Shown here: one piece after another, positions 1 to 64,000 of the stretch
Position numbering within the stretch: the first letter of the stretch is position 1
Layout of the letters: each line of letters starts with the position of its first letter
From: Planctomycetota bacterium
Lineage (GTDB): Bacteria > Planctomycetota > Phycisphaerae > WQYP01
NCBI GenBank assembly: GCA_021819825.1
Contig: JAKAEZ010000013.1
Span: 1 to 64,000 of the forward strand
DNA length: 64,000 nt
Direction of reading: 5' to 3'
Translations under genes and position numbers: made by a program
The notes under the pieces: generated by a model
Databases searched by the model: none
The model's input: the letters and a program-made list of their open reading frames with translations, nothing else
What the model was told of the DNA's origin: nothing

Positions 1-151
1 ATCAGAATGATGCTTGCCACTCAATTGCTAACGCTTCGCTACACAGGCCAGCACACCTAAACCCGCGCTAACGGGCCACAGGGCCGGCTTCGCGTCTTGC
101 CGACGTCCAATCCTGTGAAACCAGCTACGCCCCCCTATATTCTCTCGGCCA

Positions 152-1828
152 TTACTTGGACGGGCTCCTAAGGAGAATTGTTTCCGCGAAACGGATAACC
201 TCGAGAAGATCGCGGAACGTTTCCTCGTCAAGACTCTGGCCATGTCGCTTGAATTCCATTTCCAGCTGCCGCAATTGCTGTAGGGTCAGCGGGCTGGAGA
301 GACGATGGGCATCTCCCCTCCACCGTCCTAAGAGCTTAAGGGCGATTCCCCGAAGGGCTGGCTTCGTTGATGCTGCACATCCTATCAGCAGCGGGGCGCT
401 GTCCCACCATGGGAGCTTTGCGATTAGAGAAAGCAGAATATGTTGGCTATGCTCATATTCCGCAAATTGAAGATGAACGCGAATCTGATCGGCGGGTATA
501 TGGATTCTTCTTGCCACAATTACGTTACGAGCCGTTTTTGCCACGGATGGTGAGCGGTCGAGCAGTGCATCAGAAAAGGCGATTTGGAATCCAGTAGCAT
601 CCAAGCGCCCCAGTGCGCTAATTGCCGCCCGCCTGACGGACGGCATTGGGTGCGATAGGTAACCTGCAATCTGCTGTGAATCCTCCTTTTCACCTGTCTC
701 GCCCAGTCCGGCAATGACGAACGGCCGTGCCGAAGCGTGCTGCTGGCTCAGCTCGCGACGGTAAACCGGGGCAAACTCCCCCACACCACAACCGCGCAGA
801 TAGAATCTGGCAATGCTCCGTAGTGAGGCGTGTCGATCTAAAACCGCCGCCGTGAGGTGCGGGGTGGCCACATCGGGAAATCGCTCAGCGAGCTCCGTTA
901 GCGCCAACGCCCTAACAGGGGGAAGCCTATCCCGCAGCGCCATCTGCAGAGTTCTGCAAAGTGAGGCTCCCTTCACCTCTCCACACAATCCCCGGAGTGC
1001 CATGAGCCGGACGGTTCCATCCGCCGAACCCAACGCCTCTCTCAATATTTGCGTGGATGTGTTGCATGGCCGAGCCTCCATGACAACTGACATCGCCGCG
1101 CGTCGCACTTGCCGGTCGGAACCAGCAATAGCTTCGCCCAGAAAAGGAACGCAATCTGGCGCAGCCAATGTTTTCCGGATGCGTTGAAGGATGTCCTCGC
1201 CATCTCGGCGGCCTTGGCGTTCCAATGATTCCAGCAAGGGGAGGCAACGGACCAATTGGCGCGAATATTCCTTCATGATTCGATACGACGTGGCAGCGAT
1301 TGCAATTGACCTTACTTCCGGAACCCAATCATTAATGCGGAGAAGCAGGAACGGCAATTCCATCCCGGTATATTGGTTGGCAAGGTACCTTACAGCAGCC
1401 TCACGGACATATCCGTTTCTGTTGCAGGAAAGCACACCCGCAGCACCAACGGGTAACTGGGAAAGCAGCGGAGGGGGGCCGCAGGCCCGCCACTCAGCAG
1501 TCCCTCGAATAATCTTGTCAAGTTTGGCGATCTCAATTGCCGTGCAGGACGCAACCAATTGGTTGGTTGCATTTCCCGCCGCCTGCGCGAGCCAATAGGA
1601 TTCATGGAAAAGCAGGTCGTAAATTCCCGGAACTGCCGCAGGCTCACCGGATGCACCAATGGATTTCAGCAAATCCTCCGCGCAGCGAGGCCAATCCAAG
1701 TTTGCGCTGCCATTGTAGAGCAGCGAGCGCAGACTTTCTAGGAGATTTCGGGTCGTTTCGCTGAGCGATCGCATATAAAGGAGTATACTCAAAGCTGGCA
1801 CAGCCAGCCAGATCGCAGTGAGCTTCAT
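152..1828 (-). CDS. HEAT-repeat-like membrane-anchored protein
   Basis: Long minus ORF (152..2095). Likely start at 1828 (MKLTAIWLAVPALSILLYM, N-terminal TM), followed by repeated HEAT-like helices (e.g. VRRAAISALGRL, VRLMALRGL). Confidence 0.7.
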   Translation of the reverse strand: MKLTAIWLAVPALSILLYMRSLSETTRNLLESLRSLLYNGSANLDWPRCAEDLLKSIGASGEPAAVPGIYDLLFHESYWLAQAAGNATNQLVASCTAIEIAKLDKIIRGTAEWRACGPPPLLSQLPVGAAGVLSCNRNGYVREAAVRYLANQYTGMELPFLLLRINDWVPEVRSIAIAATSYRIMKEYSRQLVRCLPLLESLERQGRRDGEDILQRIRKTLAAPDCVPFLGEAIAGSDRQVRRAAMSVVMEARPCNTSTQILREALGSADGTVRLMALRGLCGEVKGASLCRTLQMALRDRLPPVRALALTELAERFPDVATPHLTAAVLDRHASLRSIARFYLRGCGVGEFAPVYRRELSQQHASARPFVIAGLGETGEKEDSQQIAGYLSHPMPSVRRAAISALGRLDATGFQIAFSDALLDRSPSVAKTARNVIVARRIHIPADQIRVHLQFAEYEHSQHILLSLIAKLPWWDSAPLLIGCAASTKPALRGIALKLLGRWRGDAHRLSSPLTLQQLRQLEMEFKRHGQSLDEETFRDLLEVIRFAETILLRSPSK

Positions 1829-2003
1829 TATCAGTCTCTGCAAGTGGCTCAGGTGCAGCGTCACCAACAAACGAAAAGGAATGGCTCCGCAAGCGGTGGG
1901 CGGGCCGTCGCTCTTTTTAACTCCCAGCGAACACAACGTTGCGGACGGTGCATTTTTCGCTTCAGTTGCCCCGTCGATGGTCTTAGCGCTCGACATGCCG
2001 ATG

Positions 2004-2255
2004 CTATTGGGCAAAAGGCCCGAACCCGCGTGGGGTGGACGGCCCCAGCGGTGCCTGCCCGTCGTTGTTGGCATTACCCTGTGGGGGAAATCCATGGCTC
2101 CCCGTCATACCGTCATAATACGAGGGGGAAGTCCGCGTGCCCCAGCCTCGTGCCTCCGGAGCAGCATAGTTGTGGTTCGCCGACTGGCTGCAACCAGCGA
2201 GGCAAAAGAGTACCAGCGACGCCCCAATGAGCCAGCGGATGAAGAAGTCGTACAT
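2004..2255 (-). CDS. small putative lipoprotein
   Basis: 83 aa ORF with signal peptide and lipobox-like LAGC (MYDFFIRWLIGASLVLFCLAGCSQS). Confidence 0.5.
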   Translation of the reverse strand: MYDFFIRWLIGASLVLFCLAGCSQSANHNYAAPEARGWGTRTSPSYYDGMTGSHGFPPQGNANNDGQAPLGPSTPRGFGPFAQ

Positions 2256-2442
2256 CGCCTTTCTCCAGCTCGGATGACAATGAATCGTTCGCGGCTGTGC
2301 GGCCAGCCAAGGCCGCCGCGAACCGGCTTGGAGGCAGCCTATTCCGCGCCGAATGAAAAGTCAATTAACTGTCAAATTCAGTGTAAAATTCAGCCTGCCA
2401 CGGCCGCTTGGCGCAGCCAATTTTCACGGTCATATGGCTTGG

Positions 2443-5400
2443 CTAAGACGATGACGCATTGACCAATTCGGCCAATGATCGGTAATCGACTTTTCCGGTT
2501 CCCAGGATTGGTAATTGGTCCAGGCGCACAATGGCGCGGATGTGGTGCAAGCCGGAGAGGCCGGCTTCGCGGATTGCGGCGTTGACTTCTGATCGGTCTA
2601 ACTGCCGCGTGGTGGCCAGCACCAGTTCAGGCGTGTCATTCTCGGTCGTTGCCACAACGGCCAACGCCGGCGAACTATCGGGCGGGGCGGGAAACTTGCG
2701 TTCCAGAACTTCTTCTATCGCCGGCAGGGAAACCATCTCTCCACCGAGTTTGATGAAGCGCTTTAATCTTCCGGCAAATGTCAGCACACCAGCGGCATCC
2801 GCACGGATCAGATCGCCCGTGCGATACCAGGTTTCACCGTCCCATTGCACAAAGGGCGATTGCGTTTGATCACCCAGATATCCCTTAAAAATACTTGGCC
2901 CGCGCACCAGCAGCATTCCCGGCTGATCTGGGGCACAGCGTTGCCGCGTTTCTTCATTGATAATGGCCCACTTAATGGAAGGCAGTGGCATGCCGATGCT
3001 GCCGGGACGAATATCATTTTCCCGGGCCACTGAAACAAAGGGCGAACATTCCGTAATGCCGTAGCCTTCTAAAATAGAGGCTTGCGGGCAGGCTTTTTTT
3101 AAGGCATCGTATACGCTTTGCGGGCATTTCTCCGCTCCGGTGACACAGATTCTCAGAGCGGATAATGAATCCGGCTTGCTGCCGCGAACAATGTTGGCCA
3201 GGAATGTCGGCGTGCCCAGGAGAATCGAAGCGCGGTAGTTTTCAATGACACGAACCAATGCCGAGACATCATTGGGATTGGGGTAGTGCACAACTTTAGC
3301 TCCCGCTAAAATCGGCACAAGCATGGCGGCATTTAACCCGAAGGAATGAAACGGCGGCAGCATACCCAAAAAGCAGTCGCTGCGGCGAATGTGAAAACTT
3401 GCCAGCGCGTCACGCATGTTCACCAGCAGGTTTTCATGACTTAGCGGCACAGCTTTGGGAAGTGCTTCCGAGCCACTGGTAAATAATATGACAGCCGTTT
3501 CAGAGCCTGCAACCTGATTCAGCGGCTGCCAGTAAAACTTTCCTTTGATCGCGGCCCTTAACTTCGCCCATTTTCCCAGTGATCCAGCGAGTTTTTCCAG
3601 CGGTACCATCCGGTCATTCAAGCTTGAAAAATCCATCCCCTGCGCCGCCAGGCGGCTTAATAGGGCCTGGGCGGTCAGCACGCGCTGCACCTCGGCAATT
3701 TCTAAAGCGTGGGCGATATTGCGTACACCGGTAGTCCAATTCAGCATGACCGGTATTTTTCCGGAAAACAGCACCGCCAGAAATACCGTATCAGCCGCCA
3801 CCGAAGCCGGCAGCATAATGCCGACCCGTTGCCCCGGAAATTTCATAATTTCTTCACGCAACGCGAAAATGGACGTGATTAAATCACGGTAGGTTTTGCT
3901 GCCCCGCTGTATATCAGCCACCGCAACCTGATCCGGGTGCATCCGGGCTTGTGCCAGAAATACTTCCTGAATCGTTTTGCCCGGCGGCAATTGTACGCGC
4001 TGGGTTCCGCGTGCCTGAAACCAGCGGGATTCAGGCATGGGAACGGCGGATTCTTTGCGTGCGGCCGCCAGTTGCCCGCACGCCGCCAGCATGACATCAT
4101 GAACCGTTTCCAGCGATTCCACGGCCGGCACCGTAACACCGAACTCTTTTTCCAACCAGGCGATTACGTCCATAATCGCCAGGCTGTCCATGCCCAGGTC
4201 CCGCGCTAATAATTGATCGCCCGTCAGAGTCTTCATGCCGGTCAATTCACCAAGATACTCCAGCACGATTTTTTGCGTAGCCGGTGCAACAGGTTCGCTT
4301 GGGGGATGCGGCCGGCGAGCCGTTGCGGGAATATCACGCGGGCCGCTGCGGTCCCAGATGCTGTACGGCACATACCGCGCGGGCGGCGCTTCCTGATTAT
4401 AAAAGCTTTCCATATACCGGTTCATTTCGGATCGTGTGCCGCGACGGGGAAAATCATCCGGCTGATGAAAGGTGATTTGCACCTGCCGCTTGGGCGCAAA
4501 AAATATCCCGCTGGCTAATAAATCCATCAGATGGGCCTTAAATGCGCGACCAAGCCTGGGGGCCGCACCGGTGCCCCACCCAAAACTGCTGCCCCATAAG
4601 CCTGTGGTTCGCACCAGCACCACGCGCACATCCGGCAACTGCGCCAAGATGCGTTCAACCGCACTGGCACTGCCCAGATCAGTTACCTGTTCCCGCATTA
4701 ACCGCCCCGCCGGGTACAGCAGAATATTATCCCCCTGCCGCAGCGCTTCCACGCACCGCGCGATAGCCAGTTGCACGCGATCCGCTTTGCCGTGTTCAAT
4801 GCTGGACATTTCCGGTATGGGCAGAACACCCACGGTGCCAACCAGTGCTTTTACCAGCGGATGACGAAGTTGATCTTCCGCAGTTAAGGGTCGCACCGCT
4901 ACATACCGGTGCAAATGAGCGACCATAATAATCGGATCAATTAACGCCGGATGATTGGGCAGAAAGAGTATTCCGCTGTGGCCGGTTTTTTTAATCTCGG
5001 TCACACCATTCAAGGTTATGCGATAGCGCAGGCGCAAAATCACCCGCGCCAACAGGCACCACAACCGCCCGGCCCAGTTCGTTTTGCCGCCAGTGCGCTG
5101 GGGATCGCTGCATGCGAAAGCCACGCCAATAATGGCCGCTGCCATTATCGTCAACACGCCCGAAGCCAGAAACACCTGTGTAGGTACCAGACCGTTCTGT
5201 AAAGGTATATACAACATACTGCCCATAAGAATACCCGCAAATGATGCAAACCACGCGGCGGCAATGACCTGTCCCCGCACAGCGGCAGCCGGCCGCACCT
5301 GGAAAAAACTCTCCAGCGGCACCATGATAAACCCACCGGCAATTCCTGACCCGCCCAGGGCCAGAAGCACATAAATGAGTTTCACCGCGTGCGGCAACAA

Positions 5401-6660
5401 TGGTGCCGCCCCGATGCCGCACAGAAATATTGCCAACGCTCCCATCGCCGGCGCGGTGGCGCGATGTCCATTCTCTCTGGAAATAAATTTGCCGGCGGCC
5501 AGACTTCCCACCACAATTCCCAGCAATTCCGCCAATGCCAGATAACTGGTGGTGGCGTCATTGAGGCCAAACTGTACCAGCCCCATTTTGTTAATGACCA
5601 GTATCTGCAAGGCCGCAATGAACCAGAAATAAGTGTTGGCAAGGATCGCGGTTATTAATATTCGATCCGTGCGCAGGAGCCACAAATCCCGAAGCGAATT
5701 CACGGGGCCTCCCCGTGGAAACTTGGCGGCGGGGTTCGCGGCGGGCCGACCCGGCACGGCAAAGCTGATCATAAACCCCAGTATGGAAATGCCCACCAAC
5801 GATGCGGCCACAATAATTCTTCCAAGTGGATACGCACCGATATGCCCGCGGCACGTCAGCGCTATTCCCGCCAGCACCACGCCCAGGAGTATCGCGGCGG
5901 TAGTGGCGGCTTTGAGCCGTGCGTTGGCCTTGATAACGTACCATTCGGGATAAACATCCGGAATGGATCCCACTAAAGCGGGACCGAAAATAGTCGCCTG
6001 CAGCGCCATGAGGAAAATGACCGCCATGATCAGAAACCAGTTCAGCGTCAGAACTCCCACGGCTGCCACAGTCAACAATACTAATTCCAGGGCCTTTGAG
6101 CCGATGACCACATGCTTGCGGGAAAAGCGATCCGCCATCCAACCGGCTGGCGCGGAGAAAAATAAAAATGGAATGGTAAAGAACGTCGCAATCCATCCCT
6201 GCAAATGGGCTAGTGCCCTGTTCCGGCCATAATTACGGGTTGACGGAGGGCCAAGGGGTTGTGGGCGCGAAGCGAGGAGGATTGCGTATGGATGCATACG
6301 TTGACGACGAGCGACAAAGCCCGCGGCCCCTTGGCCCCCGCCCGAAGGGTTGGCCTTAAACCGGCCATCTGCGGCGTCGCGTCGGCTCAAGGGGTTTACG
6401 AACCCGGTTCTCGCCGCCGACTCCTTGCATCTGGCCGGTTTAAGGCCAATCAACCCGTAATTATGGCCGGAACAGGGCACTTGGCCATGGGAAACTGCCA
6501 GGAGGCTCACCGCCTGCTTCATGAAATTGTCATTAAAATTTCCCAGCGAATAAGCGCCCGCCATGGCGATAAAACGCGAACGCCCTTGGCGAATCTGATG
6601 GGTCTGATTGGCAGTTGTAATCTGGGGTTTGTCCGGGAATTCAGCAACGGTCATTTTCAA
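2443..6660 (-). CDS. MFS transporter / 1-acyl-glycerophosphate acyltransferase / acyl carrier / AMP-dependent acyl-ACP ligase fusion (LplT-Aas-like)
   Basis: 1405 aa ORF: MFS segment (GWMADRFSRK), PlsC-like acyltransferase (LFLPNHPALIDPI), ACP-like segment with DSL (LGMDSLAIMDVI), AMP-binding motifs (ILFTSGSEALPKAVPLSH; EGYGITECSP; YRTGD). Confidence 0.85.
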   Translation of the reverse strand: MKMTVAEFPDKPQITTANQTHQIRQGRSRFIAMAGAYSLGNFNDNFMKQAVSLLAVSHGQVPCSGHNYGLIGLKPARCKESAARTGFVNPLSRRDAADGRFKANPSGGGQGAAGFVARRQRMHPYAILLASRPQPLGPPSTRNYGRNRALAHLQGWIATFFTIPFLFFSAPAGWMADRFSRKHVVIGSKALELVLLTVAAVGVLTLNWFLIMAVIFLMALQATIFGPALVGSIPDVYPEWYVIKANARLKAATTAAILLGVVLAGIALTCRGHIGAYPLGRIIVAASLVGISILGFMISFAVPGRPAANPAAKFPRGGPVNSLRDLWLLRTDRILITAILANTYFWFIAALQILVINKMGLVQFGLNDATTSYLALAELLGIVVGSLAAGKFISRENGHRATAPAMGALAIFLCGIGAAPLLPHAVKLIYVLLALGGSGIAGGFIMVPLESFFQVRPAAAVRGQVIAAAWFASFAGILMGSMLYIPLQNGLVPTQVFLASGVLTIMAAAIIGVAFACSDPQRTGGKTNWAGRLWCLLARVILRLRYRITLNGVTEIKKTGHSGILFLPNHPALIDPIIMVAHLHRYVAVRPLTAEDQLRHPLVKALVGTVGVLPIPEMSSIEHGKADRVQLAIARCVEALRQGDNILLYPAGRLMREQVTDLGSASAVERILAQLPDVRVVLVRTTGLWGSSFGWGTGAAPRLGRAFKAHLMDLLASGIFFAPKRQVQITFHQPDDFPRRGTRSEMNRYMESFYNQEAPPARYVPYSIWDRSGPRDIPATARRPHPPSEPVAPATQKIVLEYLGELTGMKTLTGDQLLARDLGMDSLAIMDVIAWLEKEFGVTVPAVESLETVHDVMLAACGQLAAARKESAVPMPESRWFQARGTQRVQLPPGKTIQEVFLAQARMHPDQVAVADIQRGSKTYRDLITSIFALREEIMKFPGQRVGIMLPASVAADTVFLAVLFSGKIPVMLNWTTGVRNIAHALEIAEVQRVLTAQALLSRLAAQGMDFSSLNDRMVPLEKLAGSLGKWAKLRAAIKGKFYWQPLNQVAGSETAVILFTSGSEALPKAVPLSHENLLVNMRDALASFHIRRSDCFLGMLPPFHSFGLNAAMLVPILAGAKVVHYPNPNDVSALVRVIENYRASILLGTPTFLANIVRGSKPDSLSALRICVTGAEKCPQSVYDALKKACPQASILEGYGITECSPFVSVARENDIRPGSIGMPLPSIKWAIINEETRQRCAPDQPGMLLVRGPSIFKGYLGDQTQSPFVQWDGETWYRTGDLIRADAAGVLTFAGRLKRFIKLGGEMVSLPAIEEVLERKFPAPPDSSPALAVVATTENDTPELVLATTRQLDRSEVNAAIREAGLSGLHHIRAIVRLDQLPILGTGKVDYRSLAELVNASSS
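6212..6481. repeat. 270-bp palindromic element with perfect 32-bp terminal inverted repeats, inserted in frame in the MFS domain
   Basis: AGTGCCCTGTTCCGGCCATAATTACGGGTTGA (6212-6243) is the exact reverse complement of 6450-6481. Internal inverted pairs: GGCCAAGGGG (6249-6258)/CCCCTTGGCC, and GGCCTTAAACCGGCCA/TGGCCGGTTTAAGGCC. Confidence 0.9.
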
Positions 6661-6933
6661 ACTCCGATCTATCGCTCGCCACCCTCGGCGTGCGATAGAC
6701 TAGAGAATACAAACCACGTGCCGGACATATTAAAGTCCATAAACCAAGTATATAAAAGAGCTTATGATCATTGATCCGAAAACAGTGTTTTCAGGTATAT
6801 ACACTAAATGCACAGCCTACATACATCCAATGTATGTCGCTTTCCTTGCTGATGAGCTGCACCGGCGTGCCACGCACTTCCATTTCCCGGCACAGTGTGC
6901 ACTATCCGTGGGCATTGATCGGCGGACCGTATT

Positions 6934-8583
6934 TTAATTCGCAGCCGGCGATAACTGTAAAAGCATAACCCGGTTGGTCCGCATCGGAACGCTGTACGTC
7001 CAGTCACCGCTGGCGGTGACGGTAACGATTTTTTTTATCACCGGTTTATTGGTTGTGGACCGGCGCAAAATTCCAAGTTGACGCGCCGTTAAATGGGCCG
7101 GCCTGCCCCATTTCTGATAAATCGTGTAGGCGTCATCATGGCGATATCCGACTTCATGTATCCGCAGCATATATTTCCCAGCCTTGAGATGTGCCACGCG
7201 CAAAGAAATCGTGCGTGCCGGCGCGGACGGATGCGGAGCCGCAAAAAATACGTCATCGCGCGCTGTTTGTTTAGGCCAACGGTAGCTCCAGGCAAGCAAG
7301 GATACGCCGCCATGTCGTACAACGGCGATAGAGTCGGGGTCGTGGGTAGCAAGTTGCCGACCATGAAGGTCATGAAGGAATTCCAGCGCAAAGAAGGTGG
7401 GCTTACGGATACCTTCCGGATTGAAAATTCCGAAACCACCCTCAAAGGGCAACGTCTGTGGCCCGTCCTCCTCAAATATGTCCGATAGCGCCCAATAAGA
7501 CAAAATCGGCGCAGGATTTTTCATGGAGTGCATCTGTTCCAGTAGCCACACAGCCTGAAAATAGCTGTCATGCACGGCATCACGACTGGAGTATGACGGC
7601 CCCCATTCGCTGATAAACAGCGGTAACTGCGGCATTGCGGAGTGGTGTATTTTGGCCCACGTCGCATCAATACCGCCGGCAATGGCATCCGGCCTTGCGG
7701 AAACACGCAGCCCTTTGCGCTTGCCCGGCCACGGGTGAGGGCCGCAGCCGTAAGTGTGGCTGGAAATAAAATCCAAAGGAAGATGTTCTTTATGGCACGT
7801 GGCGATAAATCGCGAGATCCAACCCAGGCCCGCGGTGGCCGGTCCGCCTACCCGAAGTTTGGGATCGACCGCTTTAATTGCGCGTGACGTTGTCGCATAG
7901 AGTTTCATGTACGATTGGAAAGTTCCCTTCCAAAACCCGATATTCGGTTCGTTCCAGACCTCGAAATACCACGTCTCAACATTCTTGCGACCAAAACGCG
8001 CTTCAAGATTCCGCACCAATCCAGTGATCAACTTCCCCCATTGGCGATAATGCTTCGGTGGAGTAATGTTTCCTTTGTAATAAAAGATCGTCGCCTTTCC
8101 CGAGGCCAACGCATCAGGCATAAAGCCTAATTCAACCAGGGGCTTGACGCCGGCCTTGAGCATCATCGCGTAGAGCTGGTCAATTTTACGCCAGTTATAA
8201 ACCAGTTTGCCTTGCTTGTTGCGGATCACAACTTTCATGTCGTCATCCAGTAGGCCGTGAAACCGCATATAGGCAATACCACAGTCCCGGTGTGCCTCGG
8301 CCAATTGTCGCATGGTTTCCGGATTCATCTCATTGGCCGCATGATCGCCGCCGATACATATATTTAATGGTGAATGGAACACCTTACCGGCATGCTGCGT
8401 ATCCAGGGATATAACGCGGGCGGCATCAACACGTGCCGCTATATTGAACGACAGGGCGATGATCAAAAGCAGCATCGATTTGAATGGAAAAGTATCTCGG
8501 AAACACCGCGGAACCACGTTAAGCAACATTTCTACTCCGGGGCAGTGACGCATACATACTCCTTTTGTGACCATTCCATGCAC
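6934..8583 (-). CDS. glycoside hydrolase (GH39-like, beta-xylosidase family)
   Basis: 549 aa; YMRFHGLLDDDM, WYFEVWNEPNIGFWKG (acid/base region), FISEWGPSY (nucleophile region), signal peptide. Confidence 0.75.
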   Translation of the reverse strand: MHGMVTKGVCMRHCPGVEMLLNVVPRCFRDTFPFKSMLLLIIALSFNIAARVDAARVISLDTQHAGKVFHSPLNICIGGDHAANEMNPETMRQLAEAHRDCGIAYMRFHGLLDDDMKVVIRNKQGKLVYNWRKIDQLYAMMLKAGVKPLVELGFMPDALASGKATIFYYKGNITPPKHYRQWGKLITGLVRNLEARFGRKNVETWYFEVWNEPNIGFWKGTFQSYMKLYATTSRAIKAVDPKLRVGGPATAGLGWISRFIATCHKEHLPLDFISSHTYGCGPHPWPGKRKGLRVSARPDAIAGGIDATWAKIHHSAMPQLPLFISEWGPSYSSRDAVHDSYFQAVWLLEQMHSMKNPAPILSYWALSDIFEEDGPQTLPFEGGFGIFNPEGIRKPTFFALEFLHDLHGRQLATHDPDSIAVVRHGGVSLLAWSYRWPKQTARDDVFFAAPHPSAPARTISLRVAHLKAGKYMLRIHEVGYRHDDAYTIYQKWGRPAHLTARQLGILRRSTTNKPVIKKIVTVTASGDWTYSVPMRTNRVMLLQLSPAAN

Positions 8584-8710
8584 GACGCGGGATATTGTAA
8601 TAGAGTTAAGGAATTACGCCTATGCGGAGTGTGACACGATGGGGGGTAACAATTATCATGCTTATTAATGTCTGGGATGCGTCATGATGATCCTGTTGAA
8701 CGGGTATACG

Positions 8711-9595
8711 ATGAGCTATGATTTATATTTCAAGGGTCGTGACTCGCAGGCGAAATTCAGGCTTGAGTCAGCCCGTGGATTTTTTGATCAGCGGAAGCAT
8801 TATGAACTCACCGACGCGCAGGCATCCTATAAAAACGAGGCCACAGGAGTTTATTTCAGTTTCAACTTTGAGGAAACTACAGATGGAGAACCGTCCGCGG
8901 CTCTGCCAATCACTTTTTGTCTGAATTTTTATCGTCCCCATATTTTTGGCCTTGAGGCTGAACTGGAGGTACGCGCCTTTGTCAAGGCTCTGAACCTGCT
9001 TGTCTCTGATCCGCAGATCGGCGGAATGGGGGAGGGCGAGTACTCGACCGAAGGCTTTTTGGCGGGCTGGAACATAGGTAACCGTTTTGCCTACAGCGCG
9101 GTTTCGCAAGGCCAACCCGATCTGAAGCCGCTGTTGCTTGCCACGGCCCAAATTGAAACTTGTTGGCGTTGGAACTTTGCCAAAACCAGCCTGCAGGAGC
9201 GCCTTGGCGATCAAGTTTTCGTGCCAAGGTATATGTTCGTGGAGCACGAGGGGAAGGCGATGAGAATGATCGTCTGGCCCGATGGGATTCCGACCACGAT
9301 ACCGGAGTCGGATGTAATCGCCATTCCGCGGAAGTCGATATTGGGCAAGAGGTTTTTTGGGCCAAAAGAAGACGTCGTATTCGTCCTATGGAATGATGTT
9401 CAACCGCTTCTTGAGCGGTTCCCCAAAAAACTGGAATCGCCGCCCTACTACTTTCTCAGCTATTCGGAGGCACCCGCGTCAGTGACGACGTGTATAAGAA
9501 AAATAAGACCCACTCTCCGAAAGCCAAATGGCGTAGCCATTGACAAGATTCTAAACTTGGAACTGATGGAAGAGGCAAGGAAGCAGGAGCAGTAA
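8711..9595 (+). CDS. hypothetical protein
   Basis: ORF of ~294 aa from MSYDLYFKGRD; no family recognised. Confidence 0.6.
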   Translation: MSYDLYFKGRDSQAKFRLESARGFFDQRKHYELTDAQASYKNEATGVYFSFNFEETTDGEPSAALPITFCLNFYRPHIFGLEAELEVRAFVKALNLLVSDPQIGGMGEGEYSTEGFLAGWNIGNRFAYSAVSQGQPDLKPLLLATAQIETCWRWNFAKTSLQERLGDQVFVPRYMFVEHEGKAMRMIVWPDGIPTTIPESDVIAIPRKSILGKRFFGPKEDVVFVLWNDVQPLLERFPKKLESPPYYFLSYSEAPASVTTCIRKIRPTLRKPNGVAIDKILNLELMEEARKQEQ

Positions 9596-9896
9596 CACGT
9601 TTCTGCCGGAAGCGGCTGCTTTCGAAAAAATAAGTAAAACGTGAACTTTTCATACGCGCCCCGCTGCCGCTGCTTCCGCTGTGCTTAACGCTTAAGGCGG
9701 TGCCTGGCACCATGTTCGCAGAGGCAACACACTAAGTGGCGTGCAAAGTGGCATCGGCGGCAGTCGGAGTTTTCGACCACCTCTGGTAAAGTAAGCGGGC
9801 GGGCATGGGATCATAGGGAAGGGCACTTGCAGGAGCGATTCCGAGGAGTGCCCGAATGAGCGTGATAGGCACCCCCGCTTTTCAGGAGCAAACATT

Positions 9897-10970
9897 ATGA
9901 CCATCAGTGAGGAGACTTTCAAAAGTCGTGTGCGAGAATTTTGGAGTTGGTACACGGAAGTGGCTCCTCGCTTCAGCGAAACCATTGCCGCAGGCGGGTG
10001 CGATACGTTGACAACCGAAATCAGTGCAAAAGTGAACGAGTTGGCCGATGGCCTGGCGTGGGAGTTCGGACCGGGGGCCGGTGGCGGCGGACACTCGCTT
10101 ACTGTCAGCGGGGAAGGAAATATACACCGGCAACTGCTTGCGATTTATTGGCTTGAGAGCGCACCAAGCCTGCCGGGATGGACTTTCTACCCGGCTCGTC
10201 AGGCAATATCCATCAAAGGATTCCGTATAGACTTTGGGAGCAATCAATTCGATCCAATGGAGCTTCTGTTCGCCGCTGTGGTCAATCCGGATAAGCAAAA
10301 TCTGGACATCACAGTGTGGCATCCACTATTTGGTAACATGCCGGAGAAGGAACGCTGGACCGTGCTATTCCTGTTCCTGGACATGGTCCTTGGCGAATAT
10401 GGAACACAGCAGTGGATTGGAAAAATCACCTTCGCGGCGGAGCGGCCCGTCGATGCAATCCCAGTAGACGAACTGCCGCCACTGTTGGAGCGCGTCAAAA
10501 CGGAGCATAAGTGGAAGACTTTTCCGCCCGGTGAACGCACGGTCGGATACAGCTTTGAAAAGCCCCATGCCAACTGGCTCCGCGGCGACATCGTAGCAGG
10601 AACAACAATGAACTTCCCGCTTATCAACCAGTACACCAAGGGTCCGGGCGATATGGAAGACCCGCTTGCCGGAACTGGAGCCGATTATGTTTTCGTGGCT
10701 TTTGCAGCAAGTATTCTACCGCCCGGCCGACAGGTGGAGATCAGAGCGCAGATAGAAGACGCACTCGATGCCGCTCTCAGGAGTTCCGCCTGCGGCCGAT
10801 TATTAGGCGGCGCAACTGGGACAGCCAACGCTTATATCGACCTGCTGCTCTTTGACGGGGCCAACAGCATTGAAATCATTAAGAGCATCATGCGTGAAAA
10901 AGGGCTGCCCGCCGGTTCCAGTATCAATTACTTTGCCAAAGATAAGCGAAGGTGCCGCATCGTCACGTAA
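9897..10970 (+). CDS. hypothetical protein
   Basis: 357 aa ORF, MTISEETFKSRVREFWSWY; no family recognised. Confidence 0.65.
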   Translation: MTISEETFKSRVREFWSWYTEVAPRFSETIAAGGCDTLTTEISAKVNELADGLAWEFGPGAGGGGHSLTVSGEGNIHRQLLAIYWLESAPSLPGWTFYPARQAISIKGFRIDFGSNQFDPMELLFAAVVNPDKQNLDITVWHPLFGNMPEKERWTVLFLFLDMVLGEYGTQQWIGKITFAAERPVDAIPVDELPPLLERVKTEHKWKTFPPGERTVGYSFEKPHANWLRGDIVAGTTMNFPLINQYTKGPGDMEDPLAGTGADYVFVAFAASILPPGRQVEIRAQIEDALDAALRSSACGRLLGGATGTANAYIDLLLFDGANSIEIIKSIMREKGLPAGSSINYFAKDKRRCRIVT

Positions 10971-10982
10971 AATTAGCGCTAT

Positions 10983-11351
10983 CCCAACCTTCGCACTTTG
11001 CGTGGTTTTTGGGGCCGAAACAATCTTTAAGTGGCCTTGGCGGTAGCGCCAGGCGGTATTTTTCCGCAAAACCGTGCTGGTACAGACCTACTTTCGATGC
11101 CCGCTCTTTCTATTTTTTTCCACCTTTTGCGATATTGGTACACATGTTTATCAGTGCCACTGGTCGCAAGAAGAATGGTAAAATTCACACATCTCATCGG
11201 ATGATGGAGAAACGGGGTGTCACGGCGGACCTGGTGCCGTTCATGGAGGTACAAAATCTCTGAGTTCCGCATGGGTTTATGGTATCCCGACCCGTCGGGA
11301 CCCTTGGTTGAGCGACAGAACCTTTTTTAGTGCCAAAGTGCGAAGGTTGGG
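10983..11351. repeat. intergenic segment bounded by 18-bp perfect inverted repeats
   Basis: CCCAACCTTCGCACTTTG (10983-11000) and CAAAGTGCGAAGGTTGGG (11334-11351). Confidence 0.6.
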
Positions 11352-11465
11352 CTAACGGACCAATCCGCTTGGCGCGTACACGGCATGGTCGGGGACTACG
11401 GGCAATTGGAAATCGATTGTTGCGGCGGATTGCGGCATTTGTGCAGCACGGGATCATAGCGGCCT

Positions 11466-12443
11466 ATGGCCAGAAGTCGGTACAGTAAATTTCGATCGCG
11501 CCTGTGGAAGATAGTGGAAATCGACCGCCAACTGCGCCAGCAATGGCACCGGGGGCGGCCCTGTACCAAAGAATCGCTGCTGGCCGGATTGAAGGATATC
11601 GATGAACGCACGTTGCGACGTCTTATTGAACTGATGCGCGACGACCTGCACGCTCCCATTGAATATGACCGCGCCCTGCAAACCTATAAATACACGAATC
11701 TCACCTTTGTTGTGCCCAATGTACAACTGGATGAGGATGAAATGCACGTCTTGGCCACGGCGGTGCAGGCCATCCGCCCGGTCATGCCGACCTCGCTATC
11801 CAAGCGCCTAGATAAACTGCTTTCCAAACTGCTTGATGCACTGCCGGAAAGCCAACGCGATGACGTTCGCCGCGCGCAGGGGCAGGTAGAATTTGTGCCC
11901 GCCCCCGTGCTATCCAAAGGGGCTCAATGGTTTGAACCCCTGCACCAAGCTATTGTCGGGCGGCATTCCGTGGATATGACTTATTATGTGCAGACCAAGG
12001 AACAGGAAACGCAGCGGCGATTTGATCCATATTACCTGCGCAATTATCAAGGGGCCTGGTACGTGGCGGGTTACGATCATCTGACCAGGCATTGGCCGAT
12101 TTTAAAGCTGGCGCGTATCCGGGCCTTAAGCGTTTCCGATGAGATCTACGATGTACGCCCATTCAGCGCCGCCGAATACTTTAAGAATAGTCTGGGCATC
12201 ATGGTCGGCGGCGACGCACAGCCGGTGCGAATTCGCCTGACAGGTTACGCCGCAAGCACCGCCGATGAGCGCATCTGGCCCCCCGGCTTTACATATAAAG
12301 CGACAGGGCCGGGGGAAGGCATTCTCTCCGGTGAACTGGCGAATGTGACTGATTTGCTCCAATGGGTATCCGCATTTCAATGCGATGCCGAAATTCTGTC
12401 ACAGGTGCCCTCGGAGCTTCGGAATAAGACAGGCGGTGAGTAA
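11466..12443 (+). CDS. WYL-domain transcriptional regulator
   Basis: 325 aa; N-terminal HTH-like segment (DERTLRRLIELMRDDLHAPIEYDR) and WYL-like core (RFDPYYLRNYQGAWYVAGYDHLTRHWPILKLARIRAL). Confidence 0.85.
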   Translation: MARSRYSKFRSRLWKIVEIDRQLRQQWHRGRPCTKESLLAGLKDIDERTLRRLIELMRDDLHAPIEYDRALQTYKYTNLTFVVPNVQLDEDEMHVLATAVQAIRPVMPTSLSKRLDKLLSKLLDALPESQRDDVRRAQGQVEFVPAPVLSKGAQWFEPLHQAIVGRHSVDMTYYVQTKEQETQRRFDPYYLRNYQGAWYVAGYDHLTRHWPILKLARIRALSVSDEIYDVRPFSAAEYFKNSLGIMVGGDAQPVRIRLTGYAASTADERIWPPGFTYKATGPGEGILSGELANVTDLLQWVSAFQCDAEILSQVPSELRNKTGGE

Positions 12444-13280
12444 TTCAATGCAATCCCCCGACGGATCATTTCCCAGCCGCTACCGAACCGCCCAAGGCAT
12501 GGAGGGCGAATTCCAGTCCGGTTCGCGCGGGCGAGCGCTCGCGAACATGCTGGAAATCCGATCTAAACGACAGATTGACCAGTTGGAATTCGAACATCTG
12601 TTGCTGGCACAGGAGGCCGACTCGAACGTTGACGACCGCCATATGTCCTAAGCCCTCTTGCTCCCTCAAATACAGATGAATCCAAAGCGCTGCGCACCAA
12701 GATAGATCGCTGCGTGCTGGGATCTCTCAGATGCCTATTGGTATTGATCAAATTTGCCATAACTTTTTTATACTCCGCTCGATATGGAATTCCAAAGGAT
12801 ATTTCCGCAATTGAAGCCCCAAAGAGGCGTGACGCAACTTGCAGCCGACCGCCCGTAAGCCCCTTTGCCGCCCCCCGTTCACTCACCCCGCCACCTCGTG
12901 GTAATTGTCGTCGCCGTGGCCGTCGCCGTCCGTCCAACTTTGTGGCCCGGTAGCACCCGGACAATAACTGTCCGCATGGGGTGGTAAACATATCCGTATT
13001 GAACGTTCGCGTGTGCCGAACCAATCTCTTTTTCAAAGGGGAAATGTATGCAGTCGATGCTGAAGTTTATTGCGATCTATATTTTTTATTTCATGCCGAT
13101 ACCGGCCTGCCTGCGGACCGCGGAATTTGTGTGGACCGTACGGACAAGCGGCGCGTGGTCTTTGCCCGCCCGGGAAGCGGGCTGCAAACCGGATGATCTG
13201 GAGGTGCATGACACATTCAACGTAAAGGTTCTCGCGGTTGCCTCTTGAGGATATGAATGTTTGTTTAAGGAGATTTCGCA

Positions 13281-15614
13281 ATGATCACCCCGTCAATTTT
13301 ACCCATATTGGATGGTGCGGTGGCACTTGGTGAGCCAACCGAGCCGCTGCTGGAGTCGCCTGCGAAAAGCTGCCGCTTGTGTGACAATTCGTTCCTGTGT
13401 TTCCGGACACTTCAATTTGTGCTCAATTTTCTTCGGCGGGAGAAAAGTAAGATTAACGATTGCAACTTTTTTAACTTTATCATCCAGGTTCTGGGCCGCC
13501 GCCAATCGAGCGATCTGGCCCTTGCCTCCTGCCCGCGGGAGGCGTTACCGGATCGCACCAGAACCTACCTCGACGCGGGCCACAGTGCACCAGAAAATCT
13601 TCTGATGGACTTTTGGAATGACTCGCTGGCCCAGGCGACACTGAAACCTCCGTTACTGGCCGCACTGGAGAAAAAGTTACCCGGGTTGGCCCAGCGAGCG
13701 GCAGCGGATGCCACCAAAGATGTGCTGTACAAACGATTCCGGGAAATGGTTCAATTTTTTTGCCTCACGGAACATGAAGCCGATCTCCTGCTGATTGCCT
13801 ACGTTCGCCATGCCGACATCTGGAACTGGATGGACTTTAGCGGACCACAGGGTGGTGGAAGCCGTTTCGAGCGCGTGCGTCTGATGTGCATGGCGCTGGG
13901 AACGCCGCTGGCGGTGGGTGGAAAATTTCTGTTGAGGAACAGCCGCCTGCGCACCCTCGGGTGCCTGGATAGCGACATGGAATTCAATACTGAATTAGAA
14001 CCATTTCTTACCGGCCTGACGGAAGAACCGCTGGCCTCAAAATTTTTCGCCCGTCACGCCGGTCCGGCGCTGCCTTGGGCAATGTTCGGAAAACTCACGC
14101 AGGGGCACGGAGCCATGCTCAAGCAACTGATAAACCGCCGCGACCCCAGGCGAGGTTTGAACATATTGTTCTATGGCGTGCCCGGCGGTGGGAAAACGTC
14201 ATTTGCCGCTTCGCTTGCGGCCGAGCTTGGCATGGACCTTTACCGCATCCGTGTTCCGGAAGATTACGATGGCGAAATCAGCCGATCGCGCTTCACCGCA
14301 TTGCAAGTTTGCGACCGGCAGGTGAATCGGGAACGCAGCATGATACTCATTGACGAAGCCGATGAAATGTTGGCCGGCTCAACAACCCCCCGGGCGGACT
14401 TGCTGGGGGAGTATTCGGAAGATGGTGGTGGGAAAAAAGATACCCTTAACACCATTCTGGATCAGGTGAAAACCGCGTGCATCTGGATCACCAACAGTCT
14501 GCCGGAACGGCTCACGCCATCCTCCCGGCGGCGGTTTGATTATTCCATTGAGTTTAAGCCGCTCTCGCACCAGCAACGCTGCCAGGTGTGGAAGAATCTG
14601 CGAAGTCAATATCACCTTGAAGAAATTATTGATGACGGCATGGTGGATCACTTAGCCCGGCAGTTTCCGGTCAGTGCCGGTGGCGTGGATTTGGCCCTGC
14701 GCAACTACGCCTGTCTGCGGGGCGACGGGTCCGCCCCAATGTCCGCCGCCATGGAAACCCTCCAGCGGCTGCTGACGCCGCATTGCGAACTTCTCGGCGT
14801 CGGCTTGACCGCTGCCGGTTCAGAGGCCGCCGGCCAATACGCACTGACCGGGCTGAATGTGCGCGGCCCAGTTTCACCGCAGAGTTTCCTGGTGGCCGTC
14901 CGGAAATTCCGCCGCAATCAGGAATTGGTCGCCTTCACCGCCGACAAGACCGGGCAGGATCTGCCGCGACTGACAGCCTTGCTTTTTGGCCCGCCGGGCA
15001 CCGGCAAAACGCAATTCGTGAAGTTCCTGGGACGCGAGGTGGATTGTCCGGTGCGAACCTGCATGGCCGGCGACCTGCTGAGCCGCTATGTCGGCGGCAC
15101 GGAACAGAACATCCGCGAAGCCTTTCATAGTGCATCAGCGGATCGGGCGATTTTATTTATCGACGAAGCCGACGGCCTGTTTCGTTCCCGAGCCCTGGCC
15201 GACCGAAGCTGGGAAGTCACGCAAATCAATGAATTGCTGCATGCCATGGAAAATTTTCACGGCATTCTGGTGTGCGCGACGAATTCCTTGGAAACACTCG
15301 ACCCAGCGACGATCCGGCGGTTCACGTTCAAACTGGAATTCGATTATCTGGATGCGGCAGGAAAACTGACGTTTTATAATCGGATGCTGGCGGAACTGTG
15401 CCAGCCGCCGCTGGATGAAACCGCCCGCCGCCGCTTGGCCAACATTCCCGACCTAACCCCCGGCGATTTTCACACCGTCCGCCAGGCGATGTATTACCTA
15501 GATTCCGGCGCGGGCGATGGTGTAACGCATGGTGATTTGCTTGCCGCGTTGGAACAGGAAAGCAGCGCGAAGCGTCAAGGCAAAAGCGGAAATTTCGGCT
15601 TCAGCCGAGAGTGA
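13281..15614 (+). CDS. protein with two AAA+ ATPase domains
   Basis: 777 aa ORF (start may be internal, e.g. M at 13605). Two Walker A (GVPGGGKTS; GPPGTGKTQ) and two Walker B (MILIDEADEM; ILFIDEADGL) motifs, plus YVGGTEQNIREAF. Confidence 0.85.
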   Translation: MITPSILPILDGAVALGEPTEPLLESPAKSCRLCDNSFLCFRTLQFVLNFLRREKSKINDCNFFNFIIQVLGRRQSSDLALASCPREALPDRTRTYLDAGHSAPENLLMDFWNDSLAQATLKPPLLAALEKKLPGLAQRAAADATKDVLYKRFREMVQFFCLTEHEADLLLIAYVRHADIWNWMDFSGPQGGGSRFERVRLMCMALGTPLAVGGKFLLRNSRLRTLGCLDSDMEFNTELEPFLTGLTEEPLASKFFARHAGPALPWAMFGKLTQGHGAMLKQLINRRDPRRGLNILFYGVPGGGKTSFAASLAAELGMDLYRIRVPEDYDGEISRSRFTALQVCDRQVNRERSMILIDEADEMLAGSTTPRADLLGEYSEDGGGKKDTLNTILDQVKTACIWITNSLPERLTPSSRRRFDYSIEFKPLSHQQRCQVWKNLRSQYHLEEIIDDGMVDHLARQFPVSAGGVDLALRNYACLRGDGSAPMSAAMETLQRLLTPHCELLGVGLTAAGSEAAGQYALTGLNVRGPVSPQSFLVAVRKFRRNQELVAFTADKTGQDLPRLTALLFGPPGTGKTQFVKFLGREVDCPVRTCMAGDLLSRYVGGTEQNIREAFHSASADRAILFIDEADGLFRSRALADRSWEVTQINELLHAMENFHGILVCATNSLETLDPATIRRFTFKLEFDYLDAAGKLTFYNRMLAELCQPPLDETARRRLANIPDLTPGDFHTVRQAMYYLDSGAGDGVTHGDLLAALEQESSAKRQGKSGNFGFSRE

Positions 15615-15670
15615 ATTCCGCCCTCCACGGCGAGAAGTTAGAAGTTGGAAGTCAGGAGTTAGTTTGTCAC

Positions 15671-15687
15671 GCAGGCGTCCCGCCTGC
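15671..15687. repeat. REP-like hairpin GCAGGCG-TCC-CGCCTGC
   Basis: Perfect 7-bp stem with 3-nt loop. A second near-copy lies at 15719-15735 and an inverted copy at 56370-56386. Confidence 0.6.
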
Positions 15688-15863
15688 CGCGACGAGGAGT
15701 TAGGAGTTGGCCGGTAACGCAGGCATCCCGCCTGCCCGATGCCGACAGAATCTTTGAAGTTCCCGGCGCGCGGACAACAACTGTCCGCATCACGAGGTAG
15801 CATGAAATCTCAACGGTGCAGCCTCGGTGGTGGCACCAAAAGGGATTTTTAGAAAGGAATAGT

Positions 15864-16310
15864 ATGAAGATACATGTTTTTGGCCGCGAAGCAATCGAAT
15901 CCGGCATACGGATCAAGCCCGCGTATGTCGTTATTTCTATTCGTAATTCGGGCGAGCCGCGGGCCAAGGTCAAAAAGCAGCCCGGACTGCGGGATGTATT
16001 GTACCTGGCATTCAGTGGTAGAGAGCCAAGGGCCGGCATGCCAATGCCGCCGGAAATTAAGATTTTCACGCCCGCGCAGGCTAAAAAGATTTGCGCGTTT
16101 GTCCATCGGCACAAAGCCGATGTCGGTGCCATCGTGGTTCACTGCGAACAGGGGATGTCCCGTAGTCCGGCTGTGGCCGCCGCGATCAGCGATGCCCTGG
16201 GCCTGGACGCGAAGCGATTTTGGCAACTCTACACGCCCAATGAATATGTTTACCATACGGTATCCGACGCCTTTGAGCGTTATGCCGCAGCGCAACGAAA
16301 AGATAACTGA
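15864..16310 (+). CDS. protein tyrosine/dual-specificity phosphatase-like protein
   Basis: MKIHVFGREAIESG...IVVHCEQGMSRSPAVAAAISDALG, with a CX5R P-loop. Confidence 0.7.
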   Translation: MKIHVFGREAIESGIRIKPAYVVISIRNSGEPRAKVKKQPGLRDVLYLAFSGREPRAGMPMPPEIKIFTPAQAKKICAFVHRHKADVGAIVVHCEQGMSRSPAVAAAISDALGLDAKRFWQLYTPNEYVYHTVSDAFERYAAAQRKDN

Positions 16311-16321
16311 ATTGAGGTCGT

Positions 16322-16909
16322 ATGAAATTCGTTGCCATTGATTTTGAGACCGCCAACACCAGTGAATTGAGCATTTGCTCGGTGGGCATTGCCGTCTTTG
16401 AAAATAACCAACTTGCCGACACCTATTATTCCCTGATCCGCCCGCCAAAAGGATATGGTTGGTTTCGGTCTGACTGGATAACCGGTTGCCATGGGATAAG
16501 CCATACCGACGTATACAACGCCCCGGAATTCCCCACTGTCGCGCCCGAAATATTCGCCCGGCTCTCTGCCGCGGACGTGGTTGTCGCCCATAACGCGAAA
16601 TTTGATATGCGTCTGCTACACAGCACCGCAGTTCATTTCAATCTGCCATGCCCGGCGTTTGAGTATTTATGCACCTGTCAACTTGCCAAGCGTGTATGGC
16701 CCGAATTGCCGGACAAGCAGCTCTCAACCGTGGCCGCCCACATTGGCCACAAGTTTGAACACCACCGCGCGTTGGCGGATGCCGAAGCCGCCGGACGGAT
16801 TCTGCTGGCAATGATGGCCCACAAGGGTATTACCACACCGCGCGACTTTGCGGCGGCGGTGGGCGTGCCGCTGGGGCGACTGGATATTGCCGGAGAGAAA
16901 TCAGCATGA
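16322..16909 (+). CDS. DnaQ-like 3'-5' exonuclease (DEDDh family)
   Basis: 195 aa: VAIDFETANT, VVAHNAKFDMRLL, HHRALADAEAAGRIL. Confidence 0.85.
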   Translation: MKFVAIDFETANTSELSICSVGIAVFENNQLADTYYSLIRPPKGYGWFRSDWITGCHGISHTDVYNAPEFPTVAPEIFARLSAADVVVAHNAKFDMRLLHSTAVHFNLPCPAFEYLCTCQLAKRVWPELPDKQLSTVAAHIGHKFEHHRALADAEAAGRILLAMMAHKGITTPRDFAAAVGVPLGRLDIAGEKSA

Positions 16910-17006
16910 AATGGTGTTTGGTTGAACGCTTGGAACCGTTTTGTGTTTCATCTACTCTCGACTCTCTGTTCACAATTTTCTAATTCGCACGGCGAATTGT
17001 GCTGGC
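16733..17006 (+). repeat. direct repeat copy 1: 3' end of exonuclease gene plus downstream sequence
   Basis: 274 bp closely matching 17995-18268 (GCCGCCCA..CACAAGTTTGAACACCACCGCGC ... GAATTGTGCTGGC). Confidence 0.85.
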
Positions 17007-17140
17007 GGAAATGGTTGGCATTCAGCCGATGCCGCTGCCGGTCGGCAAAACCCGAATTGGTGACTAAGTTGGATTCATCATATTTCTTAGTTTGCCCGCC
17101 GAATGGCCTTGCTTGGATCAACTGGTGGTTTTGACGCTTA

Positions 17141-17305
17141 GGGACCGCGCAAAAATAACTTCACGCTTTCTGGCTGGCCCTTTTGACCGCTGGCGTCGTT
17201 GTTCGCTCCTTACAGACCCACTGGCGGGGTATGCGCGTCGCTCACGCCTCGCCAACGGCCAAAATTCCTGCGCCATAAAGCATGAATTTATTTTTGCGCA
17301 GTCCC
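17141..17305. repeat. MITE-like element with ~34-bp imperfect terminal inverted repeats
   Basis: GGGACCGCGCAAAAATAACTTCACGCTTTCTGGC (17141-17174) versus the reverse complement of 17272-17305, GGGACTGCGCAAAAATAAATTCATGCTTTATGGC (30/34 by eye). Confidence 0.75.
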
Positions 17306-17369
17306 TTAATTTTGATGATTGTGCAAACTCCGGCCCGTAAGTGGTATAATTAACGGTCGAGGTGATTAA

Positions 17370-17603
17370 ATGACAGCCATTAAAGCCCACTTCGACGGGA
17401 AAGCCATTGTCCCGGACGAGCCTGTTGATCTTCCGATGGATACCCCATTGTTTGTGTTTGTGGAAAGCAAACGCCCCATGACTGGTAAAGATGTGCTCGA
17501 GTCAGGGCTTATAGGTTTGTGGAAAGATCGCACGGACATTGGTGATCCGGGTGAGTACGCCCGGCAACTCCGTGAGCAGGCCCAAAACCGGCGGAGGGAC
17601 TGA
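17370..17603 (+). CDS. antitoxin-like protein, partner of the downstream PIN toxin
   Basis: 77 aa MTAIKAHFDGKAIVPDEPVDLPMDTPLFVFVE, immediately upstream of a PIN-domain ORF. Confidence 0.7.
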   Translation: MTAIKAHFDGKAIVPDEPVDLPMDTPLFVFVESKRPMTGKDVLESGLIGLWKDRTDIGDPGEYARQLREQAQNRRRD

Positions 17604-17605
17604 AA

Positions 17606-17995
17606 TTGCTCCTGCTCGATACCGACATTGTGATCGACCTGCTTCGTGGGTATTCGCCGGCGATTAATTGGCTCGCCGGGCGAGCCGGCGAAGAACTTTA
17701 CCTTCCCGGCCTTGTCGTCATGGAACTGTTACAGGGCTGCTCCAACAGATACGAAGTGGTAGCCGTGCAAAAATTTATTGGTCCGTTTCCATTGCTGTGG
17801 CCATCCTCGGATGCCGCCGATCAGGCCCTTTCTATTTACGCGGAAGGGCATCTCACGCACAATCTTGGACTTCTGGACGCGCTGATCGGGCAGTTGGCCG
17901 TGTCGATGGACGTACCCCTTCATACATTTAATCAGAAACATTTTGTCGCGGTCCCAGGCCTGAGGACAATTCAGCCCTACGCACGCGGACAATAG
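17606..17995 (+). CDS. PIN-domain toxin (VapC-like)
   Basis: 129 aa LLLLDTDIVIDLLRG...LVVMELLQGC...NLGLLDALIGQLAV. Confidence 0.8.
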   Translation: MLLLDTDIVIDLLRGYSPAINWLAGRAGEELYLPGLVVMELLQGCSNRYEVVAVQKFIGPFPLLWPSSDAADQALSIYAEGHLTHNLGLLDALIGQLAVSMDVPLHTFNQKHFVAVPGLRTIQPYARGQ

Positions 17996-18268
17996 CCGCC
18001 CATTTCGTCCACAAGTTTGAACACCACCGCGCCCTGGCCGATGCCGAAGCCGCCGGACGGATTCTGCTGGCGATGATGGCCCACAAGGGCATCTCCACGC
18101 CCCGGGATCTTGCGGCGGCGGTGGGCGTGCCGCTGGAGCGGCTGGATATTGTCGGAGAGAAATTGGCATGAAATGGTGTTTGGTTGAATGCTTGGAACCG
18201 CTTTGTGTTTCATTTGCTCGCGACTCTCTATTCACTATTTTCTTATTCGCATGACGAATTGTGCTGGC
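17995..18268 (+). pseudogene. direct repeat copy 2: orphan duplicated C-terminal tail of the exonuclease gene
   Basis: 274 bp copy of 16733-17006. Translates HKFEHHRALADAEAAGRILLAMMAHKGISTPRDLAAAVGVPLERLDIVGEKLA with no upstream exonuclease domain. Confidence 0.85.
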
Positions 18269-18371
18269 AATGATGCGGGAGAAAAATGTTGCCGGGCCGC
18301 GTGAGTTGGCGGAGATGCTCGGCGTGAAATCAGTAACTATCCCGGACGCGGTGTTACCTTCAGGGCGATAA
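18260..18371 (+). pseudogene. third, diverged exonuclease C-terminal tail fragment
   Basis: LAMMREKNVAGPRELAEMLGVKSVTIPDAV, joined at GCTGGCAATGATG, a string also present inside the exonuclease gene. Confidence 0.6.
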
Positions 18372-18495
18372 ACCCAGACCGGCGCGAAAACGGAGAGGCG
18401 TATTATGATATCCAAATTGTGCAAAACACCGACCCAGTTTAGGATTGCGCGAAATCTAACCGGCGAAGCACATTCGCCACTGAAGGAGAAAGTGG

Positions 18496-19878
18496 ATGGA
18501 AAGTAACATCCAGATAGCAGAGAATGGGAAAGCCTCGCACTGCAACAACGAGGTGACTTGCCGTAATAGCGTATCACTTGAGGAACTTTTTGTTGAAAGG
18601 CAATTGTGTATCCCCTCTTACCAAAGGAGTTTTTGCTGGCGTAAATCGAACGTTCTAGACCTCCTGGAAACACTCTGGATGCGTAAGGGAAAGGATGATA
18701 TCCATCTCGGCACGATCATCCTGAAGTTAGAAAGCCAGGCCGGTGCCGACCGCTTATCCATCGTGGATGGCCAGCAGCGTTTGCTCACCTTGACAATACT
18801 CGCATTCTGCCTGAGGAAACAGACATTACCATTACCATTACCATTGCCATTGCCATTGCCATTGCCATTACTCGAAGCTCCGCTTGATGGAACATCGAAT
18901 GAGGCGAAATCCGCGCAAAAGCATCTTTACTGGGCCAAGACAACCATTGAGACTTGGATAAAAATCCGTGGCGACTGCTCATTTTCTCCACAACACACCA
19001 AATTCACCGTCATTACGCTACCGCCAACTGCTTCGGAGGATCTGGCCTACACTTTTTTTAATTCCGTAAACTCCTCCGGCAAGAGGCTGTCGGACTATGA
19101 TCTGCTCAAGGCTCACCACCTCCGCTTCATCGCCGAAGAGGCAATCGCCAAGGCCATGGCGGAGCGATGGGATGCCACCGGTGCGGACAGTTACGGCGAC
19201 ATCCTACACAAGACACTTTATCGCTTGCGAAGCTGGAGCCGTCATGACAATCCGGCGGTCGATGCACCGATCGGCCACAGGCTGTTCAACCACTTCTCGG
19301 CAAAAGCTCCAATCGCCGGCGGAATATTCTTCCCTCCACTTGCCATGCGTTTTAACTCTACGATTCGGGGAGGCGCACCATTTTTCTATTACGCCGAGCA
19401 CCATCGCATGCTCTGGGATAAATTCAACAAGACGGAGGCATACCGAATATTACACAGTTGTTTGAGCGGGCATAGCGGCAACGTGCTTCGAGACGTAATC
19501 CGCACGCTCCTTTTTGCATTTTATTGCAGGTTTGGCGAAATATACATCAGCGATTCCCTGTTTTGCATCGCGGAGGTTGTTTCGGCCTTGCGCAATGAAT
19601 CCCAGGTGCGGGCGACCGCAATTCGGGATGAAATCATTAAGGATTGTCTGTTTTCGCTGGATACAGCCCTTGATCCAGGCCAGTTTTTCGACTGGTGCCT
19701 CTCGCCGGAACGCCAATATACGCCGGACAAAGGCCCCACAAAGGACCGCTATTGGAAGGCGCTTGGGGTCCTTTATAAGGGAATATTGCCGTCTGCCGTA
19801 CTCGAGGGACAGGTGGAACAACGGAACAAAATGCTGGAGGCTCAGCCCTCCGCCAACGAACACAAGAAAGGGGATTAA
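18496..19878 (+). CDS. DUF262-domain protein (GmrS-like, no recognised HNH)
   Basis: 460 aa: CIPSYQRSFCWRKSNVLDLLETLW, LSIVDGQQRLLTLTIL, FFNSVNSSGKRLSDYDLLKAHHLRF. Confidence 0.8.
   Translation: MESNIQIAENGKASHCNNEVTCRNSVSLEELFVERQLCIPSYQRSFCWRKSNVLDLLETLWMRKGKDDIHLGTIILKLESQAGADRLSIVDGQQRLLTLTILAFCLRKQTLPLPLPLPLPLPLPLLEAPLDGTSNEAKSAQKHLYWAKTTIETWIKIRGDCSFSPQHTKFTVITLPPTASEDLAYTFFNSVNSSGKRLSDYDLLKAHHLRFIAEEAIAKAMAERWDATGADSYGDILHKTLYRLRSWSRHDNPAVDAPIGHRLFNHFSAKAPIAGGIFFPPLAMRFNSTIRGGAPFFYYAEHHRMLWDKFNKTEAYRILHSCLSGHSGNVLRDVIRTLLFAFYCRFGEIYISDSLFCIAEVVSALRNESQVRATAIRDEIIKDCLFSLDTALDPGQFFDWCLSPERQYTPDKGPTKDRYWKALGVLYKGILPSAVLEGQVEQRNKMLEAQPSANEHKKGD
18824..18871 (+). repeat. hexanucleotide tandem repeat (CATTRC)x8, in frame in the DUF262 gene
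   Basis: CATTAC x3, CATTGC x4, CATTAC x1; encodes the LPLPLPLPLPLPLPL tract. Confidence 0.9.
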
Positions 19879-19881
19879 CCG

Positions 19882-21753
19882 ATGAGCAATACCGATTTGA
19901 GCTCTGAGATAGCACATGGAATTACACCGTTATCGTTTTCAACCGAAAAGAAATTAAGCGGGATCGAACTTCTCGTGCCACTCTACCAGCGCCTTTTTGT
20001 CTGGGAAGAAGAACAGATTAACCAGCTTTTTAGCGACCTTTGGCAAGCCCGCAAAAAAAAGGACGCCCCCTACTACATCGGGGCGTTGACTGTTTTTACA
20101 TCTCCGCGGGATGACTGCCCCATTTGGGAATTGGTGGATGGTCAGCAACGGATCACGGCATTAACCTTGCTCGGCGCCTGCTTAGACAAGCAGACCAAAG
20201 ATCCCCTGTGGAAACCCTTCATTACAAAAGGGAACGGCTCGGAAACTCGACTGAGGTATTTTGCGAGGCCAGACGATCAGAATGATTTGAAGGCTATTGT
20301 AGAGAAAGGGCCAGACGCGACAACAATAAAAAATAAAAATATGAAAAACTTTATCAATCTGTACAACAAGCGTTTCGCTGGGCACCTGGACCAGAATGGT
20401 GTTAAAGAATTCAGTAGCTTTGTTTACAAAAAGGCAACCGCCCTCATCTCCATACTTCCGACTAGCTATAAAGTCAACGATTTGAATCTGTACTTTGAAA
20501 AGATGAATGCGGCAGGAAAACAGCTTGAAGCGCACGAGATATTGAAAGTGCGTTATTTTGGCAAGTTCAGTGCGAGGTGGAACGCGGTCGAAGATGGCAG
20601 CCAAGCCTACAAGACGCCCGACTCATCAGAAAATAATAGTGGTACAACCAATGAAGTTAAGTTGCAGGAATTGCTCAACTCTGATGGCAGCCTCTTGGGG
20701 AAAGATAAAGAGGAGAAGGAAAAAGTGCAGGCTATAGGCGATTCATCTCGGCTGGTAATGGACTTTCCCGTATTCCTGCTTCATGTGTTGCGCATCACTA
20801 TTAACGATGATCTAAAAGAGTGGAATACTAAGAACCTTCTTTCAATTTTTGAGTCAGTTTATAAGAAATGGGAAAACGACGGTGGCCGCCCCGAGAAGTT
20901 CATTACGAACATGGAGAAATATCGTGAATGGATGGATAAATGGATCATACATATCGAGGGTGATAATCCCGTGTCTCCATACAATGCGCAAGGCAATGGC
21001 CAAGCGAAGGGAAATGACAAACCGGAACCTGTCGACGCCTATGCGGAGAATATATGGCAGTTCCAGTCAATGCTCTATGTGAGCAGCGACAATCTCCAGC
21101 AATGGATTTTGTATGCTTACCTCGAAAGCATGAAACCCCAGTTGGACGATGCACCGAATGACAACAAGAAGGAACAACTTCTCAGCTTGTTAAAGAGCCA
21201 GGACAAGGACCGTCGTAGGCTTCCGCGCAAAAACGACGAACTCAGTTGGAACTATGGAAAAATCGATCGCTACTGGTTCTGGAAGCTGGATTACGTGCTT
21301 TGGGAAAAACGCAGCAAGTTGTTTACGGAAAACAATCTCGAAGCGGTGGATAAATACGTCTTCCGCCGGAACCGATCCATCGAGCACCTGCATCCACAAA
21401 CACCTCAAAACCCTGATCCCAATTGGAAGGGCGAGCAACTGCATGATTTTGGAAATCTCGCCATGATTTCAGCCAGCTTCAACTCTCAACAAGGCAACGA
21501 CACGATTGGTATAAAATTTGAGCGATTGAAAGATCAACTCAAAAACAAAACGCTTGAGAGCATAAAGCTGCTTTCCATGTTCATCGCCGCACAGGGAAAC
21601 GACACTGTTTGGACACCGGAAACGTCCGACAAGCACCGCGAGGAAGTGCTTACACACCTTAATGAATGGTACACGGAGGCCGGGCTGACGAAGCCCGCAT
21701 GCGGCGAAATGTCGAAGCCCATCGAAGAAAATCCCGGCGGCAACGTGTTGTAG
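19882..21753 (+). CDS. DUF262 + DUF1524 (HNH-like) protein, GmrSD-type
   Basis: 623 aa: LVPLYQRLFVWEEEQINQLFSDLW, ELVDGQQRITALTLL, RNRSIEHLHPQTPQ, LHDFGNLAMISASFNSQQGN. Confidence 0.85.
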   Translation: MSNTDLSSEIAHGITPLSFSTEKKLSGIELLVPLYQRLFVWEEEQINQLFSDLWQARKKKDAPYYIGALTVFTSPRDDCPIWELVDGQQRITALTLLGACLDKQTKDPLWKPFITKGNGSETRLRYFARPDDQNDLKAIVEKGPDATTIKNKNMKNFINLYNKRFAGHLDQNGVKEFSSFVYKKATALISILPTSYKVNDLNLYFEKMNAAGKQLEAHEILKVRYFGKFSARWNAVEDGSQAYKTPDSSENNSGTTNEVKLQELLNSDGSLLGKDKEEKEKVQAIGDSSRLVMDFPVFLLHVLRITINDDLKEWNTKNLLSIFESVYKKWENDGGRPEKFITNMEKYREWMDKWIIHIEGDNPVSPYNAQGNGQAKGNDKPEPVDAYAENIWQFQSMLYVSSDNLQQWILYAYLESMKPQLDDAPNDNKKEQLLSLLKSQDKDRRRLPRKNDELSWNYGKIDRYWFWKLDYVLWEKRSKLFTENNLEAVDKYVFRRNRSIEHLHPQTPQNPDPNWKGEQLHDFGNLAMISASFNSQQGNDTIGIKFERLKDQLKNKTLESIKLLSMFIAAQGNDTVWTPETSDKHREEVLTHLNEWYTEAGLTKPACGEMSKPIEENPGGNVL

Positions 21754-21956
21754 GAAAGTGGGACATGTTGACGCGAGTAAAACAAAAATCCCTGCCCGGG
21801 CAGCCGCTGCAATATTCAACCGCATTCCCCGTGCCCCGGCGGTGAATTTCCAGTAACTGTTTACCGCTCCGCGGCTCCGACAGGCAGGTTCAGGAGGAGT
21901 CGATCACGATACTAGGGACAGTCGCCTCTTAATGCGGAGTGAGTGCGGTGCTGTAC

Positions 21957-22018
21957 CCTTGCGGATCAGGCTGTTGTGTCTTTCCGTGGCCTTCCGGGAG
22001 GTAGTGCCCGCAGGCGTC
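21957..22018 (-). pseudogene. remnant of a RAYT gene 3' end
   Basis: 62 bp nearly identical (about 57/62 by eye) to 24243-24304. The minus strand reads RRLRALPPGRPRKDTTA, as at the end of the RAYT at 24252..24935. Confidence 0.75.
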
Positions 22019-22062
22019 TCGCGGCCAACATGTGCCGCAACGTGCGCTGCGTGATGGTCCGG

Positions 22063-22488
22063 TCAGCTGCCCACCCAAGGGTTCACGATCGCGTCGGCCA
22101 TGATTGCAAAATGTCGCGTATTGCGGGTCGCCAGCGTTAACTTATGAACCAATGCGGTGGCAGCCAGCAGGGCGTCCATCGGTTCCATGGCGCGCCCGCG
22201 GTTCTCACATTGCGCTACCACGATTCCCCAATGCTGAGCAACGCGGGCATCAATGGGCAATATTCTGCCTTCAAATCGATCGGGCAATGCTTCGGACAGC
22301 CAGATATGAAGGCGGGAGCGTTTAGCACCCGTCGGCAACTTTTCCACGCCGTGATGCAGCTCCGCAAGCGTGACCACGCTGATATAAAGCGAATCTTCAG
22401 AAATTCGGTCCAGCCATGAAATTACCGCTCTGCTGGGATCGCGTCTCGCCAATTCCGAGATAACATTTGTGTCCAGCAGAAAGTTCAT
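22063..22488 (-). CDS. PIN-domain toxin (VapC/FitB-like)
   Basis: 141 aa MNFLLDTNVISELARRDPS...VVTLAELHHGVEKLP...MEPMDALLAATALVHKLTLATRNTRHF. Confidence 0.88.
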   Translation of the reverse strand: MNFLLDTNVISELARRDPSRAVISWLDRISEDSLYISVVTLAELHHGVEKLPTGAKRSRLHIWLSEALPDRFEGRILPIDARVAQHWGIVVAQCENRGRAMEPMDALLAATALVHKLTLATRNTRHFAIMADAIVNPWVGS

Positions 22489-22742
22489 AAATCAGTTTTC
22501 CGCCATTTTCCTCTCAAACGCCGAGGTTTCAGCCCCGAAGCCCGAAGGGGCGAGTTCATTAGAAAGTCGGTCAGGCTCTCGGATCGCTTGGCCTTGGCCT
22601 CCCAATCCCGCACAGAGGCCACGACAACCGCGGGTCGGCCATGCCGTGTCACGGTCTGCGGCCCCTGCGAGTTGGCCTGTTCCAGTAGCGCGCTGAATTG
22701 TGACTTGGCGGTGGCCACGGGCCAGTAGTGCGTGTGTTTCAT
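22485..22742 (-). CDS. Phd/YefM-type antitoxin
   Basis: MKHTHYWPVATAKSQFSALLEQANSQGPQTVTRHGRPAVVVASVRDWE; 4-nt overlap with the toxin gene. Confidence 0.85.
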   Translation of the reverse strand: MKHTHYWPVATAKSQFSALLEQANSQGPQTVTRHGRPAVVVASVRDWEAKAKRSESLTDFLMNSPLRASGLKPRRLRGKWRKTDL

Positions 22743-22769
22743 ATTATTGTGCTCCGTAGTTAAACCAAT

Positions 22770-22786
22770 ATGACTATAATAGTCAT
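22770..22786. promoter_or_regulatory. perfect palindrome ATGACTAT-A-ATAGTCAT upstream of the antitoxin; candidate operator
   Basis: 8-bp perfect inverted repeat with 1-nt centre, about 28 bp upstream of the antitoxin ATG. Confidence 0.6.
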
Positions 22787-23128
22787 AAATAGAATGGCCG
22801 TCAATATTCATCGCTTCGTCAGTGTTGTTTCGGACCTGTGACAGTTTCTGCAAGTCCAAACCATTGGTGAATTTGCGGTCTGCCTGAAGGGGCCTCCGAA
22901 AATACACAAACCGCGGCCTGTCTTTCTGTCGTGGTGGCAAAACCCCATTTTACTCATGGTTCATTACTTTATGATGTATTATGGCAAACCTTTTCGTGGA
23001 AAGTATATTCGCATCTCGTATCGGGGTGGGATATGATCTCACCCTATGGTTAGTCACTTGTGTGGCAGGCTGAAACGCCGTGAATGGTCGCCGAAAGGCC
23101 GCGGACCGTCGTGAGGAGATGAACGCCA

Positions 23129-23617
23129 GTGGACCCGACTATACAGGCTGCTAATATTCTTTCCCCAATTCTGGGATTGGTGGTATGGCTTTTAATATGG
23201 TCGTCCATCTGCCGGCACCTGCAGGGGTGTTTCCAAGGCGTGCCGTATGAGTACAGAAAGCTCCGCCCGGGGCTCGTCTGGTTGCTGCTGATTCCGGGGA
23301 TAACCGTCATCTGGACTTTCGTTATTTTTCCAGCACTGTTCCGAAGTTACCAGCGCTGCCTTCGCGCTATGGGGCAACACTATACCGCGATATTCGACCA
23401 GACCATCGCGATCGCTTTTGGAGTTGTGTCAGCGTATGTGACGGCAGCAGGTGTTTTGGAGCCTGGCCAGATTACACGCTGGGGATATTGGGTAATCTGC
23501 AGCCTGGTACTGCTTGGTTTCATTTTATTTCGCACCAGTCGCCTTCGAGAGCGAGCGCGGAGGGCGATTACGGCTCCCGGCCCAGCGCCCACGGCTCAGA
23601 TGTCGGCGGAAGAATAA
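23129..23617 (+). CDS. hypothetical membrane protein
   Basis: 162 aa with several hydrophobic helices. Confidence 0.5.
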   Translation: MDPTIQAANILSPILGLVVWLLIWSSICRHLQGCFQGVPYEYRKLRPGLVWLLLIPGITVIWTFVIFPALFRSYQRCLRAMGQHYTAIFDQTIAIAFGVVSAYVTAAGVLEPGQITRWGYWVICSLVLLGFILFRTSRLRERARRAITAPGPAPTAQMSAEE

Positions 23618-24251
23618 CGGGTGCCAATTATTGCTCGGTTTCCACCTAAACTCTAACTTGGTAGGGTGGGCTTCCATCGGCGGTGGGTAAACGGAATTAT
23701 CGTGACGCGGTGGGCACGTTGCGCTTATTATGGATTGACTTGGTGGTTTTTAAGACGGTGAATTCCACCGATTCTACGGCCTTTTCCTCGGGGGATTTCC
23801 CAAAGAGCACTCCATTCCATCACAGATAGAGCTTTCACAGACCAACGGAAGGGTTACCTACCAATTTCCCAAGCGGATACTGCGCAACACGAAACAGGTG
23901 TACAAAGCCCTTATGATCATGGTGGTCTTGGGGGCATCGTCCATCGTGGCGGCGTATGTGCTGCACTGCGAGACCGGCTCCGATTTTTATCGGGCGCGGG
24001 GAAAAAATCGTTGTTACGGCCCGGGCCACTGCTCAAGTGATTTCGGGGTACATCCGAGTTGCTGAGAGAACTGATACGCGCACGAGGTTCGTTAATCTTG
24101 GACTGATAGTGATGGCACCGAATCCTCAAGCACGGATGCCCCCATCTTCGGTGCCCTGACAGGCCCACTGGCGGGGTGCGCCCATCGCGAAAGTTCACAG
24201 CGACAGCCGCCCGTTACATCAGAGGTTCGCCGTGGGCTGCGGCCTTGTGGA

Positions 24252-24935
24252 TCAGGTTGTTGTATCTTTTTGTGGCCTTCCGGGAGGTAGTGCCCGCAGG
24301 CGTCGCCCGACAAGTTTCTCGAATTTGCTCATCGTGCTGTCACCGGCCAGCGGTCTGCCGGTTTGCGTGGCCCGGCGGAGGGCCTTGATGTCCCTCGAAT
24401 CGTCGGCTTGCCGGAGGAAAACCTTCCACGCCTCCGGGGACGGCTTGAATCCGGAGGCACTGATTAAATCACTTGGAACGCTCTCCAAAGCCGCTTGGCC
24501 AACGTGTACTGCGGCACTGGACCAGGTGTACTTCCAGGCCAAAGTGGCGATGGACGCGCGAACCGGGTTTCGTTCCACATAACGCATGGCCCGCAAAAAA
24601 TGGTGCTGGCCCAAAGGGCAGGAGAAAAATCGATTCTGCCAGAGATGACCGGAGCGGTTGTGCCGATGGTTGATATATTGGGTGTATCGGAAATGCACCC
24701 GTCCGATGGCTCGCGCCAAAGCATTGGCACGGCGCGGTTTGGCAATCAGGTGAATATGGTTGGTCATCAGACAGAAGCCGAGGATCGCCACATTCGCGGC
24801 GGCGGCTTCCTCGGCCAATATGCCAAGGTAGATGCGCCGATCATCATCGACAAAAAAGACATCCTGACGGTTATTGCCACGTTGGGTAACGTGGTGCGGT
24901 ACGTTGGGAATAACAATGCGAGCGGCTCTAGGCAT
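24252..24935 (-). CDS. REP-associated tyrosine transposase (RAYT, Y1_Tnp / IS200-like)
   Basis: MPRAARIVIPNVPHHVTQRGNNRQDVFF...CLMTNHIHLIAKP (HxH)...AMRYVERNPVRA. ORF is open back to 25007; start likely at 24935. Confidence 0.9.
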   Translation of the reverse strand: MPRAARIVIPNVPHHVTQRGNNRQDVFFVDDDRRIYLGILAEEAAAANVAILGFCLMTNHIHLIAKPRRANALARAIGRVHFRYTQYINHRHNRSGHLWQNRFFSCPLGQHHFLRAMRYVERNPVRASIATLAWKYTWSSAAVHVGQAALESVPSDLISASGFKPSPEAWKVFLRQADDSRDIKALRRATQTGRPLAGDSTMSKFEKLVGRRLRALPPGRPQKDTTT

Positions 24936-25003
24936 GAAAAATAATGTACCAACATCCGAGCCGGGTGTCAAGAAACAGGTGGCTGTCCCAAATGCCAGCT
25001 GTT

Positions 25004-25144
25004 GCAATGTACCACGATCAGGTCCACGTCGTGCTCGTGCTTACGCGCAAAATCCCGAATCTGGTCCGCCTGCGCGGATGTCATAGCTTGAACTTCCGCC
25101 GGCAACTCCAGGATCGCACCTGGTTCCGCATCATTAAAGGCTCC
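25004..25144 (-). pseudogene. truncated phosphatase-like paralogue (fragment)
   Basis: Minus strand reads AFNDAEPGAILELPAEVQAMTSAQADQIRDFARKHEHDVDLIVVHC, aligning to LAFSGREPRAGMPMPPEIKIFTPAQAKKICAFVHRHKADVGAIVVHC of the CDS at 15864..16310. Homology stops exactly at the P-loop HC. Confidence 0.75.
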
Positions 25145-28100
25145 TTACTGACTCCTGAATGCTCGCCTGTTCCCTGTCCCCAGTAACCTGTAACCTGGAA
25201 TCGCCGTGGCGATTCTTCAGCCAAGTCTGGAATTGCTCCAAGTAGATATAAAATACCGGCGTGACAAACAACGTGAGAAATTGGGAGAATAGCAAGCCCC
25301 CCACCACCGCCAGACCCAGCGGGCGACGGGTGTCGGAGTCGGCTCCGACTCCAATGGCGATGGGCAGGGTGCCAAATAAGGCGGCCATGGTGGTCATCAT
25401 GATGGGGCGAAAACGCACGCTGCAGGCGTGGTAGATCGCGTCATAGGGCGTCTCGCCGGCGGCCCGCCGGGCAATGGCGAAATCCACCATCATGATGCCA
25501 TTTTTCTTTACCAGACCAATGAGCATAATGACCCCGACAAACGCATACAGATCCAGAATTTTGCCAAATATCATCAAGGTCAGCAGAGCACCAAGGCCCG
25601 CAAAGGGCAGCGCTGTGAGGATGGTGATGGGGTGAATGAAGCTTTCATACAGAATGCCCAGAACAATATAAATCACCGCGACGGCAACCAGCAGTAGCAC
25701 ACCCATATTGACCACGGCCTGCTTGAAAATTTGCGCTTCCCCCTGGAAGTTGGTGAGTATCTGAGGCGGCAAGGTTGCTTTGGCGGTCTTTTGTATTTCA
25801 TTCACCGCTTTGCTTAAGGAGTAATTGGATGCCACATTAAACGAGATGGTTACAGATGGCAGGATGCCTGTCTGATGGATAATCAGAGGGCCAAGGCTTT
25901 TGGTGACATGCGTCACAGCGTTAAGCGGGACCAATTTTCCGGTGCTGGAAGTAACATACAACAGCGAAAGATCCTCCGGATTGCGCTGATATTTTGGCTC
26001 GGCGTCCATGATGACTTCATATTGGGCTTGGGGGTCATATATGGTGGAAATCTGCTCTTGGCCGTAGGCCAATCCCAATGCATCTTCAATGGCCTGATGG
26101 CTTACTCCAAGAATTTGCGCTCGATTATCGTCGGGTACCACGTTAATCTCAGGGGTTCTAATCAGCAGATCATTGTTAACCTGCTGCAAGCCGGGAAGTT
26201 TGCGGAGTTTGGCGGTCAGCAGCGGCGCGTATTTGAAAAGTGCGGTGGTATCGGGAGAAAGCAGTGTGAATTGATATTGCGCTTTGGTCAACTGGCCATT
26301 GACATTAATCGGCGGAATATTCTGCATATACGTCTTGATGCCCACCACCCGGGAGAACTTGTGGCGCAGTTCCGTGATAACCTGATCCGTGGTCAGCGGT
26401 CGATCACCGGCAGGCTTGAGGTGGAAGAACATATCGCCACCGTTACTGGCACCGAAAGGGCCGCCGCCGGCCAAGGACATGAAATTATCCACATTGACAT
26501 TATTTTTCGCCAATTCGCCCAGCGCCAACTGGTGCTTTACCAGTGAATGAAAGGATATTCCTTCCGGAGCCTGCGTGGCCACGAGAATATGTCCGCTATC
26601 GCCCGCGGGAATAAAGCCTTCGGGAATCGTGATCAGTAAATGGATCGTCAAATACAACGTGGCCACAGAAAGTATCACGACCAACAGGCGGGCCTTGAGC
26701 ATACCCCGGAGCATCCAGAGATATACTTTGTGGGAGATATCGAATAACTGTTCCATGAAACGGTAGAGAAAGTTGTGGCGCTGCCCGCGCTGGTCTTTTA
26801 ACATCCGGCTGCACAGCATGGGGGTGAGGGTCAGGGAAATGGCACCGGAAAATAATATGGCGGCGGCCAGGGTAATGGCGAATTCATTAAGCAGCCGCCC
26901 AATAAGACCGCCCAGGAAAATGATGGGAATAAACACCGCGACCAGCGATAACGTCATGGAAACAATGGTGAAGCCGATTTCCCGCGAGGCCTCCAGCGTG
27001 GCCTGCATGGGCGTTTTGCCCATTTCAATGTGGCGATAGGAATTTTCCAGCATCACAACGGCGTCATCGACAATAAAACCCACCGCCAGAGTCAACGCCA
27101 GAAGTGAAAAATAATCAATCGTAAAGTGCATTTCATACATGACCGCAAAGGTGCCGATGATGGCCAGCGGCATGGCGGCAACCGGAATAATCGTGGCGCG
27201 AACAGTTCTTAAAAAACCGAAGATCACCAGCGTCACCAGCAGCAGGGCCAGAAGCAGGGTGAATTTAACATCAAAAACGCCCTGGCGAATGTCCAGGGAC
27301 TTATCGTACATCGTGGTCAGCGTTACGGAAGGTGGAATGCTGGCCTGTAATTTCGGCAGCATTTTTTCGATGTTATTGACCACCTGAATGGTATTGGCCC
27401 CGGGCTGCTTCTGAATGGCCAGGATAATGGCCCGGCTGAATTTTCCATGGGAATAGTACCAGGCCATTATTTTGTCATTGACCACACTATTGATGACATG
27501 GGCGACCTGATCCAGTCTTACCACCGCCCCCGTTGTTTTGTTGTATTGGATGATCAGCGAGCGATAGGCCGCCGCATTGGTCAATTGGCCATTGGAGTAG
27601 ACCTGATAAGATTTATTCGCTCCCCAGAGAATGCCTGTGGGTTGATCGACATTGGCGGATTGAATGGTCTGCGTAAGCTGATCGATGCCGATGCCGCGCG
27701 CGGCCAGGGCGTTTGGGTTGATTTGAATCTGCACGGCGTAGGTTTGGGCACCGTACACATTTACCGCCGAAACACCGTCTACTTCAGAGATGGAATCCGC
27801 CAGAAGATTTTCCGCGTAATCATCAACCGTATACATGGGCAGCGTCTTGGATTCCAAGGCCAACAGCAGAACGGGCTGATCGGCGGGATTCACTTTCTGA
27901 TAGGTTGGCGGGTTGGGCATGTTGTGGGGCAACTGGCCCATCGCCCGTGAAATTGCGGACTGCACATCCTGCGCACAATTGTTAATATTGCGATGCAGCG
28001 CAAAATTCAGCGTAATGGATGTTGACCCTTCCGAGCTTTGGCTGGTCATTAAATCTAAGCCGGAAATCTGGGTAAATTGCTTTTCCAGCGGAGTCGCCAC

Positions 28101-28286
28101 CGACGAGGCCATGGTATACGGATTGGCCCCCGGTAAGGCCGCGTTGACCACAATGGTGGGACGCGGGACATCGGGCAAATCACTGACGGGCAACTGCAAA
28201 TAGGCCATGATCCCAAACAGGAGCAACGAGACGGTCATGAGCGTCGTAGCCACGGGACGGCGGATGAAGAATTCAGAAATATTCAC
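25134..28286 (-). CDS. RND efflux permease (HAE1/MdtBC-like)
   Basis: 1050 aa MNISEFFIRRPVATTLMTVSLLLFGIMAYLQLPVSDLPDVPRPTI...; typical RND motifs throughout. Confidence 0.95.
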   Translation of the reverse strand: MNISEFFIRRPVATTLMTVSLLLFGIMAYLQLPVSDLPDVPRPTIVVNAALPGANPYTMASSVATPLEKQFTQISGLDLMTSQSSEGSTSITLNFALHRNINNCAQDVQSAISRAMGQLPHNMPNPPTYQKVNPADQPVLLLALESKTLPMYTVDDYAENLLADSISEVDGVSAVNVYGAQTYAVQIQINPNALAARGIGIDQLTQTIQSANVDQPTGILWGANKSYQVYSNGQLTNAAAYRSLIIQYNKTTGAVVRLDQVAHVINSVVNDKIMAWYYSHGKFSRAIILAIQKQPGANTIQVVNNIEKMLPKLQASIPPSVTLTTMYDKSLDIRQGVFDVKFTLLLALLLVTLVIFGFLRTVRATIIPVAAMPLAIIGTFAVMYEMHFTIDYFSLLALTLAVGFIVDDAVVMLENSYRHIEMGKTPMQATLEASREIGFTIVSMTLSLVAVFIPIIFLGGLIGRLLNEFAITLAAAILFSGAISLTLTPMLCSRMLKDQRGQRHNFLYRFMEQLFDISHKVYLWMLRGMLKARLLVVILSVATLYLTIHLLITIPEGFIPAGDSGHILVATQAPEGISFHSLVKHQLALGELAKNNVNVDNFMSLAGGGPFGASNGGDMFFHLKPAGDRPLTTDQVITELRHKFSRVVGIKTYMQNIPPINVNGQLTKAQYQFTLLSPDTTALFKYAPLLTAKLRKLPGLQQVNNDLLIRTPEINVVPDDNRAQILGVSHQAIEDALGLAYGQEQISTIYDPQAQYEVIMDAEPKYQRNPEDLSLLYVTSSTGKLVPLNAVTHVTKSLGPLIIHQTGILPSVTISFNVASNYSLSKAVNEIQKTAKATLPPQILTNFQGEAQIFKQAVVNMGVLLLVAVAVIYIVLGILYESFIHPITILTALPFAGLGALLTLMIFGKILDLYAFVGVIMLIGLVKKNGIMMVDFAIARRAAGETPYDAIYHACSVRFRPIMMTTMAALFGTLPIAIGVGADSDTRRPLGLAVVGGLLFSQFLTLFVTPVFYIYLEQFQTWLKNRHGDSRLQVTGDREQASIQESVRSL

Positions 28287-29614
28287 GAGCGGCCCTTGCT
28301 TGTGCTTGTTGATGGCTTCGTGGTTGGCTTAGCGGTGCCGGGGTGAGAATCAGCCCGATTAGCACCCGCTTGAGATGCCGGGGCGGCCGGCGCAATAAGC
28401 CCTTTGGTAACCACTTCCACCGGCCGGCCGGAAATCACGCTTTCCTGCCCATCGGTGACAACCGTTTCACCCGGTGACAATCCTTTACTGATAACCGCCA
28501 GACCGTTATAGGAAAATTTCTCGGTAATGGGTTGCATCCGGGCAATGTGGTTTTGAACCACGAAAACAAACAACCCATTTTGCCCGGTTTGTACAGCTTG
28601 AATCGGCACCACCACCGCGTGTTTCTGCACCGCAACCTGCAACGTGGCATCAACAAATTCTCCCGGCCACAGTTCTTCATGGGTATTGGCGAATGTTCCC
28701 ATGAGTTGAATGGAACCGGTGGAATCATCTATGGCATTGTCAATGAAGCTCAAAAAACCCCGCGACGGAGGCCCGGGATCTCCATGGGCGCGAACGTAAA
28801 TGGGCAACTTGGAATCGGTTTGCCGGGCCTTACGAATTTGATAAAGATCACTTTCCGGCAGGGAAAATGAAACATAAATCGGCTGCATCTGGTTAATCAC
28901 CAGAAGATTGGTGGTGGTGGCTTTTACGTTGCTGCCCACGAAGGCCTGTAAATTGCCGGCTTTGCCATCCAAGGGAGAGCGAATGGTGCAATAACCCAAG
29001 TTGATTTGTGCCGTCGTTACATTCGCTTTGGCTGAATCCACGGCTTTACGGGCCGCCACCAGCGACGCCTTGCCATTGGCCACGTTGGCTTTGGCCTGAT
29101 CAAAGGTGGAATGGTAGGCGTCAAATTGCGTTATCGCCAGCGCCCCGCTGCTGGTACCCATTTTTTGTGCGCGATCCCAGTCCGCTGCGGCGTCCACATA
29201 CGCCGCCTGATAACCGTCCAGCTTGGCTTGCGCAACAGTAACGTTGGCCTGCGCCTGCGCCAGATTCGCCTGGGCTTGTAAGAGAGCGGCCACAAAGGGG
29301 CGACTGTCGAGTGTGAAAAGTATCTGCCCCTTTCGCACCGTCTCTCCGGGTTTTACAAGAACAGCATTGATAATACCATCCACCTGCGTTTCCAGCGTTA
29401 CCGAGGCCACGCTTTGAACAATGCCTATATTGCTTAAATCAACTGGGACATCTTCGGACTTGGCCAGAATTACTTTAACCGGCGGCGGCGCGGCCACCGC
29501 GCGCGTGGGCGGCTTCGAACAGGCGGGCAGCAGCGCCAGGGCCATCAGGATAATGGTTGCCAGCACAGCCTGTTTATCAGTCCCCCAAGGGGAGTGGTCA
29601 TTAAAAAAACCCAA
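28283..29614 (-). CDS. RND efflux periplasmic adaptor (MFP, MdtA-like)
   Basis: 443 aa, VSSVTLETQVDGIINAVLVKPGETVRKGQILFTLDSRPF; 4-nt overlap with the RND gene. Confidence 0.92.
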   Translation of the reverse strand: MGFFNDHSPWGTDKQAVLATIILMALALLPACSKPPTRAVAAPPPVKVILAKSEDVPVDLSNIGIVQSVASVTLETQVDGIINAVLVKPGETVRKGQILFTLDSRPFVAALLQAQANLAQAQANVTVAQAKLDGYQAAYVDAAADWDRAQKMGTSSGALAITQFDAYHSTFDQAKANVANGKASLVAARKAVDSAKANVTTAQINLGYCTIRSPLDGKAGNLQAFVGSNVKATTTNLLVINQMQPIYVSFSLPESDLYQIRKARQTDSKLPIYVRAHGDPGPPSRGFLSFIDNAIDDSTGSIQLMGTFANTHEELWPGEFVDATLQVAVQKHAVVVPIQAVQTGQNGLFVFVVQNHIARMQPITEKFSYNGLAVISKGLSPGETVVTDGQESVISGRPVEVVTKGLIAPAAPASQAGANRADSHPGTAKPTTKPSTSTSKGRS

Positions 29615-29827
29615 AGTTTATGCTCCGGCAAAACGGTAAGCCGGGGCGCTACGCGCATTTCGCGCAGCCTGCCGGCGGGACCAGGCTGTCCAGGTAATCA
29701 TCGGGCTGCGACGGCCAGTGCTCGGACAGACTCCGGGCAGTATATCCAACACCGCGACGTAATTCCAAATGATAAAACGGACGATCGCTGACAAAGTTGC
29801 AGGATATGGATTGACAGGCGATTCGCG

Positions 29828-31444
29828 TTGAGTTCAAAACTTTGGACGGTGGCATTAGAATGCTTGGAGTTTGCCGGGTGTGCCAAGGAGTTGACGTTGA
29901 GTTTAGATCCGCGAGATTTTGCCGTACCCTCATTGGATGATTTTAAAAAACTTGCCGCGCCGGGCGCGATTGTACCGGTGTATGTGCCTATGGCCGGGGA
30001 TTATCTTACGCCGGTATCGGCGTATCAGCGCTTGCGCGGCACATCCGGGTATTCGTTTCTTCTTGAGTCGGTGGTGGGTGGAGAACGTGTGGCGCGGTAT
30101 TCGTTTCTGGGGGCCGCCCCGGCAACGGTGTTTGAAGCACGCGGTGAACAGGTCACCATCTCACAGCAACCCGGCACGCCACGTGAAGTGAAGAAGGTTT
30201 CACAGTCATCCGATCCGCTGGCTGAATTGGAAAAACTGTTGGGCAGTGCCCAGGCGGTGCGTTTGCCCGGCTTGCCGGCATTTGCCGGCGGCGCGGTGGG
30301 ATATGCCGGGTATGACACCGTGCGCTATCTGGAGCCGGAAAAACTGGCCTCCCCACCGCCGAACACGCGGCACCTGCCGGAAATTATTTTTGGTCTTTAT
30401 GATGACCTGATTATTTTCGACCATGTAAAAAAAACGATTTTGGCGGTTGCCAATGTCCGCATCGATCATTCCGACATGGAAAGTTTATATAACGGTGCCG
30501 TTGCGCGGATTTCCGGAATGATGCACTCCCTGCATGCGCCGGCGGCTACGCACTTGGGCATGTTAAAGCTGAATATGGATATTAAGCCCCAGTATGAGAG
30601 CAACTTTTCGGCAACCGGATTTCACAAGGCGGTTGAAGCGGCGAAGGAGTATATCAAGGCGGGCGATATATTTCAGGTGGTCTTATCGCAGTGCCTGAAT
30701 ATGGATACCCAAGCTGATCCGTTTGATATTTATCGTGCGTTACGGATCATAAATCCGTCGCCGTTTATGTTTTACCTCAGCAGTCCAAGCTGTATTCTGG
30801 TGGGGTCATCGCCGGAAATCATGTGTCGGGTGGAGGACGGGGTTATTACCAACCGCCCACTGGCGGGCACCCGCCCGCGCGGCAAGACGCCAGAACAGGA
30901 TGCCGCTCTGGAAGCGGAACTGCTGGCCGACCCCAAGGAACGCGCCGAACATGTGATGCTGGTGGATCTGGGGCGCAATGATGTCGGGCGCGTATCGGTT
31001 CCGGGATCGGTAAAAATCAGCGATGCCATGACGGTGGAGCGCTACAGCCATGTAATGCACATAACCACCAATGTCACCGGGCGGCTGGCGGAAGGCAAAA
31101 CCTGTTTTGATGCCCTACGTAATACGTTGCCGGTGGGCACGGTCAGCGGTGCCCCGAAAATTCGCGCCATGCAGATTATCGATGAACTTGAGCCAACGCG
31201 GCGCGGGCCTTACGCCGGCGCGGTAGGGTATATCGATTACGCCAAGAATATGGATACATGTATTGCCTTGCGTACCATGGTTATTACGCCCATGGCCGAT
31301 GATCCGGCGTTGCACCGCGTTTATGTGCAGGCCGGGGCGGGCCTGGTGGCGGATTCAATACCGGAAAGTGAATACCAGGAATCCTTAAACAAGGCGGCGG
31401 CGTTGCTTAAAGCGGTGGCGATGGCGGAGGCGGGCCTGGGGTGA
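29828..31444 (+). CDS. trpE: anthranilate synthase component I
   Basis: 538 aa; GDIFQVVLSQ, SSPEIMCRVEDGVITNRPLAGTRPRGKTPEQD, GTVSGAPKIRAM. Start probably internal, near 29891-29897. Confidence 0.93.
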   Translation: MSSKLWTVALECLEFAGCAKELTLSLDPRDFAVPSLDDFKKLAAPGAIVPVYVPMAGDYLTPVSAYQRLRGTSGYSFLLESVVGGERVARYSFLGAAPATVFEARGEQVTISQQPGTPREVKKVSQSSDPLAELEKLLGSAQAVRLPGLPAFAGGAVGYAGYDTVRYLEPEKLASPPPNTRHLPEIIFGLYDDLIIFDHVKKTILAVANVRIDHSDMESLYNGAVARISGMMHSLHAPAATHLGMLKLNMDIKPQYESNFSATGFHKAVEAAKEYIKAGDIFQVVLSQCLNMDTQADPFDIYRALRIINPSPFMFYLSSPSCILVGSSPEIMCRVEDGVITNRPLAGTRPRGKTPEQDAALEAELLADPKERAEHVMLVDLGRNDVGRVSVPGSVKISDAMTVERYSHVMHITTNVTGRLAEGKTCFDALRNTLPVGTVSGAPKIRAMQIIDELEPTRRGPYAGAVGYIDYAKNMDTCIALRTMVITPMADDPALHRVYVQAGAGLVADSIPESEYQESLNKAAALLKAVAMAEAGLG

Positions 31445-31667
31445 GGGGACGGGGGAAGAAGGGGACAGGTTACAGGTTGCGGGTTACGGGGCGACAACCA
31501 ATGAGTAATAAATAGAAACGGTTGGTGGATTTGGGAGCGTTGCGCATTGGGTAGAATGCCAGATGTTCAATACGCGATGCTAAATGCCTACTGGAAGTGC
31601 GGTGAATATTTATGAATTCCGGTATGATGGGGTGCTTGGTTGGACGGAAAATGCCGAAAGGAAATGT

Positions 31668-33470
31668 GTGAAGTTTAAGCGTACGGATTATTGTGGAACG
31701 TTGAGAAAAGCCGATCTGTCACGGGAAGTTGTGGCGGCCGGATGGGTGCAATCTTACCGCGATCACGGCGGCGTGGTGTTTGTCGATTTGCGGGACCGCA
31801 CGGGAATTGTACAAATTGTATTCCGCCCGGAATTGGCGGATATTTACGCACTGGGCCGCCAGTTGCGACATGAAGATGTTATTCTGATCAAAGGTCGGGT
31901 TCTGGCACGAGCGGCCCAGGCCGTGAATCCGAAAATTCCCACCGGTGAAATTGAAATCGCGGTTGAAGATATGGAACTGGCGAATAAATCAGATACCGCC
32001 CCATTTTCGCCCGCGCAGCATGATCCGGTAAACGAGGATACGCGTCTGAAATACCGCTACCTTGATCTGCGAAGCGCCGATATGGCCCAGGCGATGGTGA
32101 CCCGGCACCGCGTAACAAAAATCATGCGCGATTACTGTGATGAGCACGGCTTTCTGGAAATTGAAACACCCATGCTTTACAAGAGCACCCCCGAAGGAGC
32201 CCGCGAATTTCTGGTGCCATCCCGCCTGCATGCCGGTGAATTTTATGCCCTGCCGCAGAGTCCGCAGTTATTTAAGCAAGTACTGATGGTTGCAGGCATG
32301 GACCGGTATATGCAAATCGCCCGGTGTTTTCGGGATGAGGATTTGCGCATGGATCGGCAGCCCGAGTTCACGCAGCTTGATCTGGAAATGAGCTTTGTAG
32401 ATCGGGAAGATGTTATTGACCTGATTACCGGATTGCTGGTGCGGCTATGGAAACAAATCCTTCATGTGGATTTGCCTTCGACGTTTCCCCGCATGGGATG
32501 GCGCGAGGCGATGGACCGCTTTGGTATTGACCGACCGGACACGCGCTATGGCATGGAATTAAAAGACATCAGCGATATGGTTGGGCAAACGGAATTCGCC
32601 GTATTTAAGGATGCGGTCGCGGCCGGTGGTTGCGTAAAATTGATCGCCGTTCCCGGCGGCGCCGCGCTGTCGCGTAAGCAACTGGATCAGCTTACCGATG
32701 ATGCCAAAAAGCTGGGGGCCAAGGGGCTGGCGTGGATTAAACTTGGCGGTGATGCGGGGGCCGGGAATATGGGCGGCCCGATCGCGAAATTCATCCCCGC
32801 CCCTGCGCAACAGGCCATTCGGCAGCGCTGCGGAGCCACTGATGGCGATATTCTGCTGGCGGTGGCCGATAAAATCGAAACCGCCTGGAAAGTCCTGGGC
32901 GAATTAAGACAATCACTGGCTCGACAGCTTAAGCTGATCCCGGAAAATCGCTTTGATTTTCTCTGGGTTGTGGATTTTCCGAGTTTTGAACATGACCCGG
33001 CGGCGAATCGCTTCATTGCCCGGCATCATCCGTTTACCGCCCCACTGGATGAAGATGTGCCTCTGCTGGAAACACAACCCTTGGAGGTACGCGCCAAGGC
33101 GTATGACATTGTCCTTAACGGCATAGAAATCGGCGGTGGCTCCATCCGTATTCATCAGCGCGATGTGCAATCCAAAATCTTCTCCCTCTTGGGAATTTCA
33201 CCGGAACAGGCTCAGAAAAAATTCGCATTCCTGCTGGATGCCTTGAGGTTTGGTGCTCCGCCGCATGGCGGCATAGCACTGGGACTGGATCGCCTGTTAA
33301 TGCTGATGCTGAATCGGCAGAGCATCCGTGAGGTGATCGCCTTCCCGAAAACTCAAAGCGGCACCGATATGATGACCGAAGCGCCATCGGCTGTGGACCC
33401 GCGGCAACTCATGGAGTTATCCGTCGCGGTCGTGAGACCCGCGGCGGCCGGTGCAGCGGCAAAGGCATGA
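31668..33470 (+). CDS. aspS: aspartyl-tRNA synthetase
   Basis: KRTDYCGTLRKADLSREVVAAGWVQSYRDHGGVVFVDLRDRTG; class II motifs (FRDEDLRMDRQPEFTQLDLEMSF; GIALGLDRLLML). Start probably GTG at 31668 within ORF 31584..33470. Confidence 0.95.
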   Translation: MKFKRTDYCGTLRKADLSREVVAAGWVQSYRDHGGVVFVDLRDRTGIVQIVFRPELADIYALGRQLRHEDVILIKGRVLARAAQAVNPKIPTGEIEIAVEDMELANKSDTAPFSPAQHDPVNEDTRLKYRYLDLRSADMAQAMVTRHRVTKIMRDYCDEHGFLEIETPMLYKSTPEGAREFLVPSRLHAGEFYALPQSPQLFKQVLMVAGMDRYMQIARCFRDEDLRMDRQPEFTQLDLEMSFVDREDVIDLITGLLVRLWKQILHVDLPSTFPRMGWREAMDRFGIDRPDTRYGMELKDISDMVGQTEFAVFKDAVAAGGCVKLIAVPGGAALSRKQLDQLTDDAKKLGAKGLAWIKLGGDAGAGNMGGPIAKFIPAPAQQAIRQRCGATDGDILLAVADKIETAWKVLGELRQSLARQLKLIPENRFDFLWVVDFPSFEHDPAANRFIARHHPFTAPLDEDVPLLETQPLEVRAKAYDIVLNGIEIGGGSIRIHQRDVQSKIFSLLGISPEQAQKKFAFLLDALRFGAPPHGGIALGLDRLLMLMLNRQSIREVIAFPKTQSGTDMMTEAPSAVDPRQLMELSVAVVRPAAAGAAAKA

Positions 33471-33671
33471 TTTCCCAGAAACAACAGTGCGGTGCCTCGG
33501 AACTGTTTAAGCAGCGGCTTTTAATCGCAAAATTTGGCATTTCGGCTTGTTGACTCGATTACCTTATGACATGGCTTTAAGATATAAATAGACTGCGGAG
33601 TAATTGCGGTGGTCCAAGTGAGGGCGGAATGGGGCTTTTAAACGAGCCATTACGGGATTGGATTTATTAAC

Positions 33672-35126
33672 ATGATTGATCGCGTTAGAACCAAAACTGT
33701 TATTACCATGGGGCCGGCGTGTGCCAAAGCTGAAGTGTTCAGCCAACTGGTGCAAACCGGCGTTGCGGTAGTGCGCCTGAATTTTTCCCACGGTGATTTA
33801 GCCCAGCGGGAAGAGTTTTTAGCTGTTGCCCGGGGCAGCCCGCACCATCCGCCGCTGGCAATTATGGGAGATTTATGCGGCCCGAAAATACGTCTGGGCA
33901 AGGTAATCGAAGGTGGTATGACCGTCGCCAAGGGCGATGTTATTACCATTCAGCGCGAGCCGGTGCTGGGACAGAATAATCTGCTGTGCTCCAATTATGC
34001 CTGCCTGGTTGATGATGTGCAGGTGGGCCAATCGCTTCTCATTGACGACGGTTGCATACGCGCCACGGTCATTGACAAGGCCCCGAATGTTGTTCGGTGC
34101 GAAATCATGGTTGGCGGAAAAATTCAATCCAACAAGGGCATTAACCTGCCGCAAACGCGGCTTTCCATCCCCAGCGTGACGGAGAAAGACTGGCGCGATA
34201 TTGACTGGGCGATTGAGCACCAGTTGGATTACCTGGCGTTGTCATTTGTCCGTAGCGCCGATGACGTGCAAAGTGTTCGGCGGTACTTGGAAAGCAGAAA
34301 ATCTGACATTGATCTGGTGGCAAAAATTGAAATGCCGCAAGCAATTGATGATCTTTCCGCCATTCTGGATTGTTCAGATGCCGTGCTGGTAGCCCGTGGT
34401 GATATGGGTGTGGAGATGGAACTCACCGCCGTGCCGCTGCTGCAGAAAAAAATTGTCGACGCGGCCCATGAAGCCGGCAAACCGGTCATCGTCGCCACGC
34501 AAATGCTGCAATCCATGGTAGATAACCCTACGCCCACGCGCGCAGAAGTATCAGATGTGGCCAACGCGATATTGGATGGTGCCGATGCCGTGATGCTTTC
34601 CGGTGAAACCGCCGTGGGAAAATATCCGCTGGAGGCCGTGCAGACACTGCGGGATATTGCCGATAAAACCGAGCGCTATATTGTGCAGAAAGGCATGCAC
34701 ACCGAACCGCCAAGGTTGTTACAGATCAGCCACCATCGCACCGCCGCTATTGCGCACGGGGCCATGGCTATCGCACGGGACATTAACGCCCGGATGGTGG
34801 TGGTGTGGTCGCAAGCGGGTGGTTCGGCGCGGTACCTGTCAAAAAACCGCTTTCCGATTCCCATTGTGGCACTGTCAACTGATGTGGCCGCGGTACGCCG
34901 CATGGCGATGTATTATGGTGTTACCGCCGTGCATGCGGCGATTCCTCAACACTTTGACGATCTGCCCGCGCTGGTGGATGATTTACTGCAGCGTGAGCAC
35001 TGGGCTCATCAGGGAGATCGGGTGGTGATTGCCGCAGGATCGCCGATTGGAACCGCCGGGGCCACCAACAGCTTAAGCGTCTATACCGTCGGTGAACACG
35101 CGCGCATCAGCGGTGAAAGGCAATGA
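33672..35126 (+). CDS. pyk: pyruvate kinase
   Basis: 484 aa; RTKTVITMGPAC, VVRLNFSHG, MVARGDMGVEMEL-type motif, QMLQSMVDNPTPTRAEVSDVANAILDGADAVMLSGETAVGKYP. Confidence 0.95.
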   Translation: MIDRVRTKTVITMGPACAKAEVFSQLVQTGVAVVRLNFSHGDLAQREEFLAVARGSPHHPPLAIMGDLCGPKIRLGKVIEGGMTVAKGDVITIQREPVLGQNNLLCSNYACLVDDVQVGQSLLIDDGCIRATVIDKAPNVVRCEIMVGGKIQSNKGINLPQTRLSIPSVTEKDWRDIDWAIEHQLDYLALSFVRSADDVQSVRRYLESRKSDIDLVAKIEMPQAIDDLSAILDCSDAVLVARGDMGVEMELTAVPLLQKKIVDAAHEAGKPVIVATQMLQSMVDNPTPTRAEVSDVANAILDGADAVMLSGETAVGKYPLEAVQTLRDIADKTERYIVQKGMHTEPPRLLQISHHRTAAIAHGAMAIARDINARMVVVWSQAGGSARYLSKNRFPIPIVALSTDVAAVRRMAMYYGVTAVHAAIPQHFDDLPALVDDLLQREHWAHQGDRVVIAAGSPIGTAGATNSLSVYTVGEHARISGERQ

Positions 35127-35599
35127 AGAAAAACGCCATGATACATTCCACGAACACCGGCATAAAAACAGGGCGTACTTCGGCGCGGAGGATTTGCAAG
35201 CTCCGTTTGGGCCGCGCAACGACAGTCCTTGTCCTGATGGGCGGCGTGTTGGCGATGCTTTCCGGATGCGGTGTAATTTTGCATCATTATCCGCAACCCA
35301 ATGTGGGATGGCATAACCAGAACTATTCCATTGTCTTTGGTGTGTTAAGTCAGCACAATACGCACGGGACCGCATGGACTATTCGCTATTCATCCGTGTA
35401 TGCCGGGGATCCCTATGGTGGGAAATTCGCGTTGACGCCCAACTCGGAACTCGTGGGGTACCTGCCCGGCAACACGGTCGAAATTTATGGCCACCCCGAA
35501 CCTAAAGTCCCTAATAAAGCCGGCACCGGCACGCTGTATAAAGTTACAAGCATCCGCCTGTGGCTAGGCAAGGGCCGCCCGAATTACCTGACGCGGTAA
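35123..35599 (+). CDS. putative lipoprotein
   Basis: 158 aa, lipobox-like LSGC; ATGA overlap with pyk. Confidence 0.6.
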   Translation: MKKNAMIHSTNTGIKTGRTSARRICKLRLGRATTVLVLMGGVLAMLSGCGVILHHYPQPNVGWHNQNYSIVFGVLSQHNTHGTAWTIRYSSVYAGDPYGGKFALTPNSELVGYLPGNTVEIYGHPEPKVPNKAGTGTLYKVTSIRLWLGKGRPNYLTR

Positions 35600-35773
35600 C
35601 CCCCGGCTGCCTCACATTTCATCCGTATTTCAAATATTTTATCTATTAATACGAATTTTCATTGAATTTTATTGCTTGGGTGTAAAGTATCGTGTAAAGT
35701 TTGTTGCTATAGCATACGTGACATGGCGTTGCTTTTGTAAGTTATCCCTCAGGCATGCGGCTAGGAATTAAAA

Positions 35774-36568
35774 ATGGCAACCCCCAAAAAGCAGTCTGTG
35801 AAACTCCCCCGCGCCCCCCTAATTTTTGTCCTGGCACAAGTTCGATTTAGCCCCGTACTAAAGATGGAGTCCTATGTTCCGGAAATCCAAGAAGCTCTGC
35901 GGCACCGTGGGTTTCCCGGATACCGGCTTGAAAATATGCAAAATATTATGATCGGGGCGGAAGCTAAAACCGAAATAACAAAACGCTGGATGTTCGATGA
36001 TGTGAACAATCATCGGCAGGTGGTACTGACAACGGACGCTCTTACATTCCAAACAACCGCGTATGAAACGTTTCAGGATCTTCTCTCGGACTTCAAAACG
36101 GTTACGCAACCGTTGGAGGATTATGTCAAGGTAGATAACATCCAACAGATCGGGTTACGCTACGTCGATCTGCTGACGGAAATTGATGGCATGAATAGCC
36201 GCGATTTGGTGAAACCAGGGTTCTCAGGAATTAGCGGCTCGGAAATTGGGGCTGAAAATACCGCTTTCAGTTTTGTTTTACAGGCACAGACGCCGTCGGG
36301 CGTGTTGACCATCCGGTCCGTGCAATTGCTGAACATGCAGGCGTTTCTTCCGCCGGATATCGGCGCGACCACACTGCGTTTTCCCGACCATGTGATAAAT
36401 GCGCAAAACGCCCGTGTGCTTGATTTTGACCATATTACGCAGAAACTTCTACCGTTTAATTCCGATACGCTGTCAAGGGAACTTACCAATTTGCACGAAT
36501 ATACTGATAGGGCATTTCGGGCGGTCACCACTAAACACGCGTTTCAGGCATGGAGTCAGCACTCATGA
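35774..36568 (+). CDS. TIGR04255-like family protein
   Basis: 264 aa: LPRAPLIFVLAQVRFSPVLKMESYVPEIQEALRHRGFP...IQQIGLRYVDLL. Confidence 0.75.
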   Translation: MATPKKQSVKLPRAPLIFVLAQVRFSPVLKMESYVPEIQEALRHRGFPGYRLENMQNIMIGAEAKTEITKRWMFDDVNNHRQVVLTTDALTFQTTAYETFQDLLSDFKTVTQPLEDYVKVDNIQQIGLRYVDLLTEIDGMNSRDLVKPGFSGISGSEIGAENTAFSFVLQAQTPSGVLTIRSVQLLNMQAFLPPDIGATTLRFPDHVINAQNARVLDFDHITQKLLPFNSDTLSRELTNLHEYTDRAFRAVTTKHAFQAWSQHS

Positions 36569-37344
36569 ATCGAACGACGTTAGCAGCGGATTCTATTCAA
36601 AGCGCCGCCGTCCAATTTAGGGTACAGCACCTGGCTGTGCCGCTTGATATTGGCTCCGATGTGAGCCGCATGGAAAGTCCGCAAGTTGCTGCCGGCGACC
36701 GTTCAATATGTTCGCCTCCGGAACGAGTCGAAGTTGCCACCAGTCAATTCACGTTCGGGCACACAATCGCGGAAGTCAGCCTGTGCGCCGCGCTGCTCCT
36801 TGGCACCGGGTCCGCTCGCCAAGATCTTACTTGGATGACAGTCAAACGCGCGACAGCCGCGCGACATGCGGCAGACCATATTCATCCCTTGATGGTTACA
36901 ACCCCATCCCGCGCTCTGGCGGTTATACGCACGGCATTTCCACTTCAGATTTCGCAGATCGCGGAGATTCTCGGCGTCAGCAGGCCCACCATATATGCAT
37001 GGATCGGCGATGAACAACAGCCGCAACCCCGCTGCCAGGATCGGCTGAATCAGATATATTCCCTCGCCGAATTTTGGAACAACCGTTGCAACCTGCCGGC
37101 TCCCGAGAAAATATTTGAGTCGCCCGACAGTGCCGGCGTGAGCCTCATTGATATGTTGAAAGCGGCTTCAATAAATGTTGCAACGGTAAAAAATCGCTTG
37201 GAAGATATAGTTCGGTCCGTAAAATCATCGAAGCGGCTGGGGATAGTCGAGTCGGCGCGGCTACGCGGTTTTAAATTGCCTGCCGAGGGTAATAGTACGG
37301 CGGAATTTGATGTCATCACCCGTCGGCCGATGGATGAGAGTTGA
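36565..37344 (+). CDS. HTH-containing protein of unknown function
   Basis: ATGA overlap with the upstream gene; HTH-like LQISQIAEILGVSRPTIYAWIGDEQQP. Confidence 0.65.
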   Translation: MNRTTLAADSIQSAAVQFRVQHLAVPLDIGSDVSRMESPQVAAGDRSICSPPERVEVATSQFTFGHTIAEVSLCAALLLGTGSARQDLTWMTVKRATAARHAADHIHPLMVTTPSRALAVIRTAFPLQISQIAEILGVSRPTIYAWIGDEQQPQPRCQDRLNQIYSLAEFWNNRCNLPAPEKIFESPDSAGVSLIDMLKAASINVATVKNRLEDIVRSVKSSKRLGIVESARLRGFKLPAEGNSTAEFDVITRRPMDES

Positions 37345-38173
37345 GCAAATGGCCCAATCCGCGAAAAATGATCCGCTCATCAAAGAAATACGCAAAAAAG
37401 GTTGGCGGCAAGGCTCCATTATTACCGCCGAACAAAACAAAGTAGATTCCCCGGAGCAAGTGGGACTATTCCTGAACGACTGTACACATTGGCTCTTATT
37501 GTCGCACGACTGCGATATCGTTCACCATGACTTCGAAAATGAACCACATGTTGAAATAATGGCCGCAAGATTTGTCGACTCTTCTGATGGTAATCTGTTG
37601 CATGGCAAAAACCCCCGGTGCCTACAGCTGAAGATGGGCGAACAATGGATTGAATTTCATGTTGGCAGCCGCAGGCTTATCGAGCGGCGACATCTTGCCT
37701 ACCTCGTTCCTGATAGCGGTATCACACTCCAGCGAGATGCCGTGCAATCGCTGGCGGGATGGGTTGCTCGGCGCTATGTGCGAACGGCATTCCCGGACAG
37801 TTTCAACAAGCGCCTTCAAGGTCGGGATCAGCAGATAAAAAAGTTGATGTCCAATGAGGGTGGCAATATATGCACGATCTACTTACTGCTGTCCGACGAG
37901 ATTGAATTGCCGGACGAGGAAGTGTACCGAATTGATGTGGTAGCAGCCATGCGTGACGAAGACTACAACCACCCGCAAAAACGCGTACCCGTGGAAACCA
38001 CGCTTGGGAAACTTTGTGGGTTATTAAATTCATGCGCCGGTATTAAAACAGAAAAAAGCGAAGTCCGCGCCGAGCGCGATATCTCCTTGACAGATATACG
38101 GTTTCTCCGGCGCTTGGAGTTTGACTATCTGTCACGTAACGAAAGTGACGCACCTCCCAGTCCGCGGCCCTGA
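37307..38173 (+). CDS. hypothetical protein, third gene of the TIGR04255 cassette
   Basis: 288 aa ORF overlapping the previous gene; real start may be 37334-37349. Confidence 0.65.
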   Translation: MMSSPVGRWMRVEQMAQSAKNDPLIKEIRKKGWRQGSIITAEQNKVDSPEQVGLFLNDCTHWLLLSHDCDIVHHDFENEPHVEIMAARFVDSSDGNLLHGKNPRCLQLKMGEQWIEFHVGSRRLIERRHLAYLVPDSGITLQRDAVQSLAGWVARRYVRTAFPDSFNKRLQGRDQQIKKLMSNEGGNICTIYLLLSDEIELPDEEVYRIDVVAAMRDEDYNHPQKRVPVETTLGKLCGLLNSCAGIKTEKSEVRAERDISLTDIRFLRRLEFDYLSRNESDAPPSPRP

Positions 38174-38215
38174 TCGCCTTTCGTAAACAAATGTATTTCG
38201 GCGCAACGGCGGCCT

Positions 38216-38458
38216 TTATAGCAAAGAACGCAGGCCGGAAATGATTGCCAAAAGGACGATGATGATAAATCCAGCCGCGATAAATGCGATCACAAATGTT
38301 ACCAGCCATAGGCCGATCAGACATAAGCGGGGAATCCATTCGGTCTGCGGGTCGCGCAGTTCTTCAAGGTCCGCCCGCCAGCGACCAAACATTTCCTTGA
38401 CCCACCAAAGCGCCCCAATCAGCAGCAGGGAGACGAACAACATTCCGAATGTCGGCAT
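38216..38458 (-). CDS. small membrane protein
   Basis: 80 aa with two hydrophobic segments. Confidence 0.45.
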   Translation of the reverse strand: MPTFGMLFVSLLLIGALWWVKEMFGRWRADLEELRDPQTEWIPRLCLIGLWLVTFVIAFIAAGFIIIVLLAIISGLRSLL

Positions 38459-38499
38459 TATTAAAATCTCCTAAACCAACTTTGCTTTCTGGGGCCGCC

Positions 38500-39225
38500 T
38501 TAGTTTAGCGGCCGAGTTGGTAAACCGAGAATTTGTTCCAACTGCCGCAACGGAACTTGCGCAAGATGTTCAAACGGAAAATCCGCCCATTTCCGCACGG
38601 AATCAAGGCTGCTGGTGGTTGCGACACCCAGAACGCGCAGTTTCGCATCGTGGGCGGCCGCGGCTCCGCCTTCGGTATCTTCAATGACCAGAGACTTGGC
38701 AAGGTGCAAATTGCCGTCACGTAGCGCATTGATGCGGTCAAACGCCAGAGAGTAGCCCTGCGGATCGGGCTTGCCGCGCGCGACATCCTCAATGGCGACG
38801 ATCACCGGAAAATAGCGTTCCAGTGTAAAAGCTTTTAACAATGCCATTATTTCCTCGCGCCGCGCACCGCTGCAAATACCACAGGGCACATCGCGCGAGG
38901 CCAGATATTTAATGAACTCGGTAACGCCCGGCATGGGTGCCGGAGCTTCGCCCATATGACCATCCATAATCTTATCTTTTAATGTGCAGAGTTTATCCAA
39001 CAGTGCCCGCGGCGGATTGATCCCCTGATCCTGGAGCATCAGGCGGAAGGCTTCAAGGTTCCCAAATACGATGTATCGAGAAAAATAGCGTTCAGGCGTA
39101 ATGTGAATTGCCCGACCGATGGCTTCCGCCGATGTCAGCAGGACCTGGTTGTACGCCGCAAGATGCAATTCCTCGGTGTTGGCGATCACACCGTCGAAAT
39201 CAAAAATAACGCAAGCTTCACCCAT
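38500..39225 (-). CDS. HAD-superfamily hydrolase (beta-phosphoglucomutase-like)
   Basis: 241 aa, VIFDFDGVIANTEELH, CGICSGARREEI, GKPDPQGY, VIEDTEGGAAAA. Confidence 0.9.
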   Translation of the reverse strand: MGEACVIFDFDGVIANTEELHLAAYNQVLLTSAEAIGRAIHITPERYFSRYIVFGNLEAFRLMLQDQGINPPRALLDKLCTLKDKIMDGHMGEAPAPMPGVTEFIKYLASRDVPCGICSGARREEIMALLKAFTLERYFPVIVAIEDVARGKPDPQGYSLAFDRINALRDGNLHLAKSLVIEDTEGGAAAAHDAKLRVLGVATTSSLDSVRKWADFPFEHLAQVPLRQLEQILGLPTRPLN

Positions 39226-39228
39226 AGA

Positions 39229-40008
39229 TCATCCGAATTCGTCGCCCTTGAAACTGTGGCCCAGATACGTCTGACGTACCAGCGGATTATTAATTAATTC
39301 TTTGGGGGTGCCCTGGGCCATGACCTTCCCCTCGGAAATAATCAACGCCCGGTCGCAGACCTCCAGGGTGCGCTGCACATTATGATCAGTAATGAGAATG
39401 GCTTTGCCCATCTGCTGGCGCAGTTGCCGGATTTCGCGCTGTAAATCCTCCACGGCAATGGGGTCCACACCGCTGAAGGGCTCATCAAGCAGAATTAACG
39501 ATGGATTGGTAATCAAGGCCCGTGCGATTTCCAATTTACGCCGCTCCCCACCCGAAAGAGTAAACGCCTTTTGCCTTCGCGTCTTGGTAAGACCGAATTG
39601 CTCCAGCAGACGATGCGCCTCTTCACGGCGCTGGGCACCGGTGCGCCGGGTCTGCTCCAGAATGGCCAGGAGATTTTGTTCCACCGTCAGGCGGAGAAAC
39701 ACCGATGGCTCCTGCGAAAGGTACCCCATGCCGCGCCGCGCTCGCTTGTACATGGGCAAATGCGTAATATCCACGCCATCAAAAAGCACGGTTCCGGCAT
39801 CCGGGCGGATCATACCAATAGCCATGCGAAAACTGGTGGTCTTCCCCGCTCCGTTACGGCCTAACAACCCGATGACTTCTTTGTGCCCAACGTCAAACGA
39901 CACTTGATTGACCACCGTGCGTGTGCCATATCGTTTAACCAGATTATGAGCCGATAGCAAATTCAACCAACACCATACCGCCGCAATGACCAGACTCCGG
40001 GCCGCCAC
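39229..40008 (-). CDS. lptB: LPS export ABC transporter ATP-binding protein
   Basis: 259 aa, GLLGRNGAGKTTSFRMAIGMIRPDAG, LSGGERRKLEIARAL, ILLDEPFSGVDPIAV. Start may be slightly internal. Confidence 0.9.
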   Translation of the reverse strand: MAARSLVIAAVWCWLNLLSAHNLVKRYGTRTVVNQVSFDVGHKEVIGLLGRNGAGKTTSFRMAIGMIRPDAGTVLFDGVDITHLPMYKRARRGMGYLSQEPSVFLRLTVEQNLLAILEQTRRTGAQRREEAHRLLEQFGLTKTRRQKAFTLSGGERRKLEIARALITNPSLILLDEPFSGVDPIAVEDLQREIRQLRQQMGKAILITDHNVQRTLEVCDRALIISEGKVMAQGTPKELINNPLVRQTYLGHSFKGDEFG

Positions 40009-40095
40009 CCTGGCAGCCGCAGAACCGGTTGTGCAGCATTGTCACGATTGCCCGGTGGTATGGCAAGCGAACCGACAGCCAAAGCGTTATCCGCA

Positions 40096-40599
40096 TCATG
40101 GATTATTGCCAGGGGCAGTGCGAACAATAATCGCCCCATGCGTCTTATTTACTGGATGTTTTAACGGCATTAGCCGCATGGCACCGGCGCACATGACAAT
40201 AATAATGCCGCACAAAACACATCCGGAATACCATTTTTTCGCGGCCTGTCGAAACGGCGCAAACATTGTGGCCCGCCCCGCCAGAACCGACAACAGAAAA
40301 AACAACCCCAGCGCCGCCAAGAGTTTAACCGTCAGCAGGAGTTGATACAGCGGCGGCTCGGCGCGCAAATTGATCACCACTAGAAGCCAATAAACGCCGG
40401 AAATAATCTGCAGCAGAATGACCATTCCCAGAAACATCCGCCAAGGCTTATTGATGCGCTCAATAATGGCATCCCGCTGGACCGGCTCTTCACTGGCCAA
40501 AGCCGGCAGTAGAAATAAGCGTATAAAAAAGGGGGACCCAATTAAAATAATGGCCCCGCTTATGTGAATCCATCGCATTATAAGTGTGACTAAATTCAT
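40096..40599 (-). CDS. membrane protein (CopD/DUF2269-like)
   Basis: 167 aa, four hydrophobic helices, MNLVTLIMRWIHISGAIILIGSPFFIRL. Confidence 0.55.
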   Translation of the reverse strand: MNLVTLIMRWIHISGAIILIGSPFFIRLFLLPALASEEPVQRDAIIERINKPWRMFLGMVILLQIISGVYWLLVVINLRAEPPLYQLLLTVKLLAALGLFFLLSVLAGRATMFAPFRQAAKKWYSGCVLCGIIIVMCAGAMRLMPLKHPVNKTHGAIIVRTAPGNNP

Positions 40600-40656
40600 A
40601 ACCGTTTGCCTTTCTGAAGTTTTGGAATTCTCATGGCCGGGGGCAGTTCCCTACCA

Positions 40657-41523
40657 TTAAGCCTCCAGAGTATTTCTCGCGTAAACGCGCAAATCCTCGG
40701 CTGAAATTTGATCCGGGGGCAGCAGTTGATAGTGCTTTTCGGCACTTAGGGCGATTGTGCGATGTTCCCCTTTACCAGCGATCTCAAATGCAAAAATCGC
40801 GATGATCCGATCCTCAATAGCGCAGGCTGCGATTGGAATGCAGGTCAGGCCGGGGAATTTCTCAGCACACATCGCCATATCCTGTTCTATTTGAACCACG
40901 TTAATCATGTCGGAGCCGCGCTTGGCTTGCACCGGCAAAACAAAATGCGTACCGCGCCGGTCGAGTCCAACGTAAAGCTCATCTGTTTCCACCTGCCCCA
41001 TCGCCTTAACGGTTGTGCGGAGATGGCTTTGCAGGGAGTAGCAGGTAATCCCGGTAAAAATATCAATTAAGCGATTGTACCGGATATGTGCCAACAGCGC
41101 CTGCTCATCGCCAAGACGGTGCATTTCTATAATTCCCGGAGTCGCATCGGGAATCCTGGTGCGAGCCAGGTTCGGATTTGGGGGAATTTTGATAATAGCT
41201 GAGGCCACAAGTGCGTACTTGGACCGGCCGATTGGTCGGATGATCCAATCCCTTCCAGCGGGGGCCCTCTTCCGGATCGAATCCGGCAAGGGCTGACGAT
41301 ACCGAAAACTGTAAATCAGATCGCCAAGATTCTTTGGCAAGGGAATGTTCAGTAACGCGGCATTTTCCTCGATGTCCGTTCTGGCAAATTCAACATAATC
41401 CGATCCGGGACGAAATTTTTTTACGAAAATTGCTTCAATGATGCGAGCGTAGGCATTGCCGGAATTTCTATTTAAATTGCCCGAACTTTTAGTCTTGCTC
41501 ATTTTATTCCACCCCCAGGCCAA
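40657..41523 (-). CDS. putative type II restriction endonuclease
   Basis: 288 aa overlapping the 3' end of a DNA methyltransferase gene; DELYVGLDRRGTHFVLPVQAKRG resembles a PD-(D/E)XK-type ...D...xQAK core. Confidence 0.65.
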   Translation of the reverse strand: MAWGWNKMSKTKSSGNLNRNSGNAYARIIEAIFVKKFRPGSDYVEFARTDIEENAALLNIPLPKNLGDLIYSFRYRQPLPDSIRKRAPAGRDWIIRPIGRSKYALVASAIIKIPPNPNLARTRIPDATPGIIEMHRLGDEQALLAHIRYNRLIDIFTGITCYSLQSHLRTTVKAMGQVETDELYVGLDRRGTHFVLPVQAKRGSDMINVVQIEQDMAMCAEKFPGLTCIPIAACAIEDRIIAIFAFEIAGKGEHRTIALSAEKHYQLLPPDQISAEDLRVYARNTLEA

Positions 41524-42872
41524 CGCAATACGAGCACTTCCTCGCGCAGTTGCTGTCGTGTGGCCGTAGCCAGTCGCGTGCGGAATAGATCCAGCCCCAT
41601 GACCTGATAGCCCAGGCCTTCACTGATTTCCGCCAGGATTTTCCCGGTATGAATCATTACCTGGAAAAAAGAAGCTTGGTCCCCCACCACGTAGGCCAAG
41701 TTCGCGCCGGGTTTAAGTAAAGGGCGAAGTGTTGCGAGGTGGCATGCCATTCCGCCAAAATACAACTGGACAACCTTGCCATACATTCGCTCAAAACCAC
41801 TGGTTTTACCCAACTCAAGCCTTCGTGATTCAATCCGGGCGACCAACCTTTGGACCGTTTGATTGTCGGCAACCCATCGTCCGTCATCGTCGCCCTTGTA
41901 CACATTGCGCGTATTGGAACGCATCAATGTTCGCTTGAAACCTTGCAATTCAGCTTTATCGGAGATAAACCCGAGAATAACAGATTCCAGCCGCGTGGTG
42001 CGGGTATAATCCTTTTCATTGGGGTACGGAGGTGAGGTTATCACCGCGGAAATTTGCCGGTTCCCCAGCGTCGCAGCGAGCTGGGCGAGACTTCGGGCGT
42101 CTCCGTGCACTGTGGTAGCGGGAACGCTTTCGTACGGATGTAAAGCGTCCATATCAGTTGCTATTGAGCGCACTCGCGCAAGCCACTGTGCAACCACGGC
42201 GACATCCTTCTTGGGCGGTCCTACGCCCACTTCCGGCCCAAAATGAAGATTACCAATACTTTGAACCAATTCCGACGCCAGCGCCAGGCGGAAGATTTTC
42301 CCCTCCCCATTTGAATCGGAGTATCGATCAATTTCATCCAGAAGAACAAGCGCCTTGTGCAGCGGAATCGGGCTGATCGAATCACGCAATAAGAGCTTGG
42401 TTTTTTGCGCAGGCAAGCATCGCAGTTGCGCTTTGACCGGGAACCCTGTTTCACACAGCAGCGGCAGATTATAATCGTCTGGGAAGCCGTCCGCCTGCAA
42501 ATGTTGGCGAGCCGCATAAGCAATTTTTTCCGCGTTGGCGGCAACAGCACGACCCGAAAATCCCCAAGATGTCTTCACAGTGCTGGCAAAATGGGCCATT
42601 GGATTCGCTTCCACGCCGATCGAACTGATGCGGTGTTTCTTGCATTCCACAAGTGTTGTACCGGTACCGCAGAAGGGGTCCAGAACCAGGTCAGCCGGTG
42701 AGACTCCGAATTTGTGGAGATATTCCGACACCAGGTGTGGTGGATATGACAGTACAAAGCGGTACCAGTCGTGTCCGGCACGGTCTTCGGGTTGCAGGCG
42801 ATTCATGTTGCCGGCCAAGATATCCGTGTGCTTGCGCCGCAGAGGTTTAATTTCGCCTGAAATAACGGTCAT
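41499..42872 (-). CDS. DNA methyltransferase (amino-MTase, TSPPY type)
   Basis: 457 aa, VLDPFCGTGTTLVECKK and VITSPPYPNEKDYTRTTRLE. Confidence 0.88.
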   Translation of the reverse strand: MTVISGEIKPLRRKHTDILAGNMNRLQPEDRAGHDWYRFVLSYPPHLVSEYLHKFGVSPADLVLDPFCGTGTTLVECKKHRISSIGVEANPMAHFASTVKTSWGFSGRAVAANAEKIAYAARQHLQADGFPDDYNLPLLCETGFPVKAQLRCLPAQKTKLLLRDSISPIPLHKALVLLDEIDRYSDSNGEGKIFRLALASELVQSIGNLHFGPEVGVGPPKKDVAVVAQWLARVRSIATDMDALHPYESVPATTVHGDARSLAQLAATLGNRQISAVITSPPYPNEKDYTRTTRLESVILGFISDKAELQGFKRTLMRSNTRNVYKGDDDGRWVADNQTVQRLVARIESRRLELGKTSGFERMYGKVVQLYFGGMACHLATLRPLLKPGANLAYVVGDQASFFQVMIHTGKILAEISEGLGYQVMGLDLFRTRLATATRQQLREEVLVLRWPGGGIK

Positions 42873-43041
42873 TGGTACCCGAACCTTTTTCGCTCATCTT
42901 ACGCAAGAACAATAATACCGCTTTGAACTGATTACATAAAGCTGGGGAACTGGGAGGCGATAAATAGGACAGATAGGTTCTAAGCGCAGAATTCATCGGC
43001 GCGGGCCGGGAGCGTGCATACCGCCTGCCGCATTTACGACT

Positions 43042-44340
43042 TTACGCCTTGATCAGGTCCAGTGTCTTAAATCCGTGGCCCAGAATTTTCTGGCTGTCGG
43101 CCTGAAGCCATTTAGATAAAATACTGGCATAGACGCTGCGGAAATCGGTGCTGAATTTTAGATCGCCCATTTGCAGATTTTCTTTCGCCAGGGAAGGCTG
43201 CGTGCCAATTAAGCCGGATTTTATACCACCGCCAAAAATAAACATTGGGGCGGCAGTACCGTGGTCAGTCCCCAGGCTGGCATTCTCCGCAACGCGGCGG
43301 CCAAATTCTGAAAATGTTACTACCATTGTCCGCTGGTGCAGCCCCTGCGCCTTGAGATCACGCATAAAAGCGGATAATCCATCGGAAATTTCCGCCATCA
43401 GCGTGTCATGCGTCTTTTGCTGCTGGGCGTGCGTATCAAAGCCGCCCATGGAAACATAATAAACACGTGTGGGCAGGTTAGACGCGATCATTCTGGCCAC
43501 CAGGCTCAACGACTTAGCCAACTGCGATACCGGATAACTGACATGATTTTGCGCTTTTTCCACCGCATTGCGGATTTCCCGGCCGGAAATTTCCGCATCC
43601 AACGCTGTCCGTTGCAGAAAATCCAATTCTTGATTTGCGCAGATGGGGCAAGGCGTATCATGCGGGCCAATGCCGTTGATGCTGCGATAAACCTCTCTTA
43701 ACTGCTGATGAGTTTTATCACCGCCGCGCCCGGGCAGCCACTGAAATTGCTCCGGCGTTTGAAACGATACCGGTTGAAATTTTCTTCCCGCCAGGGCCAC
43801 GGGTGATAGCGATCCAATACTGATGCCCGCCTCCGGCGCAACGGGATCGGCACCGGAACATTGCGCATCAAAGTACCTCCCCAGCCAGCCACGCTTGCCG
43901 ATTTTCGTCGGCTCACCGGTTTCCCAAATGGCGGTGGAGCGAAAATGCGACCGGTTCGGATTGGGATACCCCACACCCAGAATCACGCCCATTTCGCCTT
44001 CATCATAAAGCGCTTTCATGCCCTTCATGGCGGGATGTAACGCCAGCGAGTTCGCCAGCGGCAGCAAGTTTTCCGTAATAGCCAGATGCGGCCGTGCCCG
44101 TCGATAATCATCATTATCAACCGGGATAACCGTAGACAACCCGTCATTTCCCCCACCCAACTGCACCACCACCAGTACGCGGTCATCCCCGCGCCCGGCA
44201 CCCGTTTGTGTCAACGGCTGATCCGCGGGATTATTCATTGCCAACGCCGTGCGCTGCAGAAACGCCGGCAACGTGGCCGCCGCGGAAAGAATTGTTAATC
44301 CGCGACCAACAAAAACTCGGCGGGTATGCAGGGTATCCAT
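43042..44340 (-). CDS. DUF1501 family protein
   Basis: 432 aa, RRVFVGRGLTILSAAATLPAF, VVVQLGGGNDGLSTVIP, MGGFDTHAQQ, FSEFGRRVAEN. Confidence 0.9.
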   Translation of the reverse strand: MDTLHTRRVFVGRGLTILSAAATLPAFLQRTALAMNNPADQPLTQTGAGRGDDRVLVVVQLGGGNDGLSTVIPVDNDDYRRARPHLAITENLLPLANSLALHPAMKGMKALYDEGEMGVILGVGYPNPNRSHFRSTAIWETGEPTKIGKRGWLGRYFDAQCSGADPVAPEAGISIGSLSPVALAGRKFQPVSFQTPEQFQWLPGRGGDKTHQQLREVYRSINGIGPHDTPCPICANQELDFLQRTALDAEISGREIRNAVEKAQNHVSYPVSQLAKSLSLVARMIASNLPTRVYYVSMGGFDTHAQQQKTHDTLMAEISDGLSAFMRDLKAQGLHQRTMVVTFSEFGRRVAENASLGTDHGTAAPMFIFGGGIKSGLIGTQPSLAKENLQMGDLKFSTDFRSVYASILSKWLQADSQKILGHGFKTLDLIKA

Positions 44341-44436
44341 AAATCACCTCATCAAGGGTAGAAGTTTCCAGAATTTTCATCACCGGTTGCCTTCCGAGTT
44401 ACGCGGATAATTACCCTGGCCCCGGCTGCGCGGCAA

Positions 44437-45963
44437 TCAGCACAACTGATACTCCGGCATGGCCATAATTAATTCCACCACCTCGAGCAGCCGCCAACGC
44501 GTTGCACCATCCGTCGGATTTAGCGCTTTGCCTTCCGCCGATCCGGATTGGTTCAAAACCTGAATTAATTCCGCACGTTTTGCCGGGTCCACATCATCCG
44601 CGATAAGCCGGTTGAGAAAATAATCCACCGCACCATCTGTCGTGGCGATGCCCGCCCGGGCCAAATCCAACTCCGGCGAAAAGCCGGTTTGAAATTCCGT
44701 CAGTTGCCGCGATTCCGGGTGATTCCATGCGGCGCTTTGGGCATACGGGGGCCGCCGCCCTGTTACCAGCGCGGCCGGCATATCATAGCGGTCAAATAAC
44801 GTGCTGGTGTTGATCCACGCCCTCCCGTGGGGCCAACCGCCGACGTTGGGAGCCTCAAATAGTTCCTGTCCCATCGACTTCATGCTGTAGAGCATCCCAT
44901 TGGTATTGGGGACGGGCACCTTCAGAGCGCGAACGCTGCCCGCCACCAGTTCCATCGGTGATTTTATTTTGCGCCGCATGACCGCATCCGAATAAAACCA
45001 TCGGCTGGAAAACAATTGTTTAAGCACCGGTGCCATGCGCCAGTCCGAAGAACGCAGCTTTTGCGCCAGGGCATCGACAATTTCCGGCGGCGGATCATCC
45101 GATGTAAAAAACGCCGAGAGCTTGAATGCAAAATGTTTGGCCGTCGCCGGCTGCTGGAAAATAATCCGCACAATATCATCACCGTTGAAATTTCCCGTAT
45201 GGCCAAGAAACGTTTTTTCGCCGTCATCATGCTGGAACGGATGAAAAACAAAACGATCTCCGACAAACGTCCATCCGGTCCAGGCGCGAGCAGACTGCCG
45301 CACATCCTCTTCGGTATAATTGCCGATGCCCATGGTGAACAATTCCATCAGTTCTCTTGCGTAGTTTTCATTGGCATGGCCTTTGCGGTTCTGATTGTTG
45401 TTCAAATAGCGCAACATGGCGGGGTCTTTACTGATATTAACGGTCAAAACCTTGGCGCTGCCGGTGGCGAATTTCCGGAACAATTGATTCTGCATATACA
45501 TGTGATAAGCGTTCTGCACGGTTGAAAAAGCGCTGACAAACAGCCCATGCCAGAACAAGGTCATTTTCTCTTCCAGCGGCCGCTTGGTTTTTATCATGCG
45601 GTTAATCCACCAGCAGCGCATTTCCTGCATTTTGGAAAAACCGCTTTGATTCAGGAGTTGAAAATATTCGCGCCGCTCTTTTTTGCTTAATGGCCCTAAA
45701 AATCGACGAGCTTCACGGAAATTCGCGAATACCCGGTGGGATAATGGTCCGAATTCCAAGCCCGGCAGATCATCCGGAATGCTCTGATAATAGACCATGC
45801 TCTCAATGGCCTGGTGCGGTCCCATACGCACCAGAGAGTCAATATCCTCGGGGGTGCCCCCAAAGCCGGCACGGTTTAACAGATGGCTGGCCGTGCGCCA
45901 ATCCCATTTAAATGAATTATCAGACCAGATGGGCGTTAAGAGCGATTCAGAAGCCGTGAGCAT
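44437..45963 (-). CDS. DUF1800 family protein
   Basis: 508 aa, HLLNRAGFGGTPEDID, LFWHGLFVSAFSTV, NENYARELMELFTMG, NVGGWPHGRAWIN. Confidence 0.92.
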   Translation of the reverse strand: MLTASESLLTPIWSDNSFKWDWRTASHLLNRAGFGGTPEDIDSLVRMGPHQAIESMVYYQSIPDDLPGLEFGPLSHRVFANFREARRFLGPLSKKERREYFQLLNQSGFSKMQEMRCWWINRMIKTKRPLEEKMTLFWHGLFVSAFSTVQNAYHMYMQNQLFRKFATGSAKVLTVNISKDPAMLRYLNNNQNRKGHANENYARELMELFTMGIGNYTEEDVRQSARAWTGWTFVGDRFVFHPFQHDDGEKTFLGHTGNFNGDDIVRIIFQQPATAKHFAFKLSAFFTSDDPPPEIVDALAQKLRSSDWRMAPVLKQLFSSRWFYSDAVMRRKIKSPMELVAGSVRALKVPVPNTNGMLYSMKSMGQELFEAPNVGGWPHGRAWINTSTLFDRYDMPAALVTGRRPPYAQSAAWNHPESRQLTEFQTGFSPELDLARAGIATTDGAVDYFLNRLIADDVDPAKRAELIQVLNQSGSAEGKALNPTDGATRWRLLEVVELIMAMPEYQLC

Positions 45964-46294
45964 GGCAGATACTCCCGATATTCAGTCATAGCCGCGTCCG
46001 ATATATTGAGCTATCGGCATAATTCGGAAGCCGTCATCAGGATGTTTTGCGGCGATGCGTGGTGCCGCAATAACAACAACTTGTACGGCTTCAGATGGGT
46101 TAAACGCGCAACCCCATGCGAAGTTGCATCTGTCGGGCGCAGCGGCACATTCAATGTGTCGGCTAACATGACGGATGTGGGTGCCCGTAAAAAAATTGTC
46201 ACGCCTCATCCGCCCTGTTGCCGCCCTCACAGGCCATCGCTTGCAATGCCATTGCTGCAACTATCCGCTGTTTAGCGCGTGTGGTAACGTGATG

Positions 46295-47371
46295 ATGGTG
46301 AAACGGCCATTTTGTTTATCGGTGCCCCGGGCATTTTTCGCCGGCTTATGCGGCAGCTTGCTCGCCGGGGTTGGCAGCGGCGCAGCGTATGCGGATTATC
46401 CCGCCGGACCGAGTCCCGCGATTACCGTTACCAGGCCTCCCGCGGCACCGGTGTGGAAACTCGGCGCTGCGGCCCCGGCGCTGCATATCACCACATTATC
46501 CGGCCAAAAGATTTCGTTATCGCAGTTCTCGGGCAAGTTGATTGTCCTGGAATTTGGCAGTCTTACCGAACCGGCATTCAGGCTAAGCGCACCAAGCGTG
46601 AACTGGCTGGCACATCAATGGAAAAAGAAGGTGCAGGTGCTCATGGTGTATGAGAAAGAATCTCATGCCGCGGGCAGCGCACGGGCGCTGAACATCAACA
46701 AAGCCGGGGGCTTTGCCATTCCCCAGGCACAGGATCAATCTCAACGCCTTGCCGACGCACGCCGGGCGCAACACGCATTGCACCTGCAATTTCCCCTTAT
46801 GACCATTGATAACGCGAAAAATCAGACGGCGTTGGCGTATGGGGCGCTGCCGAATATGACATTTCTGATCAACACTCAAGGGCAATTGATTGGGGCATGG
46901 CCATGGATGGCTCCGTGGCAGCTTCGGGGTGCTGTTTCGGCTGTGCTAAGTGGCAAGCCGATCCCGGTCGGGGATATGAGTTCGGGCTTTACCGCCAGCA
47001 CATCACCGCCCATGGAATTCGATTACCAAGCCCTTCCGCCGGCGGCACCACAAACCCTCGCGGACGCGATTGACCGCGCGGGTGTCACCCGACAACAACT
47101 CTCTAAATTACTGCCCGCGCTGACCGATTTTTCCACCAGCTTGTTGAAGGCCCGGCAGCAACTGGCGCAGCTTCGCTCCAGGAGACGGCAATTCAACGGC
47201 AACTTTCGCCAGGCGGTGGGTAAAACCCTCAAGGGCTTGCGGAAATCTGCCAGGGAATTGACGGGAGCATTGCACCGCTATGTCAATAACCGGCAATATA
47301 CGGAAATTCTTTCCGCCATTGACCGTGGCAGGATGCGGCGGGTATTTGAGCCTCGGAGCCGGTCCGAGTAA
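46295..47371 (+). CDS. thioredoxin/redoxin-fold exported protein
   Basis: Signal peptide then APALHITTLSGQKISLSQFSGKLIVLEFGSLTEPAF; redoxin-like but the CXXC position is not cysteine. Confidence 0.6.
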   Translation: MVKRPFCLSVPRAFFAGLCGSLLAGVGSGAAYADYPAGPSPAITVTRPPAAPVWKLGAAAPALHITTLSGQKISLSQFSGKLIVLEFGSLTEPAFRLSAPSVNWLAHQWKKKVQVLMVYEKESHAAGSARALNINKAGGFAIPQAQDQSQRLADARRAQHALHLQFPLMTIDNAKNQTALAYGALPNMTFLINTQGQLIGAWPWMAPWQLRGAVSAVLSGKPIPVGDMSSGFTASTSPPMEFDYQALPPAAPQTLADAIDRAGVTRQQLSKLLPALTDFSTSLLKARQQLAQLRSRRRQFNGNFRQAVGKTLKGLRKSARELTGALHRYVNNRQYTEILSAIDRGRMRRVFEPRSRSE

Positions 47372-47712
47372 TGGCCCATAGTTGCCTCTGCGGGCGGCCC
47401 TATGCCGAGGAAGGGTGAGACTTCTATTTCGGCTAAGGGGTGACAATTCTACTTCGGTACAACAACATGCCCGTGGGCATTATTTGATCTATTTATGCCA
47501 TCTTGTATACTGATGTGCTTATTCACAGTCCGGTGAATTGTCCTGGCAAGACATTTCACAGCCTGTGGATAAGCCCGGTAAGGCGTCAGCCCGGGATTTT
47601 CATCAGCGATGTAGCTGAGGAAATAAAGTCTGGGCCGGTCTTTTTCGCCTGTCATTTCCGCGGCCACTTTACTTTTAATGCGGCTATCACAGGGAAAGGT
47701 TCCAAATCGTTT

Positions 47713-49425
47713 ATGGTTAATTTCGCGTTACTCAAAGAGTTAGGCTTGGATGATCAGGCCGCATCCGTGGAAATCCAGAGCAAATTTGAAAATATTGATG
47801 ACGCCCAAATTGGCGGACTTCTGGAGAAAAGCGGCAACAGTTTTACCAATGGCTCGATGCTCAAAGGCAAAATTGTCAATATCCGCGGCGATGATGTCGT
47901 GCTGGAAATCGGCCTCAAGAGCGAAGGCGTGCTTTCACTGATGCGGGAATTTGATGATCCTTCATCTGTTGAAGTTGGGGATGAAATCACCGTTCTGCTG
48001 GAACAGGTGGAATCCGAAAATGGTCTGGTGCAGATTTCCAAGCGGAAAGCCGACCGCATCATCGGGTGGGAAACCATTGTCAACACCAAAAAAGAAGGCG
48101 ATCCAATCAGCGGCAAAGTCACGCGTAAAATCAAGGGCGGCCTGCTGGTGGATATCGGCGTGCCCGTGTTCCTCCCGGCTTCACAAGTGGATATTCGCCG
48201 CCCGGCGGATATTGGCGAATTTATTAACAAAACCATTGACGCCGAAATTCTTAAAATTGATCTTGAACGCCGCAATATTGTGATCAGCCGTCGCAAGCTT
48301 ATGGAGCGTCACCGCAGCGAAGCCAAGCAGAAACTCTTTGATGAAATTGTTGTCGGGCAGGTGCGTAAGGGTACGGTTAAGAATATTGCCGATTTCGGTG
48401 CCTTTGTGGACCTTGGCGGCGTGGACGGCTTGCTGCATATCACTGATATGAGTTGGGGCCGCATTAACCATCCATCCGATATGGTCAAACTGGATGAGGA
48501 AATCGAAGTTGCGGTTCTCAATGTGGATCGCGAAAAGGAAAAAATTGCCCTGGGCCTTAAGCAGAAACATGCCTCGCCATGGGAACATGTTGATGAGAAA
48601 TACCCGATCGGCACGCGCATCAAGGGCCAAGTCACCAACATCATGAGCTACGGTGCCTTTGTGAAACTTGAAGAGGGCGTTGAAGGTCTGGTGCACATTT
48701 CCGAAATGAGCTGGACAAAACGCATCAATCATCCTGGAGAGATGCTCTCTGTGGGTGAAGAAGTTGATGTCGTCGTGCTGGAAGTCAATAAAGGAAAACA
48801 GGAAATCAGCCTTGGCGTTAAACAAACCGAAGCCAACCCCTGGACCGTTCTGGCGGAAAAATATCCGCCCGGCACGGTGGTCACCGGCAAGGTCCGTAAT
48901 TTGGCCAACTACGGGGCCTTTATTGAAATTGAGGAAGGCATTGACGGCTTGCTGCACGTAAGTGATATGTCCTGGACCAAGAAAATTGTCCACCCCAGCG
49001 AGATGATCAAGAAGGGCGACGCCATTCAATGCGTCGTTCTCAGCGTGGATCAAGAGAAGAATCGCGTGGCTCTGGGCGTCAAACAGTTGGCGGAAGACCC
49101 ATGGCTGCACGCGATTCCCACCAATTACCACCCCGGCATGATCGTCAAGGGCAAAGTCACGAAGATCACCAATTTCGGCGTGTTTGTGGAACTTGAACCG
49201 GGTCTGGAAGGCCTGCTGCACATCAGCGAACTTTCTGACAACAAGGTTGAAAATCCGCAGGACATGGTCAAGCTTGATGATGAATTGGAAGTCAAGATTC
49301 TCCGCGTGGATATCGAAGACCGGAAAATCGGCCTGTCGCTCAAGCGCGCCCAATGGGGTGAAGATCGGGAATCTTCTGAATCCGAACGTCCGGCCAAGAA
49401 ATACCGCGGCGGTCTGGAAAGCTGA
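47713..49425 (+). CDS. rpsA: 30S ribosomal protein S1
   Basis: Repeated S1 domains (GxxVxGxVxxIxxFGAFVDLGGVDGLLHITDMSWGRINHPSD etc.). Start likely at 47713 within ORF 47503..49425. Confidence 0.95.
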   Translation: MVNFALLKELGLDDQAASVEIQSKFENIDDAQIGGLLEKSGNSFTNGSMLKGKIVNIRGDDVVLEIGLKSEGVLSLMREFDDPSSVEVGDEITVLLEQVESENGLVQISKRKADRIIGWETIVNTKKEGDPISGKVTRKIKGGLLVDIGVPVFLPASQVDIRRPADIGEFINKTIDAEILKIDLERRNIVISRRKLMERHRSEAKQKLFDEIVVGQVRKGTVKNIADFGAFVDLGGVDGLLHITDMSWGRINHPSDMVKLDEEIEVAVLNVDREKEKIALGLKQKHASPWEHVDEKYPIGTRIKGQVTNIMSYGAFVKLEEGVEGLVHISEMSWTKRINHPGEMLSVGEEVDVVVLEVNKGKQEISLGVKQTEANPWTVLAEKYPPGTVVTGKVRNLANYGAFIEIEEGIDGLLHVSDMSWTKKIVHPSEMIKKGDAIQCVVLSVDQEKNRVALGVKQLAEDPWLHAIPTNYHPGMIVKGKVTKITNFGVFVELEPGLEGLLHISELSDNKVENPQDMVKLDDELEVKILRVDIEDRKIGLSLKRAQWGEDRESSESERPAKKYRGGLES

Positions 49426-49453
49426 TTTCCATTTCCCGGTACTGTGTCATTCA

Positions 49454-49487
49454 GGCGGGTGCGGCAAAAGCCGCGCCCGCCTTTTTT
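49454..49487 (+). terminator. rho-independent terminator
   Basis: GGCGGGTGCGGC-AAAA-GCCGCGCCCGCC followed by TTTTTT, downstream of rpsA. Confidence 0.85.
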
Positions 49488-50685
49488 ATAGCCACCAGCG
49501 GAAGGAATAGGCCAGCGTACTAAGGAATCGCTGCTTAAGCGTGCGCTTTTCGCAGTCAGAGAATCGTACCCGCCGACTGCGACGCAATTCGTTGCGGGTC
49601 ACACGAATGACGGCCTGCGCAAAGGCGCGAGATCGTATCACAGCCATAAACTCCAGGTTGATATATAAGCTGCGAGGATCCATGTTGGCCGAACCAACCA
49701 CCGTCCACTGCCGGTCAATAACCATGGCTTTTGTGTGCATGACACGGTTCTTACGTTCATACAACCGGACACCCGCCCGTAAAAGTTTACGATACAGATA
49801 CCATGCGCCATACTGGGCAATGGGGACATCCGTCATGGCGGGAACCAGCACATGCACATGCAGGTTTCTTTTCCGCGCGCGAATAATTTCGCGCATCACA
49901 CGCCCCACGGGAATGAAATAGGCCATGACGATAACCACGCTCTGGTTGGCAGCGCGCAGCAGCCGACGAAATACGCGGGGTGCCCGGCTGAACTTCAGCC
50001 CCGGCCCAGCGTCATAAAAGTGGATGGATTCATGAGCCTCCCCCAACATCACGCGCCGATAGCCGCTGGGGCGTAGCGGCATATTCCGGCCTTTGGCGTG
50101 CATCCATGATCGTTCAAAACTCAGGGCAACCTCCACCTGTTGCGGACCGGCCATGCGAATGTGCATATCCCGCCAGGCCGCCGCCGAATCAACCGATGGA
50201 TCGTCGGGTGATGCCCGGAAGAGGTGGCCGTGATCGTTAATATTCATCCCGCCGAAATAGGCGCAGCGATTATCCACCACCAACAACTTGCGATGATCGC
50301 GGCGATTAAGAATGATAAATGCCGCTATGGAGTGTAAAGCCTCTTTAATCCGGTGATACGCGTGTACCTGAACCCCGCCTGAAGACAACATTTCAAAGAT
50401 TGCGGGATTGGTATGCTGACTTCCCAAGGCGTCATAGAGCAGGCGCACATCCATGCCCGCCTGCGCACAGCGCACCAGAGCATCGGCAATGGCATACGAA
50501 GCCCGATCGTCGGAAAAAATATACGTTTCGAGCCAAACCCGTTCTTTTGCGGCCGCAATATCCAGAAGCATCGCTTCGAATAGCAGATGCGATTGAGTAA
50601 ATAATTCCAGCGTGTGTCCCGCCACCTCAACGCACGCCACCACTCCGGGGGTTTTAACGGCGTTGTCAGCCAGGGGCATATCCAT
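49486..50685 (-). CDS. phospholipase D / cardiolipin synthase-like
   Basis: 399 aa with two HKD motifs (HRKLLVVDNRCAYFGGMN; HTKAMVIDRQWTVVGSANMD). Confidence 0.9.
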   Translation of the reverse strand: MDMPLADNAVKTPGVVACVEVAGHTLELFTQSHLLFEAMLLDIAAAKERVWLETYIFSDDRASYAIADALVRCAQAGMDVRLLYDALGSQHTNPAIFEMLSSGGVQVHAYHRIKEALHSIAAFIILNRRDHRKLLVVDNRCAYFGGMNINDHGHLFRASPDDPSVDSAAAWRDMHIRMAGPQQVEVALSFERSWMHAKGRNMPLRPSGYRRVMLGEAHESIHFYDAGPGLKFSRAPRVFRRLLRAANQSVVIVMAYFIPVGRVMREIIRARKRNLHVHVLVPAMTDVPIAQYGAWYLYRKLLRAGVRLYERKNRVMHTKAMVIDRQWTVVGSANMDPRSLYINLEFMAVIRSRAFAQAVIRVTRNELRRSRRVRFSDCEKRTLKQRFLSTLAYSFRWWL

Positions 50686-50709
50686 CAGGCACGCTCGCGA
50701 AGTTGACTT

Positions 50710-51081
50710 TCAGCCCACGCAAGGGGCATGTACACGGGCGGGAACCAGGCAAATAAATTCAAAATTGACCGCACCGGAATTACGAAACTGGTGCATCTCA
50801 TTTGCCGGCACATATACCACGTCGCCGGGCTTCAGAGCCTTGGTTCCGTCCGGGGTCAAGGCTTCCCCACGCCCGGCTAAAATCAGAACTTCATGTTCAT
50901 AATCATGGTGATGATGCGGTGTAAATCCGCCGGGTTCAACGGTAAATTTACGCATCGCAAATGTCGGGCACTGCTCCAGAGGCCCCAGGAGCATTTGCAT
51001 GGTTACACGATTCGCGCCAGCCATGGTTACCGGTTTGGCCGGCACCGAATCACTATTTTTTATAATCATCGCACACTCCAA
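50710..51081 (-). CDS. cupin domain protein
   Basis: 123 aa, GGFTPHHHHDYEHEVLILAGRGEALTPDGTKALKPGDVVYVPANEMHQF. Confidence 0.88.
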   Translation of the reverse strand: MECAMIIKNSDSVPAKPVTMAGANRVTMQMLLGPLEQCPTFAMRKFTVEPGGFTPHHHHDYEHEVLILAGRGEALTPDGTKALKPGDVVYVPANEMHQFRNSGAVNFEFICLVPARVHAPCVG

Positions 51082-51108
51082 TTGCCCAGCGATCAGTCAT
51101 TGCGGAAA

Positions 51109-51579
51109 TTATTGGGGATTACCACTGGACAGATCGTAAATCCATGGTTCCAAAGCCCGATTGAAATCAAATAATTCTTCGGCCTTAAAAAAACGCGAAA
51201 CTTCAGCTTTCGCGGTTTCAGGAGAATCACTGCCATGTATGAGATTATAAGCGCTGGAAACGCCGAAATCTCCCCGTATCGTGCCCGGCTCCGCTTTATA
51301 GCCGAATGTGGCCCCCATCATCTTACGGCTAACATCGATAACATTATTCCCCTCCAGCACCAGCAACACCACCGGACCACTGGTCATAAACTTAACCAGT
51401 GAATCATAAAAAGGTTTGCCTTTGTGCATGGCATAATGTTCATGCGCCACCGCCGGCGCAATACGCGAAAACTTCATTCCGACAATCTTTAATCCCTTTT
51501 GTTCAAACCGGGAGATAATATTTCCAATTAACCCCCGCTCTACGGAATCCGGCTTGAGAATAATTAAGGTGCGATCCAT
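51109..51579 (-). CDS. ndk: nucleoside diphosphate kinase
   Basis: MDRTLIILKPDSVERGLIGNIISRFEQKGLKIVGMK...IRGDFGVSSAYNLIHGSDSPETAKAE. Confidence 0.95.
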   Translation of the reverse strand: MDRTLIILKPDSVERGLIGNIISRFEQKGLKIVGMKFSRIAPAVAHEHYAMHKGKPFYDSLVKFMTSGPVVLLVLEGNNVIDVSRKMMGATFGYKAEPGTIRGDFGVSSAYNLIHGSDSPETAKAEVSRFFKAEELFDFNRALEPWIYDLSSGNPQ

Positions 51580-51731
51580 AAAATTGTTTACTCCACTTAC
51601 ATACCTTCCAGGCTGCAAACCGCATTGTGCATCCCATTGCAGGAAGTATATCCTAATGGATGGCTTATTTCCGGCAAGTGCCGCCTCCTCGCTGCCTTGA
51701 GGGGGCCTATATTGCGACTCTTTCAGGTCCG

Positions 51732-52841
51732 TTACCCCTGATCCAAATACCCTGCAATATGATCAATGGCCGCATCCATGGAATGGTCGCCCTGTAACAG
51801 CAATTCTGTTGCGCACCGGCGGATGACGTTTTTCTGATCTTCCTCGGTAATGTATTCAACGGGAGATTTACCATCCATTCGCGCCAGCAGCAGCGCCGCG
51901 AGAATTCTGCCCCCGCTATCTGAAATTTGCGCAGCCATTGCTTTCGGTGCCGTTTCGCGATAGGTCTGCCAGAAATAATCCGCGGCGATCATGGCGGCCC
52001 GCCAGCGCTTTTTCAAATAAAACGCTTTAAGCAGCAGATGATTCAAGAGTGTCGCCACATCGAAAGCGGGATTACCGTAAAACACCACTTCAAAATCCAA
52101 AACAAATAAGTGAGCACTTTGGCCCTCCGCCGGTGCCCGCCAGAGCATATTTTTTGGTGAAAAATCACCGTGAATCAGGCACTTGGGATAACGGAGAAGC
52201 TCCGTTTCGACCTCCTGCAATGCAGGGGCCACAGATTCAACTTTTTCAGCAACAAACCGTAGATAGGGGTCGATGCGCTGTTGGATAAATCCCCGCGGCT
52301 CGCCAAATCGCTGCGCCCATTTGGCATCATTCATGGTAGAAGCGTGCAGCATGGCAAGAATTTCCGCCGCGGCCTCAGCCGCACGTCGATCAACCTGCCC
52401 GGTCAGCAACTGCTTTTTCCAATTCACCGCCCCCACCGGCGCAACCGATATGGCCAGAACGTAATTTTCCGAATCACGCCAGAGAACCGTTGGAAGCGAA
52501 TCAGCGGGCAGGATGTCCCGCAGCATGACCAATGCATCACGCTCCACCCATAGCCGGTCACGATCCACCGGCCATTTGGCGGCGGTGCGAAACTCCCCCA
52601 GCGGCTGCTTGATGACAAAACAGGCCCCAGAGCGCATGCGCTTATCCGGAACGCCCCGTTTAATCTGCCCCGCGGTGCGCATGTCCGTTCCCACCGGCTC
52701 ACCGGCGTTCATGTCCATAATTTTGAGCACCACATTAGCCACACCGCCGGACAGGCTTTGTACCAGCACTTCCCCTTCGGGAGAAACGCTTCCACGGTGG
52801 CGTAAATATTCCAGAGCCGTTTGTTCAGAAAGTTCAATCAT
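51732..52841 (-). CDS. aminoglycoside/methylthioribose kinase-like phosphotransferase
   Basis: 369 aa, CLIHGDFSPKNMLW and LFVLDFEVVFYGNPAFDVATLLNH. Confidence 0.8.
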   Translation of the reverse strand: MIELSEQTALEYLRHRGSVSPEGEVLVQSLSGGVANVVLKIMDMNAGEPVGTDMRTAGQIKRGVPDKRMRSGACFVIKQPLGEFRTAAKWPVDRDRLWVERDALVMLRDILPADSLPTVLWRDSENYVLAISVAPVGAVNWKKQLLTGQVDRRAAEAAAEILAMLHASTMNDAKWAQRFGEPRGFIQQRIDPYLRFVAEKVESVAPALQEVETELLRYPKCLIHGDFSPKNMLWRAPAEGQSAHLFVLDFEVVFYGNPAFDVATLLNHLLLKAFYLKKRWRAAMIAADYFWQTYRETAPKAMAAQISDSGGRILAALLLARMDGKSPVEYITEEDQKNVIRRCATELLLQGDHSMDAAIDHIAGYLDQG

Positions 52842-52850
52842 ATCGTTGTG

Positions 52851-53213
52851 TTAACCGGGTAACTGCCGCACCTTCACGCGGCCGGGCGTAACGGTATAAA
52901 GCCGCTTGGGTGATAGGCGCTTGTAACGCTCAAAAAGCCGATCCACCGCGTCGCTTAGATGCTGCGGTTCGGCAATCAACAGCACCATACAAAGGGGAAA
53001 TGCCAGGCCCTGATCATAAATGGCATGAATAAAATCACGATCTGCCGTTAAAAGGCACCATTGCCGCTTAGCTAAATCCGCAAGCAATTCCTGTGGATCG
53101 CTCAATGCGGGTGTCGAGTCGGTGAGTTCCGCGATCTGATGCACGCGATGACCGTGGCGAATCATTGCGTTGCCGGCATCCGCAGCCAGCCCGCCGTGGA
53201 GTAAAAACTGCAT
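52851..53213 (-). CDS. DUF5615-like (PIN-like) protein
   Basis: 120 aa, LHGGLAADAGNAMIRHGHRVHQI...WCLLTADRDFIHAIYDQG. Confidence 0.55.
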   Translation of the reverse strand: MQFLLHGGLAADAGNAMIRHGHRVHQIAELTDSTPALSDPQELLADLAKRQWCLLTADRDFIHAIYDQGLAFPLCMVLLIAEPQHLSDAVDRLFERYKRLSPKRLYTVTPGRVKVRQLPG

Positions 53214-53349
53214 TCAAAAGTCCCGTCCGCGCTATTGCGCCTAAACAACATGGGAAATTCAGGCCGCATAACGGCAATTCCCCTGCGCGAATTATGCACA
53301 GAATCGACCCTCCCGCCAAGTACCCGTCAAGTACTCCGTTCCGGCGTGC

Positions 53350-54363
53350 TTATTGCGTGCTGCGGCATCGCGCCGTAACCGCCAACGCCATCGCCCCAGA
53401 TGCAACATTATGCACACGATGCACCAACACCCCGCGCTGGGCCGCCTGGCCTGTTACCAGCGCCGTGGCCATATCACGCTGATCCCAATTATCAGGTGTT
53501 CCATCCGGAATAATCTTTGACAGAAATCTCTTACGCGAGGCCCCCAGAACCACCGGAAATCCGCGGTCTACCAACTGGTCAATATGCGCTAGTATTCGCC
53601 AGTTATCTTCCGTCGCTTTACCAAAACCCAAACCGGGATCCAGCAGAATGCGATCTTGGGCAATCCCCATGTCCATGGCCGCCTGCGCCCGCCGCAACAG
53701 ATACCCGAAAACTTCCGCACAAATATTCTCTCGTTCCGCCGGCGCATGCTGCGGACTTTCCACCCACATGTGCATCAGCACCACGAAACAGCCCGTACGT
53801 GCCGCCACAGGAAACACCTCCGGATCATGCTCTCCAGCCGAGGTATCATTAATCATCCCGGCACCGGCGGAGATGGCCGCCTGCGCCACCGCACTGCACC
53901 GCGTATCAATACTGATAATGACAGCCGGATCGGTTTTCGGTAATTCGCCAAGGCGGGTTGCCAAGCCCTCAATGACCGGCACCACGCGATGAATCTGCTG
54001 ATCCGCCGGCACCGGCACCACGCCCGGCCGATGAAACGACGAGGCCTCACCGCCGATATCCAATATGCTCGCCCCCTGCAGCACCATGCGAAGGCCCTGC
54101 TCAATACACGCCTGATGATCAATCCCACCGGACGTGGAAAACCTGCCACCATCACTGAAACTGTCCGGCGTGACATTCACCACGCCCATAATCATAGGTC
54201 GTACAATTTCAGAACACGTTGCCATACGTTTCTCCAAACCCATCAACCTGAAAATGCACGCTTTAAGCCGATTGCCGGTATAAGTATTGTATGTTCTAAC
54301 CCTAATTCTTTCACCACCCAGCTCCGAAATCCGGAGCGTGACCACACCCTCAAATTGCACCAA
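53350..54363 (-). CDS. folP: dihydropteroate synthase
   Basis: PMIMGVVNVTPDSFSDGGRF, ILDIGGEASSFHRPG, DPGLGFGKATEDNW, LGASRKRFLS. Start likely internal. Confidence 0.94.
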   Translation of the reverse strand: MVQFEGVVTLRISELGGERIRVRTYNTYTGNRLKACIFRLMGLEKRMATCSEIVRPMIMGVVNVTPDSFSDGGRFSTSGGIDHQACIEQGLRMVLQGASILDIGGEASSFHRPGVVPVPADQQIHRVVPVIEGLATRLGELPKTDPAVIISIDTRCSAVAQAAISAGAGMINDTSAGEHDPEVFPVAARTGCFVVLMHMWVESPQHAPAERENICAEVFGYLLRRAQAAMDMGIAQDRILLDPGLGFGKATEDNWRILAHIDQLVDRGFPVVLGASRKRFLSKIIPDGTPDNWDQRDMATALVTGQAAQRGVLVHRVHNVASGAMALAVTARCRSTQ

Positions 54364-54444
54364 AACCCGAAAACTAATCGCGTCCCCGTTTCACTTTCGA
54401 AATCATTACCACGATTCTGCTATCTTTCGCTGTTCGATAATTCA

Positions 54445-55146
54445 TCATCCGCCCGCTTCCTCCATCATGGACATATACCACGATTGAAGCCCGATTCGGC
54501 CCGGCCCGGTAAAGCGGTTCCATACCAGTTGGCCGGCGCTGGCGAAAAAGCCGGAGGAGAGCTTTTGCACCTTCGTCTCCATGGTTACGCCGGGATCCTT
54601 GTATATCCATCCGCCGGGTTCGATATCAATCTGTTCTCCAGAGCCGAGTTCCATCTCAAATACGTTACCGTACCCCTGCAGCCAGACCACAGCTTCCTGG
54701 TGCGTGGTGGAGAATGTGTCGATAAAAAAACCGGTCCCGCTGAAGAGCATGCTCGCCACACCCTGCACACGCCGGAAGGAGTAGTCAACGTTGCTGCTGG
54801 CGGCCAGAAACTGATGCTCACGGACATCCAGCGACTGCCCCGCCTTCAGGTGCAATGCAAAAACGTGCCCCGGACCATCGCGGCTGAAGGCAATCCGCCC
54901 CGGCCCGGAGGCCTCCGTGATGAAAATCGGCATCCCCGCGACCATGCGTTTGAAAGCGCCCTTCATCGTTTTAACCCCGATATTCACCGCCGGGTCTTTC
55001 CAAAGTAATACATGGTGTTCGAAATAAATCCCCATGTTCTGCATTTCAATCTGCAGCACCGGCACAAGCTCACCGTCGATGTGATAGATAAGGCCCGCGT
55101 AATTCTCATCACGCACCTGCGTGCTTAACAGGGTGGGAACAGCCAT
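54445..55146 (-). CDS. AIM24 / TIGR00266-like family protein
   Basis: 233 aa, ASGPGRIAFSRDGPGHVFALHLKAGQSLDVREHQFLAASSNVDYSF, GSGEQIDIEPGGWIYKDPGV. Confidence 0.8.
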   Translation of the reverse strand: MAVPTLLSTQVRDENYAGLIYHIDGELVPVLQIEMQNMGIYFEHHVLLWKDPAVNIGVKTMKGAFKRMVAGMPIFITEASGPGRIAFSRDGPGHVFALHLKAGQSLDVREHQFLAASSNVDYSFRRVQGVASMLFSGTGFFIDTFSTTHQEAVVWLQGYGNVFEMELGSGEQIDIEPGGWIYKDPGVTMETKVQKLSSGFFASAGQLVWNRFTGPGRIGLQSWYMSMMEEAGG

Positions 55147-55498
55147 AGAGAATACTCCTTTTCACATTTTCCATGTCACGTTCTGTGAAAGTTTAATACG
55201 GCAAGACCAATACGTCGAGCCGCAGCGCGCGTCACGGCAACCTGATATTCCGAAAATCAAACGGCACGGTGCACGTCTTCTGCCCGACCGCCACCATGGC
55301 AATTACGGTGTAACGCATAGGTAACCTCCGCCATAAAAAGCAAAACAATTTACCGCCTCTCCCAGTCGTCACCCCGGCTGAACTCGGCCAAGCCGAGGCA
55401 GCACCGCCCAAACCGTAATCGGACCTGACATAAAAAACACCAATACCATCCCGATTCCGTCTCCCGGCAATCACCCCTGGCGGCAATACGCGACAGTC

Positions 55499-56233
55499 TT
55501 ATTGATCCGGCAGCTTAACGCGGTGGAAGTGCGGTAGCACGCACCACATGGCGACCGGCCCCGAAACCAGAAAAAGGCACAAACAGAAAATCGCGAGCCA
55601 ATAGCAGAAAGGGTTGCCCGGTGAAACCAACCATTTCCCGGCCATGCCGGAGCACAGAGCCAGAAATCCAGTAAAGCCGATCAGGCCGACCAACGCCGGT
55701 CGCAACGTCGGCACGCCTGTAACATCCGCGCTATAATCATGCGTTGCCGGCTCGTAATGGTTTGGGAACGCTCGCGGGCCAACGACACAGCGAGAAATTA
55801 ATCCCAAGACCCCCAGTGCCAGCAGCGGGCCGGCCCCGCACGCCAGAGTATCCCATTTTACCACCGGAACGGGCAACCACTTCCCAAAATACTGAACTGC
55901 CGGAACCCAATCACCCGGATGGAATTGGCCGGACTTGGCAACCGCCTTCGCTGCGGGTTCTTCGAGTGTTGCGTACTCAGTGGCATGCCCCAATGGGCCA
56001 CCCGTGAATACCGCTTCACATGAATATGTAACTCCTGAATCTCCGACGCCCATGCTCGATTTTTCTTTGAGGCTGACGATCCGAATTTTGCGCATCACAT
56101 GATGGCCTAGCGCAGCGTCGGTAAAATATCGGATTTGCGGCACAGCTACGTCGCATCCCCAAAGCAAATAGCCAGCGCTTCCCAGGGCAATAAGGAGGAC
56201 AAGCAACAACTTCCAGAACATATCGACCTCCAA
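55499..56233 (-). CDS. hypothetical membrane protein (DUF3592-like)
   Basis: 244 aa with several TM helices; SCEAVFTGGPLGHATEY. Confidence 0.5.
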   Translation of the reverse strand: MEVDMFWKLLLVLLIALGSAGYLLWGCDVAVPQIRYFTDAALGHHVMRKIRIVSLKEKSSMGVGDSGVTYSCEAVFTGGPLGHATEYATLEEPAAKAVAKSGQFHPGDWVPAVQYFGKWLPVPVVKWDTLACGAGPLLALGVLGLISRCVVGPRAFPNHYEPATHDYSADVTGVPTLRPALVGLIGFTGFLALCSGMAGKWLVSPGNPFCYWLAIFCLCLFLVSGPVAMWCVLPHFHRVKLPDQ

Positions 56234-56369
56234 ATTGCCGAACCCTGATCACTGGCCCTTGGGGATTGTGTGAAGCCACCGATTGCAGGGATCACACAGA
56301 TTTTCCAACCCGCCGCTTAGCATCCCGCACTCAGCAGAATAGCAGCGCCAGCGCGCTAACGCGGGACAG

Positions 56370-56606
56370 GCAGGCGGGACGCCTGCGTTACTTCTAACTC
56401 CTAAATCCTAACTTCTAACTCCTAACTCCTCGTCTCTATTCATTACTCATTATTCACTCGAGGCTGTCCCCTGTAACCCGTAACCTCGTTTAGCACCTGG
56501 CATCTCGCATCCCGCATTTCGCCGCGCCAGCGCTTCAAAACCTTCTAACTCCTATCTCCTGCGTTCTCGTCACCCGTGTCCCCCGTAACCCGTAACCTGC
56601 AACCTC
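56370..56606. repeat. composite intergenic repeat cluster (REP-like hairpin + TAACTCC strings + GTAACCYGTAACCT strings)
   Basis: GCAGGCGGGACGCCTGC at 56370-56386, then TTCTAACTCCTAAATCCTAACTTCTAACTCCTAACTCC, then CTGTCCCCTGTAACCCGTAACCT and GTGTCCCCCGTAACCCGTAACCTGCAACCT. Related strings at 15.6, 25.2 and 31.5 kb. Confidence 0.75.
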
Positions 56607-56894
56607 CGCCGGAGGGCGGTTGTGCCGGGATGGTGAAGTTTTTCGTTCAGTGCAACCATGCGGTTTTCCTGATCACAATCCGCCTGATAATGGTATGGTC
56701 ATTCTACCGCAAATCTTCACTTTGCAAACTGTCGATCGTCGCCCAAATCGGAAGTGCCAGAGCGTTCCGGAAACCCCACACGCTTCTCACACCCGCTGAT
56801 TATCATCCATCCGAAAATTCCCCGGCGGGCGCGGTTCACACGGGCGACAGAGAGTTGCACCTTTGTTTGAGGTACAGGCAACTCATGCGTCGCT

Positions 56895-57263
56895 TCAAGC
56901 GCTGCCGATGAGCATAATAAAACAACACAACATCGCCAGCGTTGCTAGCCACGCGGCAGCTATGAACAGCGTAGCCAAATCCAGCAACAGGCGCATCCGA
57001 GGAACGGTGGGGTCAAGGCGAGTCGCCCCAATGGACTGCGATACCAGCAGTATTGCCACTGATGCACCTACTCCGCTGGCCGCGAGCAGCACATCGTGCT
57101 CAGAGGCAAGCCTGATCCGGCTGGCGCTTAATACCTGCGAAAGGGTCCTCGTAAGAGGACATCTTGCCAGCGAGATCGCGCCTGCTGCCAAGGCAGTTAT
57201 ACAAAAAACGCTCCCTGTCGCCCCAAGCGGCGGGCGACGCGATGCGTGATAAAAAGGGGCCAT
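56895..57263 (-). CDS. small membrane protein in RHS-associated array
   Basis: 122 aa hydrophobic ORF. Confidence 0.45.
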   Translation of the reverse strand: MAPFYHASRRPPLGATGSVFCITALAAGAISLARCPLTRTLSQVLSASRIRLASEHDVLLAASGVGASVAILLVSQSIGATRLDPTVPRMRLLLDLATLFIAAAWLATLAMLCCFIMLIGSA

Positions 57264-57284
57264 AAGCAGCCTCCATTTCGCTAA

Positions 57285-57692
57285 TTATTTTACATGCCAG
57301 CACAACATATAGATTATCCAAGCTGCCGCGCAGCCTCCCCCGAGCGCGGAAATTATAACCGTGAGATAAGCAAGTTGAAGTCCTTCAGCCACCACCGCAT
57401 TCGTTCCGACCGCACATTGGTAAAGCGTTGTTAAAACAATTACAAACCCCGCCAAGCCTCCCGCTCCCGCCAAAGAAACAGCCAGCCCGAAATTCTGTGG
57501 AACTATTCCAATCCATGGACCGGGGAAAAACCTCCATGCCGCAGCATAGAGCAAAGGGTCCAATTCGAATAGCAGCGCCACGCAGGCTGCCGCCATTAGC
57601 CACCTGGGCGAGAAATAGCCTGCGAACGCGGGTGAGGCGTTGGCTTCGCTGTCACGGTTTTCCAGGCGCGTCATTGGTGCTTTCCCTCCCAC
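57285..57692 (-). CDS. small membrane protein in RHS-associated array
   Basis: 135 aa with several hydrophobic helices. Confidence 0.5.
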   Translation of the reverse strand: MGGKAPMTRLENRDSEANASPAFAGYFSPRWLMAAACVALLFELDPLLYAAAWRFFPGPWIGIVPQNFGLAVSLAGAGGLAGFVIVLTTLYQCAVGTNAVVAEGLQLAYLTVIISALGGGCAAAWIIYMLCWHVK

Positions 57693-58600
57693 GCAATGGT
57701 GGGTTTTGAAACCCAGGGAACCAATGTTGATGCAGAAATTAACCGAGTGACAGCGGCTAAGGCTTGAGCGCGGCTGGCCGCGTGTACATTGAACCGCATC
57801 GATGTCAGTTTCCAGTCCCCCGCCCGGTTAAACAGCACGGCACCAAATACGAACCCGCGCGCCGCGTGTTCGGGCCCGGTGGTGCGGCTAACGGTACCCG
57901 GGTCGGGAAGTGACGTAGAAGTTTGGGAGTATAAGATAAGCGACTCCAACCTCGGAGTTCGCAGCACGCCAACCTCCTCAGCCGGCAGCAATGTGAGCCG
58001 CAGATTTAGCAGAGCGTCGAGCCTCCATCGGGGCCGTCCCCACAGCAAGTGCAGCCTCTCGGGACGGGCATTGGCGACAGCCAAAAACAGCGACAGTGTC
58101 GTTGGATAGGCTCGCAGGAATTCGCCCGGGCTGCCATAAAACGGCGAAACCCACCGGCAGACATCGGAGGACGAGGGCGGTGGCGGCTGTTCAAAGCGCT
58201 GCAAGGTGTAGCAGTGGATCACAACATCAGAAACGCCGGATCCTTCCGCACCTTGTATTTTTTTCTTCAGCGTAATTTCCTGAATACGCCTCCTGCGGGC
58301 GACTTTCACTTCGATCTTAGTCCAGCTCGGCGAAAGAGGTATTGACAGGGCACCGATCACCGCCCGGCCAATATGCCCTTGCCCTCGCATCGGGGGGATC
58401 TCCAGTTCCGTTGTTCGAAACTCCCGGTAAACCGCCGCGCGCACCAAGTCTGCTTCCGACCTCATGCTCACGGGCTGCCGCAGGGAGTTTGAAATGGCAA
58501 ACAACACGCCCGGTAGCCCCCAACAGATCGCAAGCGCGCACAACGGCACAAGCAGGAAACTTGAGGAGAGGGTTGCCGCCGGAAAAAGTCGCATAAACAA
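57671..58600 (-). CDS. hypothetical protein with N-terminal TM
   Basis: 309 aa ORF overlapping the next gene. Confidence 0.5.
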   Translation of the reverse strand: MFMRLFPAATLSSSFLLVPLCALAICWGLPGVLFAISNSLRQPVSMRSEADLVRAAVYREFRTTELEIPPMRGQGHIGRAVIGALSIPLSPSWTKIEVKVARRRRIQEITLKKKIQGAEGSGVSDVVIHCYTLQRFEQPPPPSSSDVCRWVSPFYGSPGEFLRAYPTTLSLFLAVANARPERLHLLWGRPRWRLDALLNLRLTLLPAEEVGVLRTPRLESLILYSQTSTSLPDPGTVSRTTGPEHAARGFVFGAVLFNRAGDWKLTSMRFNVHAASRAQALAAVTRLISASTLVPWVSKPTIAWEGKHQ

Positions 58601-58624
58601 AACGCTGTCCTCTGCAAGTACATT

Positions 58625-59083
58625 TCAATACCGCATCGCCATTATTTCATGACTATTGTAACGTATCGATGTCCCGGTAAAAGGATAGAACAGTGGGCGC
58701 ACATATTCTGCCGCTCTCAAATGGGGCCACCCGTGGACGTGTGCCCCGAAGGAGCGAGCCTGCAAGGACTCCTCAATATTGTCTGCGACCTGCGACCATG
58801 CATTTTGGCTGATGAACGCCAACGGTACCTCGCCGACAAGCCCGGTTGGGTCCGGGATGAAGTTCGGCCTTCCCATGGCATACTCGTACAGCTTAATTCC
58901 GCCCGCGTAGCCGATTGGAGCGCGTTGCAGCACCCGAGTCGCCACTCCTGTGGCCTGTCGGGGTTGCGGCTCCTGCCTCAACACCGTGCCGGGAATCGAG
59001 CTATAGGATTGCAGGGATATGCCGCTGCGGCGGCCTTTGCCGTTCAGTTTGGTTGCCGAAGTTGTTTCGCTCATCGCGACCAA
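58625..59083 (-). pseudogene. truncated RHS core with C-terminal tip
   Basis: VLQRAPIGYAGGIKLYEYAMGRPNFIPDPTGL followed by ~80 aa variable tip; no upstream YD repeats. Confidence 0.7.
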
Positions 59084-59487
59084 GAAACAATTCCTTGCAT
59101 TTATCCGAATAGCACGAGCTAATTATACCGCATGACAAAACATCAGAAAACTCGCCGGTAAACCACTATATTGCGCCACTGACCGAGACGCCGATTCCAC
59201 CACCGCTAAATCAAATACTTGCGTCCCCGTTGCACTTCCCTGCGCCATGCTGACGGTCTGATCAGCGGCCGCATGGGCAACCCGTTGTTTGCGATGTTTT
59301 TGCACTTCACCATCCATAGTGATATCAAGCATACCACCACTTACCCGATCGCGCCCGTGCCGTTACTGCGAATATTCGCCGCGGAGCGGTAAACAGTTAC
59401 CCGCGCTGCGTATTATCCCTTCGGCGGCTTTTTGGAAGACCGGCTTGCTCCATGGTCAAAAACCCCTTACTTCCGCCAAGTCTGGAC

Positions 59488-59757
59488 CTATTGTCCACTA
59501 ACATGTGCCGACGTGACGATCATCGCGAGCCAAGCAAGCAGGAAGAGCCATCCAATACAGCACGAGCATATGACCGCGGACCGGAATCTGGGAATTCGCA
59601 GACCGACCAGCCGCACCCAAGGCATCGGGGAGCAGACTGCGACGCCCCCAGGAAGCCAGACCGCATTGGCTAAATAGCCCCAAAAAGCTCCGAGACCTGC
59701 AGTGGAGTTCGTGAGAGCTGCAAGCAACGGCACGGCGGTTATGCAGGATTGCAGCAC
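59488..59757 (-). CDS. small membrane protein in RHS-associated array
   Basis: 89 aa hydrophobic ORF. Confidence 0.35.
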   Translation of the reverse strand: MLQSCITAVPLLAALTNSTAGLGAFWGYLANAVWLPGGVAVCSPMPWVRLVGLRIPRFRSAVICSCCIGWLFLLAWLAMIVTSAHVSGQ

Positions 59758-59772
59758 CAGAAGCAGTAGCCA

Positions 59773-60210
59773 CTAGTTTCTTGCCCCTGCGCTGCGAAGG
59801 CCGTTCGTGCTGTCGGCAGCAGCGGGCAGCAGTGCGGTGGCTCCGGCAGCACATCCGAGCCAGAAGCCAAGCAACGGCGGAATCAGGAATGTGATCAGAT
59901 CGAGCGCGAACAACGGATGATAGGCAGCCACGCCGGGCGAAAAAACGGCGGCCACGACCGCCAAGCCTACAAATGGTGTCAGGCCCCAGCGCCTGGCGAT
60001 ACAGCTTTCCCGATCCCGGATTGCGGTCGCGAATACGCCTGCCCCGGCCGCGCCCAGCGCCCATACTGCAAGACCAAGCTGCCCGAACAGAAGCGAACGC
60101 TCTTCGCGACACAGCAAACAGAGTCCTGCAAACGCGGTAAAAAAGCCGATCGCGAATGAAGCCCGTTGGGATCGATGAATATCAGGCATGCATATTTCCT
60201 CTGAAAACAT
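59773..60210 (-). CDS. small membrane protein in RHS-associated array
   Basis: 145 aa with several hydrophobic helices. Confidence 0.5.
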   Translation of the reverse strand: MFSEEICMPDIHRSQRASFAIGFFTAFAGLCLLCREERSLLFGQLGLAVWALGAAGAGVFATAIRDRESCIARRWGLTPFVGLAVVAAVFSPGVAAYHPLFALDLITFLIPPLLGFWLGCAAGATALLPAAADSTNGLRSAGARN

Positions 60211-60273
60211 TTCCTTTTAGTAAGGTGGTACACCTGATGCTCGATCGGCCCACTGCCTTGGCGACTGCGCGGC

Positions 60274-61254
60274 CTAGAAGCTGAAAAAGGTGGTTGTGTA
60301 AACCCGGAGCGATGGCTTGGCCTGTTTTAGTTTGATGATGCCCTGCGCCGTGCATCGCGTGCCAGCTACCAGAACGGTCCGCAGCTCCGGCAACACCTCT
60401 AACCAATGCAATCCGGCGTTGGTGATCGGGGTGCCGTCAATGTCAAGGCGTTGAAGCTTCGATAGACCGCCAATATTTCGAAGGCCAGCATCCGAGACCT
60501 TGTCCCCGGCGAGGTTGAGCTCCGTAAGCCTCGAAAAATGGGATAGGATCGCGAAAACGCCGTTGCCGACATGTGTCCCAGCGACGTTCAACCGATACAA
60601 TTGAGGTAGCGTGGTCAGCATCGCAATTCCTCGGTCATCGACCCGGGTCCCGGCAAGGCTGAGCCGGCGTAGGCCGGTCAACCTTCGGAGACTGACCACC
60701 CCGCGATCTCCCACGGTCGCGTTCTGGATGGTAAGCGCTTGGAGTGACCGGAGCGACCCGATGGAGGCCATGGCCCCGTCAGTTACCTCTGCACCACCAA
60801 ATACGGTGAGCCGTTTCAACGAATGGAACCCCGTCAGCAGCCGTGCGTCAAAATCACCGCATCTTTTGCCCTCCAACCATACGGATTTTACCGGCAATAA
60901 AACAGCGCTGGCGGGCGTTCCTTGTTTCCAGTCTCCCCATGTGTCGCGGTCCACCAAGATCTGCACGAAGGCACCGACGGAGATGCCACCTGATATGACA
61001 GCACCAACCTTAGCGGTCCCGCCGTCTGCCACGATGCGCCGCAGGCACTGATACTGGCACCACCCTGGGAGCGCTACCGCCCAAACCAAAATGCCCAGAA
61101 TTGCGGCTATGGTAGAGAGGCTGACCGATACGCGCAGAATACCCCGCCGTCGCCACACCAGTTTTTTGTCAGTCGTATCAAAGATCTCAACCATTGGGTT
61201 TTTCTCCGAGCTAGCCTCCGGCATTGCAGGGGACCCACACCCATGATAGCCCAC
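60274..61254 (-). CDS. membrane-anchored leucine-rich-repeat protein
   Basis: 326 aa: N-terminal TM, then LRRs (LTGLRRLSLAGTRVDDRGIAMLTTLPQLYRLNVAGTHVGN...). Confidence 0.7.
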   Translation of the reverse strand: MGYHGCGSPAMPEASSEKNPMVEIFDTTDKKLVWRRRGILRVSVSLSTIAAILGILVWAVALPGWCQYQCLRRIVADGGTAKVGAVISGGISVGAFVQILVDRDTWGDWKQGTPASAVLLPVKSVWLEGKRCGDFDARLLTGFHSLKRLTVFGGAEVTDGAMASIGSLRSLQALTIQNATVGDRGVVSLRRLTGLRRLSLAGTRVDDRGIAMLTTLPQLYRLNVAGTHVGNGVFAILSHFSRLTELNLAGDKVSDAGLRNIGGLSKLQRLDIDGTPITNAGLHWLEVLPELRTVLVAGTRCTAQGIIKLKQAKPSLRVYTTTFFSF

Positions 61255-62626
61255 TGTCAGTGGGCACGGCTATCATCGCAAAGACGTTGCAATTCTTGTC
61301 TTTTTTGCAGGGGACGATCCATGTGATCAGTGCGCTGTACCAAAAAGCATTCGCGCCCAAGTAGTTTGACAAATGGTAATAGCCGCCCGCGTAAATTTGC
61401 TCCTGATAGCCCGAACTCCATGTGGAACCATTGGGTTGGCTGGCGGATTCGGTGGATTGGCATTGCAGGCATCCGTCGGTCTTGTTGGACAATAGCGCGA
61501 GCGAAGAGGCAATTAGCACGCCGACGCGTATTTCTGCTATATCGGCGTTCAATTCTACCGAGGCCAATGCACCGGCGTGACCAAGCGAGTCTTCCGCCGC
61601 GTCCCGGAGCTTTTTCAACGCATCGCTTAATACATCCTCGCGAGCCTCCTTGCTACCTCGTAGGGCTTTCACGACCGTGATCGCTTCATCAATGCGCTCC
61701 AATTCCGCGGAGCCTTTCTTGGCACGCTTGCTGAGGATACCAAGGTATTTAAGCGTAGCCTGCACTTGTCCAAGCGTGACGCGCCCGCTTGGGTCAAGCG
61801 CTGCGGTGGGCCTACCCAGTACGTATGGGTAAAGATTTCCGCCACCCGAGTATGCGATAAGGTCTCTCTGCAGCCAGCGGCCAAGCAATGGCGAGTACGT
61901 TCTCGCTCGCACATAATACAATTCCGTTTCGGGATCATACCTATATCCGCAATAGATGATCTCATTAGCACCATAATTTGATTGCACATCATCATCGGTG
62001 AACCACACGCCATCTGTGCCGGGACCTGTAAAGATCAGCGTGTTACCGTATGCATCCGTATCGTATGCCTCCACAATGTTACCGCTGGGATTGGTCAACG
62101 CCACAGCACGGTAAAGCAAGTCCTGCAGCAAATAGTAACTTCCAGATTCCAGGTTCTGGCTTCCCAATGCTACGAACGTAGTGAGTTGGACGCATTCGTC
62201 AATGTTGAGGCGTCCAAACCTCCATATCTGCGGCCGAAATCCCGTCGGGGCCGAGGCCCCCGTGCGCGCCGCTGCGCCGGGATAGGTGCCCCAGACATAC
62301 TGCCGGATCGGGGCGTTGCTGGAATTTCGTTCTTCCACCACCTGCCAGCCGCTCCAGATATAATCCGTGGTGCCGTCGGGAACATTGCCGGTCAGGCCGC
62401 CGTTGAAGATGGTTTTGCGCACCCGCCGATTCATGGCATCAACGCTCCGCTCCAAGGTCAAGCGTCCACGGCCAACGAATAAAAATTGGTGTTGAACCAC
62501 GGAGGAACCAGAGGAACGCGGAGAGCGACGACTCGCCGGGATGGAGCGATCTACCGATTTCTCAGATTGTTGCTTCCGGACTCCGGCGTCCCGTTCCTCC
62601 GTAAAATTGTCGTTCAACGCAACCAT
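61211..62626 (-). CDS. RHS-repeat core protein (orphan) with Cys-containing C-terminal tip
   Basis: 471 aa: RRVRKTIFNGG...TDYIWSGWQVVEERN, YRYDPETELYYVRARTYSPLLGRWLQRDLIAYSGGGNLYPYVLGRPTAALDPSG, then a ~190 aa tip. Confidence 0.85.
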   Translation of the reverse strand: MVALNDNFTEERDAGVRKQQSEKSVDRSIPASRRSPRSSGSSVVQHQFLFVGRGRLTLERSVDAMNRRVRKTIFNGGLTGNVPDGTTDYIWSGWQVVEERNSSNAPIRQYVWGTYPGAAARTGASAPTGFRPQIWRFGRLNIDECVQLTTFVALGSQNLESGSYYLLQDLLYRAVALTNPSGNIVEAYDTDAYGNTLIFTGPGTDGVWFTDDDVQSNYGANEIIYCGYRYDPETELYYVRARTYSPLLGRWLQRDLIAYSGGGNLYPYVLGRPTAALDPSGRVTLGQVQATLKYLGILSKRAKKGSAELERIDEAITVVKALRGSKEAREDVLSDALKKLRDAAEDSLGHAGALASVELNADIAEIRVGVLIASSLALLSNKTDGCLQCQSTESASQPNGSTWSSGYQEQIYAGGYYHLSNYLGANAFWYSALITWIVPCKKDKNCNVFAMIAVPTDSGLSWVWVPCNAGG

Positions 62627-62687
62627 ATCATCGTCCGAAAGAGGGGGGCCTAAGTTGACCGATGAATTTTACCACTGGTGGCACGCT

Positions 62688-63677
62688 TTACAAACTGTCG
62701 CTTCCCGCGATTGCAGGATTGGTGCCCACTGGGTTCCCCGGTTCCGCTTGAATTGTGCCGCCCGGCCCAAGCAGCAGGCATTGCACCAGCCCCATTATCA
62801 GTACGACCCCAGCATTAACGCCCGTGGAGGCCACAATTGCTGTCATCACAAAGCGCGCGTGGATCGCTCCAAGCTGGCTCAATGGAAGCGCGACAACGCC
62901 CAGCGGTACCGACAAGGTAGCCGCAGCGTAGAATGCGGGAAAACCCCAGCGCGGCAAGGTTATAAAGAGTGCTCCGGAAAAGGCCGCGAAAACGCACCGG
63001 GCAAACTCCGCTTCCCTCATGAGGGCATCCGACCCCGGTGGAAGGTTTGTCGGAACGGTGCGGGGTACGCCCCCGTGCCAGAGTCCAATGATGGCCGCCG
63101 CCAACGTCCAAATACCGAACAGCCGCAAGGCGACGATTGCTCGCCTTCGCACCTTCTGCGAGCCGCAATCCAGCCATTTCAGCGGCCACCGTCCGCCCAT
63201 CTCTCGCTCCAGCGCCGTCGGCTGGCTGGGAAGAAGGTTCTGGATGACGGCGAACACCACGACCGCGACCGCGTCGACAGCAAGAGTGTGCGCGATACCA
63301 CCGCTGGGGTGCCGAGACGTTTCCGCCAACAAGAGCGGCTGAAGGGGAAGAAAGGGCTGCGGAGAAACTACTGAAATCAGCGTGACGATATAAAACCCAG
63401 GGAAACCCCAACGTGGTGTAAGGACGAAGAGCAGCCCAGAAGCCGCAGTCAACAACACCTCCGCAGCCGTGGCGAGATTGAGTCCCAACTGGAGGGCGCT
63501 GGCACCTCTAAGCTGTGTAGACAGTAAAAATGCGGTCAACGCAGGGACGCACCTTAACGCCCGGAAAGCACACCATGCCCCAAAGGCTCTGACAGCCAAG
63601 GCGAGCCACCAACGCCAAGCGGGCCTGGAAATTGGCCACACGCCGGCCCGCGTGAGATATTTCGTGAGCAGATTCAT
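62688..63677 (-). CDS. multi-TM membrane protein in RHS-associated array
   Basis: Start likely MNLLTKYLTRAGVW at 63677; multiple hydrophobic helices. Confidence 0.55.
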   Translation of the reverse strand: MNLLTKYLTRAGVWPISRPAWRWWLALAVRAFGAWCAFRALRCVPALTAFLLSTQLRGASALQLGLNLATAAEVLLTAASGLLFVLTPRWGFPGFYIVTLISVVSPQPFLPLQPLLLAETSRHPSGGIAHTLAVDAVAVVVFAVIQNLLPSQPTALEREMGGRWPLKWLDCGSQKVRRRAIVALRLFGIWTLAAAIIGLWHGGVPRTVPTNLPPGSDALMREAEFARCVFAAFSGALFITLPRWGFPAFYAAATLSVPLGVVALPLSQLGAIHARFVMTAIVASTGVNAGVVLIMGLVQCLLLGPGGTIQAEPGNPVGTNPAIAGSDSL

Positions 63678-63705
63678 AAAATTGCGTCGCCGGTTCCCGG
63701 TAATG

Positions 63706-63948
63706 TTATGACGGTCGACAAGCCTGAGCCGAGGCCCCACCGACGTACTCATACAAATTCACGCCACCGGAATAGCCGATTGGGTCGCGTTGCACCACCC
63801 GAGTCGCCACTCCTGTGGCCTGTTGAAATTTCGGCCGCTGCCTCAACATCGTTCCGGGAATCGAACTGCAGGATTGCACGGATGTGCCGCTGTGGCGGCC
63901 TTTGCCGTTCAGTTTGGTTGCCGAAGTTGTTTCGCCCAACGCGACCAA
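63706..63948 (-). pseudogene. truncated RHS core without tip
   Basis: VVQRDPIGYSGGVNLYEYVGG then stop after 7 aa; shares ~200 bp with 58881-59100. Confidence 0.7.
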
Positions 63949-64000
63949 GGAACAATTCCTTTCCTTTACCCCTGCCTCATCTCAGGCTCTCCCTCGGCAC

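Follow-up and report, generated by a model that had tools for sequence, protein, structure and literature searches.

Palindromic repeats inserted in frame within protein-coding genes have been reported from Rickettsia, Neisseria (Correia elements), enterobacteria (ERIC) and Coxiella (PMC10969869, PMC2229807, PMC5896051). The closest functional parallel to the element described here would be the Rickettsia palindromic elements (RPEs; Ogata et al. 2000, 2002, as related in PMC10969869 and PMC2229807), which are likewise palindromic, multi-copy and found in frame in unrelated protein genes, where one open frame is used, and which are tolerated in conserved genes. In these accounts RPEs are about 105–150 bp long, compared with 268 bp here, and only some of them are associated with TA, whereas the present element is found consistently at TA in CTAG. 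Their hosts are Rickettsiales rather than Phycisphaerae, and nearly half of the copies in Rickettsia are given as lying within genes, as against a small minority here. The likeness drawn here is one of behavior: the element works like an RPE, which is not to say that it is one.

Among miniature inverted-repeat elements (MITEs) of the IS630/TA type, the closest are RUP and Correia. RUP, from Streptococcus pneumoniae and driven by IS630-Spn1, is also an IS630-type MITE with a TA duplication and terminal inverted repeats, but is 107 bp long, has stops in all six frames, is intergenic and has an identified IS partner (PMC2229807). Correia/NEMIS elements are likewise TA-flanked palindromic MITEs, one size class of which is fused to reading frames; they are 107 or 155 bp long, occur in Neisseria and have different arms (PMC2229807). 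QMITE1 and QMITE2 of Coxiella, which are unrelated in sequence, resemble the present element in overlapping the stop codons of genes, adding C-terminal residues and sometimes lying in frame inside ORFs, the interior cases being in hypothetical proteins (PMC5896051). IS630-type elements themselves duplicate TA, with CTAG as the preferred target of IS630 (PMC2170065, and the titles of Tenzen & Ohtsubo cited there), and rare AA/TT or one-sided duplications seen in experiments with ISY100 resemble the right end of the element in the window; these are autonomous elements with a transposase, unlike the one here (PMC2170065). Assignment to REP/REPtron sequences was rejected, REPs being characterized in PMC3733652 as extragenic palindromes of 20–40 bp with a GTAG/CGTC tag, in contrast to 268 bp with GTGC ends in CTAG.

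The element and its empty site

The window, i.e., the whole stretch of 64,000 nucleotides that was analyzed, comes from a short-read Phycisphaerae metagenome-assembled genome (MAG) of 2.49 Mb, estimated as 68% complete, in 72 contigs, many of which break at the element. The features of the locus are collected in Table 1. Pfam identified MFS, acyltransferase, PP-binding and AMP-binding domains in the host ORF, as in an LplT-Aas-like fusion, and the element lies in the first loop of the MFS part, between TM1 and TM2. By MFS convention this loop is periplasmic.

Table 1. Features of the element and its host gene (positions in the window)
Feature	Positions	Strand	Remarks
Host gene, 1405 aa: LplT-like MFS transporter, PlsC-type acyltransferase, ACP and AMP-ligase	2443..6660	-	start TTG 6660 or ATG 6654
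Inserted 90-codon segment in host frame, net charge +12	6211..6480	-	
TA target-site duplication, intact copy, inside ctag	6211..6212	.	empty site in relatives
Palindromic MITE-like element, arm subtype A, 268 bp	6213..6480	.	multi-copy in own genome; copies in 18/150 relatives; 22/32 full copies = 268 bp
Left terminal arm, perfect inverted repeat, 31 bp	6213..6243	+	
Internal hairpin I, with highly conserved unpaired segments GCGCGAAGCGAGGAGGAT / GACGACGAGCGACAAAG	6244..6342	.	folds, covariation
Internal hairpin II, arms 6350-6372 / 6427-6449	6350..6449	.	
Right terminal arm	6450..6480	-	
Target-site duplication, second copy, TA decayed to TT (gene strand: AA)	6481..6482	.	

The uninterrupted host gene, with an empty site, is present in five congeneric genomes (83–96% identity), for example as CATGGCCTGGCCCATTTG compared with CATGGCCAA-(268 bp)-TAGCCCATTTG; in the closest relative the empty site reads CATGGCCTGGCCCAT, compared with CATGGCC-AA-[268]-TA-GCCCAT in the window. 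The inserted unit is thus 268 + 2 bp, made up of the element and TA. A preliminary description of this locus had proposed a 270-bp element at 6212–6481; the 90 codons and the open frame stand, while the element proper is 268 bp (6213–6480), plus TA. It had also placed the split at SHG/LAHLQGW, which is correct as to location, except that the native sequence is SHG-L-AHLQGW, and the TA lies within the Leu codon. This codon is CTG in relatives and was presumably CTA here. TA was duplicated on insertion, and one of the duplicates changed afterwards.

The terminal arms are perfect inverted complements over 31 bp, or over 32 bp when the flanking A/T is counted, which agrees with the exact 32-bp inverted ends (6212–6243 and 6450–6481) reported earlier, and the nested inverted pairs reported with them are present at 6248–6266/6319–6337 and 6350–6372/6427–6449. 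A wider inverted pair of 39 bp, extending beyond the element (6205–6243/6450–6488), is 95% identical. Folding, which the preliminary description had called for, gave an energy about 14 SD below dinucleotide shuffles, both as RNA and as DNA and on both strands (reached by 0 of 200 shuffles).

Copies in the genome and its relatives

The genome itself contains about 17 further copies or fragments of the element, at 81–100% identity, several of them at contig ends, and copies were found in 18 of 150 relatives. An exact core pattern searched in GTDB contigs matched only in Planctomycetota/Phycisphaerales MAGs; no match was found in plasmid and phage collections, and a literature search on planctomycete MITEs returned no report of the element. 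Copies occur in both orientations, many between genes, and almost every complete copy has TA in cTAg at its boundaries. Of 32 full copies, 22 are exactly 268 bp long, despite sequence divergence of up to about 25%. There are two arm subtypes, A beginning GTGCCCTGTTCC and B beginning GTGCTCTGTCAC. At one position in the genome (G000:C61:41307-41353; L033 1408-1453) there is a 43-bp palindrome composed of fused arm ends, where a sister genome has the full element (L067); this remnant is an internal deletion through the hairpin.

The element is short, has terminal inverted repeats, contains no transposase gene, and is dispersed in copies with target-site duplications, the duplicated TA lying in a preferred CTAG target; its translated frame has no Pfam match. 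On this comparative evidence, 6213–6480 is a MITE-like insertion with the target signature of IS630/Tc1-mariner elements and not conserved protein sequence, and the element constitutes a new family of MITEs that has inserted in frame more than once. The MITE-like insertion in frame that the preliminary description envisaged is borne out by the copies in this genome and its relatives and by the uninterrupted MFS homologues in five congeners. Two findings that it named as contrary, the same 90 residues as conserved protein in distant taxa, or a lack of other copies combined with an assembly artefact, did not appear. Its view of such an insertion as unusual needs to be tempered in the light of Rickettsia, Neisseria, enterobacteria and Coxiella.

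Insertions within and beside genes

A search of the 150 genomes with the 90-residue insert peptide, together with open-frame lengths, identified further insertions inside genes. In the congener G003 (C318:9147-9416; L193 1648-1917) the element interrupts, in frame, the part of yajC that encodes the signal peptide, with the junction ATG AAA TCA TGG ATT GAA CTA-(element)-CTA GGT TCT..., while congeners (G005 and others) have the empty site. In G017, from another genus (C56:10120-10383; L190 3121-3384), it sits midway along a planctomycete membrane protein of about 500 residues, again in frame, with TA duplicated in CTAG, and the orthologue in the congener G022 is uninterrupted. These two insertions are independent of each other, each with an orthologous empty site and TA duplication. 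In G018 (C120:4129-4398; L192) an element at a contig end shares the frame of the C-terminal part of a gene, this part matching the intact G006 gene at 95% identity right to the edge of the element; the upstream side is off the contig, and this copy is probably a fourth interior in-frame insertion. The element thus shares with RPEs the trait of in-frame insertion in unrelated protein genes: the window gene, YajC, the G017 membrane protein and probably the G018 gene. A search with the peptide encoded in the opposite orientation gave no real interior case. A candidate fusion in a 954-residue open frame (L060, G007) was rejected, because the gene has an ATG and a signal peptide of its own and the element lies upstream of it, and L039 and L191 were likewise interpreted as upstream positions.

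Other copies that touch genes are mostly at gene 3′ ends. Genes for RbsD/FucU, GH2, an aldo/keto reductase (AKR), SecDF and others end at a TAG created by the target duplication, while in the genes for a radical-SAM/SPASM protein, GT87, a HATPase and an HTH protein the element contributes about six codons. The three phases in which genes read into the element occur at roughly 6:4:4. A preference for native TAG stop codons was accordingly dropped, and only the location at gene 3′ ends is claimed. In the window there are 18 CTAG sites where 35 are expected, and 12 of the 18 are within genes; because CTAG is under-represented and most of its sites in the window are genic, selection is the most likely reason why disruptive copies are lacking in gene interiors.

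In-frame “selfish” palindromes have been described mainly in Rickettsia, which is obligately intracellular and has a reduced genome. A second, unrelated family that repeats this behavior, in planctomycetes from the environment, would suggest that MITEs in general give rise to protein-coding palindromes. The pairs of orthologues with and without the element (LplT-Aas fusion, YajC, membrane protein) also allow a test of how proteins accept some 90 random residues.

Proposed mechanism of spread

We propose that the insertion in the window is a recent one by a non-autonomous MITE, driven in trans by a transposase of IS630/Tc1-mariner type, with open-frame insertions surviving selection, and we give this reading a probability of roughly 0.85. 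The palindromic MITE would have spread through one Phycisphaerae family, most likely moving by cut and paste. A putative transposase acting in trans would recognize ends starting GTGC and attach them at TA within a CTAG site, with duplication of the TA. Insertion in one orientation and phase would add 90 residues and not kill the gene, and selection would purge interior insertions in a bad phase, leaving copies that are intergenic, at gene 3′ ends, or in the open frame within the window gene, YajC, the G017 gene and probably the G018 gene.

The genome contains a seemingly intact IS630-family element (G000:C69, around 10444; L127 933-2052), located in CTAG, with ends reading CTA followed by GTGCGTAATTGCAATAAA. 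It carries the only DDE_3 transposase found in this 68% complete genome, and the two elements share CTA/GTGC alone plus the target. In IS630 loci checked from up to 41 genomes, the TA-flanked ends match the element no further than GTGC, and no element combining the same ends over 12 bp or more with a transposase gene was found, in a set that includes the 68% complete genome itself. Two single-ended pattern matches (L157 and L158) have no transposase ORF, as judged from the ORFs of L157 and from the ends.

Reading frame and effect on the host protein

TA plus 268 bp makes exactly 90 codons, so that the downstream frame is always restored. One of the six frames of an A-type element is free of stops, and the insertion in the window uses exactly that frame; the other phases run into TAG at once (from the target duplication), terminate about six codons in, or meet a stop deeper within the element. 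A random frame of the same composition would be open with p = 0.064, or about one time in three for any of the six, and B-type copies contain stops; the idea that the open frame is an adaptation was dropped on these grounds. The inserted peptide is VPCSGHNYG...NRAL (90 aa), and its tryptic peptides include TGFVNPLSR and ANPSGGGQGAAGFVAR.

We infer that the insert is translated and that the function of the fusion is retained; since the element lies in the TM1–TM2 loop, the remainder of the fusion protein could still be made. It may instead be that the insertion abolished the function of the transporter, or of the fusion protein as a whole, and that the open frame is a coincidence in what is now a young pseudogene, a possibility to which we assign a substantial chance, somewhat short of even. 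The copy in the window shares 99.6% identity with another copy; the insertion is therefore young, and there may simply have been too little time for the frame to decay. A highly basic segment in the conserved TM1–TM2 region also fits inactivation: for a periplasmic loop, a net charge of +12 conflicts with the positive-inside rule and could leave the transporter non-functional. The chance of an in-frame insertion is just one in six. Against inactivation, the three or four independent interior insertions all use the open frame, one of them in YajC, and the host ORF (6660–2443) is open across the insert with no other lesion in its 1405 codons. The MFS part of the gene has dN/dS of 0.05–0.07 at genus level, which indicates purifying selection, mostly for the time before the insertion.

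Covariation of the palindrome

In an alignment of 32 copies of the element, compensatory changes occur in 43 of 93 consensus pairs and 97% of cells pair, a result that none of 500 shuffles reached, and the signal is abolished when the pairing partners are slid. Among pairs predicted on both strands, G.T mispairs (31 cells) and A.C mispairs (21) are about equally frequent, and with gaps filled there are 32 of each; this balance points to a constraint on the DNA palindrome and not on one RNA strand. An apparent excess of G-U on the plus strand vanished when both-strand pairs alone were counted, the bias having come from the folding method. The palindrome is kept at the DNA level, by selection on the hairpin or by arm-to-arm templated repair, and this large set of covarying palindromes makes it possible to ask whether cruciform DNA is selected or is maintained by templated mutation. 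In the most divergent full copy (L051, from another family; G101, 1449-1715), the unpaired inner bases are 89% identical and the paired inner bases 67%; in this single copy the stems have been largely rewritten with pairing retained, and the loops are conserved.

The constant length of 268 bp, the covarying arms, the conserved loops and the lack of strand bias could be taken together as a three-way-junction DNA fold that functions in movement, within a 270-bp design with one open frame that evolved for life inside genes, i.e., a system of protein-coding palindromes that originated independently of Rickettsia, and no mere passive MITE. We consider this unlikely.

It is much more doubtful still that the element is a structured RNA, either a functional ncRNA or a self-splicing intron, that is removed or acts as RNA. 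The strong conserved fold with its compensatory pairs would suit such an RNA, as would the loops of L051 being better conserved than its stems; however, the mispairs favor neither strand, the TA duplication and GTGC ends are those of a transposon, and both orientations occur. An Rfam scan of the element, including group I and II introns, gave no match at the gathering threshold or at E ≤ 5, and the sole sub-threshold match (L054) is located outside the element. The earlier suggestion that the element might be spliced from the RNA gained no support: the analysis revealed no trace of an intron, with no Rfam match even in this permissive scan; there is a TA duplication, and the open frame makes splicing unnecessary.

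Assembly and minor observations

It is equally hard to credit, and marginally more so, that assembly pasted a repeat copy into an intact gene. The short-read MAG, with many of its 72 contigs ending in the element, is of the kind in which this might happen, but both flanks come from the same gene in the correct order, the TA duplication has its own decay, and clean TA duplications are found at independent loci in other assemblies. Because contigs so often break at the element, interior bases of the window copy may be borrowed from other copies. That the insert is a protein domain genuine to this transporter clade, as the open frame might suggest, is already refuted by the empty sites, the segment being missing from every aligned orthologue, the five congeneric ones included, lacking a Pfam match, and recurring as the same DNA between genes at many places.

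Two further fragments in the genome are of note. One (G000:C61:121-380; L008) is a chimera whose left arm is of type B and whose right arm is of type A, the two being no longer complementary, and arose by recombination between copies or by misassembly. The other (G000:C31:1-330; L036) is a lone A-type arm that adjoins part of a gene for a WYL-like regulator, this part resembling an intact gene at 11466–12443 in the window.
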